This document shows, piece after piece, positions 1-35,762 of a stretch of 35,762 nt of DNA. Each line of letters starts with the position of its first letter. Within the stretch, counting starts at the first letter, position 1. The notes under the pieces are model-generated. The model worked only from the letters and a program-made list of their open reading frames with translations, was not told the origin of the DNA and searched no databases. Origin of the DNA: Acidimicrobiia bacterium (lineage in GTDB: Bacteria > Actinomycetota > Acidimicrobiia > Spongiisociales > UBA11373). Made by a program: the position numbers and the translations under genes. The stretch is taken from positions 1 through 35,762 of the forward strand of contig JBBDMM010000002.1 of assembly GCA_040878325.1 (NCBI GenBank), in the 5' to 3' direction.

Positions 1-55
1 TGACTCTTGACTCTTGACTCTTGACTCTTGACTCTTGACTCTTGACTCTTGACTC
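1..55. repeat. Heptanucleotide tandem array (TGACTCT)n
   Basis: Seven perfect copies of TGACTCT plus a six-base partial copy. Read on the minus strand (AGAGTCA units) the array begins just after the glpK stop codon. The same unit family, TCAAGAG/TCAAGAA, recurs at 13590-13665. It may continue past the window edge. Confidence 0.95.
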
Positions 56-59
56 ACTT

Positions 60-1514
60 CTAGGCAAGCGTCTGCCGCACCGCGTGGTGCCACTCCCCTA
101 CCAGCCGGGCCCGTTCTTCGTCACCCATCGCGGGCTCCCAGCGCCGATCCTCGGCCCACAACTGGGTCAGCTGCTCGAATCCGTCGAAGAAACCCACGGC
201 CAATCCGGCGGCGTAGGCCGCGCCCAGAACGGTGGTCTCGGAGATGGTGGGACGCACCACCGGGCGTCCCAGGATGTCGGCCTGGAACTGCATGAGCAGG
301 TCGTTGACCACCATGCCTCCGTCCACGAACAGGGTCGAGATCTCGAAGCCCGAGTCGGCTTCCATGGCTGCGATGACATCAGCCGCTTGGAATGCAGTCG
401 CCTCGAGGGCGGCACGGGCGATGTGCCCGGCATTGGAGTAACGGGTGAGGCCGGTGATGGTGCCGCGGGCGGTCGCATCCCACCAGGGGGCGAATAGTCC
501 GCTGAATGCAGGGACGAAGTAGACGCCGCCGTTGTCGTCGACAGAGCGTGCCAGGTCCTCGATCTTCGTCGACGATTCGACGAACCCGAGGTTGTCCCGC
601 AGCCACTGCACGACGGCACCGGCGATGGCGACCGAGCCCTCCAATGCGTACCGGGGCTTGGCCCCTTCCACCTGGAAGGCGACGGTGGTGAGCAACCCGT
701 GCGAACTATGCACCGGCTGTTCCCCGGTATTGGCCAGTAGGAAGCAACCGGTGCCGTAGGTGTTCTTGGCCCGGCCGGGTTCGAAGCAGATCTGTCCGAA
801 CAGCGCCGCCTGTTGGTCGCCCAGATTCCCGGCGATAGGAACGCCTTCGAGCACGCCGCGCCCCGTGCCGTAGACCGCCACGCTGGGTTCGATCGCGGGG
901 AGCATCGCCACGGGAACCCCAAACGCCTCGCACAACTGAGGATCCCACCCCGGAGTGTCGAGGCGCATCAGCATGGTGCGGGAGGCGTTGGTTGGATCGG
1001 TGACATGCCGTCCGGTGAGATTCCAGATGAGCCAGGAGTCGATGGTCCCGAACCGGGCAGAATTCGGCAGACCGGGGGTCTCATCCAGCAACCACCGCAT
1101 CTTCGGCCCCGAAAAGTAGGTGGCCAGCGGCAAACCGGTTTCAGCACGGAATCGATCAGGTCCGGCGTCCCCCCCAAGGCGGCGGGCCAGGTCGTCGGTT
1201 CGGGTGTCCTGCCACACGATCGCCGGCGCCAGCGGCGCCCCCGTCGACGAGTCCCACAGCACGGTGGTCTCGCGCTGGTTGGCGATCCCAACTGCCGCTA
1301 GATCGGCCGCGGCGATCCCCGCCTTGGAGAGCCCGCCGGCGATCACCTGCTGGGTGCGTTCCCAGATCTCCACCGCATCGTGCTCCACCCATCCGGGTCG
1401 CGGATAGTGCTGCAGGTGCTCCTGCTGATCCAGGGCCACGATCCGCCCGGCCCCGTCCACCACCGCAAACCGGGTGCTGGTGGTCCCCTGATCGATCGCG
1501 CCGATATAAGTCAC
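60..1514 (-). CDS. glpK: Glycerol kinase
   Basis: FGGY-family sugar kinase that phosphorylates glycerol to sn-glycerol 3-phosphate in the cytoplasm. The N-terminal phosphate-binding segment reads [12 protein letters not shown]. Later come the family-typical segments [14 protein letters not shown] and ALEGS, and near the C-terminus VDGGMVVND. The protein is about 484 residues, close to the usual 500. The open frame extends to a TTG at 1541, but the extra residues are encoded by a heptamer array (CCAGTCA units). I therefore prefer the GTG at 1514, giving [12 protein letters not shown]; this GTG itself lies inside the array. It follows pth on the same strand with about 80 bp between, all of it repeat-rich. 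Function is confident; the start is not. Confidence 0.95.
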
Positions 1515-1538
1515 CAGTCTCCAGTCACCAGTCACCAG
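1510..1538. repeat. Heptanucleotide array, CCAGTCA/CCAGTCT
   Basis: About four degenerate 7-bp units (CCAGTCT, CCAGTCA, CCAGTCA, CCAG) cover the 5' end of glpK, including the probable GTG start. Confidence 0.85.
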
Positions 1539-1571
1539 CAAGGCGGAGGATCGACGCCGATTCTGGCTGGC

Positions 1572-1597
1572 GACTGGGGACTGGGGACTGGGGACTC
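1572..1597. repeat. Heptanucleotide array, GACTGGG
   Basis: Three copies of GACTGGG and a partial fourth end at the pth stop codon. The unit is the reverse complement of the CCAGTC family found 60 bp away, so the two arrays face each other across the glpK-pth gap. Confidence 0.85.
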
Positions 1598-2204
1598 ATA
1601 GCCCGAGGCGCTGGGTCGCTTCGCCTGCTTCCTGGCGGGCGGCGTCCGCACCGGCGGTGAGGAACGTGCGCAGCACTTCCGCCGCGGCCGGCACCACAAG
1701 ATCGATGTCGGGACGCTCCGCCTTGGTGAAGGCGCGCAGCACGAAGTCGGCGGGATCCATCCGCCCCGGGGGCCTGCCGACACCGACCTTGAGCCGCCAC
1801 ACCTCGCGGCTGCCGAGGGACCGCATCACGGAAGAAACCCCGTTGTGCCCCCCGGACCCACGACTCCCCTGGAATCTGAGCTTCCCGAAGGGAAGGTCGA
1901 TGTCATCGTGGACCAGCACGAGATCGTCGGGGGCGGTCTTGTAGTACTTGACGAGGCCGGACACGGGACCGCCCGACTCGTTCATGAAGGTGATCGGCAT
2001 GGCCACTACCGCGCTTCGACCGGCGAAATCCATAGTCGCCACTTCGGCAAGGATCCGCCGTGGAGCGCGCTTGAAGGTCTCACCGCCGGCCAGGGTCTCG
2101 ACGACCTCCCCGCCGACGTTGTGGCGGGTGCCTTCATAGTTGACTCCCGGATTGCGGAGACCCACGATGAGAACGGGGCTATCCCCGGGGTTGCGACGGC
2201 GCAT
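1596..2204 (-). CDS. pth: Peptidyl-tRNA hydrolase
   Basis: Releases tRNA from peptidyl-tRNA that has dropped off the ribosome. The N-terminus carries the family signature (GLRNPGVNYEGTRHNVG, with the catalytic His), followed by PITFMNESG, LVHDDIDLPFGKLR and GGHNGVSSV. Length (202 residues) is normal. It lies 44 bp downstream of rplY on the same strand, an order common in bacteria and present in mycobacteria. The ATG at 2204 has no strong ribosome-binding site, so coupling to rplY is possible. The stop codon abuts a heptamer array. Confidence 0.95.
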   Translation of the reverse strand: MRRRNPGDSPVLIVGLRNPGVNYEGTRHNVGGEVVETLAGGETFKRAPRRILAEVATMDFAGRSAVVAMPITFMNESGGPVSGLVKYYKTAPDDLVLVHDDIDLPFGKLRFQGSRGSGGHNGVSSVMRSLGSREVWRLKVGVGRPPGRMDPADFVLRAFTKAERPDIDLVVPAAAEVLRTFLTAGADAARQEAGEATQRLGL

Positions 2205-2248
2205 GAGGTGAAGGTATCAGTTGAACGGTGGGAAGGTCCGGCGGGGCG

Positions 2249-2920
2249 TCAGCCCTCGTCGTCGCCCTCTGCTTCATCCCCGGCTGCTTCACCGGCGAGC
2301 CCTTCCTCACCCTCGACAGCCTCGCCCTCCACCGGCTCCTTGACCTCTTCTTCGACGATGCGGGGGATGATCACAGTGACGATCGACGCGTCTTCATCGT
2401 CGAGATATTCGACGCCGGCGATCGCTCCGAGGTCCGAGACCTTGAGGGTGTCGCCCACCTCCATCGCGGAGATGTCGAGTTGGATGTGCGCCGGAATGTC
2501 GAGCGGCAGAGCCTCGACCATCACCGAGTTCCTGATCGTTTCCACCAGGGCGCCCTCGGTCCGCACCGGCCCGGGCACGCCGTGGAACTCGATGCCGACC
2601 TCGGCATGGATCTTGACGTCGAGCGAGATGCTGATGAAGTCGAGATGGGCGACCTCGCCCCGGACCGGGTGCCGTTGAATCTCGCGGGCGACGGTCAGGA
2701 AGGGCTTCTTGGTCCCCTCGACCTCGAGGTTGATCAACGCGTTGGAGCCCGCCTCGGTGTGGAGGACGGCGTAGAGCTCACGGCGGTCCACCACCAGGGC
2801 CTGCGGGTCGAGGCCCCGGCCGTAGAGAATGGCAGGAACCTTGCCCGCGCCGCGGAGGCGCTTGCTGGGCCGAGTGCCGGCGACGGTGCGCGGCTCGGCG
2901 CGAAGGCTTACCTGATCCAT
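2249..2920 (-). CDS. rplY: 50S ribosomal protein bL25, long Ctc/TL5 form
   Basis: 5S rRNA-binding ribosomal protein. Residues 1 to about 95 form the L25 RNA-binding domain (segments RRLRGAGKVPAILYG-like, HLDFISI). Residues about 100-185 form the beta-rich C-terminal domain of the Ctc type (VPGPVRTEGALVE, HIQLDISAMEVGD). The last 35 residues are an acidic Glu/Gly/Ala tail. Total length 223 is usual for the long form. GAGGAG lies 9 bases before the ATG and a promoter-like pair lies about 40-65 bases upstream. First gene of rplY-pth-glpK. Confidence 0.95.
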   Translation of the reverse strand: MDQVSLRAEPRTVAGTRPSKRLRGAGKVPAILYGRGLDPQALVVDRRELYAVLHTEAGSNALINLEVEGTKKPFLTVAREIQRHPVRGEVAHLDFISISLDVKIHAEVGIEFHGVPGPVRTEGALVETIRNSVMVEALPLDIPAHIQLDISAMEVGDTLKVSDLGAIAGVEYLDDEDASIVTVIIPRIVEEEVKEPVEGEAVEGEEGLAGEAAGDEAEGDDEG

Positions 2921-2955
2921 GGGAACGACTCCTCAGAAGAACTGTGCGGACCGGC

Positions 2956-2985
2956 ATTATCGCTCACCGGGGAGCGGTTTGGCAA
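2956..2985 (-). promoter_or_regulatory. Probable sigma-70-type promoter of rplY
   Basis: Read on the minus strand: TTGCCA, an 18-base spacer, then GATAAT, ending 35 bases before the rplY start codon. Both boxes are near consensus and the position is right. Visual inference only. Confidence 0.55.
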
Positions 2986-3231
2986 AGTACGAGTGCCGCT
3001 ACACCGCATTGCCACGCAAATCAGGGCGCGAGTTCCCCGTTGGGATCTCTCCGGGTCGAGGCGAAACCGAAAACGCCAGACTTAGCGGATCGAGTGCCGC
3101 GGTACGGCCCCGCGGGCGATCCACCGACCCCTGGCCGGCGATCCACCATCCACCCCCAATTACCCGACATCGGGAGGCGCCACCCGTTAGCCTTGTGTCC
3201 GGCGGTACAACCGATCAAAGGGGAGGCCAAC
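2986..3231. other. Noncoding spacer between divergent genes
   Basis: Lies between the rplY promoter and the start of the small plus-strand gene. I see no convincing gene, tRNA or repeat. A ribosome-binding site (GGGGAGG, 3219-3225) precedes the downstream GTG; the plus-strand promoter could not be fixed. Confidence 0.5.
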
Positions 3232-3384
3232 GTGAAGTTCGGCAAGTTCTGGTATCTGGCCCTGGGGATCTGGCTGATCCTCTTCGGCGTGTTCACGATG
3301 GGTTGGCTCGAGTTGGACAGCAGCGGAGACATCATCGGGATCCTCGCGGTCGTCACCGGCGTTCTGGTGTTGATCGACAAGTAG
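3232..3384 (+). CDS. Small membrane protein, 50 residues
   Basis: Begins at a GTG with GGGGAGG six bases upstream. The product has two hydrophobic segments (roughly residues 6-22 and 33-47) joined by a short acidic turn (LELDSSGD), so it is probably a two-pass membrane protein. Upstream in-frame codons lack a ribosome-binding site and protein-like composition, so the short reading is preferred. I recognise no family. Its stop is followed by a GC-rich hairpin, a heptamer array and a strong terminator. Confidence 0.7.
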   Translation: MKFGKFWYLALGIWLILFGVFTMGWLELDSSGDIIGILAVVTGVLVLIDK

Positions 3385-3387
3385 GAA

Positions 3388-3408
3388 GGGCCTCGCTTCG
3401 CTCGGCCC
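3388..3408. repeat. GC-rich palindrome of the GCCGAGC family
   Basis: GGGCC and GGCCC arms enclose TCGCTTCGCTC, three bases after the stop of the small membrane protein. Related palindromes occur at 28003-28023, 28145-28172, 33812-33830 and 35711-35735. Confidence 0.7.
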
Positions 3409-3433
3409 GGCAATCGGCAATTGGCAATTGGCA
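3409..3433. repeat. Heptanucleotide array, GGCAATT/GGCAATC
   Basis: Three to four 7-bp units directly follow the palindrome. The same combination of palindrome plus heptamers is seen at 28003-28052. Confidence 0.8.
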
Positions 3434-3459
3434 GGACCGAGCAGACGCAATACTTGAGA

Positions 3460-3496
3460 GACTCAGCCCGCAGTCTTCACGACTGCGGGCTGAGTC
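3460..3496. terminator. Bidirectional terminator hairpin
   Basis: A perfect 16-bp stem, GACTCAGCCCGCAGTC, with loop TTCAC and its complement, followed by GTTTCT. It sits between two convergent genes, four bases from the YjbQ stop codon, and can serve both strands. Confidence 0.9.
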
Positions 3497-3500
3497 GTTT

Positions 3501-3911
3501 CTAGGCCGGGAGGAACGAGAGGCGGACCGTTCTCTGCGGGTTGTCACCGTTGGGGTCTACCAGGACGATCGACTGCCACGTTCCGAGTTGGAGAGTGCCG
3601 TCGAGCACCGGGACCGTGATGGACGGGGCGATGAACGCCGGCAGCACGTGGTCTGCACCGTGACCAGGGGAACCGTGGCGATGCTCCCAACGGCCGTCCC
3701 GGGGGAAGAGCGTCTCGAGGTGAGTGACCAGGTCGCGATCACTGCCGGCTCCCGTTTCGAAGATGGCCACTCCGGCGGTGGCATGGGGCACGAAGACCGA
3801 GAGCAGGCCGTCGGCGCGACCCGACACGAACCGGGCTGCCTCGGAAGTGATGTCGACCGCCGCAGCCTCCGCTCCGGTGGTGACCTCGATGGTCACAGAG
3901 TCCAAAGACAT
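3501..3911 (-). CDS. YjbQ/UPF0047 family protein
   Basis: 136 residues, the usual size for this single-domain family (some members show thiamine phosphate synthase activity; the physiological role is unsettled). Family-typical segments are SVFVPHATAGVAIFETG, HLETLFP, HRHGSPGHGADHVLPAFIAPSITVPV and LGTWQSIVLVD. The open frame continues to 3968, but those extra residues are encoded by the left arm of a 91-bp inverted repeat. The ATG at 3911 matches family N-termini, so I use it. That start codon lies inside the arm, so folding of the mRNA could hide it. Confidence 0.88.
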   Translation of the reverse strand: MSLDSVTIEVTTGAEAAAVDITSEAARFVSGRADGLLSVFVPHATAGVAIFETGAGSDRDLVTHLETLFPRDGRWEHRHGSPGHGADHVLPAFIAPSITVPVLDGTLQLGTWQSIVLVDPNGDNPQRTVRLSFLPA

Positions 3912-3996
3912 ACGGAAGTGGGCTCGCCTCGGGATGATGTATCGGCTTGGTCCAAGCCGATACATCATGGGTCCTGCGACCCATTTCCGTATGTCT
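3906..3996 (-). repeat. 91-bp structured palindrome, copy 1
   Basis: Minus-strand reading: 17-bp outer stem (AGACATACGGAAATGGG, one mismatch), 5' internal strand TCGCAGGACCC, 15-bp inner stem ATGATGTATCGGCTT, loop GGACC, the returning inner arm, 3' internal strand CCCGAGGCGAG, and the outer arm. It starts at the base after the stop codon of the upstream gene (3997) and runs over the YjbQ start. It shares its architecture and internal-loop sequence with 14592-14684. Confidence 0.9.
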
Positions 3997-5292
3997 TCAG
4001 TCGGACATCGACTCCATGTAGTCGCGCACCTCGGGCATGGCCGTCATCTTCTCGTAGAAGAAGTTGTTGACGATGTTGAGCAGGGCATCGCGCGCCTGTT
4101 CGGCCGCTGCCGAATCGACCCCGCCGTCGCGCACACCGTCGCGCACCGCCAGGAGTTGAGCGACGATCGCCTCCTCCTCTACCCCTTCGAGTGACCGGAC
4201 CACATCGACGATCGTGCGGTCCACCTGGTCGAGGACGGCTCTGTGGTCGACGGTGGAGTCCGGCCCGGACGCCTCCTCAATCGTCCGCACCACGGCGTAG
4301 ACCTGATAGAGGGCCGTGGTGGGCTCGTCGAATATCTCCCGGAGAAAGGCCGCTTCCAGATAGTGCCCGCTCATTCGAAACACGTTGTACATGCGCTTGG
4401 CGGCCTTGCCGATATTGGGATGGTCGCGGGCGAGGTACTTCCGCACTTCCTTCTCCAGGGAATCAACGTACTCGTCGAGGGCGTCGGCCGAGACGTGCTG
4501 GGCCAGCTTGCTGAACAGCGGCACCTCCTCGGCGTTCAGGTAAACCTCCTGGAAGTAGGGGTCGAGGTATCCGTCGAGGGGCGTGATCGACCCGTCGGGC
4601 GCCTCCCAGGTCACGTCGAGCATGTTGGAGGCGTTGGCGAGTTGCTTGCGCACCGGATCGGCGACAACCCAATCGAGCTTGCACCATCCGGGGTTCTCCG
4701 CCACCTCGGCCCAGCGGATCGTCACTTCCTTGCCGTCGGAATCCTCGACGACGAACTCGCCCGCTGCGATCTCGTCGCCCGACCAAGCAATGGGGCTGCC
4801 CGCCCGCAGTTGGGACCCGCCACGGATCACATCGACCGGGTATTGGCCGAACTTGGCCTCGATGAAGCGGTAGGTGTCCCCCTCCATCTTGTCGATCACC
4901 TTCTTGCGAAGCACTTCGGCGGTCCGGCGGCAGGCGTCGACGCGAGTGGCGGCCTTGATGTTCACCCGCTCGAAGTAGTCGCAGTCACCGGGATATGCCT
5001 GGATCTTGGACTGGGCGGCTGAACCGGAGAGGGCGAGCGCCGTCTCGACATCGTCCTCGTCCGGGATCTCGACCAGCGCACCGACCGAGCGGAAGAAGGC
5101 CAGGTCGTCAGGGCTGAAGTCGAGCATGACCATCCGATGGCCAAAGACACCGGTGCGGTGGTCGAGTGTGATCTCGCTCTGGCCGCTGCCCACCTCCATC
5201 GCCTTCATCCAGCGATCGGCTTCGGCGGCGTCCAGTTCCAACCCAGCCCGCGCCGCGGACTCGATTATGCGGTCAAGGTCACTATTAGTCAT
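3997..5292 (-). CDS. Conserved hypothetical protein with a nucleotidyltransferase-like motif
   Basis: 431 residues from the ATG at 5292; an in-frame extension to 5325 looks unlike coding sequence. I do not recognise the family by name. Residues 90-105 read Gly-Ser, eleven residues, then Asp-Cys-Asp (PGDCDYFERVNI). This fits the Pol-beta nucleotidyltransferase superfamily pattern hG[GS]x(9-13)Dh[DE]h. A possible third acidic residue lies in the segment FVVEDSDGKEVTIRW. The C-terminal 200 residues look helical and acidic. No signal peptide or membrane segment. The stop codon directly abuts the 91-bp palindrome. The motif is seen; the nucleotidyltransferase reading is inference. Confidence 0.7.
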   Translation of the reverse strand: MTNSDLDRIIESAARAGLELDAAEADRWMKAMEVGSGQSEITLDHRTGVFGHRMVMLDFSPDDLAFFRSVGALVEIPDEDDVETALALSGSAAQSKIQAYPGDCDYFERVNIKAATRVDACRRTAEVLRKKVIDKMEGDTYRFIEAKFGQYPVDVIRGGSQLRAGSPIAWSGDEIAAGEFVVEDSDGKEVTIRWAEVAENPGWCKLDWVVADPVRKQLANASNMLDVTWEAPDGSITPLDGYLDPYFQEVYLNAEEVPLFSKLAQHVSADALDEYVDSLEKEVRKYLARDHPNIGKAAKRMYNVFRMSGHYLEAAFLREIFDEPTTALYQVYAVVRTIEEASGPDSTVDHRAVLDQVDRTIVDVVRSLEGVEEEAIVAQLLAVRDGVRDGGVDSAAAEQARDALLNIVNNFFYEKMTAMPEVRDYMESMSD

Positions 5293-5312
5293 GGGACGAA
5301 GACTACGCCGTC

Positions 5313-5462
5313 GAGGCCCCAGCAACAGCCCCTGCCCCAGTCAGAACGGCACAAGGTGATTCGGGCCGGAACCGCAGCGGGGTCGGAACAGGATTCTGGC
5401 TGTGGCCGGAGCCGGAGCCGGGGCTGGATTTCTGGCTGTGGCCGGAGCCGTGGCTGGGGCGA
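5313..5462. repeat. Hexanucleotide-periodic region (CCGGCT/CCACAG)
   Basis: On the minus strand the region is built of 6-bp units such as CAGCCA, CGGCTC, CGGCCA and CAGCCC. It includes two near-identical stretches of about 30 bp (about 5394-5426 and 5429-5460). It fills the gap between prs and the next gene; no gene is visible in it. The other 6-bp array is at 8283-8320. Confidence 0.7.
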
Positions 5463-5463
5463 G

Positions 5464-5494
5464 AGAATGTGTGACCGTCGAGGTCACACATTCT
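5464..5494 (-). terminator. Hairpin overlapping the prs stop codon
   Basis: A perfect 13-bp stem, AGAATGTGTGACC, with a 5-nt loop (GTCGA on the plus strand). The prs stop codon (5484-5486) and last sense codons lie in one arm. Probable terminator for the metG-prs transcription unit. Confidence 0.75.
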
Positions 5495-6455
5495 CCCCCA
5501 TGAATATCTGGCTCACCGAGGTGTCCATGAAGATCGCCTTGAGGGTGTCGGCGAGCAGGGGGGCGATCGAGAGGATGGTCAGGTTCGGGAGCCCGGCGGC
5601 GTCCTCGGGGACCGGGAGGGTGTTGGTAACCACAACCTCCTTGAGGGGAGAGTTCTTGATTCGGTCGGCGGCGGGTGGAGGCAGGATCGCATGAGTCGAC
5701 AACGCCCTCACCGACAAGGCACCTCGATCGGCGAGAAGCTCGGCGGCGAGGACGATGGTGCTGGCGGTGCCGATCATGTCGTCGACGATCACACAATGTC
5801 GACCCTCCACCTCGCCCACCACCTGGAGGGCACTCACCTCGTCGGCGACGTCGACCCGACGCCGCTTGTGCACGAACGCCACTTCTGCGTCGAGGTGGCG
5901 GGCGTAACGCGATGCCTGCTTCACCCGGCCGCTGTCGGGGGAGACGATGGTGAGCGGCTTCTCGCCGTTCGTCTTGAGGTACTCGCGGAAGATCGGCAGC
6001 GCCGTGAGCGAGTCGAAAGGCTTGGTGGTGAAGCCCTGAATCTGTGGCGAGTGCAGATCGACCGACACCAGGCGGTCGGCACCGGCCGTCACGAAGAGGT
6101 CGGCCATGAGACGCGCCGAGATCGGCTCGCGCGGCATGCTCTTCTTGTCCTGCCGGGAGTAGCCGAAGTAGGGCACCACCGCGGTGATCCGCTTGGCCGA
6201 CGCCCGCTGCAGTGCGTCGATCATGATCAACTGCTCCATGACATGGAAGTTGATCGGGTTGCTGTGGCTCTGGAGCACGAAACAATCGGCGCCACGAACG
6301 CTCTGCTGGTAGCGGACCGAGATCTCGCCGTCGGCGAAGGTCTTCAGATCGACCAAACCGACCTCGATATCCAGAAGGGCCGCGACTTCCTCCGCCAGCC
6401 CGGGGTTCGCCGAACCCGTGAAGAGCATCAAGCGCTTCCGGTTCTTGGTCTCCAT
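5484..6455 (-). CDS. prs: Ribose-phosphate pyrophosphokinase (PRPP synthase)
   Basis: Makes PRPP from ribose 5-phosphate and ATP, feeding purine, pyrimidine, histidine and NAD synthesis. Visible motifs: YFGYSRQDKK, the divalent-metal loop VDLHSPQIQGF, VSPDSGRVKQA and the PRPP-binding loop VIVDDMIGTASTI. Length about 323, normal. Two starts are possible: GTG at 6467, overlapping the glmU stop as GTGA, or ATG at 6455 with GAAAGG four bases upstream. I chose the ATG. Translation is probably coupled to glmU, the usual partner in actinobacteria. The stop lies in a terminator-like hairpin. Confidence 0.96.
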   Translation of the reverse strand: METKNRKRLMLFTGSANPGLAEEVAALLDIEVGLVDLKTFADGEISVRYQQSVRGADCFVLQSHSNPINFHVMEQLIMIDALQRASAKRITAVVPYFGYSRQDKKSMPREPISARLMADLFVTAGADRLVSVDLHSPQIQGFTTKPFDSLTALPIFREYLKTNGEKPLTIVSPDSGRVKQASRYARHLDAEVAFVHKRRRVDVADEVSALQVVGEVEGRHCVIVDDMIGTASTIVLAAELLADRGALSVRALSTHAILPPPAADRIKNSPLKEVVVTNTLPVPEDAAGLPNLTILSIAPLLADTLKAIFMDTSVSQIFMGENV

Positions 6456-6463
6456 GAGACCTT

Positions 6464-7840
6464 TCACTCGCCCTCCGATTCGGCTGTCCGCGCCCTTCGT
6501 TCAGAGTAGCCAGCGATCTCCTTCTGGGCAGAACGCTCAACCGCGAGCGCACCGGGGGCGACATCCTTGGTGATCACCGAGCCGGCACCGGTGATCGAGT
6601 CGTCCCCCAACTCGATCGGAGCCACCAGCATCGTGTCGGATCCGACGAACACCCGGCTGCCGATAACCGTCCGGTGCTTGCGAAAGCCGTCGAAGTTGCA
6701 GGTCACGGTCCCGGCGCCGATGTTGGAGTTCTCACCGATCGTCGCATCGCCGATGTAGGAGAGGTGGGGCACCTTGCTGCCGGCGCCGATCTCCGACGCC
6801 TTGATCTCGACGAACGAACCCGCCTTCGAGCCGGTGTGAAGGATGGTGCCGGGCCGCAGAGTCGCGTAGGGGCCCACATCGACGTCGTCGCCCACCTGGG
6901 CGCCTCGAAGCACCGAGTACCACACCCGCGCCCCCCGGCCGACCGTGGTGTCAAGCAAGTAGGCATCAGGGCCGATCTGCGAGTCGGCTCCGATCGAGGT
7001 CGCCCCCTCGAGGTGGACGCCGGGATAGATCCGCGCCCCGGGCTGCAGGGTCACTGACTCGTCGATGTAGACCCGATCCGGGTCCTGCATCCACACCCCC
7101 TGCCGCATCCACTCCGCGTTGATGCGACGGCGCATCACCGCGTCGACATTGGCCAGCTGGTCGTGCGAGTTCACCCCGAGCGTCTCCTCGTGATCCACCT
7201 CCACGGTCTCCACCGGGCCGACCGCGGCGAGCATGCCCACCACATCGGTCAGGTAATACTCATTCTGGCGGTTTCCGGCGTCCAGCCGGCCGAGCGACTC
7301 TCCCAGGAGACGACCGCCAAATACGTAGGTCGACACCGCCACCTCGTCGATCCGGGCCGTCGCCGGGTCGGCGTCGCGCTCCTCGACGATCGCCACCACT
7401 GCCCCATCCTTGCGCAGCACCCGCCCGTACCCGGTGGGGTCTGGCATCCGGGTGGTAACCATCGTGCAAGGAGAACCTGGCCCGTGAGCCTCGAGCAGGG
7501 TGCGCAGCGATTCGGCGGTCACCAGGGGGCTGTCGCCGGGGACAACCAGGACGGTGTCCTCGTTGGTATCGCCCATGGCTCCGAACGCCACCTGAGCGGC
7601 GTGGCCCGTACCCAACTGCTGCTCTTGGACAACCGACCTGACGCCGTCGGGAAGGACCGCAACCACTGCCTCCGCCCCGTGGCCGACGACGACGGTGATG
7701 TCCTCGGCTCCGGCTCGGGTGACCGCGTCGATCACCCATGAGATGATCGGACGGCCGGCGACCAGGTGGAGCACCTTGGGCATGTCAGACCGCATCCGGG
7801 TGCCCTTCCCCGCCGCGAGGATCATCGCCCGCACCGCCAT
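6464..7840 (-). CDS. glmU: Bifunctional GlmU: glucosamine-1-P acetyltransferase / GlcNAc-1-P uridylyltransferase
   Basis: Makes UDP-N-acetylglucosamine for peptidoglycan. The N-terminal pyrophosphorylase domain opens with ILAAGKGTRMRSDMPKVLH and contains QLGTGHAAQ and VPGDSPLV. The C-terminal half is a left-handed beta-helix acetyltransferase with hexapeptide repeats (IGADSQIGPDAYL, GENSNIGAGTVTCNFDG). 458 residues. The open frame runs on to 7903, but that part lies over tRNA-Gln. The ATG at 7840, with GGAGG ten bases upstream, gives MAVRAMILAAGKG and is chosen. Confidence 0.96.
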   Translation of the reverse strand: MAVRAMILAAGKGTRMRSDMPKVLHLVAGRPIISWVIDAVTRAGAEDITVVVGHGAEAVVAVLPDGVRSVVQEQQLGTGHAAQVAFGAMGDTNEDTVLVVPGDSPLVTAESLRTLLEAHGPGSPCTMVTTRMPDPTGYGRVLRKDGAVVAIVEERDADPATARIDEVAVSTYVFGGRLLGESLGRLDAGNRQNEYYLTDVVGMLAAVGPVETVEVDHEETLGVNSHDQLANVDAVMRRRINAEWMRQGVWMQDPDRVYIDESVTLQPGARIYPGVHLEGATSIGADSQIGPDAYLLDTTVGRGARVWYSVLRGAQVGDDVDVGPYATLRPGTILHTGSKAGSFVEIKASEIGAGSKVPHLSYIGDATIGENSNIGAGTVTCNFDGFRKHRTVIGSRVFVGSDTMLVAPIELGDDSITGAGSVITKDVAPGALAVERSAQKEIAGYSERRARTAESEGE

Positions 7841-7864
7841 GCCGACATCACCTCCGAAAGTGGG

Positions 7865-7936
7865 CTGGGGGGACAGGGCTCGAACCCATTCCTTGGGGAC
7901 CAAAACCCCACGTGCTGCCGGTTACACCACCCCCCA
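7865..7936 (-). tRNA. tRNA-Gln (UUG anticodon)
   Basis: Full cloverleaf on the minus strand: acceptor TGGGGGG/CCCCCCA, D-arm GTGT...GCAC, anticodon stem TGGGG/CCCCA with loop TTTTGGT (anticodon TTG), T-arm with TTCGAGC, discriminator G. 72 nt, no encoded full CCA. It sits just before glmU, as I recall for mycobacteria, and is the last copy of a repeat of about 102 bp. Confidence 0.93.
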
Positions 7937-7972
7937 CCAGAACGCGTCGTATGGGATCGCCGGGAGTTTACC

Positions 7973-8038
7973 GCTGGGGGTGAACTCAACTCTTGGGGAC
8001 CGCCAAGCCCATGGGTGCTGCCGGTTACACCACCCCCC
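7973..8038 (-). pseudogene. tRNA-Gln-like repeat copy A
   Basis: Begins with the same 5' stretch as tRNA-Gln (TGGGGGGTGGTGTAACCGG...), so the acceptor 5' strand and D-arm are intact. The anticodon arm is replaced by CTTGG-CGGTCC-CCAAG, the variable loop is lost, and the T-loop is changed (AGTTGAGTTC). It cannot form a normal cloverleaf. Confidence 0.6.
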
Positions 8039-8075
8039 AAAAAGGGAATTCCCCCCTTGGGCCGCGGGAGTGTAC

Positions 8076-8142
8076 CGCCGGGGTGACTCGAACCCTTGGG
8101 GACCGCCAAGCCCATGGGTGCTGCCGGTTACACCACCCCCCA
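8076..8142 (-). pseudogene. tRNA-Gln-like repeat copy B
   Basis: Same as copy A but with GGTTCGAGTC kept in the T-arm region, followed by CACCCC. The anticodon segment is TGGGCTTGGCGGTCCCCA, one base too long for a standard arm. It starts 104 bp upstream of copy A. Confidence 0.6.
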
Positions 8143-8177
8143 CCAGAACGCGTCCTATGGGATCGCCGAGAGTTTAC

Positions 8178-8243
8178 CGCCGGGGTGACTCGAACCCTTG
8201 GAGACCGCCAAGACCATGGTGCTGCCGGTCACACCACCCCCCA
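8178..8243 (-). pseudogene. tRNA-Gln-like repeat copy C
   Basis: The D-arm has one change (GTGTGACC). The segment CTTGG-CGGTCT-CCAAG keeps the alternative stem of copies A and B, while the tRNA-type anticodon stem is further broken. GGTTCGAGTC is retained. It starts 101 bp upstream of copy B. Confidence 0.6.
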
Positions 8244-8282
8244 ATAGGGAGAAAGAGGAGTGTAAGCCAACGGCCTCTCGCC

Positions 8283-8320
8283 GATAGCCACAGCCACAGC
8301 CACAGCCACAGCCACAGCCC
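8283..8320. repeat. Hexanucleotide array (CCACAG)n
   Basis: About five tandem CCACAG units plus partial ones, starting 17 bp after the ispE stop codon. Same unit as in the 5313-5462 region. Confidence 0.9.
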
Positions 8321-8336
8321 AAAGGTCCATCGACCT

Positions 8337-9218
8337 TCAGGCGACCGCGCTCCAAGGCGGTGGCGGGAGTCCTCCGCCTGGGTTGCCGTTCCAGCCTCGG
8401 TCCACCGGTACGGCTGCCAGTGTTGCCCGGGCACCACGCACCTCGGACGCGGCGTGGGTCGCCTCCTCCCGATCGTGGAAGAACGCGAACAGCGAAGGCC
8501 CGCTTCCCGACATGGCCACCGGACGGCCCCACACCCGACCAAGGTCGGAGATCCAGTCGGCGAGCTCGGGGCGGAGGTTCATGGCGGCGGGGGTCAGGTC
8601 GTTGACGAGCGGGCCGTACTCCCGCAACGAGGGTGGGAGATCGCGTCCCGCCACCTCCAGGCCCTCGGGACCATCCAGCCGATCCCACCGTCGGTAGACC
8701 GCGGCGGTCGACAGCTCGAACGGTGGGACCGCGATCGCCAGGGCGAAATCGGTGGACATGGGCACCTCCCCCAGCACCTCTCCGTAACCCTCGATCCACA
8801 TGCGGCCGCCGGTGAGACAGAAGGGGACGTCGCTTCCCAGGGAGGGGCCGAGGGCTGTCACCGCCTCCCGGGTCGCATCCAGCATTCCGCCGGCCGCGAC
8901 CAACGCGGCGGCGGCGTCGGCGCTGCCACCCCCGAAACCGGAGGCGACGGGGATCCGCTTGGTCAGCCTCACCCGCAAAGGAAACCGGGTCGACAGCCGG
9001 ACCGCCTCCACCGCCCGCCACGCCAGGTTGTTCTCATCGGCGGGAACGTCCTCGTCGGAGTCCACCTCGAATTCGTCTTCGTCGCCGCGAGACACCTCGA
9101 CCACATCGGACAGGTCGATCGACTGGGCAAGCGACCGCAATTCGTGCAATCCGGATCGGTCGACGGGACGAACCTGCAACGACAGGTTGACCTTGGCGAA
9201 GGCGGTGATCTCGGTCAC
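8337..9218 (-). CDS. ispE: 4-diphosphocytidyl-2-C-methyl-D-erythritol kinase
   Basis: GHMP kinase of the MEP isoprenoid pathway. The N-terminus has FAKVNLSL with the catalytic-type Lys9. The ATP-binding motif PVASGFGGGSADAAAAL is at residues 90-106, GSDVPF follows, and motif 3 reads MSGSGPSLFAFF. 293 residues, normal. Its start overlaps the ksgA stop by four bases. The C-terminus (GNPGGGLPPPPWSAVA) is Gly/Pro-rich and atypical, just ahead of repeat sequence. Confidence 0.94.
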   Translation of the reverse strand: MTEITAFAKVNLSLQVRPVDRSGLHELRSLAQSIDLSDVVEVSRGDEDEFEVDSDEDVPADENNLAWRAVEAVRLSTRFPLRVRLTKRIPVASGFGGGSADAAAALVAAGGMLDATREAVTALGPSLGSDVPFCLTGGRMWIEGYGEVLGEVPMSTDFALAIAVPPFELSTAAVYRRWDRLDGPEGLEVAGRDLPPSLREYGPLVNDLTPAAMNLRPELADWISDLGRVWGRPVAMSGSGPSLFAFFHDREEATHAASEVRGARATLAAVPVDRGWNGNPGGGLPPPPWSAVA

Positions 9219-10018
9219 GCGTGCGCCAATCGCAGGTAGTCGGTCGGCGCCAGATCCTCGGCCCGCGCGGTGGGATCGAGGCCCGCCGCCGCCAGCGCCG
9301 CATCGGGGTCGGCAATGACGCCCCGTAGGGAGGTGCGGACCATCTTGCGCCGCTGACCGAATGCGCCCGCCGCGATCTCGATCGCTCGCTCGGCGGCCGG
9401 ATCAGCTGGTGTCCGATCGATGACCGCCACGGCCGACTCGACCTTGGGCGCCGGCACGAACAGGTGAGGAGCCACCCGCAGCGCGATGCGGACCGAGCCA
9501 TTGAGGGCGACGATCACCGACGGCAGACCATAGGTCTTCGAGCCTGGTGGCGCTGCCAGTCGCTCCACCGCCTCCCGTTGCAGCATCACCACGAAGTGCA
9601 CCACCCGCGGCACCGAGCGAAGCAATCCGAGAACGATCGGGGTACCCACGTTGTAGGGAAGGTTCGCCACCAGGCTCCATTCACCTGGGGGCAGCGCAGT
9701 ATCGAAGTCGACATCGGCGGCGTCCTCGAACCGGATTTCGGCGCCCTCACCCACGACTTCAGCGAGCACCGGGCGCAGCGCCTCGTCGATCTCATACGCG
9801 ATCACCGTTGCTCCGGTGTCGGCGAGAGCCCGGGTCAACGTCCCGGCTCCCGCGCCGATCTCGACCACCTGGCTCTCCGGCCCGACTCCGGCGATCTCGA
9901 CGATGCGCCGAACGGTGTTCGGCTCGGTCAGGAAATGCTGGCCGAGCGACGGGCGGAGCCTCACCCCGTGCCGTGCGAGAAGTGCCCGGGTAGCCGCCCG
10001 GCCCAATGGATCAGCCAC
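9215..10018 (-). CDS. rsmA: 16S rRNA dimethyladenosine transferase
   Basis: Also called ksgA. Dimethylates two adjacent adenines near the 3' end of 16S rRNA. Motifs: LGQHFLTEPN near the N-terminus, the SAM-binding VVEIGAGAGTLT, and the catalytic NLPYN. The C-terminal part has FVPAPKVESAVA and AFGQRRKMVR, typical of the family. 267 residues. Overlaps tatD by 8 bases and ispE by 4, so the three are one transcription unit. Confidence 0.96.
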   Translation of the reverse strand: MADPLGRAATRALLARHGVRLRPSLGQHFLTEPNTVRRIVEIAGVGPESQVVEIGAGAGTLTRALADTGATVIAYEIDEALRPVLAEVVGEGAEIRFEDAADVDFDTALPPGEWSLVANLPYNVGTPIVLGLLRSVPRVVHFVVMLQREAVERLAAPPGSKTYGLPSVIVALNGSVRIALRVAPHLFVPAPKVESAVAVIDRTPADPAAERAIEIAAGAFGQRRKMVRTSLRGVIADPDAALAAAGLDPTARAEDLAPTDYLRLAHA

Positions 10019-10760
10019 GAAAGACCCGGGTGGCGGTGGCGGTCGTCATCCGGGCGACCTCCTCCACCGGAACCGCCCACACTGCGGCCAGCGCTTCACC
10101 GACGCGCACCACGTTGGCGGGCTCGTTGGGCGCGCCCCGGTCCGGGGGCGGCGTGAGATATGGCGTGTCGGTTTCGACCATCGTCCGGCCGGGTGGAGCC
10201 ACGGCGGCCGCGAGGCGAATCGTCTGTCCCGTGTCAAAGGTGATCGGTCCGGCGAATGAGAAGGTGACTCCGAGGTCGTCGAAACGGCGGGTCCACCGCG
10301 GTCCCCCGGTCCAGCAATGGAGAACGGCCCGCGGCCCCGCACTGGCCTCGTCGAGGATGTCGTAGACATCGCCGAACGCGTCGCGGCAATGGACGATGAT
10401 CGGCTTGTCGAGCTCCCCCGCCATCCGCACCTGATGGCGGAAGACCGCCCGCTGCTGATCGGGCGGCGAGAGATTGCGGTAGTAGTCGAGTCCGCATTCG
10501 CCGATGGCTGCCGCTCCGGCGGCGAGCGCGGTGATGGCATCCCCGTCGGCGTCCCAGGCGCCGGCATCATGAGGGTGCAGCCCGGCCGTCGAGACGACCA
10601 CGCCGGGGAACGCCGCCGCCAGATCGCGCGACTCAGCCGAGGTGATGGCATCGGTTCCGGGAGACACCACCCAGGTGACCCCGACAGCAGCCGCTCGATC
10701 CAGCAGGGTGGCGGGATCGGCGGTGCTCAACTGCAGGTGGCAGTGGGTATCGACCCACAT
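10011..10760 (-). CDS. tatD: TatD-family metal-dependent DNase
   Basis: Amidohydrolase-fold hydrolase with 3'-5' exonuclease activity in studied members. Metal-ligand motifs are visible: DTHCHL at the N-terminus, IGECGLDYY, PIIVHCRDA, LHCWTGG and ETDTPYLTP. 249 residues, normal. It starts three bases after the metG stop. The order metG-tatD-ksgA-ispE matches mycobacteria, where rpfB intervenes; no rpfB is present here. Confidence 0.95.
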   Translation of the reverse strand: MWVDTHCHLQLSTADPATLLDRAAAVGVTWVVSPGTDAITSAESRDLAAAFPGVVVSTAGLHPHDAGAWDADGDAITALAAGAAAIGECGLDYYRNLSPPDQQRAVFRHQVRMAGELDKPIIVHCRDAFGDVYDILDEASAGPRAVLHCWTGGPRWTRRFDDLGVTFSFAGPITFDTGQTIRLAAAVAPPGRTMVETDTPYLTPPPDRGAPNEPANVVRVGEALAAVWAVPVEEVARMTTATATRVFRG

Positions 10761-10763
10761 CCG

Positions 10764-12272
10764 TCAGACCTCGATGCGAGGAAAGAGCGGCTCACCCTTC
10801 GACACCATCGACTCGGGAAACACTCCGAACACCCCGGTCGTCGCCAGAGGCCCGTCATCCGGTTGCCCGGGGAGCCCGAGCTTCGCCCAGAGACGCCGGG
10901 CGGCACCCGGCATCGAAGGCGAGATCAGCACCGCCCCCACCCGCAGCGCCTCGAGACCCGCATTGAGCACCTCGTCGAGGCGGTCGGCATCATCGATGTG
11001 CCACGGCGCCGTCGCCTCAACGAACACATTCGCCGCCCCGAACAGGCCCCACACTCCATCGAGCGCCTGCTTGGTCTTGATCTCCTCGTACCAGCGCAGC
11101 GACGCCAGGGCATCACCAGCGGCCCCCACCAGCGCCCGCTCCTCGGGCCGGCTGTGATCCGCCCGGGCAACGACCTTCCCGCCCCGAAACTTCTCCACCA
11201 GGTTGAGCACTCGGCTGGCAAGGTTGCCGAGGTCGTTGGCCAGGTCGGCGTTGTACCGCTCGACCATGCCCTCCCACGAGAAGTTGCTATCGGGCCCGAA
11301 CGAGACGTCTCGCAGGAAGTGGTGCCGATAGCCATCGACGCCGAAGGTCTCGACCAACTCTGCGGGGAGGATCTGGGTGGCGTTCGACTTGGAGAGCTTG
11401 GCGCCGCCGACCAGCAGGTGGCCGTGCACCGCCACCTGCCGCGGTAGCGGCAGGCCGGCCGACATCAGCATCGCCGGCCAGTAGACCGCATGGAAGCGAA
11501 CGATGTCCTTGCCAATCAGGTGTGCCCACGCCGGCCACTGGCGGGCGAATCGTTCTGGATCATCGGAGTACCCCGCGGCCGTCACGTAGTTGATGAGGGC
11601 GTCGAACCAGACATACGACACGTGGCTCTCATCCCACGGCAAGGGGATACCCCACTGGAGCGAGGCGCGGCTGATCGACACGTCGTCGAGGCCTTGGTCG
11701 ATGAACCCCACCACCTCGTTGCGCCGGGTCTCGGGGACGATGAAGTCGGGGTTGGCGGCAATGTGATCGAGCAACGGCTGGGCGTACTTGGACAGCCGGA
11801 AGAACCAGTTCTCCTCGGCGTGGATCTCGACGGGCTGGCCATGCCACGGGCAATTGCCGTCGATGAGGTCACCCTCGGTGTAGTACGCCTCGCACCGAAC
11901 GCAGTAGAGGCCCTCATAGCTGCCGAGGTAGGTGTCACCGGCGTCATGCCAACGCCGGAAGATCGACTGGACCGTGGCCTTGTGGCGGTCCTCGGTGGTG
12001 CGGATGAAGTCGTCGAAGCTCATATCGAGCAGCTCCCACGCCTCCCCGAAGCGCTCGACGATCTCGTCGACCCACGCCTGGGGCGTCATCCCCCGGGACT
12101 CCGCTTCCCGGGCGATCTTCAGACCGTGCTCATCGGTACCGGTGACCGAATACACCTCCTCCCCGACCAGACGCCAGTACCTGGCGACGGCGTCGGTGAC
12201 CAGCGTGGTGTAGGCCGTACCGATGTGGGGCCGATCGTTTGGGTAGTAGATGGGGGTGGTGAGGTAGATCAT
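10764..12272 (-). CDS. metG: Methionyl-tRNA synthetase
   Basis: Class I synthetase charging initiator and elongator tRNA-Met. The HIGH-type motif is PHIGT at residues 15-19. A zinc-knuckle region CVRCEAYY...GNCPWHG is around residues 124-146. The KMSKS motif appears as KLSKS (GGAKLSKSNAT). 502 residues: the compact bacterial form without the C-terminal tRNA-binding extension. First gene of the metG-tatD-ksgA-ispE run, divergent from the AbrB-type regulator. Confidence 0.96.
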   Translation of the reverse strand: MIYLTTPIYYPNDRPHIGTAYTTLVTDAVARYWRLVGEEVYSVTGTDEHGLKIAREAESRGMTPQAWVDEIVERFGEAWELLDMSFDDFIRTTEDRHKATVQSIFRRWHDAGDTYLGSYEGLYCVRCEAYYTEGDLIDGNCPWHGQPVEIHAEENWFFRLSKYAQPLLDHIAANPDFIVPETRRNEVVGFIDQGLDDVSISRASLQWGIPLPWDESHVSYVWFDALINYVTAAGYSDDPERFARQWPAWAHLIGKDIVRFHAVYWPAMLMSAGLPLPRQVAVHGHLLVGGAKLSKSNATQILPAELVETFGVDGYRHHFLRDVSFGPDSNFSWEGMVERYNADLANDLGNLASRVLNLVEKFRGGKVVARADHSRPEERALVGAAGDALASLRWYEEIKTKQALDGVWGLFGAANVFVEATAPWHIDDADRLDEVLNAGLEALRVGAVLISPSMPGAARRLWAKLGLPGQPDDGPLATTGVFGVFPESMVSKGEPLFPRIEV

Positions 12273-12403
12273 GGGGTTCGATCAGGGTAGTGGTGGGTAT
12301 GTCCACGAACCGATAGGGAAGGCGGTTATCGGCTAATGTCCGGCGGCGAAAAGCCGACTCTCTGGACAAGCGTCGGCAAACCCTGCAGCGTCTTGGAGGT
12401 CGA

Positions 12404-12664
12404 ATGAACACTGGCATCGTGCGGAAGATCGATGACCTTGGGCGGGTCGTCATTCCGGCCGAGATGCGCCGAAGCCTCGGCGTGCAAGAAGGGGATCAGC
12501 TGGAGATCGTGCTCGCAGGCGATCACATCGAGATCCGCCCCCGGATCCCCACCCTGGTTCACCAATTCACCATGTCCGAGGCCGCCCGGGTCAACATCGG
12601 CGGTTCGGCGGTCGAGCTCGATCAGGGCGAGTACGTCGTCCAACGGATCGGGCGTAAGCGCTAA
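12404..12664 (+). CDS. AbrB/SpoVT-type transcription factor
   Basis: 86-residue protein whose N-terminus (VRKIDDLGRVVIPAEMRRSLGV) is the classic swapped-hairpin AbrB DNA-binding domain; such proteins bind DNA as dimers or tetramers. The remaining 40 residues are unassigned. GGAGG lies 4-5 bases before the ATG. It is divergent from metG and convergent with rsmI, with only four bases between stop codons. No toxin gene is adjacent, so it is more likely a regulator than an antitoxin. Confidence 0.88.
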   Translation: MNTGIVRKIDDLGRVVIPAEMRRSLGVQEGDQLEIVLAGDHIEIRPRIPTLVHQFTMSEAARVNIGGSAVELDQGEYVVQRIGRKR

Positions 12665-12668
12665 CGCG

Positions 12669-13547
12669 TCAGGGAGTCGCCGCCGGCCCGCGCGGATCTT
12701 CACGGCTGCGCGGCCTGCGACCAGATTCCGGGCCGATGATCCGCTCGTAGAGCTCACGACGGGACACGCCGTGCTCCTCCGCCACCCGTCTCACCGCGCG
12801 ACTCGGGCTCAACCCACCGGCCACGAGCGCCTCTGCGGCCGACACCGCCCCGGCAATGTCGGCCGGCGGCGGGGCTGACGGCCCCAGCACAACAGTGACC
12901 TCGCCCTTCACGTCGCGCTCACCCCAATACCGGGCACCGTCGGCCAGGGTGCCCCGCCAGACCTCTTCGTACAGCTTGGTCATCTCCCGGCACACCGCGC
13001 ACGCCCGGACCGAACCGTGCGCGGCCGCCAGGTCCCGCAGATCGTCGGCGAGCCGCCCCGGCGACGCGAACAACACGACGGTCCGCTCCTCTCGGGCGAT
13101 GTCGGCAATGCGCTCGGAACGCTCCTTGCCGCGTCGCGGCAGGAAGCCCTCGAATACGAACCGATCGGCGGGGAGTCCAGAGAGGGCCAGCGCCAGGGTC
13201 ACCGCGCTGGGGCCAGGGATGCCGGTCACCTTGGCGCCCACCTCGATTGCCGCCCGGACCGCAGACAATCCCGGGTCGGCGATGCCGGGGGTCCCGGCAT
13301 CGCTCAGCAGAGCGACCGTCTCTCCGTTGATCAGTCGCAAGGCGATCTCCGCTGCACGCTCCGCCTCGTTGCCGACGAAATAGGAGCGGGTCGGCACCTT
13401 CACCCCGAGATGGTCGAGCAGCGTGCGAGCCCGCCGGGTGTCTTCGGCGTAGACGATCGTTGCCGAGGCGAGCGCCTGCGCCAACCGGGGAGGAGCATCG
13501 GCGAGATTCCCGATCGGGCCCGCGCAGAGGATGAGGGTGCCGGGCAT
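12669..13547 (-). CDS. rsmI: 16S rRNA 2'-O-ribose C1402 methyltransferase
   Basis: Tetrapyrrole-methylase-fold enzyme. Motifs: LILCAGPIGNLADAPPR at the N-terminus, VYAEDTRRARTLLDHLG, LLSDAGTPGIADPG and GIPGPSAV, ending in FEGFLPRRGKER-type segments. The open frame extends to 13601, but MPGTLILCAGPIGNL from the ATG at 13547 matches the family start. 292 residues. The last 25 residues are Arg/Pro-rich. Confidence 0.95.
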   Translation of the reverse strand: MPGTLILCAGPIGNLADAPPRLAQALASATIVYAEDTRRARTLLDHLGVKVPTRSYFVGNEAERAAEIALRLINGETVALLSDAGTPGIADPGLSAVRAAIEVGAKVTGIPGPSAVTLALALSGLPADRFVFEGFLPRRGKERSERIADIAREERTVVLFASPGRLADDLRDLAAAHGSVRACAVCREMTKLYEEVWRGTLADGARYWGERDVKGEVTVVLGPSAPPPADIAGAVSAAEALVAGGLSPSRAVRRVAEEHGVSRRELYERIIGPESGRRPRSREDPRGPAATP

Positions 13548-13570
13548 GGGGTGAGGGTACCGAGAAGAGC

Positions 13571-13665
13571 CAACAGCCAGCAGCCGCCAGCCAAGAATCA
13601 AGAATCAAGAGTCAAGAATCAAGAGCAAGAATCAAGAGCAAGAATCAAGAGCGAGAATCAAGAGG
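13571..13665. repeat. Degenerate heptanucleotide array (CAGCCGC, then CAAGAAT/CAAGAG)
   Basis: About 95 bp in register of roughly 7: CAACAGC, CAGCAGC, CGCCAGC, then many CAAGAAT and CAAGAGT units with some six-base ones. It covers the stop codon and last residues of the DUF192 gene and reaches toward the rsmI start. Confidence 0.9.
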
Positions 13666-13997
13666 CGAGTTCCCGCTTTCGGAAGAGGGTGCGGTGCGAC
13701 TTCCAGCATCCAGCGCGCCCCTTTCGCGAAGAACACCCGGTGGGGCGGTACGACGGCGGCACGGGTGACGATCCCTTCGCCGCTCAGGGCCACCACGCCG
13801 ATCGGGGCGTGCATCCCGAAGGTGTGGATCGAACGGGTGCGCAACAGCGCTCCAATGGGGCCGGGCCCGGGCCGCAGACCCAGCCGACGGGCCCGGTGGG
13901 TGTTCAGGAGCGCAACCGGGCCAGAGGACCAGCCCTCGGGGGTGGTGACCTCCAGCAAATCGGGACAGGGGCGACGAGCGACGGGCACGGCACACAA
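13632..13997 (-). CDS. DUF192 family protein
   Basis: 121 residues. The central segment (RSIHTFGMHAPIGVVALSGEGIV ... ARWMLEVAPH) matches the DUF192 pattern, in which an Arg-x-x-His-Thr/Met-x-hydrophobic run precedes an apolar strand pair. The function of this family is not settled. The start is uncertain: TTG at 13997 or GTG at 13988; neither has a clear ribosome-binding site. The last residues (LLILALDSCS) are encoded by the heptamer array, so the natural C-terminus has been overwritten or extended by repeats. No signal peptide is visible, although some relatives have one. Confidence 0.75.
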   Translation of the reverse strand: MCAVPVARRPCPDLLEVTTPEGWSSGPVALLNTHRARRLGLRPGPGPIGALLRTRSIHTFGMHAPIGVVALSGEGIVTRAAVVPPHRVFFAKGARWMLEVAPHPLPKAGTRLLILALDSCS

Positions 13998-13998
13998 T

Positions 13999-14027
13999 CT
14001 GACATCTGGAGACTCCAGAGGTAAGGT
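13999..14027 (+). promoter_or_regulatory. Probable promoter of the bL37-like gene with palindromic spacer
   Basis: CTGACA, a 17-base spacer, then TAAGGT, ending 28 bases before the ATG. The spacer contains the perfect palindrome TCTGGAG-A-CTCCAGA (14005-14019), which could be an operator or a heptamer remnant. Confidence 0.5.
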
Positions 14028-14055
14028 TCCCAGCCCTTCCCTCTGAGGTTTTCAC

Positions 14056-14142
14056 ATGGCAAAAGCCAAGCGCCGCAAGATCATGGCCCGTCGCAAGAAG
14101 GCCAATCACGGCCGTCGACCCAACGCCGGCCGGGGCCAGTAG
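14056..14142 (+). CDS. bL37-like ribosomal mini-protein, 28 residues
   Basis: A very short gene easily missed by length cut-offs. The product is strongly basic (MAKAKRRKIMARRKKAN) and ends with the segment ANHGRRPNA. From memory this resembles bL37, the roughly 24-residue actinobacterial large-subunit protein that ends in ANHGKRPN. GAGG lies about eight bases before the ATG and a good promoter lies upstream. Composition and codon use look coding. The alternative is a chance basic ORF, which I consider unlikely given the conserved C-terminus. Confidence 0.75.
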   Translation: MAKAKRRKIMARRKKANHGRRPNAGRGQ

Positions 14143-14150
14143 CAGCCCTA

Positions 14151-14179
14151 GGTCGCAGGCGGCAGGTCGCAGGTAGCAG
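14151..14179. repeat. Heptanucleotide array, GGTCGCA family
   Basis: Four degenerate units (GGTCGCA, GGCGGCA, GGTCGCA, GGTAGCA) begin nine bases after the bL37-like stop codon. Confidence 0.75.
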
Positions 14180-14242
14180 CGCCGAGCGGTCGGCCGACCT
14201 CTCGTCGCTCATCTCTCAAGGCCACGAGTGGCCTGGACGCGG

Positions 14243-14267
14243 CTGAGGGGCCCGGAGGGCCCCTCAG
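14243..14267. terminator. GC-rich terminator hairpin
   Basis: Perfect 11-bp stem CTGAGGGGCCC, loop GGA, complement. It lies between the convergent bL37-like gene and the minus-strand small membrane protein. No T-run, as is common in actinobacteria. Confidence 0.8.
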
Positions 14268-14286
14268 AACGATCGACTATCTGGTG

Positions 14287-14520
14287 TTACCCGGTGTTGC
14301 TCGAACCGCTGCCCCCACCGCCCATGCCCGGCATCTGCAGGCCGGCTTCCTTCACTGCCCGGAACGCCCCGTATGTGACCAGCGCCGAGGCGATGATCCC
14401 CAGGTAGAGGCCGAAACCGGCGAAGTCCGACTCCGTGACGAAGCGGAGGACGATCAGGATGAACCCGATCCCGCCGACAAGAGCCAACTTGACTCCCATA
14501 GAGAGTTTGCTGAATTCCAT
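14287..14520 (-). CDS. Small two-pass membrane protein, 77 residues
   Basis: ATG preceded by AAGGAG (about 11 bases). Two hydrophobic segments, about residues 9-26 and 33-50, are separated by a short loop (TESDFAGFG). A Gly/Ser-rich tail (MPGMGGGGSGSS) follows. No family recognised. It lies downstream of the lipoprotein peptidase gene on the same strand, but the 93-bp palindrome separates them. Confidence 0.75.
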   Translation of the reverse strand: MEFSKLSMGVKLALVGGIGFILIVLRFVTESDFAGFGLYLGIIASALVTYGAFRAVKEAGLQMPGMGGGGSGSSNTG

Positions 14521-14591
14521 AGTCCCCCGATCTCCTTAATCCGATGTGACGGGCATTGTGGCACCCGCCACCCATCGTGTCACCTGGCCTA

Positions 14592-14684
14592 AGAGCGCGC
14601 GCCAATAGGTCGCTGGTTCTATCAGGTGTCGGCTTGCGGGAAGCCGACACCTGATCCCGGGGCGAGCCTATTGGCGCGCGCTCT
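14592..14684 (+). repeat. 93-bp structured palindrome, copy 2
   Basis: Plus-strand reading: perfect 18-bp outer stem AGAGCGCGCGCCAATAGG, 5' internal strand TCGCTGGTTCT, 15-bp inner stem ATCAGGTGTCGGCTT, loop GCGGG, inner return, 3' internal strand CCCGGGGCGAG, outer return. Same layout and internal-loop sequence as 3906-3996, with a different outer stem. It overlaps the stop codon of the minus-strand gene ending at 14683 and fills the gap to the next gene. Confidence 0.9.
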
Positions 14685-15957
14685 ACGGGAGGGCTCCCCC
14701 GCTGCGGAGAGACTCGACCAGGGAAATACCGGAATTGCGATCGAAGGCGCCCACGAACAGCACTCGCTGGCCGGACCGTTCGACATACGCGTAGGCCGAG
14801 CCGCCCGGGAACGTAGTGACATCTCCGCCCTGCGGAGATCCGACGTCCATACGCGCCGCCACGGAATCGATCAGGTACTCGGCGAACTCCTCGGCATCAC
14901 GCGGCGTGTCACCCTCGTACAGGTAGGCGAACAACAGGTCGGTGCCGTTCCAATAGAGCCGATACTGGTCGCCGCCCCAACCCCCCGCGCCGACCACCGC
15001 GTTGCCCCGGCTCACCCCGTCGAGCAGGTAGAGCATGAGGTTCCACTCGCCGAAGATGCCCTCTTCGAACACCTCATAGCCCGCCACCTCGGCGGCGGGC
15101 AGGCTGACCTCGCGGGCCGGCTCCTGGGCGAAGTACTTCTCGGGGTGAAGAATCTGCTCGGTGGTTGTCGGCGGCCTCTCATATGCCTGGTTCACGCCGA
15201 CGATGCCGTGCTCCTGCACCAGCCGGGAGACGAAACCGAAGCCGGAGTCATAGGGGAACGTGAGGTCTTCCGCGAACCACGCGGGCAGCGAGTCGATCAC
15301 GGCCGTGTCGACACCGAGAGACTCCTGGATGGCATCCAACTGCTCGTCGACCGGGAGTTCCTGCATGTAGATGAGCTGGTAGTAGGTGGCGTCGCCTTCG
15401 ACCAGCGCCTGCAGCGCAACCGCTTCCTCGAACTGCTTGGCGTCGACCAGGGCGGTCGAGCGGTCGTCGAAGCCGTAGTGCTGATCGGTGAGAGCGTGGA
15501 TCAACTCGTGGACAACAATCGTCTTGGAAAGCGCGCTGAGGCCCGAACCCCCCGCCGAGACGACCATCTCGCCGGTATCGCCGTCGTAGAACCCGCCAAC
15601 CTGCTCGGCGTAAAGGTCCCGATAGGCCTGGCCCAGGTCCACCGTGCCGTCGAGCAGACCGAGTAGCTCATAGAGGCGCTGGAGGACCGCCACCTCCTCC
15701 GGGTCGAGATCTTCCTCGATCTGAAGCCTGACCCGTTCCGCCAGCTCTGCCTGTGTGACGACTGTGACGGTCGGCTCGTCGAAGAACTCGAGGCCGCGCA
15801 CCCGCTCGGCCTCGGCCACCAACGCGGCGATCTCTCCATCCACCCCTCTCGGAGCGAGGGTGCTGGTGGGTCCGGTGGTGGAGGAGGGAGTCGCGTCATC
15901 ACCACATGCGCCCGCGACGAGGGCGAGCACCATGAGAAGCGGGAAAAGACGGCGCAT
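14683..15957 (-). CDS. Lipoprotein, putative zinc metallopeptidase
   Basis: 424 residues. The N-terminus is a lipoprotein signal peptide with lipobox LVAGAC (Cys18) and a Ser/Thr-rich linker, so the protein is probably membrane-anchored outside the cell. Residues 150-154 are HELIH inside VVHELIHALTDQHYG, a gluzincin-type HExxH site. About 35 residues later ALVEGDATYYQ offers a plausible third ligand (Glu). Much of the remainder is acidic, suited to an exported protein. Substrate unknown. The stop codon is part of the 93-bp palindrome. Confidence 0.85.
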   Translation of the reverse strand: MRRLFPLLMVLALVAGACGDDATPSSTTGPTSTLAPRGVDGEIAALVAEAERVRGLEFFDEPTVTVVTQAELAERVRLQIEEDLDPEEVAVLQRLYELLGLLDGTVDLGQAYRDLYAEQVGGFYDGDTGEMVVSAGGSGLSALSKTIVVHELIHALTDQHYGFDDRSTALVDAKQFEEAVALQALVEGDATYYQLIYMQELPVDEQLDAIQESLGVDTAVIDSLPAWFAEDLTFPYDSGFGFVSRLVQEHGIVGVNQAYERPPTTTEQILHPEKYFAQEPAREVSLPAAEVAGYEVFEEGIFGEWNLMLYLLDGVSRGNAVVGAGGWGGDQYRLYWNGTDLLFAYLYEGDTPRDAEEFAEYLIDSVAARMDVGSPQGGDVTTFPGGSAYAYVERSGQRVLFVGAFDRNSGISLVESLRSGGALP

Positions 15958-16019
15958 CGGGCAAGAGTAGGGCCGATCTCCGCGAAGTCTTGCCCCTCGC
16001 CACCACCTACCGTGGCCCG

Positions 16020-16607
16020 ATGTCCGACCGCCGTGTCGAACGACGCGCCGTCGTTCTCGAATGGCTCACCGTCGCCTGGAACTCGGGCGAGGTCGTGGTC
16101 ACGCTCATATTGGGGATCGCAGCACGCTCGCTCGCCCTGGTGGCGTTCGGCCTCGACGCCGTGGTCGAGGTGTTCGCCTCGGTCGTGGTGGTCTGGCACC
16201 TGACGCGGGACCGCACCGAGGCCCGCAACAACCGGAAGGCCCTTCGGCTCGTGGCTGTGGCATTCGCGGCGCTTGCTGCACTCCTCACGGTGGGTGCCAT
16301 CGTTGCCCTCGCCTCCGAGCACCGGGCCGACGAGTCACCTATCGGCATCATCTATCTGGCGGCGACCGCAGTCGTGATGTTCGGACTGGCGCTCGCAAAA
16401 CGCAGGGCGGCAGTGGGCTTGGGCTCCCAACCACTGGCGGCGGAGGCGACCCTGACCATGCTCGACGGGGTACTGGCGACGAGCATTCTGCTGGCGCTCG
16501 CCGCCAACGCCGTCCTCGGCTGGTGGTGGGCCGATCCGGTCGCCACCCTCCTCGTCGCTCTGGTGGCCGCCGAAGAGGCCCGCAACAACTGGAACGACGC
16601 CGGCTGA
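16020..16607 (+). CDS. Cation-efflux (CDF-like) transmembrane protein
   Basis: About 195 residues with five or six hydrophobic segments. Features resembling the CDF membrane domain are LTVAWNSGEVVVTLILG, the run FGLDAVVEVFASVVVVWH (a D/E-containing TM helix) and LGWWWADPVATLLVALVAAEEA. The usual C-terminal cytoplasmic domain is missing. The ATG at 16020 is preferred over an upstream TTG at 15990. It lies 75 bp before an ArsR-type regulator on the same strand, which fits metal-responsive transport; the metal is unknown. Confidence 0.75.
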   Translation: MSDRRVERRAVVLEWLTVAWNSGEVVVTLILGIAARSLALVAFGLDAVVEVFASVVVVWHLTRDRTEARNNRKALRLVAVAFAALAALLTVGAIVALASEHRADESPIGIIYLAATAVVMFGLALAKRRAAVGLGSQPLAAEATLTMLDGVLATSILLALAANAVLGWWWADPVATLLVALVAAEEARNNWNDAG

Positions 16608-16681
16608 CCCTGCCGAACTCCCCTATCGGTGATCGTCGAATGGCGGGATGCTGGGCCTGATCCAAACGCGAAGGAGCACTC

Positions 16682-17035
16682 ATGGACATCCCCGCGGTTC
16701 CTCCGCCGTGTACCGATCGTGACCTCCTGCCGCCCCCAGTGCTCGACGACGTCCAGTTGGCCCTGATCGGCAAGGCACTAGCCCACCCGGAGCGGGTACG
16801 GATACTTCGCCAATTCACCGGCCGCACCCCTCAAATGGTCCAGGAGGTCGCCGAGGGGAGCGACCTTGCCCCCTCCACCGTCTCGGAACACCTGCGGATC
16901 CTGCGCGAAGCCGGAGTGCTCTTCGTGCGCGAGGACGGGCCTCGACACTGGTACTGCTTGCGTCGTTCCCACCTGAGCGAATACGCCCAAGCCGTCGAGG
17001 AGCTGACGCGGTCCCACGAACTTGTCCACAGGTAG
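16682..17035 (+). CDS. ArsR-family winged-helix repressor
   Basis: 117 residues. ALAHPERVRILRQF, then APSTVSEHLRILREAGVLFVREDGPRHWYCL, form a standard ArsR helix-turn-helix and wing. No CxC metal-binding motif is visible in the recognition helix; one Cys lies near the N-terminus and one in the wing (WYCL). The ligand is therefore unclear. AAGGAG lies seven bases before the ATG. Probably regulates the neighbouring CDF-like transporter (inference). Confidence 0.88.
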   Translation: MDIPAVPPPCTDRDLLPPPVLDDVQLALIGKALAHPERVRILRQFTGRTPQMVQEVAEGSDLAPSTVSEHLRILREAGVLFVREDGPRHWYCLRRSHLSEYAQAVEELTRSHELVHR

Positions 17036-17137
17036 CCCTGGACTGTTCACGGCCTTTTGAGCCCGCTTCGTGGGGGTTCGCGTTTGGTCCCTCTTCGTTG
17101 TCGGGTATCACTCCGTCGGGTATCACTCCCTTCGTAA

Positions 17138-17152
17138 AGGGCCTTCGGCCCT
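17138..17152. terminator. Short GC hairpin
   Basis: AGGGCC-TTC-GGCCCT about 100 bp after the ArsR gene. Just upstream, the 14-mer TCGGGTATCACTCC is repeated directly (17101-17114 and 17116-17129). Possible weak terminator. Confidence 0.5.
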
Positions 17153-17220
17153 CCCAGAACAGGTGTGACTTTCGTCTCTATCGACCTTCGACGAAATGCG
17201 AGATATTGACGGTGACCTGC

Positions 17221-17238
17221 TTGTGAAAAGTTTCACAA
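17221..17238. promoter_or_regulatory. Rex-type operator (redox repressor box)
   Basis: TTGTGAAAAGTTTCACAA is a perfect palindrome fitting the known Rex consensus TTGTGAA-N4-TTCACAA. It lies 32 bases before the start codon of the following membrane protein. A TTGACG about 10 bases upstream could be a -35 box. Rex senses the NADH/NAD+ ratio; regulation of this gene is predicted only. Confidence 0.6.
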
Positions 17239-17270
17239 AGCAGCGGAGCAGAGAAATCAGGAGCAAGAAG

Positions 17271-17993
17271 ATGATGTCGAAAAGACTCAGAACCCTCGGG
17301 ATCGTGTTGATGGTGATGGGCCTTGGGCTCGTCGTCGCCGGCGGAGTCGCCTTCCTCAAGGTGCAGGCCGGGTACGACTCGCTGCAGGCGTTCAGCGCAG
17401 AACAGAACGTGACGCTCGCCTACAACGAGGACGGGCAACTCACCGACAGGGGCACCACAGAGGGGGCTGCGGCCATCATGGCCCTGCTCACCGAGGACTG
17501 GAATTACCCCGTGGTTGGGTCCGACCTGGATCCCAATGATCCGCTCGTGGACACCGCCACCGAGTACATGTACCAGATGGCGGTGATCACCTACCACACC
17601 CTTCACGGGACCCAGATCGTGACCCTCACCGAAGACGCCGAGTTCAACGGCGAACTCTTCGCAGCCGGCACCTACGAGGTGCCCATCGACGGGCGCTACT
17701 GGACCGACTTCAACCGCAGCCACCCCCTCGACGCCATTGCACGTGAGAAGGCGTGGACCGGCACGGCGCACGGCCTCATCGCCGAACTCGGCGTCGGGAC
17801 CGTCACCCATTCCGCCCTCCAGATGGGCCTTGCCCTCGCCGGCGCCTTCGCCGCCATGGGGCTGTTGGGCCTGCTGGCCGGCGGTGGGATGGTCTGGGTG
17901 AGCAGGGGCGGTCTCATCGAGGCGCCGAGCGATCGCAAGATCCGCAAGGAAGTCTCGACCGAGGTCACCCATCCGGAGCTCATCGAAGCCTGA
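17271..17993 (+). CDS. Membrane protein of unknown function behind a Rex-like operator
   Basis: About 240 residues. AGGAG lies seven bases before the ATG at 17271 (a second ATG follows at once); the longer frame to 17196 crosses the operator and is rejected. Topology: an N-terminal TM helix (LGIVLMVMGLGLVVAGGVAF), a loop of about 150 residues, and a C-terminal TM helix (ALAGAFAAMGLLGLLAGGGMVW) with a short charged tail. The large loop has several Tyr/Trp/His residues (TYHTLHGTQ) but no motif I recognise. Followed by a strong terminator. Confidence 0.75.
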   Translation: MMSKRLRTLGIVLMVMGLGLVVAGGVAFLKVQAGYDSLQAFSAEQNVTLAYNEDGQLTDRGTTEGAAAIMALLTEDWNYPVVGSDLDPNDPLVDTATEYMYQMAVITYHTLHGTQIVTLTEDAEFNGELFAAGTYEVPIDGRYWTDFNRSHPLDAIAREKAWTGTAHGLIAELGVGTVTHSALQMGLALAGAFAAMGLLGLLAGGGMVWVSRGGLIEAPSDRKIRKEVSTEVTHPELIEA

Positions 17994-18006
17994 GAAGGCT
18001 GCTCCA

Positions 18007-18036
18007 GGGAAGGGCCCCCTTCGGGGGGCCCTTCCC
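18007..18036 (+). terminator. Strong terminator with TTCG loop
   Basis: 13-bp stem GGGAAGGGCCCCC closed by the stable TTCG tetraloop, 14 bases after the preceding stop codon. Confidence 0.9.
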
Positions 18037-18122
18037 GTTCCACTGCTCTGCTGATCCGTCGGCAACGACCAACACCCCCGATCGGTAGGGTTGTGGCATA
18101 ACCTGACAGGAGGAGACCGGAC

Positions 18123-19640
18123 GTGGATGTCCGCTGGGCTGCACTCGGCGAGGGAGGTCGTCCGATCTACCTCTACGAGAAGGACCGGACCACGAAGTTC
18201 CGCCAGGTGCTGTGGGGCGACTACCTGCGCATCGAGGACGAGGTCTCCGGCGGGTGGCTCAAAGTGATCTGGGCCCCCACGTCGCCCGATCCGCCCGAGG
18301 TGTACATCAGAAAGTCGGACACGGTTGAGCGGCGCCCCCTCGAGGTGATCTTCGTCGACGTCGGCCAGGGCGACGGCGCGGTCCTCATCACCCCGGAGAC
18401 GGGGGCCAAGGAGCGGGTTCTGGTCATCGATGCCGGCGAGGGAAACCACATGGGCAACTTCCTCAACGGCCGCTTCGGCTCGTACCGGACTGGATTCGAC
18501 TTTCACGCCGCGGTGATCACCCATCCCGACAGCGACCATTACCAGGGGTTCCGTCCGCTGTTTTCCAACCACAAGGTCGGGTTCGGGACGGTCTATCACA
18601 ACGGACTGGTGGAGCGCCCGGTCTCGGGGACATGGGACAAGCTGGGCGGGCTCTCCCCAAAGGACCCGGCCACCGGGCGGCAGTACCTGACCCAACTGGC
18701 CATCGACGACGCCGTCATCCAGGCGGAGTTCTCCAACGAGCAGGTGAACGGGACGAAGCTGTTCCCCCAGACGATGTTCGCCGCCCTGAAGAATCCCAAG
18801 GTGAAGCAGTTCCGCATGCTGTCCACCGCCCACGGCGACCACCAGGGGGGCAAGACCTACATGCCCGAGTTCGCCCCCTCCGATGGGAGGGGCTACACGA
18901 TCGAGGTGCTCGGACCCGTGGTCGAGGCCGGCCCCGGTGGCGCGCCACGGCTGAGACGGCTAGGCGACTACGGGGAGACCAAGAACGGCCATTCGGTGCT
19001 GCTCAAGCTGCGCTACGAAGGCCTCCAGCTCCTATTCGGCGGCGACCTGAACCGGCGGGCCGAGGAGTTCCTCTTGATGCACTACGCCGGGATCGACTCC
19101 TTCCCCGACCCCGGCACTCAGGCCTACGCCGACATGATCACGGATGCATCCAGCACCTTCCGCTGCGACGTGCTCAAGGTGTGCCATCACGGGTCAGCCG
19201 ATGCGACCGACGCCTTCCTGGCCGCGGTCAACCCTGCCGCCTTCGTCATCTCCTCGGGGGACCAAGAGGGGCACGTACACCCCCGGCCCGATCTGCTCGG
19301 CCGGTTGGGGCGATTCGGCCGGGGTCCGGCCCCGGTGCTGCTCTCCACCGAGTTGCAGAGGTCCACCCGGGAGCGCGCCGACCGGGAGCTGGTCGAGGAC
19401 CTGGAGCGGGACATCGAGACCCTGGCCGCCCAGCCCTCGGTGGAGCTGCGCGACAGCATCACCAACCGCGTCGGCGAACTGGCCCGGACCAACGTGGATG
19501 TCTGGGGGGCGATCTACCTCAAGACCGACGGGGAGCGGCTCATCACGGCCTTCAAGATCGAGTCGGGCAGTCCGGTGAAACGCTGGTTCTACTTCGAGTA
19601 CGCCTTCGACGAAACCGGCCAGCTCGTGCTGGTGGAGTGA
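18123..19640 (+). CDS. Stand-alone ComEC-type metallo-beta-lactamase-fold hydrolase
   Basis: 505 residues. GTG start with AGGAGG nine bases upstream. Residues 15-66 look like a bacterial SH3-type domain (WGDYLRIEDEVSGGWLKVIW ... VYIRKSD). The hydrolase domain follows: VDVGQGDG (78-85), the metal-binding HPDSDHYQG (134-142), FGGDLN (about 305), CHHGS (about 355) and ISSGDQEGHVHPRP. These are the signatures of the ComEC/Rec2 nuclease-like MBL group, without the ComEC membrane channel. The C-terminal 140 residues include a helical stretch and a beta-rich end. No signal peptide, so cytoplasmic. Substrate unknown; nuclease activity is inference. Confidence 0.85.
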   Translation: MDVRWAALGEGGRPIYLYEKDRTTKFRQVLWGDYLRIEDEVSGGWLKVIWAPTSPDPPEVYIRKSDTVERRPLEVIFVDVGQGDGAVLITPETGAKERVLVIDAGEGNHMGNFLNGRFGSYRTGFDFHAAVITHPDSDHYQGFRPLFSNHKVGFGTVYHNGLVERPVSGTWDKLGGLSPKDPATGRQYLTQLAIDDAVIQAEFSNEQVNGTKLFPQTMFAALKNPKVKQFRMLSTAHGDHQGGKTYMPEFAPSDGRGYTIEVLGPVVEAGPGGAPRLRRLGDYGETKNGHSVLLKLRYEGLQLLFGGDLNRRAEEFLLMHYAGIDSFPDPGTQAYADMITDASSTFRCDVLKVCHHGSADATDAFLAAVNPAAFVISSGDQEGHVHPRPDLLGRLGRFGRGPAPVLLSTELQRSTRERADRELVEDLERDIETLAAQPSVELRDSITNRVGELARTNVDVWGAIYLKTDGERLITAFKIESGSPVKRWFYFEYAFDETGQLVLVE

Positions 19641-19668
19641 CGGTCGGTTGACCTCGGGGGCGGACCGT

Positions 19669-19846
19669 CGTCTGTTCGGCCCGAAGGGCCGAAGTCGGCC
19701 CCGGGAATCAACAGGGTGGACCTAACAGGACGCGAACTACGCGATCACGGCCACGGCGGGGCTGGGGTCCCCGCTCGTGGAGGAGGGCCGACCGGCGTCT
19801 GTTCGGCCCGAAGGGCCGAAGTCGGCCCGGGAACGAACAGGGTGGA
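19669..19846. repeat. Duplicated hairpin block beside tRNA-Ala
   Basis: Two nearly identical copies of about 51 bp (19669-19720 and 19796-19846) begin CGTCTGTTCGGCCC and end AACAGGGTGGA. Each holds the hairpin TTCGGCCC-GAA-GGGCCGAA. The second copy touches the 3' end of tRNA-Ala and is probably its terminator. The 75 bp between the copies shows no gene. Confidence 0.85.
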
Positions 19847-19916
19847 GGTGAGGGGATTTGAACCCCTGGCTTCTTCCGTGCGAGGGAAGCGCTCTGCCGG
19901 GCTGAGCTACACCCCC
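19843..19916 (-). tRNA. tRNA-Ala (CGC anticodon)
   Basis: Minus-strand cloverleaf: acceptor GGGGGTG/CACCTCC, D-arm GCTC...GAGC, anticodon stem CTTCC/GGAAG with loop CTCGCAC (anticodon CGC), T-arm AGGGG-TTCAAAT-CCCCT, discriminator A. 74 nt; CCA is not encoded in full. Confidence 0.95.
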
Positions 19917-19966
19917 ATGAGAGACATGGATCATCTGGTCTCAGGAGACGCTGATAGTAAAGGGTT

Positions 19967-20058
19967 CGCGATGCGCGATGCGCGGTGCGCGGCGCCCCAC
20001 AGGTCTCCTGCGTCGATGCACCCTGCGTCGCGTTGCGCATTGCGTATCGCGCATTGCT
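19967..20058. repeat. Paired, facing heptanucleotide arrays (GCGATGC / ATTGCGC)
   Basis: GCGATGC-type units at 19967-19994 and GCGCATT-type units in opposite sense at 20030-20058, separated by about 35 bp. The period is 7 in both. They fill the gap between tRNA-Ala and the acs stop codon. Confidence 0.8.
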
Positions 20059-20077
20059 CTTCGCCCCGGTAGCCGCT

Positions 20078-22021
20078 CTACTCCTCGTACTGCGCCTTCA
20101 GTCTTTCCACCACGCCTGGGTCCGCCAGCGTCGTGGTGTCTCCCGCGGCGCGGCCCTCGGCGATGTCTTTGAGGAGCCGGCGCATGATCTTCCCCGACCG
20201 GGTCTTGGGGAGCTCGGCGGTGAACATGATCGACGACGGACGGGCGATGCCGCCGATCTTGTCCACGACATGCTCCATCAGCTCGTCGCGGAGCGCGTCG
20301 TTCGTCTCCACCCCCTCCTTCACCGTGACGAAGGCGGCGATCGCCTGACCCTTGACCTCGTCGGCTCGGCCCACCACTGCCGCCTCGGCGACCGAGGGGT
20401 GGTCGACCAACGCACTCTCCACCTCCATAGTCCCGATGCGGTGCCCGGCGACGTTGAGGACGTCGTCGACCCGGCCGAGGATCCAGTAGTAGCCGTCCTC
20501 GTCGCGCTTGGCGCCGTCGCCCGGGAAGTACACGCCGTCCCACCGCGACCAGTAGGTCTGCTGGAACCGTTCATCGTCGCCCCAGATGGTCCGCAGCATC
20601 CCCGGCCAGGGGCTGGTGATCGCCAGGTACCCGGCACCCACCAGATCTCCCTGATCGCTGAGCACGGCCGCCGAGATCCCCGGGAACGGGGTGGTGGCGC
20701 TGCCCGGTTTGGTCTCGGTAACTCCGGGAAGCGGCGTGATCATGATGCCCCCGGTCTCGGTTTGCCACCAGGTGTCGACGATCGGGCACCGCTCGCCACC
20801 GATGTGCTCGTGATACCAAATCCAGGCCTCCGGGTTGATGGGCTCCCCCACCGTCCCGAGAAGCCGAAGAGTCGACAAGTCGCGCCGCGCCGGCCAGTCG
20901 GGGCCCCAGCGCATGAATGCCCGGATCGCGGTGGGGGCGGTGTAGAAGACCGTCACCCCATACTTCTCGATCAGCTCCCAGAAACGCCCGCGATCGGGCC
21001 AGTCGGGGGCACCCTCGTACATGAACACGGTCGCCCCGTTGGCCAGCGGTCCGTAGACGATGTAGCTGTGGCCGGTTACCCAGCCCACATCGGCCGTGCA
21101 CCAATACACGTCTTCATCCCGCAGGTCGAACACGAGCTTGGTGGTGGCATACACATGGGTGAGGTAGCCGCCGGTGGTGTGCACCACCCCCTTGGGCTTC
21201 CCGGTGGTGCCGGAGGTGTACAGGATGAACAGCACATCCTCGGCTCCCATTGCTTCGGGCGGGCACTCCCCCGACACGTCCTGCATCAGCTCGTGGTACC
21301 AGTGGTCACGGCTCGCCAGCATGTGCACCTGGGCCTCCTGGGCGAGCCGGCGCCGCACCACCACCACATGCTCGATGCTGGGGGTCTCGTCCAGGGCGCG
21401 ATCGGCGGTGTCCTTGAGCAGCACCACCTGCCCGCGGCGGTAGCCGCCATCGGCGGTCACCAGCACCTTGGCGGCGGCATCGATGATCCGATCCCGAAGG
21501 CTGTCGGCGCTGAAGCCCCCGAACACCACCGAGTGGATCGCCCCGATCCGGGTGCAAGCCAGCATGGCGATGGCGGCCTCGGGGATCATCGGCAGGTAGA
21601 TGGCAACCCGATCACCCCGCTCCACCCCGAGTCCTTTGAGCACGTTGGCGAACAGTGACACCTCGCGGTGGAGATCCCAGTAGGTGTAGGTCCGCACGTC
21701 GCCCGGTTCGCCTTCCCAAACGAGGGCGGCCTTGTTGCGGCGGGGTCCGGTGAGATGGCGATCGAGACAGTTGGCTGACACGTTGAGCGTGCCACCGTCG
21801 AACCACCGGGCATGGGGGGCGTCGCTCCAGTCGAGCACGGCGTCCCAGTCCTTCGACCATTCGAGTTCGCGGGCGTAGCGCGCCCAGAACGCCTCGGGGT
21901 CGGCGGATGCCTCGGCGTGGATGCTCGGGTCCGAGACGGTGGCCCGATCGGCGAACCCGGGTGGTGGGGGGAAGCGCCGCGACTCGTCGAGCAGTGCTTC
22001 CAGCCTCGGTTCCTCGGCCAT
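20078..22021 (-). CDS. acs: Acetyl-CoA synthetase (AMP-forming)
   Basis: Activates acetate to acetyl-CoA through acetyl-AMP. 647 residues, typical. Motifs: the AMP-binding P-loop [58 protein letters not shown], and the C-terminal [11 protein letters not shown] with the lysine that is acetylated in characterised Acs enzymes. AGGAGGG lies just before the ATG. The translin-family gene is 44 bp upstream on the same strand. Confidence 0.97.
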
Positions 22022-22065
22022 GGTCCCTCCTGACGGGCGACGCTAGACGCGCCCCGCCGACCGGG

Positions 22066-22584
22066 CTACCGCTCGAGTTGCTTCCGCAGCCGCTCCTGGA
22101 CGACGGTCGTAGTCAGATCCGATCGGCTTCGCTCGACCAGCGCCCGGGCGACGTCGGTGGTCCGCCGCAAGCCGCCGGTCATCCCATCCGGGTAGTCGAG
22201 CGCAGCCAGCAGTTCGACCACGGCGTCCATCGCATCGAGGGTTCGCTCCGCCTCTTCGAGGTCCCCCGACCGGAGAAGGTCGAGCATCCGCCGGCGCATC
22301 TCCCCCACCGCCTCACCGAGCCCATTGAGATAGGCGGGGACACCCACCCCCAGGTCGGCAGGGAGGGGGACCGCGCTCCTGCTGGCGAGGGCGGCGGTCA
22401 ACCGTGCCTCGGCGTACTCCTTGGCGGCGTCGTGGATGAATCCGGCGTGGAGGACATCCGGGTGGTCCGCCAGCACGTCGACCGCTCCGGCCAGCAGGGC
22501 GCCCGCCTCGTCCATGAGCGCTCGAGCCTCGGCGTCTTCACCCCGGTGAATGGAGCGAATGGCGTTCGCCGAAGCCCGAATCAC
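22066..22584 (-). CDS. Translin-family protein
   Basis: 172 residues from the GTG at 22584, predicted all-helical. It contains RASANAIRSIHRGE, EYAEARL, GVPAYLNGLGEAVGEMRRRMLDLL and DYPDGMTGGLRRTTDVARALVERSRSDLT, which match archaeal translin homologues; translins bind single-stranded RNA/DNA and the TRAX partner is a nuclease. Homology-like sequence continues upstream in the same frame to about 22671 (SEALDDKYRAREKGLSDSRK), yet that stretch has no ATG, GTG or TTG. The true N-terminus is therefore unresolved: either an unusual start or a frameshift from the GTG that overlaps the upstream stop (GTGA). Operon with the small membrane protein. Confidence 0.8.
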   Translation of the reverse strand: MIRASANAIRSIHRGEDAEARALMDEAGALLAGAVDVLADHPDVLHAGFIHDAAKEYAEARLTAALASRSAVPLPADLGVGVPAYLNGLGEAVGEMRRRMLDLLRSGDLEEAERTLDAMDAVVELLAALDYPDGMTGGLRRTTDVARALVERSRSDLTTTVVQERLRKQLER

Positions 22585-22684
22585 CTTCCGCGAATCAGAC
22601 AGACCCTTCTCCCGGGCCCGGTACTTGTCGTCGAGTGCCTCGGAGACCGCGGCGCGTACCGAGTCGAGACCCCAGCCGGTGGGA

Positions 22685-22963
22685 TCACCGGGGGACGACG
22701 CTGACCTCTTCCTCGTCGCCGAACTCCTGGCTGATGTAGCGGGGGTTCCCCTGGCCCTGTTTGATCTGGAGCAGCATGGCGATGTAGCCGGCCAAGATCA
22801 CATCGACGACGAGGTTGAGGATGAGGAACGGCACCGAGCCGGTGAAGAGGGCGAGCCCCAGTGTGAGCGGAACTGCCACCACCAACGCGATCAGTGCGAA
22901 GCGGCGACGGGACAACACCTGCTGACGGGCTGAGGAAGCCATCTGCCTCTGCTGGCGTGGCAT
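22685..22963 (-). CDS. Small two-pass membrane protein
   Basis: About 92 residues from the ATG at 22963 (AGAAGG seven bases upstream); a GTG at 22987 would add eight. A basic, Gln-rich N-terminus is followed by two TM helices (ALIALVVAVPLTLGLALF and LILNLVVDVILAGYIAMLL) and an acidic cytoplasmic tail (EFGDEEEVSV). No family recognised. It lies between moaB and the translin gene in the same direction, and its stop overlaps a GTG near the translin frame. Confidence 0.8.
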   Translation of the reverse strand: MPRQQRQMASSARQQVLSRRRFALIALVVAVPLTLGLALFTGSVPFLILNLVVDVILAGYIAMLLQIKQGQGNPRYISQEFGDEEEVSVVPR

Positions 22964-23071
22964 GGGCTGCCTTCTCGGCTGGGTCACGACGAGATCACTC
23001 TCCCAGGGTGAGGCGGGACACCCCGCCTCCCTCAGTATGGAAGATTAACTGCGCAAGGTGGCCTTCCACCG

Positions 23072-23545
23072 TCAATGGCTCGTCGATTCACCCCGGATCA
23101 GGGCAACGGCGTGGGCGAGGGCAGGCCCCACCACGGCGAGCGACTCTTCGACCGCCCGCGGGGATCCGGGCAGGTTGAGGATCAGGGTCCTGCCGGCGAT
23201 ACCGCTCACCCCCCGCGACAGCATGCCGTGGGGCAACTCACCGAACGTGGCAGCCCGCATCGCCTCGGACAAGCCAGGCGCCTCCCGCTCGATCACCAGC
23301 AGGGTCGCCTCCGGGGTCAGGTCACGGGGTGCCATCCCGGTGCCCCCGGTCGTGATCACCAGGGCGACCTCGTCGTCGACCGCGGCCTGAAGGGCGGCGG
23401 CCACCGATTCGACGCCATCCGGAATCACTCGCACCTCCGGTTCGAACCCGAGGTCGAGAAGCGCCGCGGCTGCCGCCGGACCCGAGAGGTCCGCGGCCTC
23501 TCCCCCGCTGACGCGATCCGACACGGTGAGCACCACCGCCCTCAC
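23072..23545 (-). CDS. moaB: Molybdopterin adenylyltransferase-type protein (MoaB/MogA)
   Basis: 157 residues. RAVVLTVSDRVSGGEAADLSGP, VITTGGTGMAPRDLTPEA and LNLPGSPRAVEESL are MoaB/MogA family motifs. The role is adenylylation of molybdopterin before metal insertion. The GTG start at 23545 overlaps the moaC stop (GTGA), so the genes are translationally coupled. The longer upstream frame is a shadow of moaC. Confidence 0.93.
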   Translation of the reverse strand: MRAVVLTVSDRVSGGEAADLSGPAAAAALLDLGFEPEVRVIPDGVESVAAALQAAVDDEVALVITTGGTGMAPRDLTPEATLLVIEREAPGLSEAMRAATFGELPHGMLSRGVSGIAGRTLILNLPGSPRAVEESLAVVGPALAHAVALIRGESTSH

Positions 23546-24009
23546 CGTGACCAGTCCCCCGACTTTCCCCCCGACTTGGCCAGAAGCCGGATCGGGCCGA
23601 TCTCGGCAGACCGATCGATCGACTTGACCATGTCGTAGAGAGCGATTGCGCCGACCGCCACCCCGGTCATCGCCTCCATCTCCACCCCGGTGCGGCCCAC
23701 GGATTTGACGGTGACACTGATGCGCGCGCCGCCGGCGACCTCCTCGACTTCGGCCACGATTGAGGCAAGCGGGATCGGATGGCACAACGGGATCAGTTCG
23801 GCAGTCCGTTTGGCCCCTCCGATCGCGGCGATTCTCACGGTGGCGAGTCCGTCACCCTTCGCCAGGGTGCCGGCGAACAGTGCCTTCTGCGCGTCCGGCG
23901 AGAGGCTGACCACCCCCTCCGCCGTCGCCGCCCGTTGCGTCTCCGGCTTGGCGGAGACGTCGACCATCCACGCCCGACCGCGCTCATCGAGGTGACTCGA
24001 CTCAACCAC
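23542..24009 (-). CDS. moaC: Cyclic pyranopterin monophosphate synthase
   Basis: 155 residues. Carries out the second half of the first step in molybdenum cofactor synthesis. Motifs: LIPLCHPIPL, and the signature GVEMEAMTGVAVGAIALYDMVKSID. The N-terminal MVDVSAKPETQR is also typical. The GTG at 24009 overlaps the end of moeA by eight bases. The larger upstream frame is spurious. Confidence 0.95.
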   Translation of the reverse strand: MVESSHLDERGRAWMVDVSAKPETQRAATAEGVVSLSPDAQKALFAGTLAKGDGLATVRIAAIGGAKRTAELIPLCHPIPLASIVAEVEEVAGGARISVTVKSVGRTGVEMEAMTGVAVGAIALYDMVKSIDRSAEIGPIRLLAKSGGKSGDWSR

Positions 24010-25237
24010 CGAGGGCCTCCGCTCTCGTTCGGCGTTCCACACTCTTGAACCACTCGACCTCGACCCTATCGCCCACCGCGACCGAACCGACCCCGACCGG
24101 GACCACGGCGAAGGCATCGGCCGCGGCGAGCGCCGACAGCATGTTGGACGCCTGGCCACCGGCGAGTCGCACCACCTGTAGCGGGTCGCCGCCACTGACG
24201 ACGACGCGGAGGAACACCACCTTCTCGGCGTCCGTCTCCAACGCCTCCCCGGCCACTCCCAGCGACCGAGGGCGAAACAGCCGCCGCGACCCCATCCGGG
24301 CCAGGAGCGCGGGCCGCACGAACTGCTCGAAGGCCACCGTCACGGATACCGGATTACCGGGTAGCCCGAACAGGGGCGTCCCCCCGACAAACCCAAAGGC
24401 GAACGGCTTTGCAGGCTGCATCGCCACCCGCCAGAAATCGACGGTACCCAGGTCGGCGAGGACCTTCTTGACGAGGTCGTGCTCCCCCATCGACACCCCG
24501 CCGCTGGTCACGATCGCATCCGCCGCCTCGCCGGCCTTCTCGAGAGCGGTCCGCAGCGCCGCCTCGTCGTCGGGCACGATGCCGAGATCGATCACCTCCG
24601 CCCCGAGTTCGTCGAGCATCCCGATCAGCATGGGACGGTTCGAGTCGCGGATGGTGCCGGGGGCGAGCTCGGCGGTGGCCGCGCCAACGAGCTCATCTCC
24701 GGTCGACATCACCGCCACCGTGGGGCGGGCGATCACCATCGGCTCCGCGATCCCGATCGAGGCGAGCACACCGAGATGGGCGGGGGTCAGCCGCTCCCCC
24801 GACTCGAAGACCACCGCGCCCGCCTCGAGATCTCCACCGGCGGGCCGCACATGTGCACCGGGGGCCACGGCGGTCGACACTCGGACCCGGCCATGGCCCC
24901 CGTCGGTGTCCTCGACCATCACCACCGCGTCAGCACCGTCGGGGATCAGGGCCCCGGTCATGATGCGAGCCGCGGTACCCGGCCGGACAGCTCGCGCCGG
25001 CACCGAGCCGGCGGGGATGTCGTCGACGACTTCGAGTTCCACGGGACCGCCGGAGGTATCGGCGGCCACCACCGCGTAGCCATCCACCGCCGAGTTGGCG
25101 AAGGGGGGCACCGGATGCGGGGCCCGCACGTCGGCGGCGAGAGCCAAACCTGAGGCGTTCTCCAGCGCCACCGTCCGGGCGGGAAGCACCGACATCGCAT
25201 CGAGCACCGCGCGCTGCGCCGCGGGTAACGACCTCAC
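24002..25237 (-). CDS. moeA: Molybdopterin molybdenumtransferase
   Basis: 411 residues. Inserts molybdenum into adenylylated molybdopterin. Motifs: FANSAVDGYAV, IMTGALIPDGADAVVMVEDT, VMSTGDELV, DSNRPML, TSGGVSMGEHD and GLPGNPVSVTVAFEQFVRP. The C-terminal domain ends in VEVEWFKS. The GTG at 25237 overlaps the plsY stop (GTGA); the in-frame extension beyond it is antisense-like Arg/Gly-rich junk. No moaA, moaD or moaE is present in this window. Confidence 0.95.
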   Translation of the reverse strand: MRSLPAAQRAVLDAMSVLPARTVALENASGLALAADVRAPHPVPPFANSAVDGYAVVAADTSGGPVELEVVDDIPAGSVPARAVRPGTAARIMTGALIPDGADAVVMVEDTDGGHGRVRVSTAVAPGAHVRPAGGDLEAGAVVFESGERLTPAHLGVLASIGIAEPMVIARPTVAVMSTGDELVGAATAELAPGTIRDSNRPMLIGMLDELGAEVIDLGIVPDDEAALRTALEKAGEAADAIVTSGGVSMGEHDLVKKVLADLGTVDFWRVAMQPAKPFAFGFVGGTPLFGLPGNPVSVTVAFEQFVRPALLARMGSRRLFRPRSLGVAGEALETDAEKVVFLRVVVSGGDPLQVVRLAGGQASNMLSALAAADAFAVVPVGVGSVAVGDRVEVEWFKSVERRTRAEALGG

Positions 25238-25824
25238 GCCGGCTCCTCGATGCCAAACTCGGAGCCGTCGAGCAGCCGCCGGATGTTGGCCTGATGGCGA
25301 ATCACGATCAGCACGACGATGGCCCCCGCCCAGACCAGCGCCCAGCCGCGGTGCCCGAACGCCGCCAACACGGGCACCAGGGAAACCGCCACGATGATCG
25401 ACGCGATCGATGCCTTCTTGGTGGCCGCCACCATCAGCGCCCAGGCGACGAGGAACCCCACTCCGGCCAGCGGCTCCAACCACACGATCACGCCTGCCGC
25501 CGCCGAGACCCCCTTCCCGCCGTGAAAGCGATGCCAGATCGGGAAGCAATGGCCCAGCACTGCAGCAAATCCTGAAGCGAAGCCCACCACCTCGCCCACC
25601 ACTAGTTCCCCGGCCATCGCCGCCACGAATCCCTTGGCGAGGTCGCCCACCACCACGGCACCCGCCATACCCCGCCCCATGCTCCTGAGCACGTTGCTGG
25701 CACCCGGATTTCCGCTGCCCTTCTCATAGATGTCGACGCCCCGGAGGCGCGGCAAGATCACGCCGAAGTCGACGCTGCCAAGGAGATAGCCGCCAAGGAC
25801 GACCGCGATGGTCTCGAATTCCAC
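25234..25824 (-). CDS. plsY: Acyl-phosphate:glycerol-3-phosphate acyltransferase
   Basis: 196-residue integral membrane enzyme making lysophosphatidic acid. The three loop motifs are present: LLGSVDFGVIL near the N-terminus, GSGNPGASNVLR (residues 36-47) and HCFPIWHRFHGGKGVS (about 92-107). Five or so TM helices. Start ATG at 25824. It heads the plsY-moeA-moaC-moaB run, linked by short overlaps, although it has no functional link to molybdenum cofactor. Confidence 0.95.
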   Translation of the reverse strand: MEFETIAVVLGGYLLGSVDFGVILPRLRGVDIYEKGSGNPGASNVLRSMGRGMAGAVVVGDLAKGFVAAMAGELVVGEVVGFASGFAAVLGHCFPIWHRFHGGKGVSAAAGVIVWLEPLAGVGFLVAWALMVAATKKASIASIIVAVSLVPVLAAFGHRGWALVWAGAIVVLIVIRHQANIRRLLDGSEFGIEEPA

Positions 25825-25874
25825 GGCCGTGAGTGTAGGAATTGGGCGCCGACGCCGGTCCCTAGGATGACCCG

Positions 25875-26621
25875 GTGCTAGGGGTGCTCGGCGGGTCAGG
25901 CTTCTACGAGTTCTTCGACGACCCGCAACCGCGGTCGATCGCCACGCCGTATGGTCCCCCAGCCGCCGACCCGGTTATCGGCGAAGTCGAAGGGGTCGAG
26001 GTCGCCTTCATCCCGCGCCACGGCCTCGACCATCAGTTCCCGCCGCACCTCGTCCCGTTCCGGGCGAACATCTGGGCTCTGAAAGAACTCGGGGTCGACC
26101 GGATCGTGTCGGCGAGCGCGGTCGGATCACTGCGTATCGACTACGCCCCCGGCCACTTCGCCATCCCCGATCAGATCGTCGACCGCACCTGGGGCCGCCC
26201 GTCGACCTTCCACGAGGGGCCCGAGACCCATCACTTGTCCTTCGCCGACCCCTACCACCATGGGTTGCGAGAAATCGCCCTCGACGGGATGCGATCCACC
26301 GGCGCAACGGTTCAGGACGGCGGGACCGTGGTCGTGGTGCAGGGACCTCGGTTCTCCACCCGTGCCGAGAGTGCCTCATTCGTCGCCTCCGGCTGGGATC
26401 TGATCAACATGACCCAGATGCCCGAGGCCTGCCTCGCCGGTGAGGCTGGCATCGCCCTGGTGAACATCAGCGTGATCACCGACTACGACGTGGGGATCGG
26501 AGACGGCCCTCCGGTGACTCACGAAGAGGTGATTCGCCGGTTCGGCGAGTCCGTGGGAACCCTCAAGGCCGGGCTCCGCAGCATGCTGCCTCGCATCGCC
26601 GGGTTGCCGCTGTCGTCCTAG
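25875..26621 (+). CDS. mtnP: S-methyl-5'-thioadenosine phosphorylase
   Basis: 248 residues, purine nucleoside phosphorylase family 2. Phosphorolyses methylthioadenosine (or related nucleosides) to adenine and methylthioribose 1-phosphate. Motifs: GVLGGSGFYEF (phosphate loop), FIPRHG, NIWALKELGVDRIVS, GPRFSTRAES and NMTQMPEACLAGEAGI. The NMT form favours adenine nucleosides, but substrate cannot be fixed by eye. GTG start. Divergent from plsY by 50 bp. Confidence 0.93.
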   Translation: MLGVLGGSGFYEFFDDPQPRSIATPYGPPAADPVIGEVEGVEVAFIPRHGLDHQFPPHLVPFRANIWALKELGVDRIVSASAVGSLRIDYAPGHFAIPDQIVDRTWGRPSTFHEGPETHHLSFADPYHHGLREIALDGMRSTGATVQDGGTVVVVQGPRFSTRAESASFVASGWDLINMTQMPEACLAGEAGIALVNISVITDYDVGIGDGPPVTHEEVIRRFGESVGTLKAGLRSMLPRIAGLPLSS

Positions 26622-26672
26622 CGCACGACAAGGGCCTTCCCGGACGGACCGCCCTGGGATACCTTCGAACCG

Positions 26673-27194
26673 ATGTACTGGCTACAACGGCCGCCCTATC
26701 TCCGTCGGGCGGCAGCCGCCCTCCTAGTCGTCGCCGCGATCGCGTGGGACCTGCGGGGATCATCAACCGAGGTCCATCCCTTCGCCGCCCGCCCGATCGC
26801 CGCCGGAGCAATGATCTCGGACGCCGACATCCGGTGGCGGCGTCTGCCGACAGGAGCCTTCGAGATACCGGAACTCGGCGACCGGGCGGCTGCCGTAGAC
26901 CTGGCTCCCGGTGAGCCCATCATCGGGGCGGTGCTCACTGCACCGGCACCCATCCCCGACGGTTGGTGGGCGGTTCCGGTGGAAGTGGGGCCTCACGCGA
27001 TTCCGGGCGACCCGGTGATGCTGGTGATCACCGACCCGCCGCTGACCATCGGCGGCATCGTGGTCAGCACCCAGCGGGGCGACCCGTACTCCCTCGACTA
27101 TCGCCCCGCCCTGGTGGCAGTGCCGGGAGAAGTCGCTCCCCTCGTCGCCGCGGCCGACCGGGCGGGTCTGCTGGTCGCCGCGACGAGGCCGTAG
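26673..27194 (+). CDS. SAF-domain (CpaB-like) membrane-anchored protein
   Basis: 173 residues. One N-terminal TM helix (RAAAALLVVAAIAW) is followed by a SAF domain: ARPIAAGAMISDADIRWRRLP ... DLAPGEPIIGAVL. The rest is beta-rich. SAF proteins include Flp pilus assembly protein CpaB, but no pilus genes are near. Actinobacteria often carry such a gene beside a methylthioadenosine phosphorylase gene, as here. Function not known. Confidence 0.8.
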   Translation: MYWLQRPPYLRRAAAALLVVAAIAWDLRGSSTEVHPFAARPIAAGAMISDADIRWRRLPTGAFEIPELGDRAAAVDLAPGEPIIGAVLTAPAPIPDGWWAVPVEVGPHAIPGDPVMLVITDPPLTIGGIVVSTQRGDPYSLDYRPALVAVPGEVAPLVAAADRAGLLVAATRP

Positions 27195-27241
27195 GGAGCA
27201 AAGAGCCGAGAGACGCCGCGAAAGAGGGTTACTCTCGGACC

Positions 27242-28003
27242 GTGATCGAATCCGCCTTGTGGGGACTCGTCCAGGGCCTCACCGAATTCCTCCCCATCTC
27301 CTCCAGCGGCCATTTGGTGCTGATCCCGGCGTTGCTGGGAATCGACGGGCCGGACCTGGCCACTTCGGCGATCCTCCACTTGGGAACCCTCACTGCCCTC
27401 CTCTGGTTCTACCGGCGGGACCTGTGGGGAATCGTCGCCTCGCCCAGGTCGCAACGCAGCCGCACCATCGTGATGCTGCTGGTGGTGGGGACGATCCCGG
27501 CGGCTTTGGTCGGGTTGACCCTCGAGACCCCCATCGAGGTGATCTTCTCGGAGCCCTGGATCGTGGCCATCTGCCTGATCGTCACCGGCGGGGTCCTCGC
27601 CCTGGCATCGCTACTCCCGGCCGGCACTCGCAGCGTCGAGGACGGGACGTGGCGCGATGCGCTGCTGGTGGGCGTTGCCCAGGCCTTCGCGCTGCTTCCC
27701 GGGATCAGCCGTTCGGGGATGACCATCACCGGCGGGCTGGCGTCAGGGTTCTCCCGGAAGGAGGCGGCACGACTGGCGTTCCTCCTGGGCATTCCCGCCA
27801 TCGCCGCCGCCGGCGGCCGAGAGACGCTGCGGATGATCGATCGGGGTGGCTTCGAACCGTCGCTTCTGTTGGGGATGGTCGTCGCCGCGGTCAGCGGCTA
27901 CCTGGCCATCTCCCTGCTGATCCGGCTGATCGAGCGAGTCGGCCTGATGCCGTTCGCGGCGTACTGCGTCCTCTTCGGGGCGTTCTCGTTCATCGCGCTG
28001 TAG
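27242..28003 (+). CDS. uppP: Undecaprenyl-diphosphatase
   Basis: 253 residues. Membrane phosphatase recycling the cell-wall lipid carrier; also called BacA. Motifs: QGLTEFLPISSSGHL (residues 11-25) and LLPGISRSGMTITGGL (about 151-166), the two catalytic segments. About eight TM helices. The GTG at 27242 gives the family start (VIESALWGLVQG); the open frame before it overlaps the SAF gene in another frame. Its stop codon TAG forms the first base of a palindrome. Confidence 0.96.
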   Translation: MIESALWGLVQGLTEFLPISSSGHLVLIPALLGIDGPDLATSAILHLGTLTALLWFYRRDLWGIVASPRSQRSRTIVMLLVVGTIPAALVGLTLETPIEVIFSEPWIVAICLIVTGGVLALASLLPAGTRSVEDGTWRDALLVGVAQAFALLPGISRSGMTITGGLASGFSRKEAARLAFLLGIPAIAAAGGRETLRMIDRGGFEPSLLLGMVVAAVSGYLAISLLIRLIERVGLMPFAAYCVLFGAFSFIAL

Positions 28004-28023
28004 GGCCGAGCTTTGCTCGGCCC
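28003..28023 (+). terminator. Perfect GCCGAGC palindrome at the uppP stop
   Basis: GGGCCGAGC-TTT-GCTCGGCCC, 9-bp stem, first base shared with the uppP stop codon. Member of the GCCGAGC palindrome family. Confidence 0.8.
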
Positions 28024-28052
28024 GCAATTCGCAATTCGCAATTCGCAATTCG
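28023..28052. repeat. Heptanucleotide array (CGCAATT)4
   Basis: Four near-perfect CGCAATT units start at the last base of the palindrome, as at 3409. Confidence 0.92.
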
Positions 28053-28115
28053 ACCGATGGTCAAGCCGCATCGTGGAGATTGGCCGTTTCGCGTTGGACG
28101 CCTCTTTCTCGTTCT

Positions 28116-28172
28116 GGCTAATCGCCAAGGGCTAATCGCCTATCGCTGGGCTGAGCGGAGCGAAGCCCTCCC
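28116..28172. repeat. Heptamers plus GCGGAGCGAAGC element
   Basis: GCTAATC, GCCAAGG, GCTAATC, GCCTATC (28116-28144) then GGGCTGAGCGGAGCGAAGCCC. It covers the last codons and stop of the SnoaL-like gene. A close relative is at 33789-33830. Confidence 0.75.
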
Positions 28173-28602
28173 AATGGAACCAGACCTTCTCGCCCTTGAA
28201 CAGCTTTGCGGCGGGGTCCCAGGGGAAGTAGATCACCACCTTGAATTCGACGGGCTGGTTGGTGGGCTCCACCCCGAGCCATGGGCCTTGATGAGTGCCA
28301 GTGACGTCGGCCATCTCGAAGACGCCCTGGGGGCCGATCACGATGTCGGTCAGGTTGAAGACGATGTCGGGAAAGGCGCCGAGCAGCTCCATGTAGAAGC
28401 GGGTGGCACCCGGCTTGCCCTCCCACCGGTGGCCGGTCTGCACCAACTCGTAGACACAGTCGTCGGTGAGGGTCGACATGAGGCCGGCGATGTCGCGGTT
28501 GTCCTCGGAGATCGAGTGGTGCTTCCACAGCTCGCGTACCTCGCGGTACTCCTCCGCCGAGAAGTCGCGCCGCAGCTGCTCGAGAATCGCATCGTGGGCC
28601 AT
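28132..28602 (-). CDS. SnoaL-like / NTF2-fold protein
   Basis: 156 residues from the ATG at 28602, with GGAGGAG seven bases upstream. WKHHSISEDNRDIAGLMSTLTDDCVYELVQTGHRWEGKPGATRFY and GPWLGVEPTNQPVEFKVVIYFPWD follow the SnoaL/nuclear-transport-factor-2 pattern. Members are small polyketide cyclases, isomerases or of unknown role; none can be assigned. The C-terminus (FAPLSPAIGD) is encoded by dispersed repeat sequence. The long upstream open frame is spurious. Confidence 0.82.
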   Translation of the reverse strand: MAHDAILEQLRRDFSAEEYREVRELWKHHSISEDNRDIAGLMSTLTDDCVYELVQTGHRWEGKPGATRFYMELLGAFPDIVFNLTDIVIGPQGVFEMADVTGTHQGPWLGVEPTNQPVEFKVVIYFPWDPAAKLFKGEKVWFHWEGFAPLSPAIGD

Positions 28603-28662
28603 GTTGGGCTCCTCCCGCGGACAGGGTCTCGATCCTAGGGACCCTTCTCCGAACTCTTGCCG

Positions 28663-28691
28663 GAGGCGGGAGGCGGGAGGCCGGAGGCGGA
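28663..28691. repeat. Heptanucleotide array (GGAGGCG/GGAGGCC)
   Basis: About four units, ending six bases before the stop codon of the Eis-like remnant. Confidence 0.8.
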
Positions 28692-28696
28692 TCTCC

Positions 28697-28933
28697 TCAG
28701 AAGTGCACCGACACCTCGGGGGGCCGGTGCCAGCCGAACATGAGGTCGGCGCGGGCGAGCGCCTCGGGGGTTCCTTCGACCAGCCCGAGCCAACCAAGCG
28801 CGGCGAAGCGGGGGCTCCCCAGGTAGGCGGCGCCGAGGTGCTCGGTGGCCACCACCAGGTCGGCGGCGGCGTCGGTTCGTTCGCACTCGGCACCGGCCGG
28901 ACCGCGAATTCTCCAATCAAGGGTCTTGAAACC
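28697..28933 (-). pseudogene. Remnant of an Eis-type GNAT acetyltransferase (C-terminal part)
   Basis: A 78-codon open stretch lacking a start, reading KTLDWRIRGPAGAECERTD ... DLVVATEHLGAAYLGS ... GTPEALARADLMFGWHRPPEVSVHF. From family knowledge this matches the C-terminal sterol-carrier-like domain of Eis proteins, which end in a Phe whose carboxylate is catalytic. The N-terminal acetyl-CoA domain is absent: upstream lies the start of a divergent secreted-protein gene. Probably a decayed gene truncated at its 5' side. Alternatively a diverged stand-alone domain with a non-canonical start. Confidence 0.65.
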
Positions 28934-28960
28934 CGGCGGCGCAGAGCATACGTTCCCGGC

Positions 28961-29779
28961 GTGGTGCGCTCACCCGGCGCACGGCTGGCGGTGCCCCTAC
29001 TGACGATGGCGATGATGGCCCCCGGAGCCCCTCCGGCCCGGGCCGCCGACGGGTGCGTCACCACTCCGGTCGGTCTCGAATGCACCTTCGAGGGCCACAC
29101 CTACACGGTGGTGACCACGACTCTCCCTCCCCTGAGATACGTGCAAACGACCACCATGGCCGGGGTCGGCATGTGTTGGCGGTGGTCCCGGTACCCGCCC
29201 GGGTTCGACTCCACCCATCCGCCCCACCACGACCTGATCGCCGTTACCAGAACCCTGTTCCCGGAGTGTCCGGCGGTTCCCGGCGGCACCTCCATCTCGG
29301 TGAGCGAACGGGCGTGGCAGGTCTTCCGCGACTTCGCGCTCGCCCGCCCCCTCCCCCGGTTACGGCCCGAAGTGGGGATCGCCAACCTGCCGTCGCTCCT
29401 CGACGTTCCTCGTCCAGCCGCGGTGACGCACTCCGAACTGCTGCCCGATGGCAGGCGGCTCGAAGTGGTGGCCCGCGTCCAAAACGCCCGCGTCGATTGG
29501 GGTGACGGATGGACCGAAGCGATGAGTGCTTCGCAGGTCTTCGGAGGCGCCGCATCTCACCCCTACCTGCTGAAGACGTGCGCCCCCAACCAAAGGCCGG
29601 GAAATGCCCCCGCCGGCCGCTGCCACTCCACCCTCGCCGCCTATCCGGTACGCGTCACGTTCGTCTGGACGGCGCGGTACCGGGCCGGCGGCTCCTGGAT
29701 CGACCTGGGCTCGATCGAGCGAAACCGGACGGTGCAACACGACGTCGACGAGGTGATCGGCGTTCAAGTCAGGGGCTGA
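28961..29779 (+). CDS. Secreted protein with PKD-like segment
   Basis: About 272 residues from tandem GTG codons at 28961/28964. The N-terminus is a signal peptide (basic start, then LAVPLLTMAMMAPGAPPARAA) with cleavage likely near ARAADG. Cys pairs suit an exported protein (GCVTTPVGLEC, CRCH-region CAPN...C). The segment VARVQNARVDWGDGWTE ... SHPYLLKT ... YPVRVTFVWTARYRAGG resembles a PKD-type beta-sandwich. Similar proteins occur widely in actinobacteria without known function. The longer frame upstream crosses the Eis remnant and is rejected. Confidence 0.75.
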   Translation: MVRSPGARLAVPLLTMAMMAPGAPPARAADGCVTTPVGLECTFEGHTYTVVTTTLPPLRYVQTTTMAGVGMCWRWSRYPPGFDSTHPPHHDLIAVTRTLFPECPAVPGGTSISVSERAWQVFRDFALARPLPRLRPEVGIANLPSLLDVPRPAAVTHSELLPDGRRLEVVARVQNARVDWGDGWTEAMSASQVFGGAASHPYLLKTCAPNQRPGNAPAGRCHSTLAAYPVRVTFVWTARYRAGGSWIDLGSIERNRTVQHDVDEVIGVQVRG

Positions 29780-29905
29780 CTGGCGATTGGCGATTAGCGA
29801 TTGGCAAGATCTGCGAACGCGTGCGATACGGGTCAGGATGATTCAGGCGGAAGGCGGAAGGCGGAAGGCCACCTCCTCTGGACTGGAGACTGGAGACTGG
29901 AGACT
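29779..29905. repeat. Three different heptanucleotide arrays in one gap
   Basis: GGCGATT units (29779-29806), GGCGGAA units (about 29846-29870) and GACTGGA units (29879-29905) lie in series between two genes. They have different sequences but the same 7-bp period. Nothing else is visible in the gap. Confidence 0.9.
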
Positions 29906-29920
29906 TCCTAACCTCTCCCA

Positions 29921-30331
29921 ATGCTCGATCCTTCCACTCCGGCGGGTTCCAAGGCGGCGGCGCTTCTCGACGACGCCGTCGTCATCTGGCTCACCACCGT
30001 CGACGCCAAGGGACAGGCGAAGGCATCCCCCGTGTGGTTCGTGGTGGACGATGGCGAGTTCCTCATCTACAGCCTGGCGGACACCCCGCGGGTGCGGAAC
30101 ATTCGCGCCAACCCCCGGGTGTCGCTCAACCTGGACAGTCGGGAGGGCGGCGACGTCGTCGTCATCGAGGGTGTCGCCCGGGTCGTGGACGGGGTATCGA
30201 GCGAGGACCACTCGGCGTATCAGGACAAGTACCGCAGCCACATGGCGTCGCTCGGTTACACCTCGGCGCAGTTCGCCGCGGGGTATCCGACTTCGATCCG
30301 GGTGGCTCCCACCAGGTGGCGGGTCCACTGA
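29921..30331 (+). CDS. PPOX-class F420/FMN-dependent oxidoreductase-like protein
   Basis: 136 residues of the pyridoxamine-phosphate-oxidase split-barrel fold. VVIWLTTVDAKGQAKASPVWFVVDDGEFLIYSLADTPRVRNIRANPRVSLNLD is typical of the group related to mycobacterial Rv3369-like proteins, which may use F420 or FMN. Ends in PTSIRVAPTRWRVH. Start ATG at 29921; ribosome-binding site weak. The region upstream is repeats, so its promoter is unclear. Confidence 0.88.
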   Translation: MLDPSTPAGSKAAALLDDAVVIWLTTVDAKGQAKASPVWFVVDDGEFLIYSLADTPRVRNIRANPRVSLNLDSREGGDVVVIEGVARVVDGVSSEDHSAYQDKYRSHMASLGYTSAQFAAGYPTSIRVAPTRWRVH

Positions 30332-30391
30332 CTATCGAGTCCCCGATGGCGTCTACTGTGACTTGTCCAACTCTGAGGTGAAAAAACCACG

Positions 30392-30805
30392 ATGTTTCGC
30401 AAGAGACAAAAGCCCACCGAGGTCGTCCGGATGGACGAACTCGAACAACTCGCTGCCGAGGGGAAGCCGATCCTCATCGACTTCTGGAAGGTCGGCTGCA
30501 ACCCCTGCCGGGTCATGGACGGCATCGTCGGCGAACTGGCAGATGAATTCGCCGGGTCCGCCCACATCGTCAAGGTCAACGTCGGCATGGTGCCCGGGGC
30601 GATCGAGGCATTCGGTATCCGCTCGACACCGACATTCGTGCTGCTGGGCCGCTCCCAGAAGAAGCCGTCCAAGAAGGCCCGCAAGCGCGCCGGAGGCGCA
30701 CCGGCCCCCTCGACCGCACACTCCCCGCGGTGGCGCGCGTCGGGCCTCGTCAACAAGGACGTGCTCACCAAGGCACTCGAGTCGAACGGGGCCAAGCGGT
30801 CCTAG
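30392..30805 (+). CDS. Thioredoxin-like protein with CNPC active site
   Basis: 137 residues. The thioredoxin fold shows ILIDFWKVGCNPCRVMDG, with the redox pair Cys36 and Cys39, and the cis-proline segment RSTPTFVLLG. The active-site dipeptide Asn-Pro replaces the usual Gly-Pro. The C-terminal 40 residues are extended and basic (SQKKPSKKARKRAGG), unlike plain thioredoxins. No signal peptide, so cytoplasmic. GAGGTG lies ten bases before the ATG. Confidence 0.88.
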   Translation: MFRKRQKPTEVVRMDELEQLAAEGKPILIDFWKVGCNPCRVMDGIVGELADEFAGSAHIVKVNVGMVPGAIEAFGIRSTPTFVLLGRSQKKPSKKARKRAGGAPAPSTAHSPRWRASGLVNKDVLTKALESNGAKRS

Positions 30806-30848
30806 AGACCTCATCCGCATCCCCCCCGGTATCGGTATTCTTCAGTCC

Positions 30849-31220
30849 ATGCCCTACGTCGAGGTCAAGCCGCCCCGCCCGATCTTCTTCGGACTGGCGC
30901 TGATCACCATTGGGGTCCTCTTCCTGCTGCGGGAGTTCGACGTCGTCCCCGACATCTCGTTTTGGACCTTCGTGTGGCTGGCGATCGGCGGATGGCTCTT
31001 CGTCGGCACGCTCGCCGGCAGTCGCAGAGGCTGGTTCTGGCCGCTGACGCTCCTGTTGATCGGCATCTTCATGCTCATGCGCGACCTCGAAGTGTTCGAT
31101 CAGGACTTCTCGATCTGGCCAATCGTGGTGATCGCATTCGGGCTCGCCATCCTGTTCGAGGCCATGGGTTGGGGTGGTCGTGCCAAGTCGAAGCCCGAAG
31201 TCTGGCGTCACGAATCCTGA
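30849..31220 (+). CDS. LiaF-like transmembrane protein
   Basis: 123 residues with four hydrophobic segments arranged as two repeated helix pairs: IFFGLALITIGVLFLLREFDVVPD and WFWPLTLLLIGIFMLMRDLEVFD share the pattern G-hydrophobic-LhR-[ED]h[DE]V. This is the N-terminal membrane domain seen in LiaF/DUF5668 proteins, here without the cytoplasmic C-terminal domain. ATG at 30849. A hairpin follows the stop. Confidence 0.78.
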   Translation: MPYVEVKPPRPIFFGLALITIGVLFLLREFDVVPDISFWTFVWLAIGGWLFVGTLAGSRRGWFWPLTLLLIGIFMLMRDLEVFDQDFSIWPIVVIAFGLAILFEAMGWGGRAKSKPEVWRHES

Positions 31221-31223
31221 CCA

Positions 31224-31243
31224 GGGGGCCTGACTCCGCCCCC
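31224..31243. terminator. GC hairpin between LiaF-like and ATPase genes
   Basis: GGGGGC-CTGACTCC-GCCCCC immediately after the stop codon; no T-run. Possible terminator. Confidence 0.5.
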
Positions 31244-31263
31244 AAGTGCCCTGGACCGCGGTC

Positions 31264-33774
31264 ATGGTGATGGGCACCCAGGAAAGCGCACAACGCCCGG
31301 CGCTCACCGGACTCACGACTGCCGAAGTCCGCCGCCGCGTCGCGGCGGGCGCGGTGAACCGGGTCCCTGGCGGTCCGAGCCGCACCGTCGCCGAGATCAT
31401 CAGGGCCAACGTCATCACCCTGTTCAACATCCTCCTCGGCGCGCTGCTCGTCGTGATCCTCATCGTGGCGCCCCCGCAGGACGCCCTCTTCGGCATCGTC
31501 CTGGTGGCCAATGCGGCGATCGGGATCATCCAGGAGCTGCGAGCCAAGCGAACCCTGGACCGGCTGGCTCTCCTCAGTGCTCCCCGGGCAGTCGTGATCA
31601 GGGATGGGGTCAAACGGGAGATTCCCGTCAACGAGGTGGTCATCGACGATCTGCTGGCAATCGCCCCCGGCGACCAGATCGTCGTCGATGGACTCATCGT
31701 GCTCGGGCAGGGGCTGGAGATCAACGAAGCACTGCTCACCGGGGAGGCCGACCCGGTGCCCAAGGAGCACGCGGACGAGGTGCTCTCGGGCTCGTTCGTG
31801 TCATCGGGTTCGGGGGTCTACAAGGCACGGAGGATCGGGGTAGACGCCTACGCCGCCAAGCTCGCCGCCGAAGCCAAGAAGTTCACGCTGGTCAACTCCG
31901 AGCTGCGCCGCGGGATCGACTGGATCCTCGCGGCCATCGGATGGGTGATGGTGCCGACGATGGCGATTCTCATCCTCAGCCAGCTGCAGGCGAACGACGA
32001 GCTGAAGGAGGCCATTCGGGTCGCCGTCGGCGGGATGGTGGCGATGATCCCTCAGGGCCTGGTCCTCCTGACCTCGGTGGCATTCGCCGTCGGAGTGGTG
32101 AGGCTGGGCCGGCGCAACGTCCTCGTCCAAGAGCTGCCGGCCGTCGAGGGCCTTGCCCGGGTGGATGTCATCTGCTTCGACAAGACCGGGACCCTCACCG
32201 AAGGGCGGATGTCAGCCGAAGAGATCCTGCTGCTGGTCGACGAGGATCAAGCGATCGATTTGACCGACGCCCTCGGGGCCCTTGCGGCCGCGGAGCAGAC
32301 CCCTAACGCCACGATGCTGGCCATTGCCGAGCAGTTCCCCGAACCGGCCGGATGGATCGCCACCGCAACGGTGCCGTTCTCCTCCGCCCGGAAGTGGAGC
32401 GGAGCGAGCTTCGGCGCATTCGGTTCGTGGGTCATCGGCGCCCCCGAGGTGCTGATGCCGAACGATCGGACGATCAGCGGTGCCATCGGCGATGCCACCG
32501 CGCGCGGCAAGCGGGTGCTGCTGGTCGCCAGGTCTCCCCGACCGCTGATCAAGCAGGAGGTCCCACCCGATCTCGAACCGGTCGCCCTCGTCGTCTTGGC
32601 CGACCGGGTACGGGCGGACGCCGCCGAGACGCTGAAGTTCTTCGCGGAACAGGGGGTGCAGGCGAAGGTGATCTCCGGCGACCATCCCGACACGGTCGCC
32701 GCCATCGCCCGCGAGGTGGGCCTCGACGGCGAGGTGGTCGATGCCCGCCACCTTCCCGAGGACGAACGAGAGTTGGTGGCGGTGCTCGAGCGGGGGACGA
32801 TCTTCGGCCGGGTGACCCCTCACCAGAAGCGGGCGATGGTGAAGGCGTTGCAGTCCCGGGGCCACGTGGTCGCCATGACGGGAGACGGCGTGAACGACGT
32901 TCTCGCATTGAAGGACGCTGACATCGGGATCGCCATGGGATCGGGCTCAGGTGCCGCGCGGGCGGTCGCCCAGCTGGTGCTCCTCGACGCCTCGTTCGCC
33001 ACGATCCCCAATGTGGTGGCCGAAGGCCGCCGGGTGATCGGCAACATCGAGCGTGTCGCAAACCTGTTCGTCACCAAGACGGTGTACGCCTTCCTCTTCG
33101 CGGTGCTCGTCGGCATCTTCGCCCGGGTCTTCCCGTTCGTCCCCCGCCACCTGACCCTCATTGGCACGCTGACCATCGGCGCTCCGGCCTTCTTCCTTGC
33201 GTTGGCGCCACGCAACGACCGTGCCCGGCCGGGGTTCGTCGGGCGCGTCCTCAAGTTCGCCGTGCCGGTAGGTGCGATCGCGGCCATTGCCACTTTCAGC
33301 GCCTACGAACTGGCCATCTCGGAAGGCGTCGATCTGCTGCAGGCCCGCACCCTGGCCACGATCGTGCTGGTGGCAATCGGGATGTTCGCCCTCATCATGA
33401 ACTCCCGGCCCTTGGACGCGGGCAAGCGGGTCCTCATCGGCTCGATGGGGGCCCTGTTCGGGCTGATCCTGGTGGTCCCGGGAATGCGCGAGTTCTTCGA
33501 ACTCGAAACACCGCGCTTGCTGGTGCTCCTTGCCGGCATGGGCATCATCGGGGTGACCGGGGCGCTGCTCTATGCGTCACTGCGGTCCGTCGGATGGCTC
33601 CGGCAGATGCCCGATCTGCTGCGTACCCCCTTCGAGGGCGCCGACGGACCGGTGGGCGCCCTTCGCAACGGCATCGCCCGCATCCGCCAGCGCGCCAGCC
33701 GGATCAGCCAAACCCGGGAAGCCTCCAGCCGCCAGCCTCCAGCCGCCAGCAAGAAATCAGATTTCGAGCAATAG
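31264..33774 (+). CDS. P-type cation-transporting ATPase, CtpE-like
   Basis: About 836 residues from the ATG at 31264 (a GTG at 31246 would add six). Motifs: LLTGEADPVPK (actuator, about residue 157), CFDKTGTLTEG with the phosphorylated Asp (about 306), ARKWSGASF (nucleotide domain), MTGDGVNDVLALKDADIGIAMGSG (about 540). Ten TM helices fit a 2-2-6 pattern. TM4 has MIPQGLVLLTSVAFAVG. Together with LVQELPAVEGLARVDV this resembles mycobacterial CtpE, linked to calcium uptake; the ion here is inferred. The last 20 residues (SSRQPPAASKK) come from a heptamer array. Confidence 0.9.
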   Translation: MVMGTQESAQRPALTGLTTAEVRRRVAAGAVNRVPGGPSRTVAEIIRANVITLFNILLGALLVVILIVAPPQDALFGIVLVANAAIGIIQELRAKRTLDRLALLSAPRAVVIRDGVKREIPVNEVVIDDLLAIAPGDQIVVDGLIVLGQGLEINEALLTGEADPVPKEHADEVLSGSFVSSGSGVYKARRIGVDAYAAKLAAEAKKFTLVNSELRRGIDWILAAIGWVMVPTMAILILSQLQANDELKEAIRVAVGGMVAMIPQGLVLLTSVAFAVGVVRLGRRNVLVQELPAVEGLARVDVICFDKTGTLTEGRMSAEEILLLVDEDQAIDLTDALGALAAAEQTPNATMLAIAEQFPEPAGWIATATVPFSSARKWSGASFGAFGSWVIGAPEVLMPNDRTISGAIGDATARGKRVLLVARSPRPLIKQEVPPDLEPVALVVLADRVRADAAETLKFFAEQGVQAKVISGDHPDTVAAIAREVGLDGEVVDARHLPEDERELVAVLERGTIFGRVTPHQKRAMVKALQSRGHVVAMTGDGVNDVLALKDADIGIAMGSGSGAARAVAQLVLLDASFATIPNVVAEGRRVIGNIERVANLFVTKTVYAFLFAVLVGIFARVFPFVPRHLTLIGTLTIGAPAFFLALAPRNDRARPGFVGRVLKFAVPVGAIAAIATFSAYELAISEGVDLLQARTLATIVLVAIGMFALIMNSRPLDAGKRVLIGSMGALFGLILVVPGMREFFELETPRLLVLLAGMGIIGVTGALLYASLRSVGWLRQMPDLLRTPFEGADGPVGALRNGIARIRQRASRISQTREASSRQPPAASKKSDFEQ
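33721..33750. repeat. Heptanucleotide array (CTCCAGC/CGCCAGC) inside the ATPase 3' end
   Basis: Alternating CTCCAGC and CGCCAGC units, in frame with and translated as part of the ATPase tail. Confidence 0.85.
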
Positions 33775-33788
33775 GCACATCAAGGTTT

Positions 33789-33830
33789 GGCCAATCGCCT
33801 ATCGCCGGCATCGCAAAGCGAGGCCTCACT
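33789..33830. repeat. Heptamers plus GCAAAGCGAGGC element
   Basis: GCCAATC, GCCTATC, GCC, then GGCATCGCAAAGCGAGGCCTC. It lies between the convergent ATPase and ATP-grasp genes and mirrors 28116-28172. Confidence 0.7.
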
Positions 33831-35049
33831 CGATCTCGATCTCCAGCAGTGAATGCGCCTCGCGCAGGGCCGCCTCCACCTCCCCGGCAGATTCGCCGCT
33901 GGCGAAGATGAAGCCGAGGTAGCGATCCCCCTCGGGCAGCGGATCGATTCGCCGGCCGATCGGCACCGTGATCTCCACCGAGCTGACGCCTTCCACTTCG
34001 CCCACCGCCGCCAGGCCACGCACCGCCCGCAAGATCCCACCCCTTGCGATCGGAATCATCATCGCCCCGCTAGCCGCACCCTCCCGGCCCATGCCACGGC
34101 GCGGCATGCCGAGGGCCGCGCGGATGAGCAGCGACTCGAGGCTCTGGCGGAGCATTCCGAAGCGAAGGGAGCGGCCGCACAACCCGCCGATCGATCGCGA
34201 AGCCACCTCGATCACCTTCGGCCCCCCGTCGGTGAGTCTCAACTCGGCGTGCACCGGTCCGTGAACGAGGCCGAGCGCCGCCACCGCCTCACCAACCACC
34301 AGCTCGATCGCTTCTGTCACCTCCGCCGGATGACGCGAGGGCGTCACGTAGATGGTCTCCTCGAAGTAGGGGCCGGTCAAGGGATCGGGCTTGTCGAACA
34401 CGGCCAACACCTCTAAACCTCCGGTACCAACCAATGCCTCGACTGCCACCTCGTCACCCTCCAGATATTCCTCGACGAGCATGGGCAATGACTCGCCGGC
34501 AGCGGCAACGATCGATGCCACCCGCTGCGCTGCGGCTCGCGCCGAGTGGCGGTCGTCGGCACGGATCACTCCGCGGCTGGCCGACAGGTTGCGGGGCTTG
34601 ACCACCACCGGGTAGCCGATGGCGTCGGCTACCCCCACCGCCCCATCGGCATCATCGATCGAGGCGAACCGCGGCTGCGGAACGCCTGCCGCCTCGAGGA
34701 ACTCGCGCATCACGATCTTGTCTCGGGTAGCCGCCACCGCCGCGACGGGGTTGTGGCGCAGGCCGAGAGCCGCTGAGGCCAGGGCGGCAATCAACACGCC
34801 GGAATCGTCGACACCGATCACCGCATCGAGCGAACGATCGGCGGCGGCAGCGACGATCGCGGCCGCAGCCACCGTCGGGTCGGAACAATCGATCGGCACC
34901 ACCGAGGCGACTCCCAACGAAAGGGGAAGTGGCCCATCGGTTGCCACGACCAGTTCGACACCCAACTCGACGGCCGCGCTCACGAAGTCGGGGCCGCGGT
35001 AGCCGGAGGTGGGGAGAACCAATCCGAGGCGAGGCATCTCCCTAATCAT
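33826..35049 (-). CDS. ATP-grasp carboxylate-amine ligase family protein
   Basis: 407 residues. N-terminal Rossmann-like segment (LGLVLPTSGYRGPDFVSAAVELG), then the ATP-grasp core: TRDKIVMREFLEAAGVPQP, GYPVVVKPRNLSASRGVIRADD, LVEEYLEGDEVAVEALV, and the metal site VHAELRLTDGGPKVIEVASRSIGG. The C-terminal 80 residues resemble the beta domain of phosphoribosylglycinamide/biotin carboxylase-type enzymes. Substrate unknown; relatives ligate amino acids or make peptides. Start ATG 35049, or 35037 (MPRLGLVL). Divergent from the NfuA-like gene. Confidence 0.85.
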   Translation of the reverse strand: MIREMPRLGLVLPTSGYRGPDFVSAAVELGVELVVATDGPLPLSLGVASVVPIDCSDPTVAAAAIVAAAADRSLDAVIGVDDSGVLIAALASAALGLRHNPVAAVAATRDKIVMREFLEAAGVPQPRFASIDDADGAVGVADAIGYPVVVKPRNLSASRGVIRADDRHSARAAAQRVASIVAAAGESLPMLVEEYLEGDEVAVEALVGTGGLEVLAVFDKPDPLTGPYFEETIYVTPSRHPAEVTEAIELVVGEAVAALGLVHGPVHAELRLTDGGPKVIEVASRSIGGLCGRSLRFGMLRQSLESLLIRAALGMPRRGMGREGAASGAMMIPIARGGILRAVRGLAAVGEVEGVSSVEITVPIGRRIDPLPEGDRYLGFIFASGESAGEVEAALREAHSLLEIEIE

Positions 35050-35093
35050 GGCGCGGAGGAGTCACTTCCTGCCTCGTTTACCATGCCTGGCTC

Positions 35094-35711
35094 ATGCCCA
35101 TCGACGATCGAAAAGTGATCTCCGTCACTCCCGAGGCGATCGAGGCCATCGTTGGAATCCGCGCGGAAGAGCCCGACGCAGGTGATCTGGCCCTCAGCGT
35201 GGCCATCAGCGGCGTGCGCGGCCTGCAGTTCGCCTACGAGCTGACCTTCATCCCGACCGCCGACGCGGCCGACGACGATGTGATCCAGACCTTCGGGGAA
35301 CTGCCCGTGGTGCTCCGGGCCGACAGTGTCCCTCGCCTCGAGGGCGCCACGATCGAGATCGGCGAGTCAGGTCTCGGCATCGACAACCCGAACAACCCCA
35401 GCCCCTCGATTCCCATCGGCGGTGCGGTCATGACGGGGCCAATGGCAGAGAGGGTGGCCCAGGTGCTCGCCGAACAGATCAATCCCGCAATCGCCGCCCA
35501 CGGCGGCCGGGCCGAGTTGGTGGGAGTCGAGGGCACCACCGTGTATCTCAAATTGGGCGGCGGTTGCCAGGGGTGCGGTATGGCCCGGGTCACGCTCGGG
35601 CAGGGCATCGAGGTCGCCATACGTGGCGCCGTCCCCGAGGTCGGCGAGATCATCGACATCACCGACCACGCCTCCGGAGAGAACCCGTACTACGAGGCGG
35701 CGAAGAAGTAG
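35094..35711 (+). CDS. nfuA: NfuA-type iron-sulfur carrier
   Basis: 205 residues. The N-terminal half (ISVTPEAIEAIVGIRAEEPD ... LQFAYELTF) looks like a degenerate A-type (IscA/HesB) domain without its conserved cysteines. The C-terminal half is a NifU-like domain with the cluster-binding pair in GGGCQGCGMARVTL (Cys about 158 and 161) and GQGIEVAIRGAVPEVGEI. This domain order is that of NfuA, which delivers 4Fe-4S clusters. No ribosome-binding site of note upstream. Confidence 0.9.
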   Translation: MPIDDRKVISVTPEAIEAIVGIRAEEPDAGDLALSVAISGVRGLQFAYELTFIPTADAADDDVIQTFGELPVVLRADSVPRLEGATIEIGESGLGIDNPNNPSPSIPIGGAVMTGPMAERVAQVLAEQINPAIAAHGGRAELVGVEGTTVYLKLGGGCQGCGMARVTLGQGIEVAIRGAVPEVGEIIDITDHASGENPYYEAAKK

Positions 35712-35735
35712 GGCGCCGAGCTTCGCTCGGCACCC
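35711..35735. terminator. GCCGAGC palindrome after nfuA
   Basis: GGGC-GCCGAGC-TTC-GCTCGGC-ACCC, sharing its first base with the stop codon. Same family as 28003-28023. Confidence 0.75.
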
Positions 35736-35744
35736 GCGATGGTC

Positions 35745-35761
35745 GGCCGGCTGCGCCGGCC
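35745..35761. terminator. Second GC hairpin at the window end
   Basis: GGCCGGC-TGC-GCCGGCC, ten bases after the previous hairpin. Its full context is cut by the window edge. Confidence 0.6.
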
Positions 35762-35762
35762 T

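What the first reader, a model, noticed from the sequence alone, without database searches (positions are those of the whole stretch)
3906..3996. Two distant 91/93-bp palindromes share a conserved internal-loop architecture (copy 1; copy 2 at 14592-14684)
Read in matching orientation, both have an outer stem of 17-18 bp, a 5' strand TCGCAGGACCC or TCGCTGGTTCT, a 15-bp inner stem ending GTRTCGGCTT, a 5-nt loop, a 3' strand CCCGAGGCGAG or CCCGGGGCGAG, and the closing outer arm. The outer stems are unrelated in sequence but remain paired, and the inner stem changes on both sides (TGTATC versus GGTGTC). The unpaired strands, by contrast, are nearly constant. TCGC and GCGA can pair to extend the outer stem past a bulged G. 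This is the signature of a selected structure, not a chance inverted repeat. Both touch a stop codon of a minus-strand gene, in opposite orientations, which suggests a mobile or repeated 3'-end element, a structured RNA, or a protein-bound DNA hairpin. I know no described family with this consensus.
Basis: partly seen in the sequence, partly recalled or inferred. Interest (0 to 1): 0.8.

Follow-up and report, generated by a model that had tools for sequence, protein, structure and literature searches.

The report
Mobile DNA palindrome at gene ends
The two hairpins are copies of a small jumping DNA element of about 91 bases, which inserts at the short sequence CTNAG (often a gene's stop codon) in one family of uncultured Actinobacteria, and whose two arms change together as DNA, probably by copying from each other, rather than being a conserved RNA.

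Summary
The window copies belong to a dispersed family: 13 copies in this genome and 86 in 7 of 14 genomes of one bacterial family, and none elsewhere in 395 genomes of the class. Each copy is a 91-bp near-palindrome with two stems and an asymmetric internal loop.

It is best explained as a palindromic miniature inverted-repeat transposable element (MITE). It is flanked by 3-bp TNA duplications within C|TNA|G targets (35 of 85 copies identical, 8 expected). Window copy 1 has a clean empty site in a species of the same genus. Copies multiplied within lineages; two are identical at unrelated sites.

The stop-codon contact follows from the target: CTNAG contains TAA, TAG or TGA. Half of the gene 3' ends facing a copy stop inside the duplication.

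The paired changes are real, but do not show RNA selection. G-T and A-C mismatches are equal (42:48), also when oriented by transcription (29:30). In 21 young copies, two-sided changes equal one-sided ones (17:17; 0.03 expected), and the inner loop occurs equally in both orientations. This points to copying between arms, as in template switching.

No partner transposase was found. The IS5/PHIS type is inferred only from the target.

The parts
3906..3996 (-). copy 1 of the palindromic element (91 bp between the flanking target-site sequences)
   Evidence: (96.5 bits, E 9e-17); empty site in G001
3980..3997 (-). copy 1 outer stem, 5' arm (pairs with 3905-3922)
3905..3922 (-). copy 1 outer stem, 3' arm
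3976..3979 (-). copy 1 TCGC, pairs with GCGA at 3924-3927 past a bulged G (3923)
   Evidence: TCAC/GTGA covariation in other copies
3969..3975 (-). copy 1 5' internal-loop strand (NGGNNNN type; only GG is conserved)
3934..3968 (-). copy 1 inner hairpin (arms 3952-3968 and 3934-3950)
3928..3933 (-). copy 1 3' internal-loop strand CCCGAG (CCCGGG type, most conserved part)
3997..3999 (-). copy 1 target-site sequence TGA = stop codon of the upstream gene 3997-5325; the same codon ends the gene at the empty site in G001
3903..3905 (-). copy 1 other-side flank TTG, where the second copy of TGA is expected (decayed or overwritten by stem extension)
14593..14683 (+). copy 2 of the palindromic element (91 bp)
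   Evidence: (108.2 bits, E 3e-19)
14592..14609 (+). copy 2 outer stem, 5' arm (pairs with 14667-14684)
14667..14684 (+). copy 2 outer stem, 3' arm
14610..14613 (+). copy 2 TCGC, pairs with GCGA at 14662-14665 past a bulged G (14666)
14621..14655 (+). copy 2 inner hairpin (15-bp stem, 5-nt loop)
14656..14661 (+). copy 2 3' internal-loop strand CCCGGG
14590..14592 (+). copy 2 left target-site sequence TAA (in CTAAG)
14684..14686 (+). copy 2 right target-site sequence TAC (one change from TAA); overlaps the stop codon (14683-14685) of the minus-strand gene 14683-15957

Best explanation
The two palindromes are copies of a non-autonomous DNA transposon, a palindromic MITE of about 91 bp. It inserts into C|TNA|G and duplicates the central TNA (shown by flank statistics and an empty site). 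CTNAG always contains a stop codon on at least one strand. Insertion at a native stop codon leaves the gene complete, so surviving copies sit at gene 3' ends (shown for copy 1; generalised by inference). A DDE transposase working in trans, probably of the IS5/PHIS kind, moved it (inferred from the 3-bp TNA duplication; the enzyme was not found). After insertion the arms stay complementary because one arm is copied onto the other when the palindrome folds in replication. That gives two-sided stem changes and flipped inner loops (inferred from mutation patterns). Its cellular effect, if any, is unknown; a side effect as a transcription barrier between neighbouring genes is possible but untested.
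For: Copy number: 13 copies in the own genome and 86 in 7 genomes, found only in this family among 395 genomes of the class. Duplication: 35 of 85 copies have identical 3-mers on both sides, against 8.0 on average and 20 at most in 5000 permutations. The types are nearly all TNA (TCA 13, TGA 12, TAA 5, TTA 2), with C before (28/35) and G after (28/35). Where both sides read CTNAG, N matches in 20 of 21 (6 expected). Among copies with equal 3-mers, almost every 5-mer difference lies at the base outside the TNA, so the duplication is 3 bp. Insertion: clean empty site for copy 1 in G001...CTGA/TGGACTC... where G000 holds the element. Amplification: nearest neighbour lies in the same genome for 53 of 77 copies (19 expected); two G007 copies are identical at unrelated sites. 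Stop codons: 40 of 78 facing gene ends stop inside the duplication. Arm copying: 17 two-sided versus 17 one-sided changes in 21 young G007 copies (0.03 expected), with loop GTGGC 8 versus GCCAC 9. GATCCT/AGGATC is a second inverted loop pair. No RNA signature: G-T 42, A-C 48. Template switching is known to give both patterns (PMC8794818), and C|TNA|G with a likely 3-bp TNA duplication is the target of the NuwaII PHIS transposons (PMC4482050).
Against: No autonomous element with these ends was found, and no DDE_Tnp_1, DDE_Tnp_1_2 or DDE_Tnp_4 transposase in any carrier genome, nor Y1 in the carriers searched. G007, with the most copies, also lacks rve. In 50 of 85 copies the two 3-bp flanks differ, including both window copies. 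The outermost 10-12 bp differ between subfamilies, which is unusual for ends cut by one transposase. The nearly constant CCCGGG strand and the intact internal loop suggest some selection that drift plus arm copying does not explain. Codirectional copies lean to one orientation (24 versus 12; borderline).
Confidence: 0.85

Rival explanations
1. A structured RNA element (3'-UTR motif, terminator or mRNA stabiliser) whose fold is kept by selection on the transcript.
For: Very strong pairing and two-sided changes; many copies at gene 3' ends and 20 between convergent genes; 3' internal-loop strand highly conserved.
Against: No excess of G-U over A-C mismatches (42:48; 29:30 oriented by transcription). 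Two-sided changes are as common as one-sided in copies only a few percent diverged. Flanking TNA duplications and empty sites. Copies occur in both orientations. No Rfam match.
Confidence: 0.07
2. A repetitive extragenic palindrome (REP/REPIN) moved as single-stranded DNA by a RAYT (Y1 HUH) transposase.
For: Short imperfect palindromes, many copies, extragenic, at gene ends.
Against: No Y1_Tnp gene in 21 genomes including six of the seven carriers, with controls ringing; 3-bp target-site duplications and empty sites of the kind made by DDE enzymes; no constant GTAG or CGTC tag at one end in the copies.
Confidence: 0.03
3. The stems are kept paired by selection on a DNA structure (cruciform or hairpin recognised by a transposase or host protein), not by arm-to-arm copying. 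The element is the same mobile one; only the cause of the paired changes differs.
For: Asymmetric internal loop and CCCGGG strand kept in nearly all copies; symmetric G-T/A-C mismatches fit any DNA-level cause.
Against: Selection on two-step compensation predicts a surplus of one-sided over two-sided changes in young copies; they are equal, with 0.03 two-sided expected under independence. Inverted loops need a strand-switch event.
Confidence: 0.25
4. The element has been taken over as a bidirectional transcription barrier between neighbouring genes, which explains its retention. This can be true together with the best explanation.
For: 20 of 86 copies lie between convergent genes and 40 of 78 facing gene ends stop in its flank; predicted folds are very stable.
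Against: 36 copies lie between codirectional and 11 between divergent genes; the C|TNA|G target alone predicts contact with stop codons; no T-tract follows the copies listed.
Confidence: 0.2

Closest known systems
NuwaII group of PHIS (PIF/Harbinger-IS5 superfamily) DNA transposons (PMC4482050)
   Same: most likely 3-bp TNA target-site duplication within C|TNA|G; terminal inverted repeats
   Different: NuwaII are eukaryotic elements with their own transposases; here bacterial, no transposase found, and the whole element is a near-perfect palindrome
Bacterial IS5 family, IS1031-type (TNA duplications; from own knowledge)
   Same: 3-bp TNA duplication, ends beginning GG/GA
   Different: no IS5-type transposase domain in any carrier genome and no full-length element with these ends
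Bacterial palindromic MITEs such as ERIC, RUP and Correia elements (review PMC10969869; details from own knowledge)
   Same: short, non-coding, multi-copy, near-palindromic, mostly intergenic, moved in trans
   Different: these mostly duplicate TA; here C|TNA|G, a two-stem fold with a conserved asymmetric internal loop, and arms and loops that change in concert
REP/REPIN-RAYT systems (PMC2817692, PMC3733652)
   Same: extragenic imperfect palindromes
   Different: no Y1 transposase, has target-site duplications, no constant GTAG/CGTC tag

Membership tests
MITE (non-autonomous DNA transposon) | terminal inverted repeats | tested here: met
   outer stem of 18 pairs plus TCGC/GCGA, 92.9% of cells paired over 57 copies
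MITE (non-autonomous DNA transposon) | target-site duplication | tested here: met
   35 of 85 identical 3-bp flanks, 8 expected
MITE (non-autonomous DNA transposon) | dispersed multi-copy, under about 600 bp | tested here: met
   86 copies of about 91 bp in 7 genomes
MITE (non-autonomous DNA transposon) | empty sites in relatives | tested here: met
   clean empty site for window copy 1 in G001; less clean ones for copy 2 and for the copy at C18:49227
MITE (non-autonomous DNA transposon) | autonomous partner with the same ends (usual, not required of every MITE) | tested here: inconclusive
   none found, but assemblies are drafts and not all transposase families were searched
IS5 / PHIS-derived element | 3-bp TNA duplication in C|TNA|G | tested here: met
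   PMC4482050
IS5 / PHIS-derived element | IS5/PHIS-type transposase acts on it | tested here: inconclusive
   no DDE_Tnp_1, DDE_Tnp_1_2 or DDE_Tnp_4 in carriers; the enzyme may be lost or unassembled
REP/RAYT | RAYT (Y1_Tnp) gene in the genome | tested here: not met
   0 of 21 genomes, controls ring in 5
Rfam RNA families | match at the gathering score | tested here: not met
   only two tRNAs in the window
structured RNA | G-U tolerated over A-C in stems | tested here: not met
   42 versus 48; 29 versus 30 oriented by transcription

The most novel reading that the evidence does not exclude
A bacterial palindromic transposon family in which arm-to-arm copying (template switching or cruciform resolution) is as frequent as ordinary point mutation, so that stems evolve in concert and inner loops flip at random. 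The kept asymmetric internal loop would be a required recognition site, and the transposase would be of a kind not covered by the DDE and HUH families searched here.
Probability: 0.25. Interest if true: 0.65.

Novelty: new member of a known kind. Interest (0 to 1): 0.42.

Why it matters
It shows how a textbook covariation signal, usually read as proof of a functional RNA, can come from a mobile DNA palindrome whose arms copy each other; the G-T versus A-C count and inverted loops give a simple test to tell the two apart. It gives a natural set of young, near-identical palindromes in which the rate of template switching can be measured. It also explains an apparent association with stop codons by the insertion target alone.

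Tried and rejected
RAYT/REP: no Y1 transposase. Known RNA family: none. IS5/IS4-type, PIF-type, IS3/IS30-type partner: DDE_Tnp_1 only in non-carriers G010 and G012; DDE_Tnp_1_2 nowhere; DDE_Tnp_4 only in non-carrier G002; rve scattered and absent from G007; none of the examined loci has matching ends. DDE_Tnp_ISAZ013: no hits, but its controls did not ring either, so uninformative. Extra copies of the element's ends outside full palindromes: those examined are not ends of a longer element, but shortened or folded-back remnants or contig ends. Viral contigs: no exact match to the probe. A Chloroflexota probe hit (L153) has no palindrome and is chance.

Full report
OBSERVATION. Both palindromes are present as described. 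Read in matching orientation each has an outer stem of 18 pairs, TCGC/GCGA past a bulged G, an asymmetric internal loop, and an inner hairpin of at least 15 bp. A gapped pattern of the constant parts found seven such palindromes in the own genome (2.21 Mb, 18 contigs) among nine matches; the reversed control pattern found none. A covariance model from these seven finds 13 copies in the own genome. Fifty-eight further genomes add copies only in six members of the same taxonomic family: G007 30, G009 24, G001 6, G006 6, G005 5, G013 2, so 86 in all. The lowest-scoring of these are uncertain. A second model from 57 copies, run over 395 genomes of the class, finds the same seven genomes and no others. 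A probe scan of about 85,000 named species genomes finds only Actinobacteria bacterium RBG_16_68_21 (its contigs match G005 in length) and Actinomycetota UBA11373, plus one chance hit in a Chloroflexota contig. The scan may leave out records very near the window's own genome. No viral contig matches exactly.

INSERTION. The flanks carry short direct repeats. The 3-mers next to the element are identical in 35 of 85 copies, against 8.0 on average and at most 20 in 5000 permutations. They are nearly all TNA (TCA 13, TGA 12, TAA 5, TTA 2), with C before and G after in 28 of 35 each. Where both sides read CTNAG, N agrees in 20 of 21 (6 expected), and almost all 5-mer mismatches among copies with equal 3-mers lie at the outer base. 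So the duplication is TNA (3 bp) in the target C|TNA|G. The flanks of window copy 1, joined, match sister genomes without the element; in G001 the site reads ...CTGA TGGACTC... with a clean gap where G000 has the element. For copy 2 and the copy at C18:49227, G001 also lacks the hairpin, but the surrounding alignment is less clean. Copies cluster by genome (53 of 77 nearest neighbours in the same genome, 19 expected), and two G007 copies at unrelated sites are identical.

STOP CODONS. CTNAG contains TAA, TAG or TGA on at least one strand. Of 78 gene 3' ends facing a copy, 40 stop inside the duplication (genes called by a simple composition score, so approximate). For copy 1 the same TGA ends the gene at the empty site in G001, so the stop predates the insertion. 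Copies also lie between codirectional (36) and divergent (11) genes. The gene downstream of copy 1 is a UPF0047 protein; its upstream neighbour and the gene ending at copy 2 match no Pfam family.

PAIRED CHANGES. Over 57 copies 94.1% of cells pair and 338 cells are changed on both sides (shuffled mean 84). Two tests ask whether this is RNA. First, an RNA stem tolerates G-U but not A-C; here G-T and A-C mismatches number 42 and 48 (p = 0.6), and 29 and 30 when read in the direction of transcription. Second, in 21 closely related G007 copies there are 17 one-sided and 17 two-sided paired changes, with 0.03 two-sided expected from independent mutation. Some of the 17 are shared by descent (one C-G to A-T change accounts for six), but about ten events remain. 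The inner loop occurs as GTGGC 8 times and as its reverse complement GCCAC 9 times; GATCCT/AGGATC in G009 is a second such pair. Template switching in replication is known to produce both multiple compensatory changes and loop inversion (PMC8794818). The best reading is that arms copy each other as DNA. One feature is left unexplained: the 3' internal-loop strand CCCGGG is the most constant part (mean 0.91, against 0.66 for the 5' strand and 0.73 for the outer tips), and the internal loop is almost never converted to a perfect stem. It may be a binding site.

MOBILISING ENZYME. Not found. DDE_Tnp_1, DDE_Tnp_1_2 and DDE_Tnp_4 are absent from all carriers, and Y1_Tnp from the six carriers searched; rve is absent from G007. 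The few transposase loci examined have unrelated ends. Other occurrences of the element's end sequence that were examined are remnants or contig ends. The TNA duplication in C|TNA|G is that of the NuwaII PHIS transposons (PMC4482050) and, from own knowledge, of IS1031-type IS5 elements; so an IS5/PHIS-like source, now lost or unassembled, is the most likely.

VERDICT. A new family of palindromic MITE: ordinary in kind, unusual in the clarity of its concerted arm evolution.

Noticed in passing
L131:3606-3640 (G000:C10) and L134:3080-3112 (G000:C15): Two mini-hairpins, AACGGGTGAGCGA-ATAGG-TCGCTCACCCGTT and GGGGGTTAGCGA-ATAGG-TCGCTAACCCCC: the left end of the element folded back on itself at GCGAATAGGTCGC, as if made by one template switch.
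   Followed up: partly
window 3460-3496: Another perfect hairpin (GACTCAGCCCGCAGTC, 5-nt loop), followed by a short T-rich stretch; probably an ordinary terminator.
   Followed up: no
window 5463-5495: Perfect 14-bp hairpin GAGAATGTGTGACC/GGTCACACATTCTC, function unknown, no relation to this element found.
   Followed up: no
L104:2086-2181 (G013) and L065:2050-2145 (G009): Orthologous copies at the same site in two species of one genus; the outer stem differs by several adjacent bases on both arms and still mostly pairs.
   Followed up: partly
L140, L142, L143, L144, L122 (G007 contig ends): Five G007 contig ends lie inside the element's inner hairpin, so the copy number in that genome is probably underestimated.
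   Followed up: no
G004:C1: The single-contig genome G004 of the same family has 17 rve-type integrase matches, several with identical scores, but no copy of this palindrome.
   Followed up: no

Follow-up and report, generated by a model that had tools for sequence, protein, structure and literature searches.

Tandem, 3'-truncated copies of a tRNA-Gln gene between ispE and glmU in an Acidimicrobiia bacterium

Introduction

The tyrT locus of Escherichia coli harbors tandem repeats of ~100-180 bp, associated with the rtT RNA, each of which includes a piece of the neighboring tRNA gene. These repeats are located downstream of the tRNA, whose 3' end they carry.

Partial tRNA genes are also common in prokaryotes as products of integrated elements (van der Gulik et al. 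2023, PMC9897764). Another known case (Rogers et al. 2012, PMC3399842) is the Bacillus cereus pseudo-tRNA tRNA-Other, a single copy located beside a genomic island and for which phenotypes have been tested.

Here, we describe a tandem array of tRNA-Gln-derived units upstream of glmU in an Acidimicrobiia genome (G000), within a window corresponding to the whole stretch of DNA analyzed (35,762 nucleotides). Comparison with relatives points to at least two separate origins of such truncated upstream copies. We propose that recurrent tandem duplication left dead tRNA bodies together with probably live tandem promoters for tRNA-Gln and glmU, a reading to which we give reasonable but incomplete confidence. 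Origin and layout are supported by the sequence and its comparison with relatives, while promoter activity and transcript processing are what we infer from them. We found no report of such an array in the literature searched, an absence that proves little.

Results

Layout of the array

The array (7912-8243) was detected by TRF with a period of 103, 3.2 copies, 82% matches and a score of 472, a value that rules out a chance repeat. It lies on the minus strand between two genes that we take to be ispE and glmU on the basis of their domain make-up and gene order (Table 1). Direct reading resolved four copies, named A to D, whose first nucleotides fall at 8243, 8142, 8039 and 7936, corresponding to start-to-start spacings of 101, 103 and 103. 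The first-pass annotation had described four tandem tRNA-Gln-derived copies, located ahead of tRNA-Gln and glmU, with the intact one last and with the acceptor 5' strand and D-arm common to all; TRF and direct reading bear out this description, and three of the four proposed starts are exact, the start of copy C (8038) being one base off. The variable loop, reported as lost from A, B and C, was read as absent (five bases) in A and B.

Table 1. Coordinates of the array units, the -10-like boxes and the flanking genes in the window
Feature	Position	Strand	Description
ispE (GHMP kinase)	8337..9218	-	directly upstream of the array; ORF and Pfam
Proposed unit 0	8337..8379	-	ispE 3' end (..GGLPPPPWSAVA stop); equivalent of tRNA nt 1 at 8354
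-10-like TACACT ahead of copy A	8259..8264	-	
Copy A	8187..8243	-	tRNA-Gln nt 1 to T-loop; altered anticodon loop; without variable loop and 3' acceptor strand
-10-like TAAACT ahead of copy B	8171..8176	-	
Copy B	8085..8142	-	truncated tRNA-Gln copy
-10-like TACACT ahead of copy C	8069..8074	-	
Copy C	7982..8039	-	truncated tRNA-Gln copy
-10-like TAAACT ahead of copy D	7965..7970	-	
Copy D	7865..7936	-	intact tRNA-Gln, anticodon TTG; Rfam 51.6 bits, cut-off 29
glmU	6464..7840	-	directly downstream of the array; ORF and Pfam hexapeptide and NTP transferase domains

Copies A-C span tRNA nt 1 to ~57, including the D-arm, a changed anticodon region and the greater part of the T-loop. They contain no 3' acceptor strand, and the T-loop part runs straight into the -10-like box of the next copy, continuing as CACCCCGGCGGTAAACTC or close variants, a stretch that resembles the tRNA promoter of relatives (GACCCCGGCGGTACACTG in G005). 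Since A-C run into promoter-like sequence, the repeated unit consists of a promoter and the 5' three-quarters of a tRNA.

The only tRNA called in the array was copy D, a tRNA-Gln(UUG) (ARAGORN; Rfam), and covariance-model scoring of each copy, as suggested in the first-pass annotation, gave no tRNA match for A-C in Rfam even at E <= 10. When the region 7700-8500 was compared with 4227 Rfam families by cmscan at E <= 10, only the tRNA (copy D) and two chance-level matches elsewhere were obtained. Both the CCCCCC strand and the TTTTGG loop expected of a functional tRNA are missing from A-C, whose bodies cannot be tRNAs.

An assembly artefact is unlikely because the copies are non-identical, the array is in the interior of a 173-kb contig and similar arrays occur in other genomes. 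A dispersed element was discarded as well, the unit being found nowhere else in the genome, where the sole other match was tRNA-Gln(CTG) on another contig.

Several other features of the window were recorded. A hexamer, AGCCAC, is repeated 5.7 times at 8286-8319, between ispE and copy A (TRF). Arrays of period 7 account for 15 of the 33 TRF rows of the window (including 1-55, 1509-1538, 1567-1596, 28023-28052, 29845-29869 and 29881-29905), which is unusual as multiples of 3 are expected. At 4000-5265 on the minus strand, downstream of prs, a 422-aa protein displays no Pfam match at E <= 1e-5.

The -10-like boxes and the spacers

Each of the four copies is preceded by a TANNNT motif 21 to 35 bases ahead of nt 1, successively TACACT, TAAACT, TACACT and TAAACT. 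Across the five genomes with tandem copies, such a motif precedes seven of the eight truncated copies, the exception being that of G054, preceded by TAACCC; among 95 intact tRNA-Gln genes, 89 likewise had a TANNNT <= 45 nt ahead, compared with a shuffle mean of 21.6. In G130, the unit measures only 67 bp and its -10-like box is directly behind the variable loop. A sigma-70 two-hexamer scan of the array returned 0 promoters (0.1 in shuffles), owing to the lack of a recognisable -35. The boxes may persist merely as a result of recent duplications.

Two of the spacers had been noticed to be alike, and A-B indeed matches C-D at 43 of 49 columns. The B-C spacer diverges from A-B downstream of the -10-like box, with CACCCCGGCGGTAMACTC retained, and the alignment of the spacer preceding A with B-C was no better than that of shuffles. 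The likeness of A-B and C-D could reflect an array history of period two.

Arrays in relatives and number of origins

Among the 138 genomes of the order, 96 contained a match to a pattern for the 5' half of tRNA-Gln. Tandem copies within ~110 bp occur in five of the 138, at the same locus, with four copies in G000, three in G049 and two each in G054, G087 and G130; two genomes in which the pattern occurs twice were excluded from this count, the copies being 1.3 kb apart in G132 and on different contigs in G117. When each tRNA was aligned locally with the 900 bases that precede it (93 loci), six genomes reached z > 5, namely these five and G029. A second test, searching nt 37-60 in the 300 bases upstream, added remnants in G035 and G091; seven of 12 genomes of a clade of family f3 were at p <= 0.05 versus shuffles, compared with two of the 79 other genomes at z > 3 (G025 and G089), which we take as chance matches. 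The thirteenth member of the clade, G015, has no copy by eye.

At larger scale, a two-copy pattern applied to 395 genomes of the class retrieved only G000 and G087; it was too strict, as G049, G054 and G130 escaped it. A single-arm pattern applied to 396 genomes of the phylum, of which 100 matched at all, revealed no other pairs less than ~300 bp apart.

A glmU protein tree (62 rows) placed G049, G054, G087 and G130, along with the decayed remnants of G029, G035 and G091, in a single 13-row clade (clade K, family f3; support 100/100). This led us to drop five independent origins, which the presence of arrays in five genera had made us suspect. G000 belongs to family f1, far from clade K and beside the single-copy G005 and G001, the latter of the same genus as G000. 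As G000 is distant from clade K and its near relatives are single-copy, the tree argues for at least two separate origins. Copy number differs between the sister genomes G035 and G049, which indicates fast turnover.

Inspection by eye revealed further repeats at this locus. The junction in G054 falls at a GGGTT common to the tRNA and its flank. In G095 (locus L125), a ~20-bp direct repeat at about -60 to -1 before tRNA-Gln, spanning the spacer and the first tRNA bases, looks like a minor duplication akin to those of the arrays. Long near-perfect inverted repeats, with ~20 bp per arm, are present at the ispE 3' end in G130 (L084) and G015 (L153), which are neighbors in the glmU tree.

Uneven change within the truncated copies

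Retention was counted on one copy from each of the five genomes against that genome's own tRNA. The positions kept amounted to 120/125 for nt 1-25, 40/55 for nt 26-36 and 33/35 for nt 37-43, with Fisher p-values of 1.8e-5 (nt 1-25 versus 26-36) and 0.012 (second contrast) that are too small because the rows of clade K share history. The unevenness in G000 is the same as that in clade K and arose independently, and each of the five genomes has insertions in the region of the anticodon loop. An intact TTTTGR anticodon loop is present in none of the eight truncated copies versus 94 of 96 intact tRNAs, and GCACC follows the D-arm in seven of the eight truncated copies versus 0 of 96 intact tRNAs. 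With the additional C, the D-arm hairpin becomes longer in A-C, G049 and G130, but not clearly in G087 and G054. All copies retain TGGGGGG, the truncated ones without its partner. Taken from the sequences, the retained -10-like box and 5' 25 nt, along with the lost anticodon loop, are hints of something beyond uniform decay that differ from the one put forward in the first-pass annotation.

The CTTGG/CCAAG hairpin

The first-pass annotation reported a CTTGG...CCAAG stem in place of the anticodon arm in A, B and C, which is correct, and interpreted its retention as an argument against simple decay, which is not supported. Predicted stem pairing was low: 0.001-0.009 for the ~102-base units, 0.002-0.051 for a read-through transcript of 399 bases and, when only the tRNA-like parts were folded, 0.002-0.19, the value of 0.19 being that of A alone. 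Pairwise identities between A, B and C are 66, 62 and 66 in about 70 columns, and given this similarity the chance of zero changes across the ten stem columns is 0.16-0.37; in copies that are nearly identical, an unchanged hairpin carries no meaning. The stem is invariant among A-C, so that no covariation signal is possible, and a perfect 5-bp stem appeared in 383, 785 and 460 of 5000 shuffles of the regions. Copies in G049, G054, G087 and G130 contain neither CTTGG nor CCAAG, and the 3' half of the stem is simply inherited from the tRNA. On the basis of pairing, shuffles and absence in other lineages, we rejected the stem as a conserved element, and the hairpin is probably not meaningful. A hairpin common to near-identical repeats should thus not be mistaken for evidence of selection.

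The IspE tail as a possible fifth unit

The ispE stop codon is located inside tRNA-Gln in G005, G007 and G027 (loci L034, L038 and L046), three of the 82 placed. In G005 and G007, ispE ends in ..GGTLPPPPWGVV and its stop codon corresponds to nt 13-15 of tRNA-Gln, so that a single stretch serves as ispE coding sequence, promoter and tRNA 5' end. In G000, ispE ends in ..GGLPPPPWSAVA, 400 bases before the tRNA. Over 56 ungapped columns, its tail aligns with the G005 stretch that doubles as promoter and tRNA, with a score of 37 (shuffle mean 15.6, with 0/500 as high). This match is partly expected as both are ispE; the argument rests on position. The equivalent of tRNA nt 1, at 8354, is 111 bases ahead of copy A, near the repeat period. 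From this, the IspE C-terminus looks like the oldest, decayed fifth unit of the array. In G011, the ispE tail is still TGGGGGGTGGAGTAG and lies 82 bases ahead of its tRNA, which may represent the same separation at an earlier step.

Discussion

We propose that the array formed by repeated local tandem duplication of a module comprising the promoter and the 5' three-quarters of tRNA-Gln. A duplication with its 3' breakpoint inside the tRNA would leave 3'-truncated copies upstream and the intact copy last, beside glmU; such a breakpoint would account for the truncation, the order, the spacing and the intact last copy with no further assumptions. If the ispE frame initially ran through the promoter into the tRNA, the first duplication would have separated ispE from the tRNA, and the oldest unit would have been left behind, and kept, because it encodes the IspE C-terminus. 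Each truncated copy most likely adds one extra promoter. Tandem starts would then feed a tRNA-Gln-glmU transcript whose long leader would be cut off at the tRNA 5' end; the earlier suggestion that A-C may be co-transcribed with tRNA-Gln and glmU is plausible.

The main rival is that the copies are pure debris, recurrently produced by tandem duplication where short repeats abound, and drifting without function until deleted. We regard this as possible, albeit rather doubtful. The fast turnover seen between the sisters G035 and G049, the decayed remnants of G029, G035 and G091, the detection of tandem copies by pattern in so few genomes of the order (5/138) and their absence from the same-genus G001 all fit debris, but decay is uneven, with nt 1-25 far better kept than nt 26-36 (a contrast whose p-value is affected by kinship in clade K), and -10-like boxes are retained ahead of seven of the eight copies. 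That arrays unrelated to each other lost the anticodon loop in parallel suggests that a truncated tRNA may do harm or be put to use. In a stronger version, the array of anticodon-less, promoter-bearing 5' fragments would be under selection, the broken anticodon loop and the C after the D-arm giving each fragment its own hairpin and keeping it from capturing the 3' acceptor strand of the intact tRNA, thereby tuning tRNA-Gln and glmU output; we consider this improbable.

A regulatory or decoy RNA, in which free 5' acceptor strands compete for the sole 3' strand and cause misfolding, or in which the copies act as small RNAs, is a slightly more remote prospect. TGGGGGG is kept without its partner in truncated copies, the anticodon loop and GCACC changes are parallel between lineages, the D-arm hairpin is made longer by GCACC in A-C, G049 and G130, and the predicted acceptor pairing of the intact tRNA drops to 0-0.011 in all five genomes when an upstream copy is included. 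However, the promoter leader without any copy already gave 0.003 (G000) and 0.033 (G054), which makes the folding model an unfair judge of tRNA folding, and a copy restored to unmutated tRNA nt 1-58 gave the same near-zero pairing, so that no benefit of the altered bases is demonstrated; in addition, the hairpins of G087 and G054 are not clearly stronger than those of their own tRNAs. As folding gave no distinction between actual and unmutated copies, a self-locking hairpin was rejected as a proven function. Finally, the copies could be scars left by an element that integrated within the tRNA gene, integration being documented as the main source of prokaryotic tRNA gene fragments (PMC9897764), but here the fragments are 5' parts, ~45 nt apart, separated by promoter sequence and no foreign DNA, and the two phage-type integrases of the genome are encoded on C12 and C18, with none on this contig. 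An attachment-site scar is accordingly disfavored and appears very improbable.

Under recurrent duplication with probably live promoters, the reading we prefer, the locus illustrates how tandem duplication can multiply, and set apart, a tRNA gene that overlaps its neighbor and its promoter. The outcome is fixed, the broken copies lying upstream and the intact copy last.

Among known systems, the tyrT repeats with the rtT RNA appear to be the nearest in kind, both being tRNA-derived tandem repeats that adjoin their parent tRNA. In contrast to tyrT, the repeats described here lie upstream and join a promoter to the 5' three-quarters of a tRNA, and apart from tRNA no Rfam family exceeds its cut-off. 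Like the fragments presented in PMC9897764, one published example of which is also Gln-TTG, our array places partial copies beside an intact tRNA; it differs from them in having no element, no integrase on the contig, and tandem copies with promoter sequence in between. The B. cereus tRNA-Other (PMC3399842) is likewise tRNA-like and non-translating and may sit within a larger RNA, whereas our copies are in tandem; by analogy, it is a functional precedent for tRNA-like bodies of this kind.
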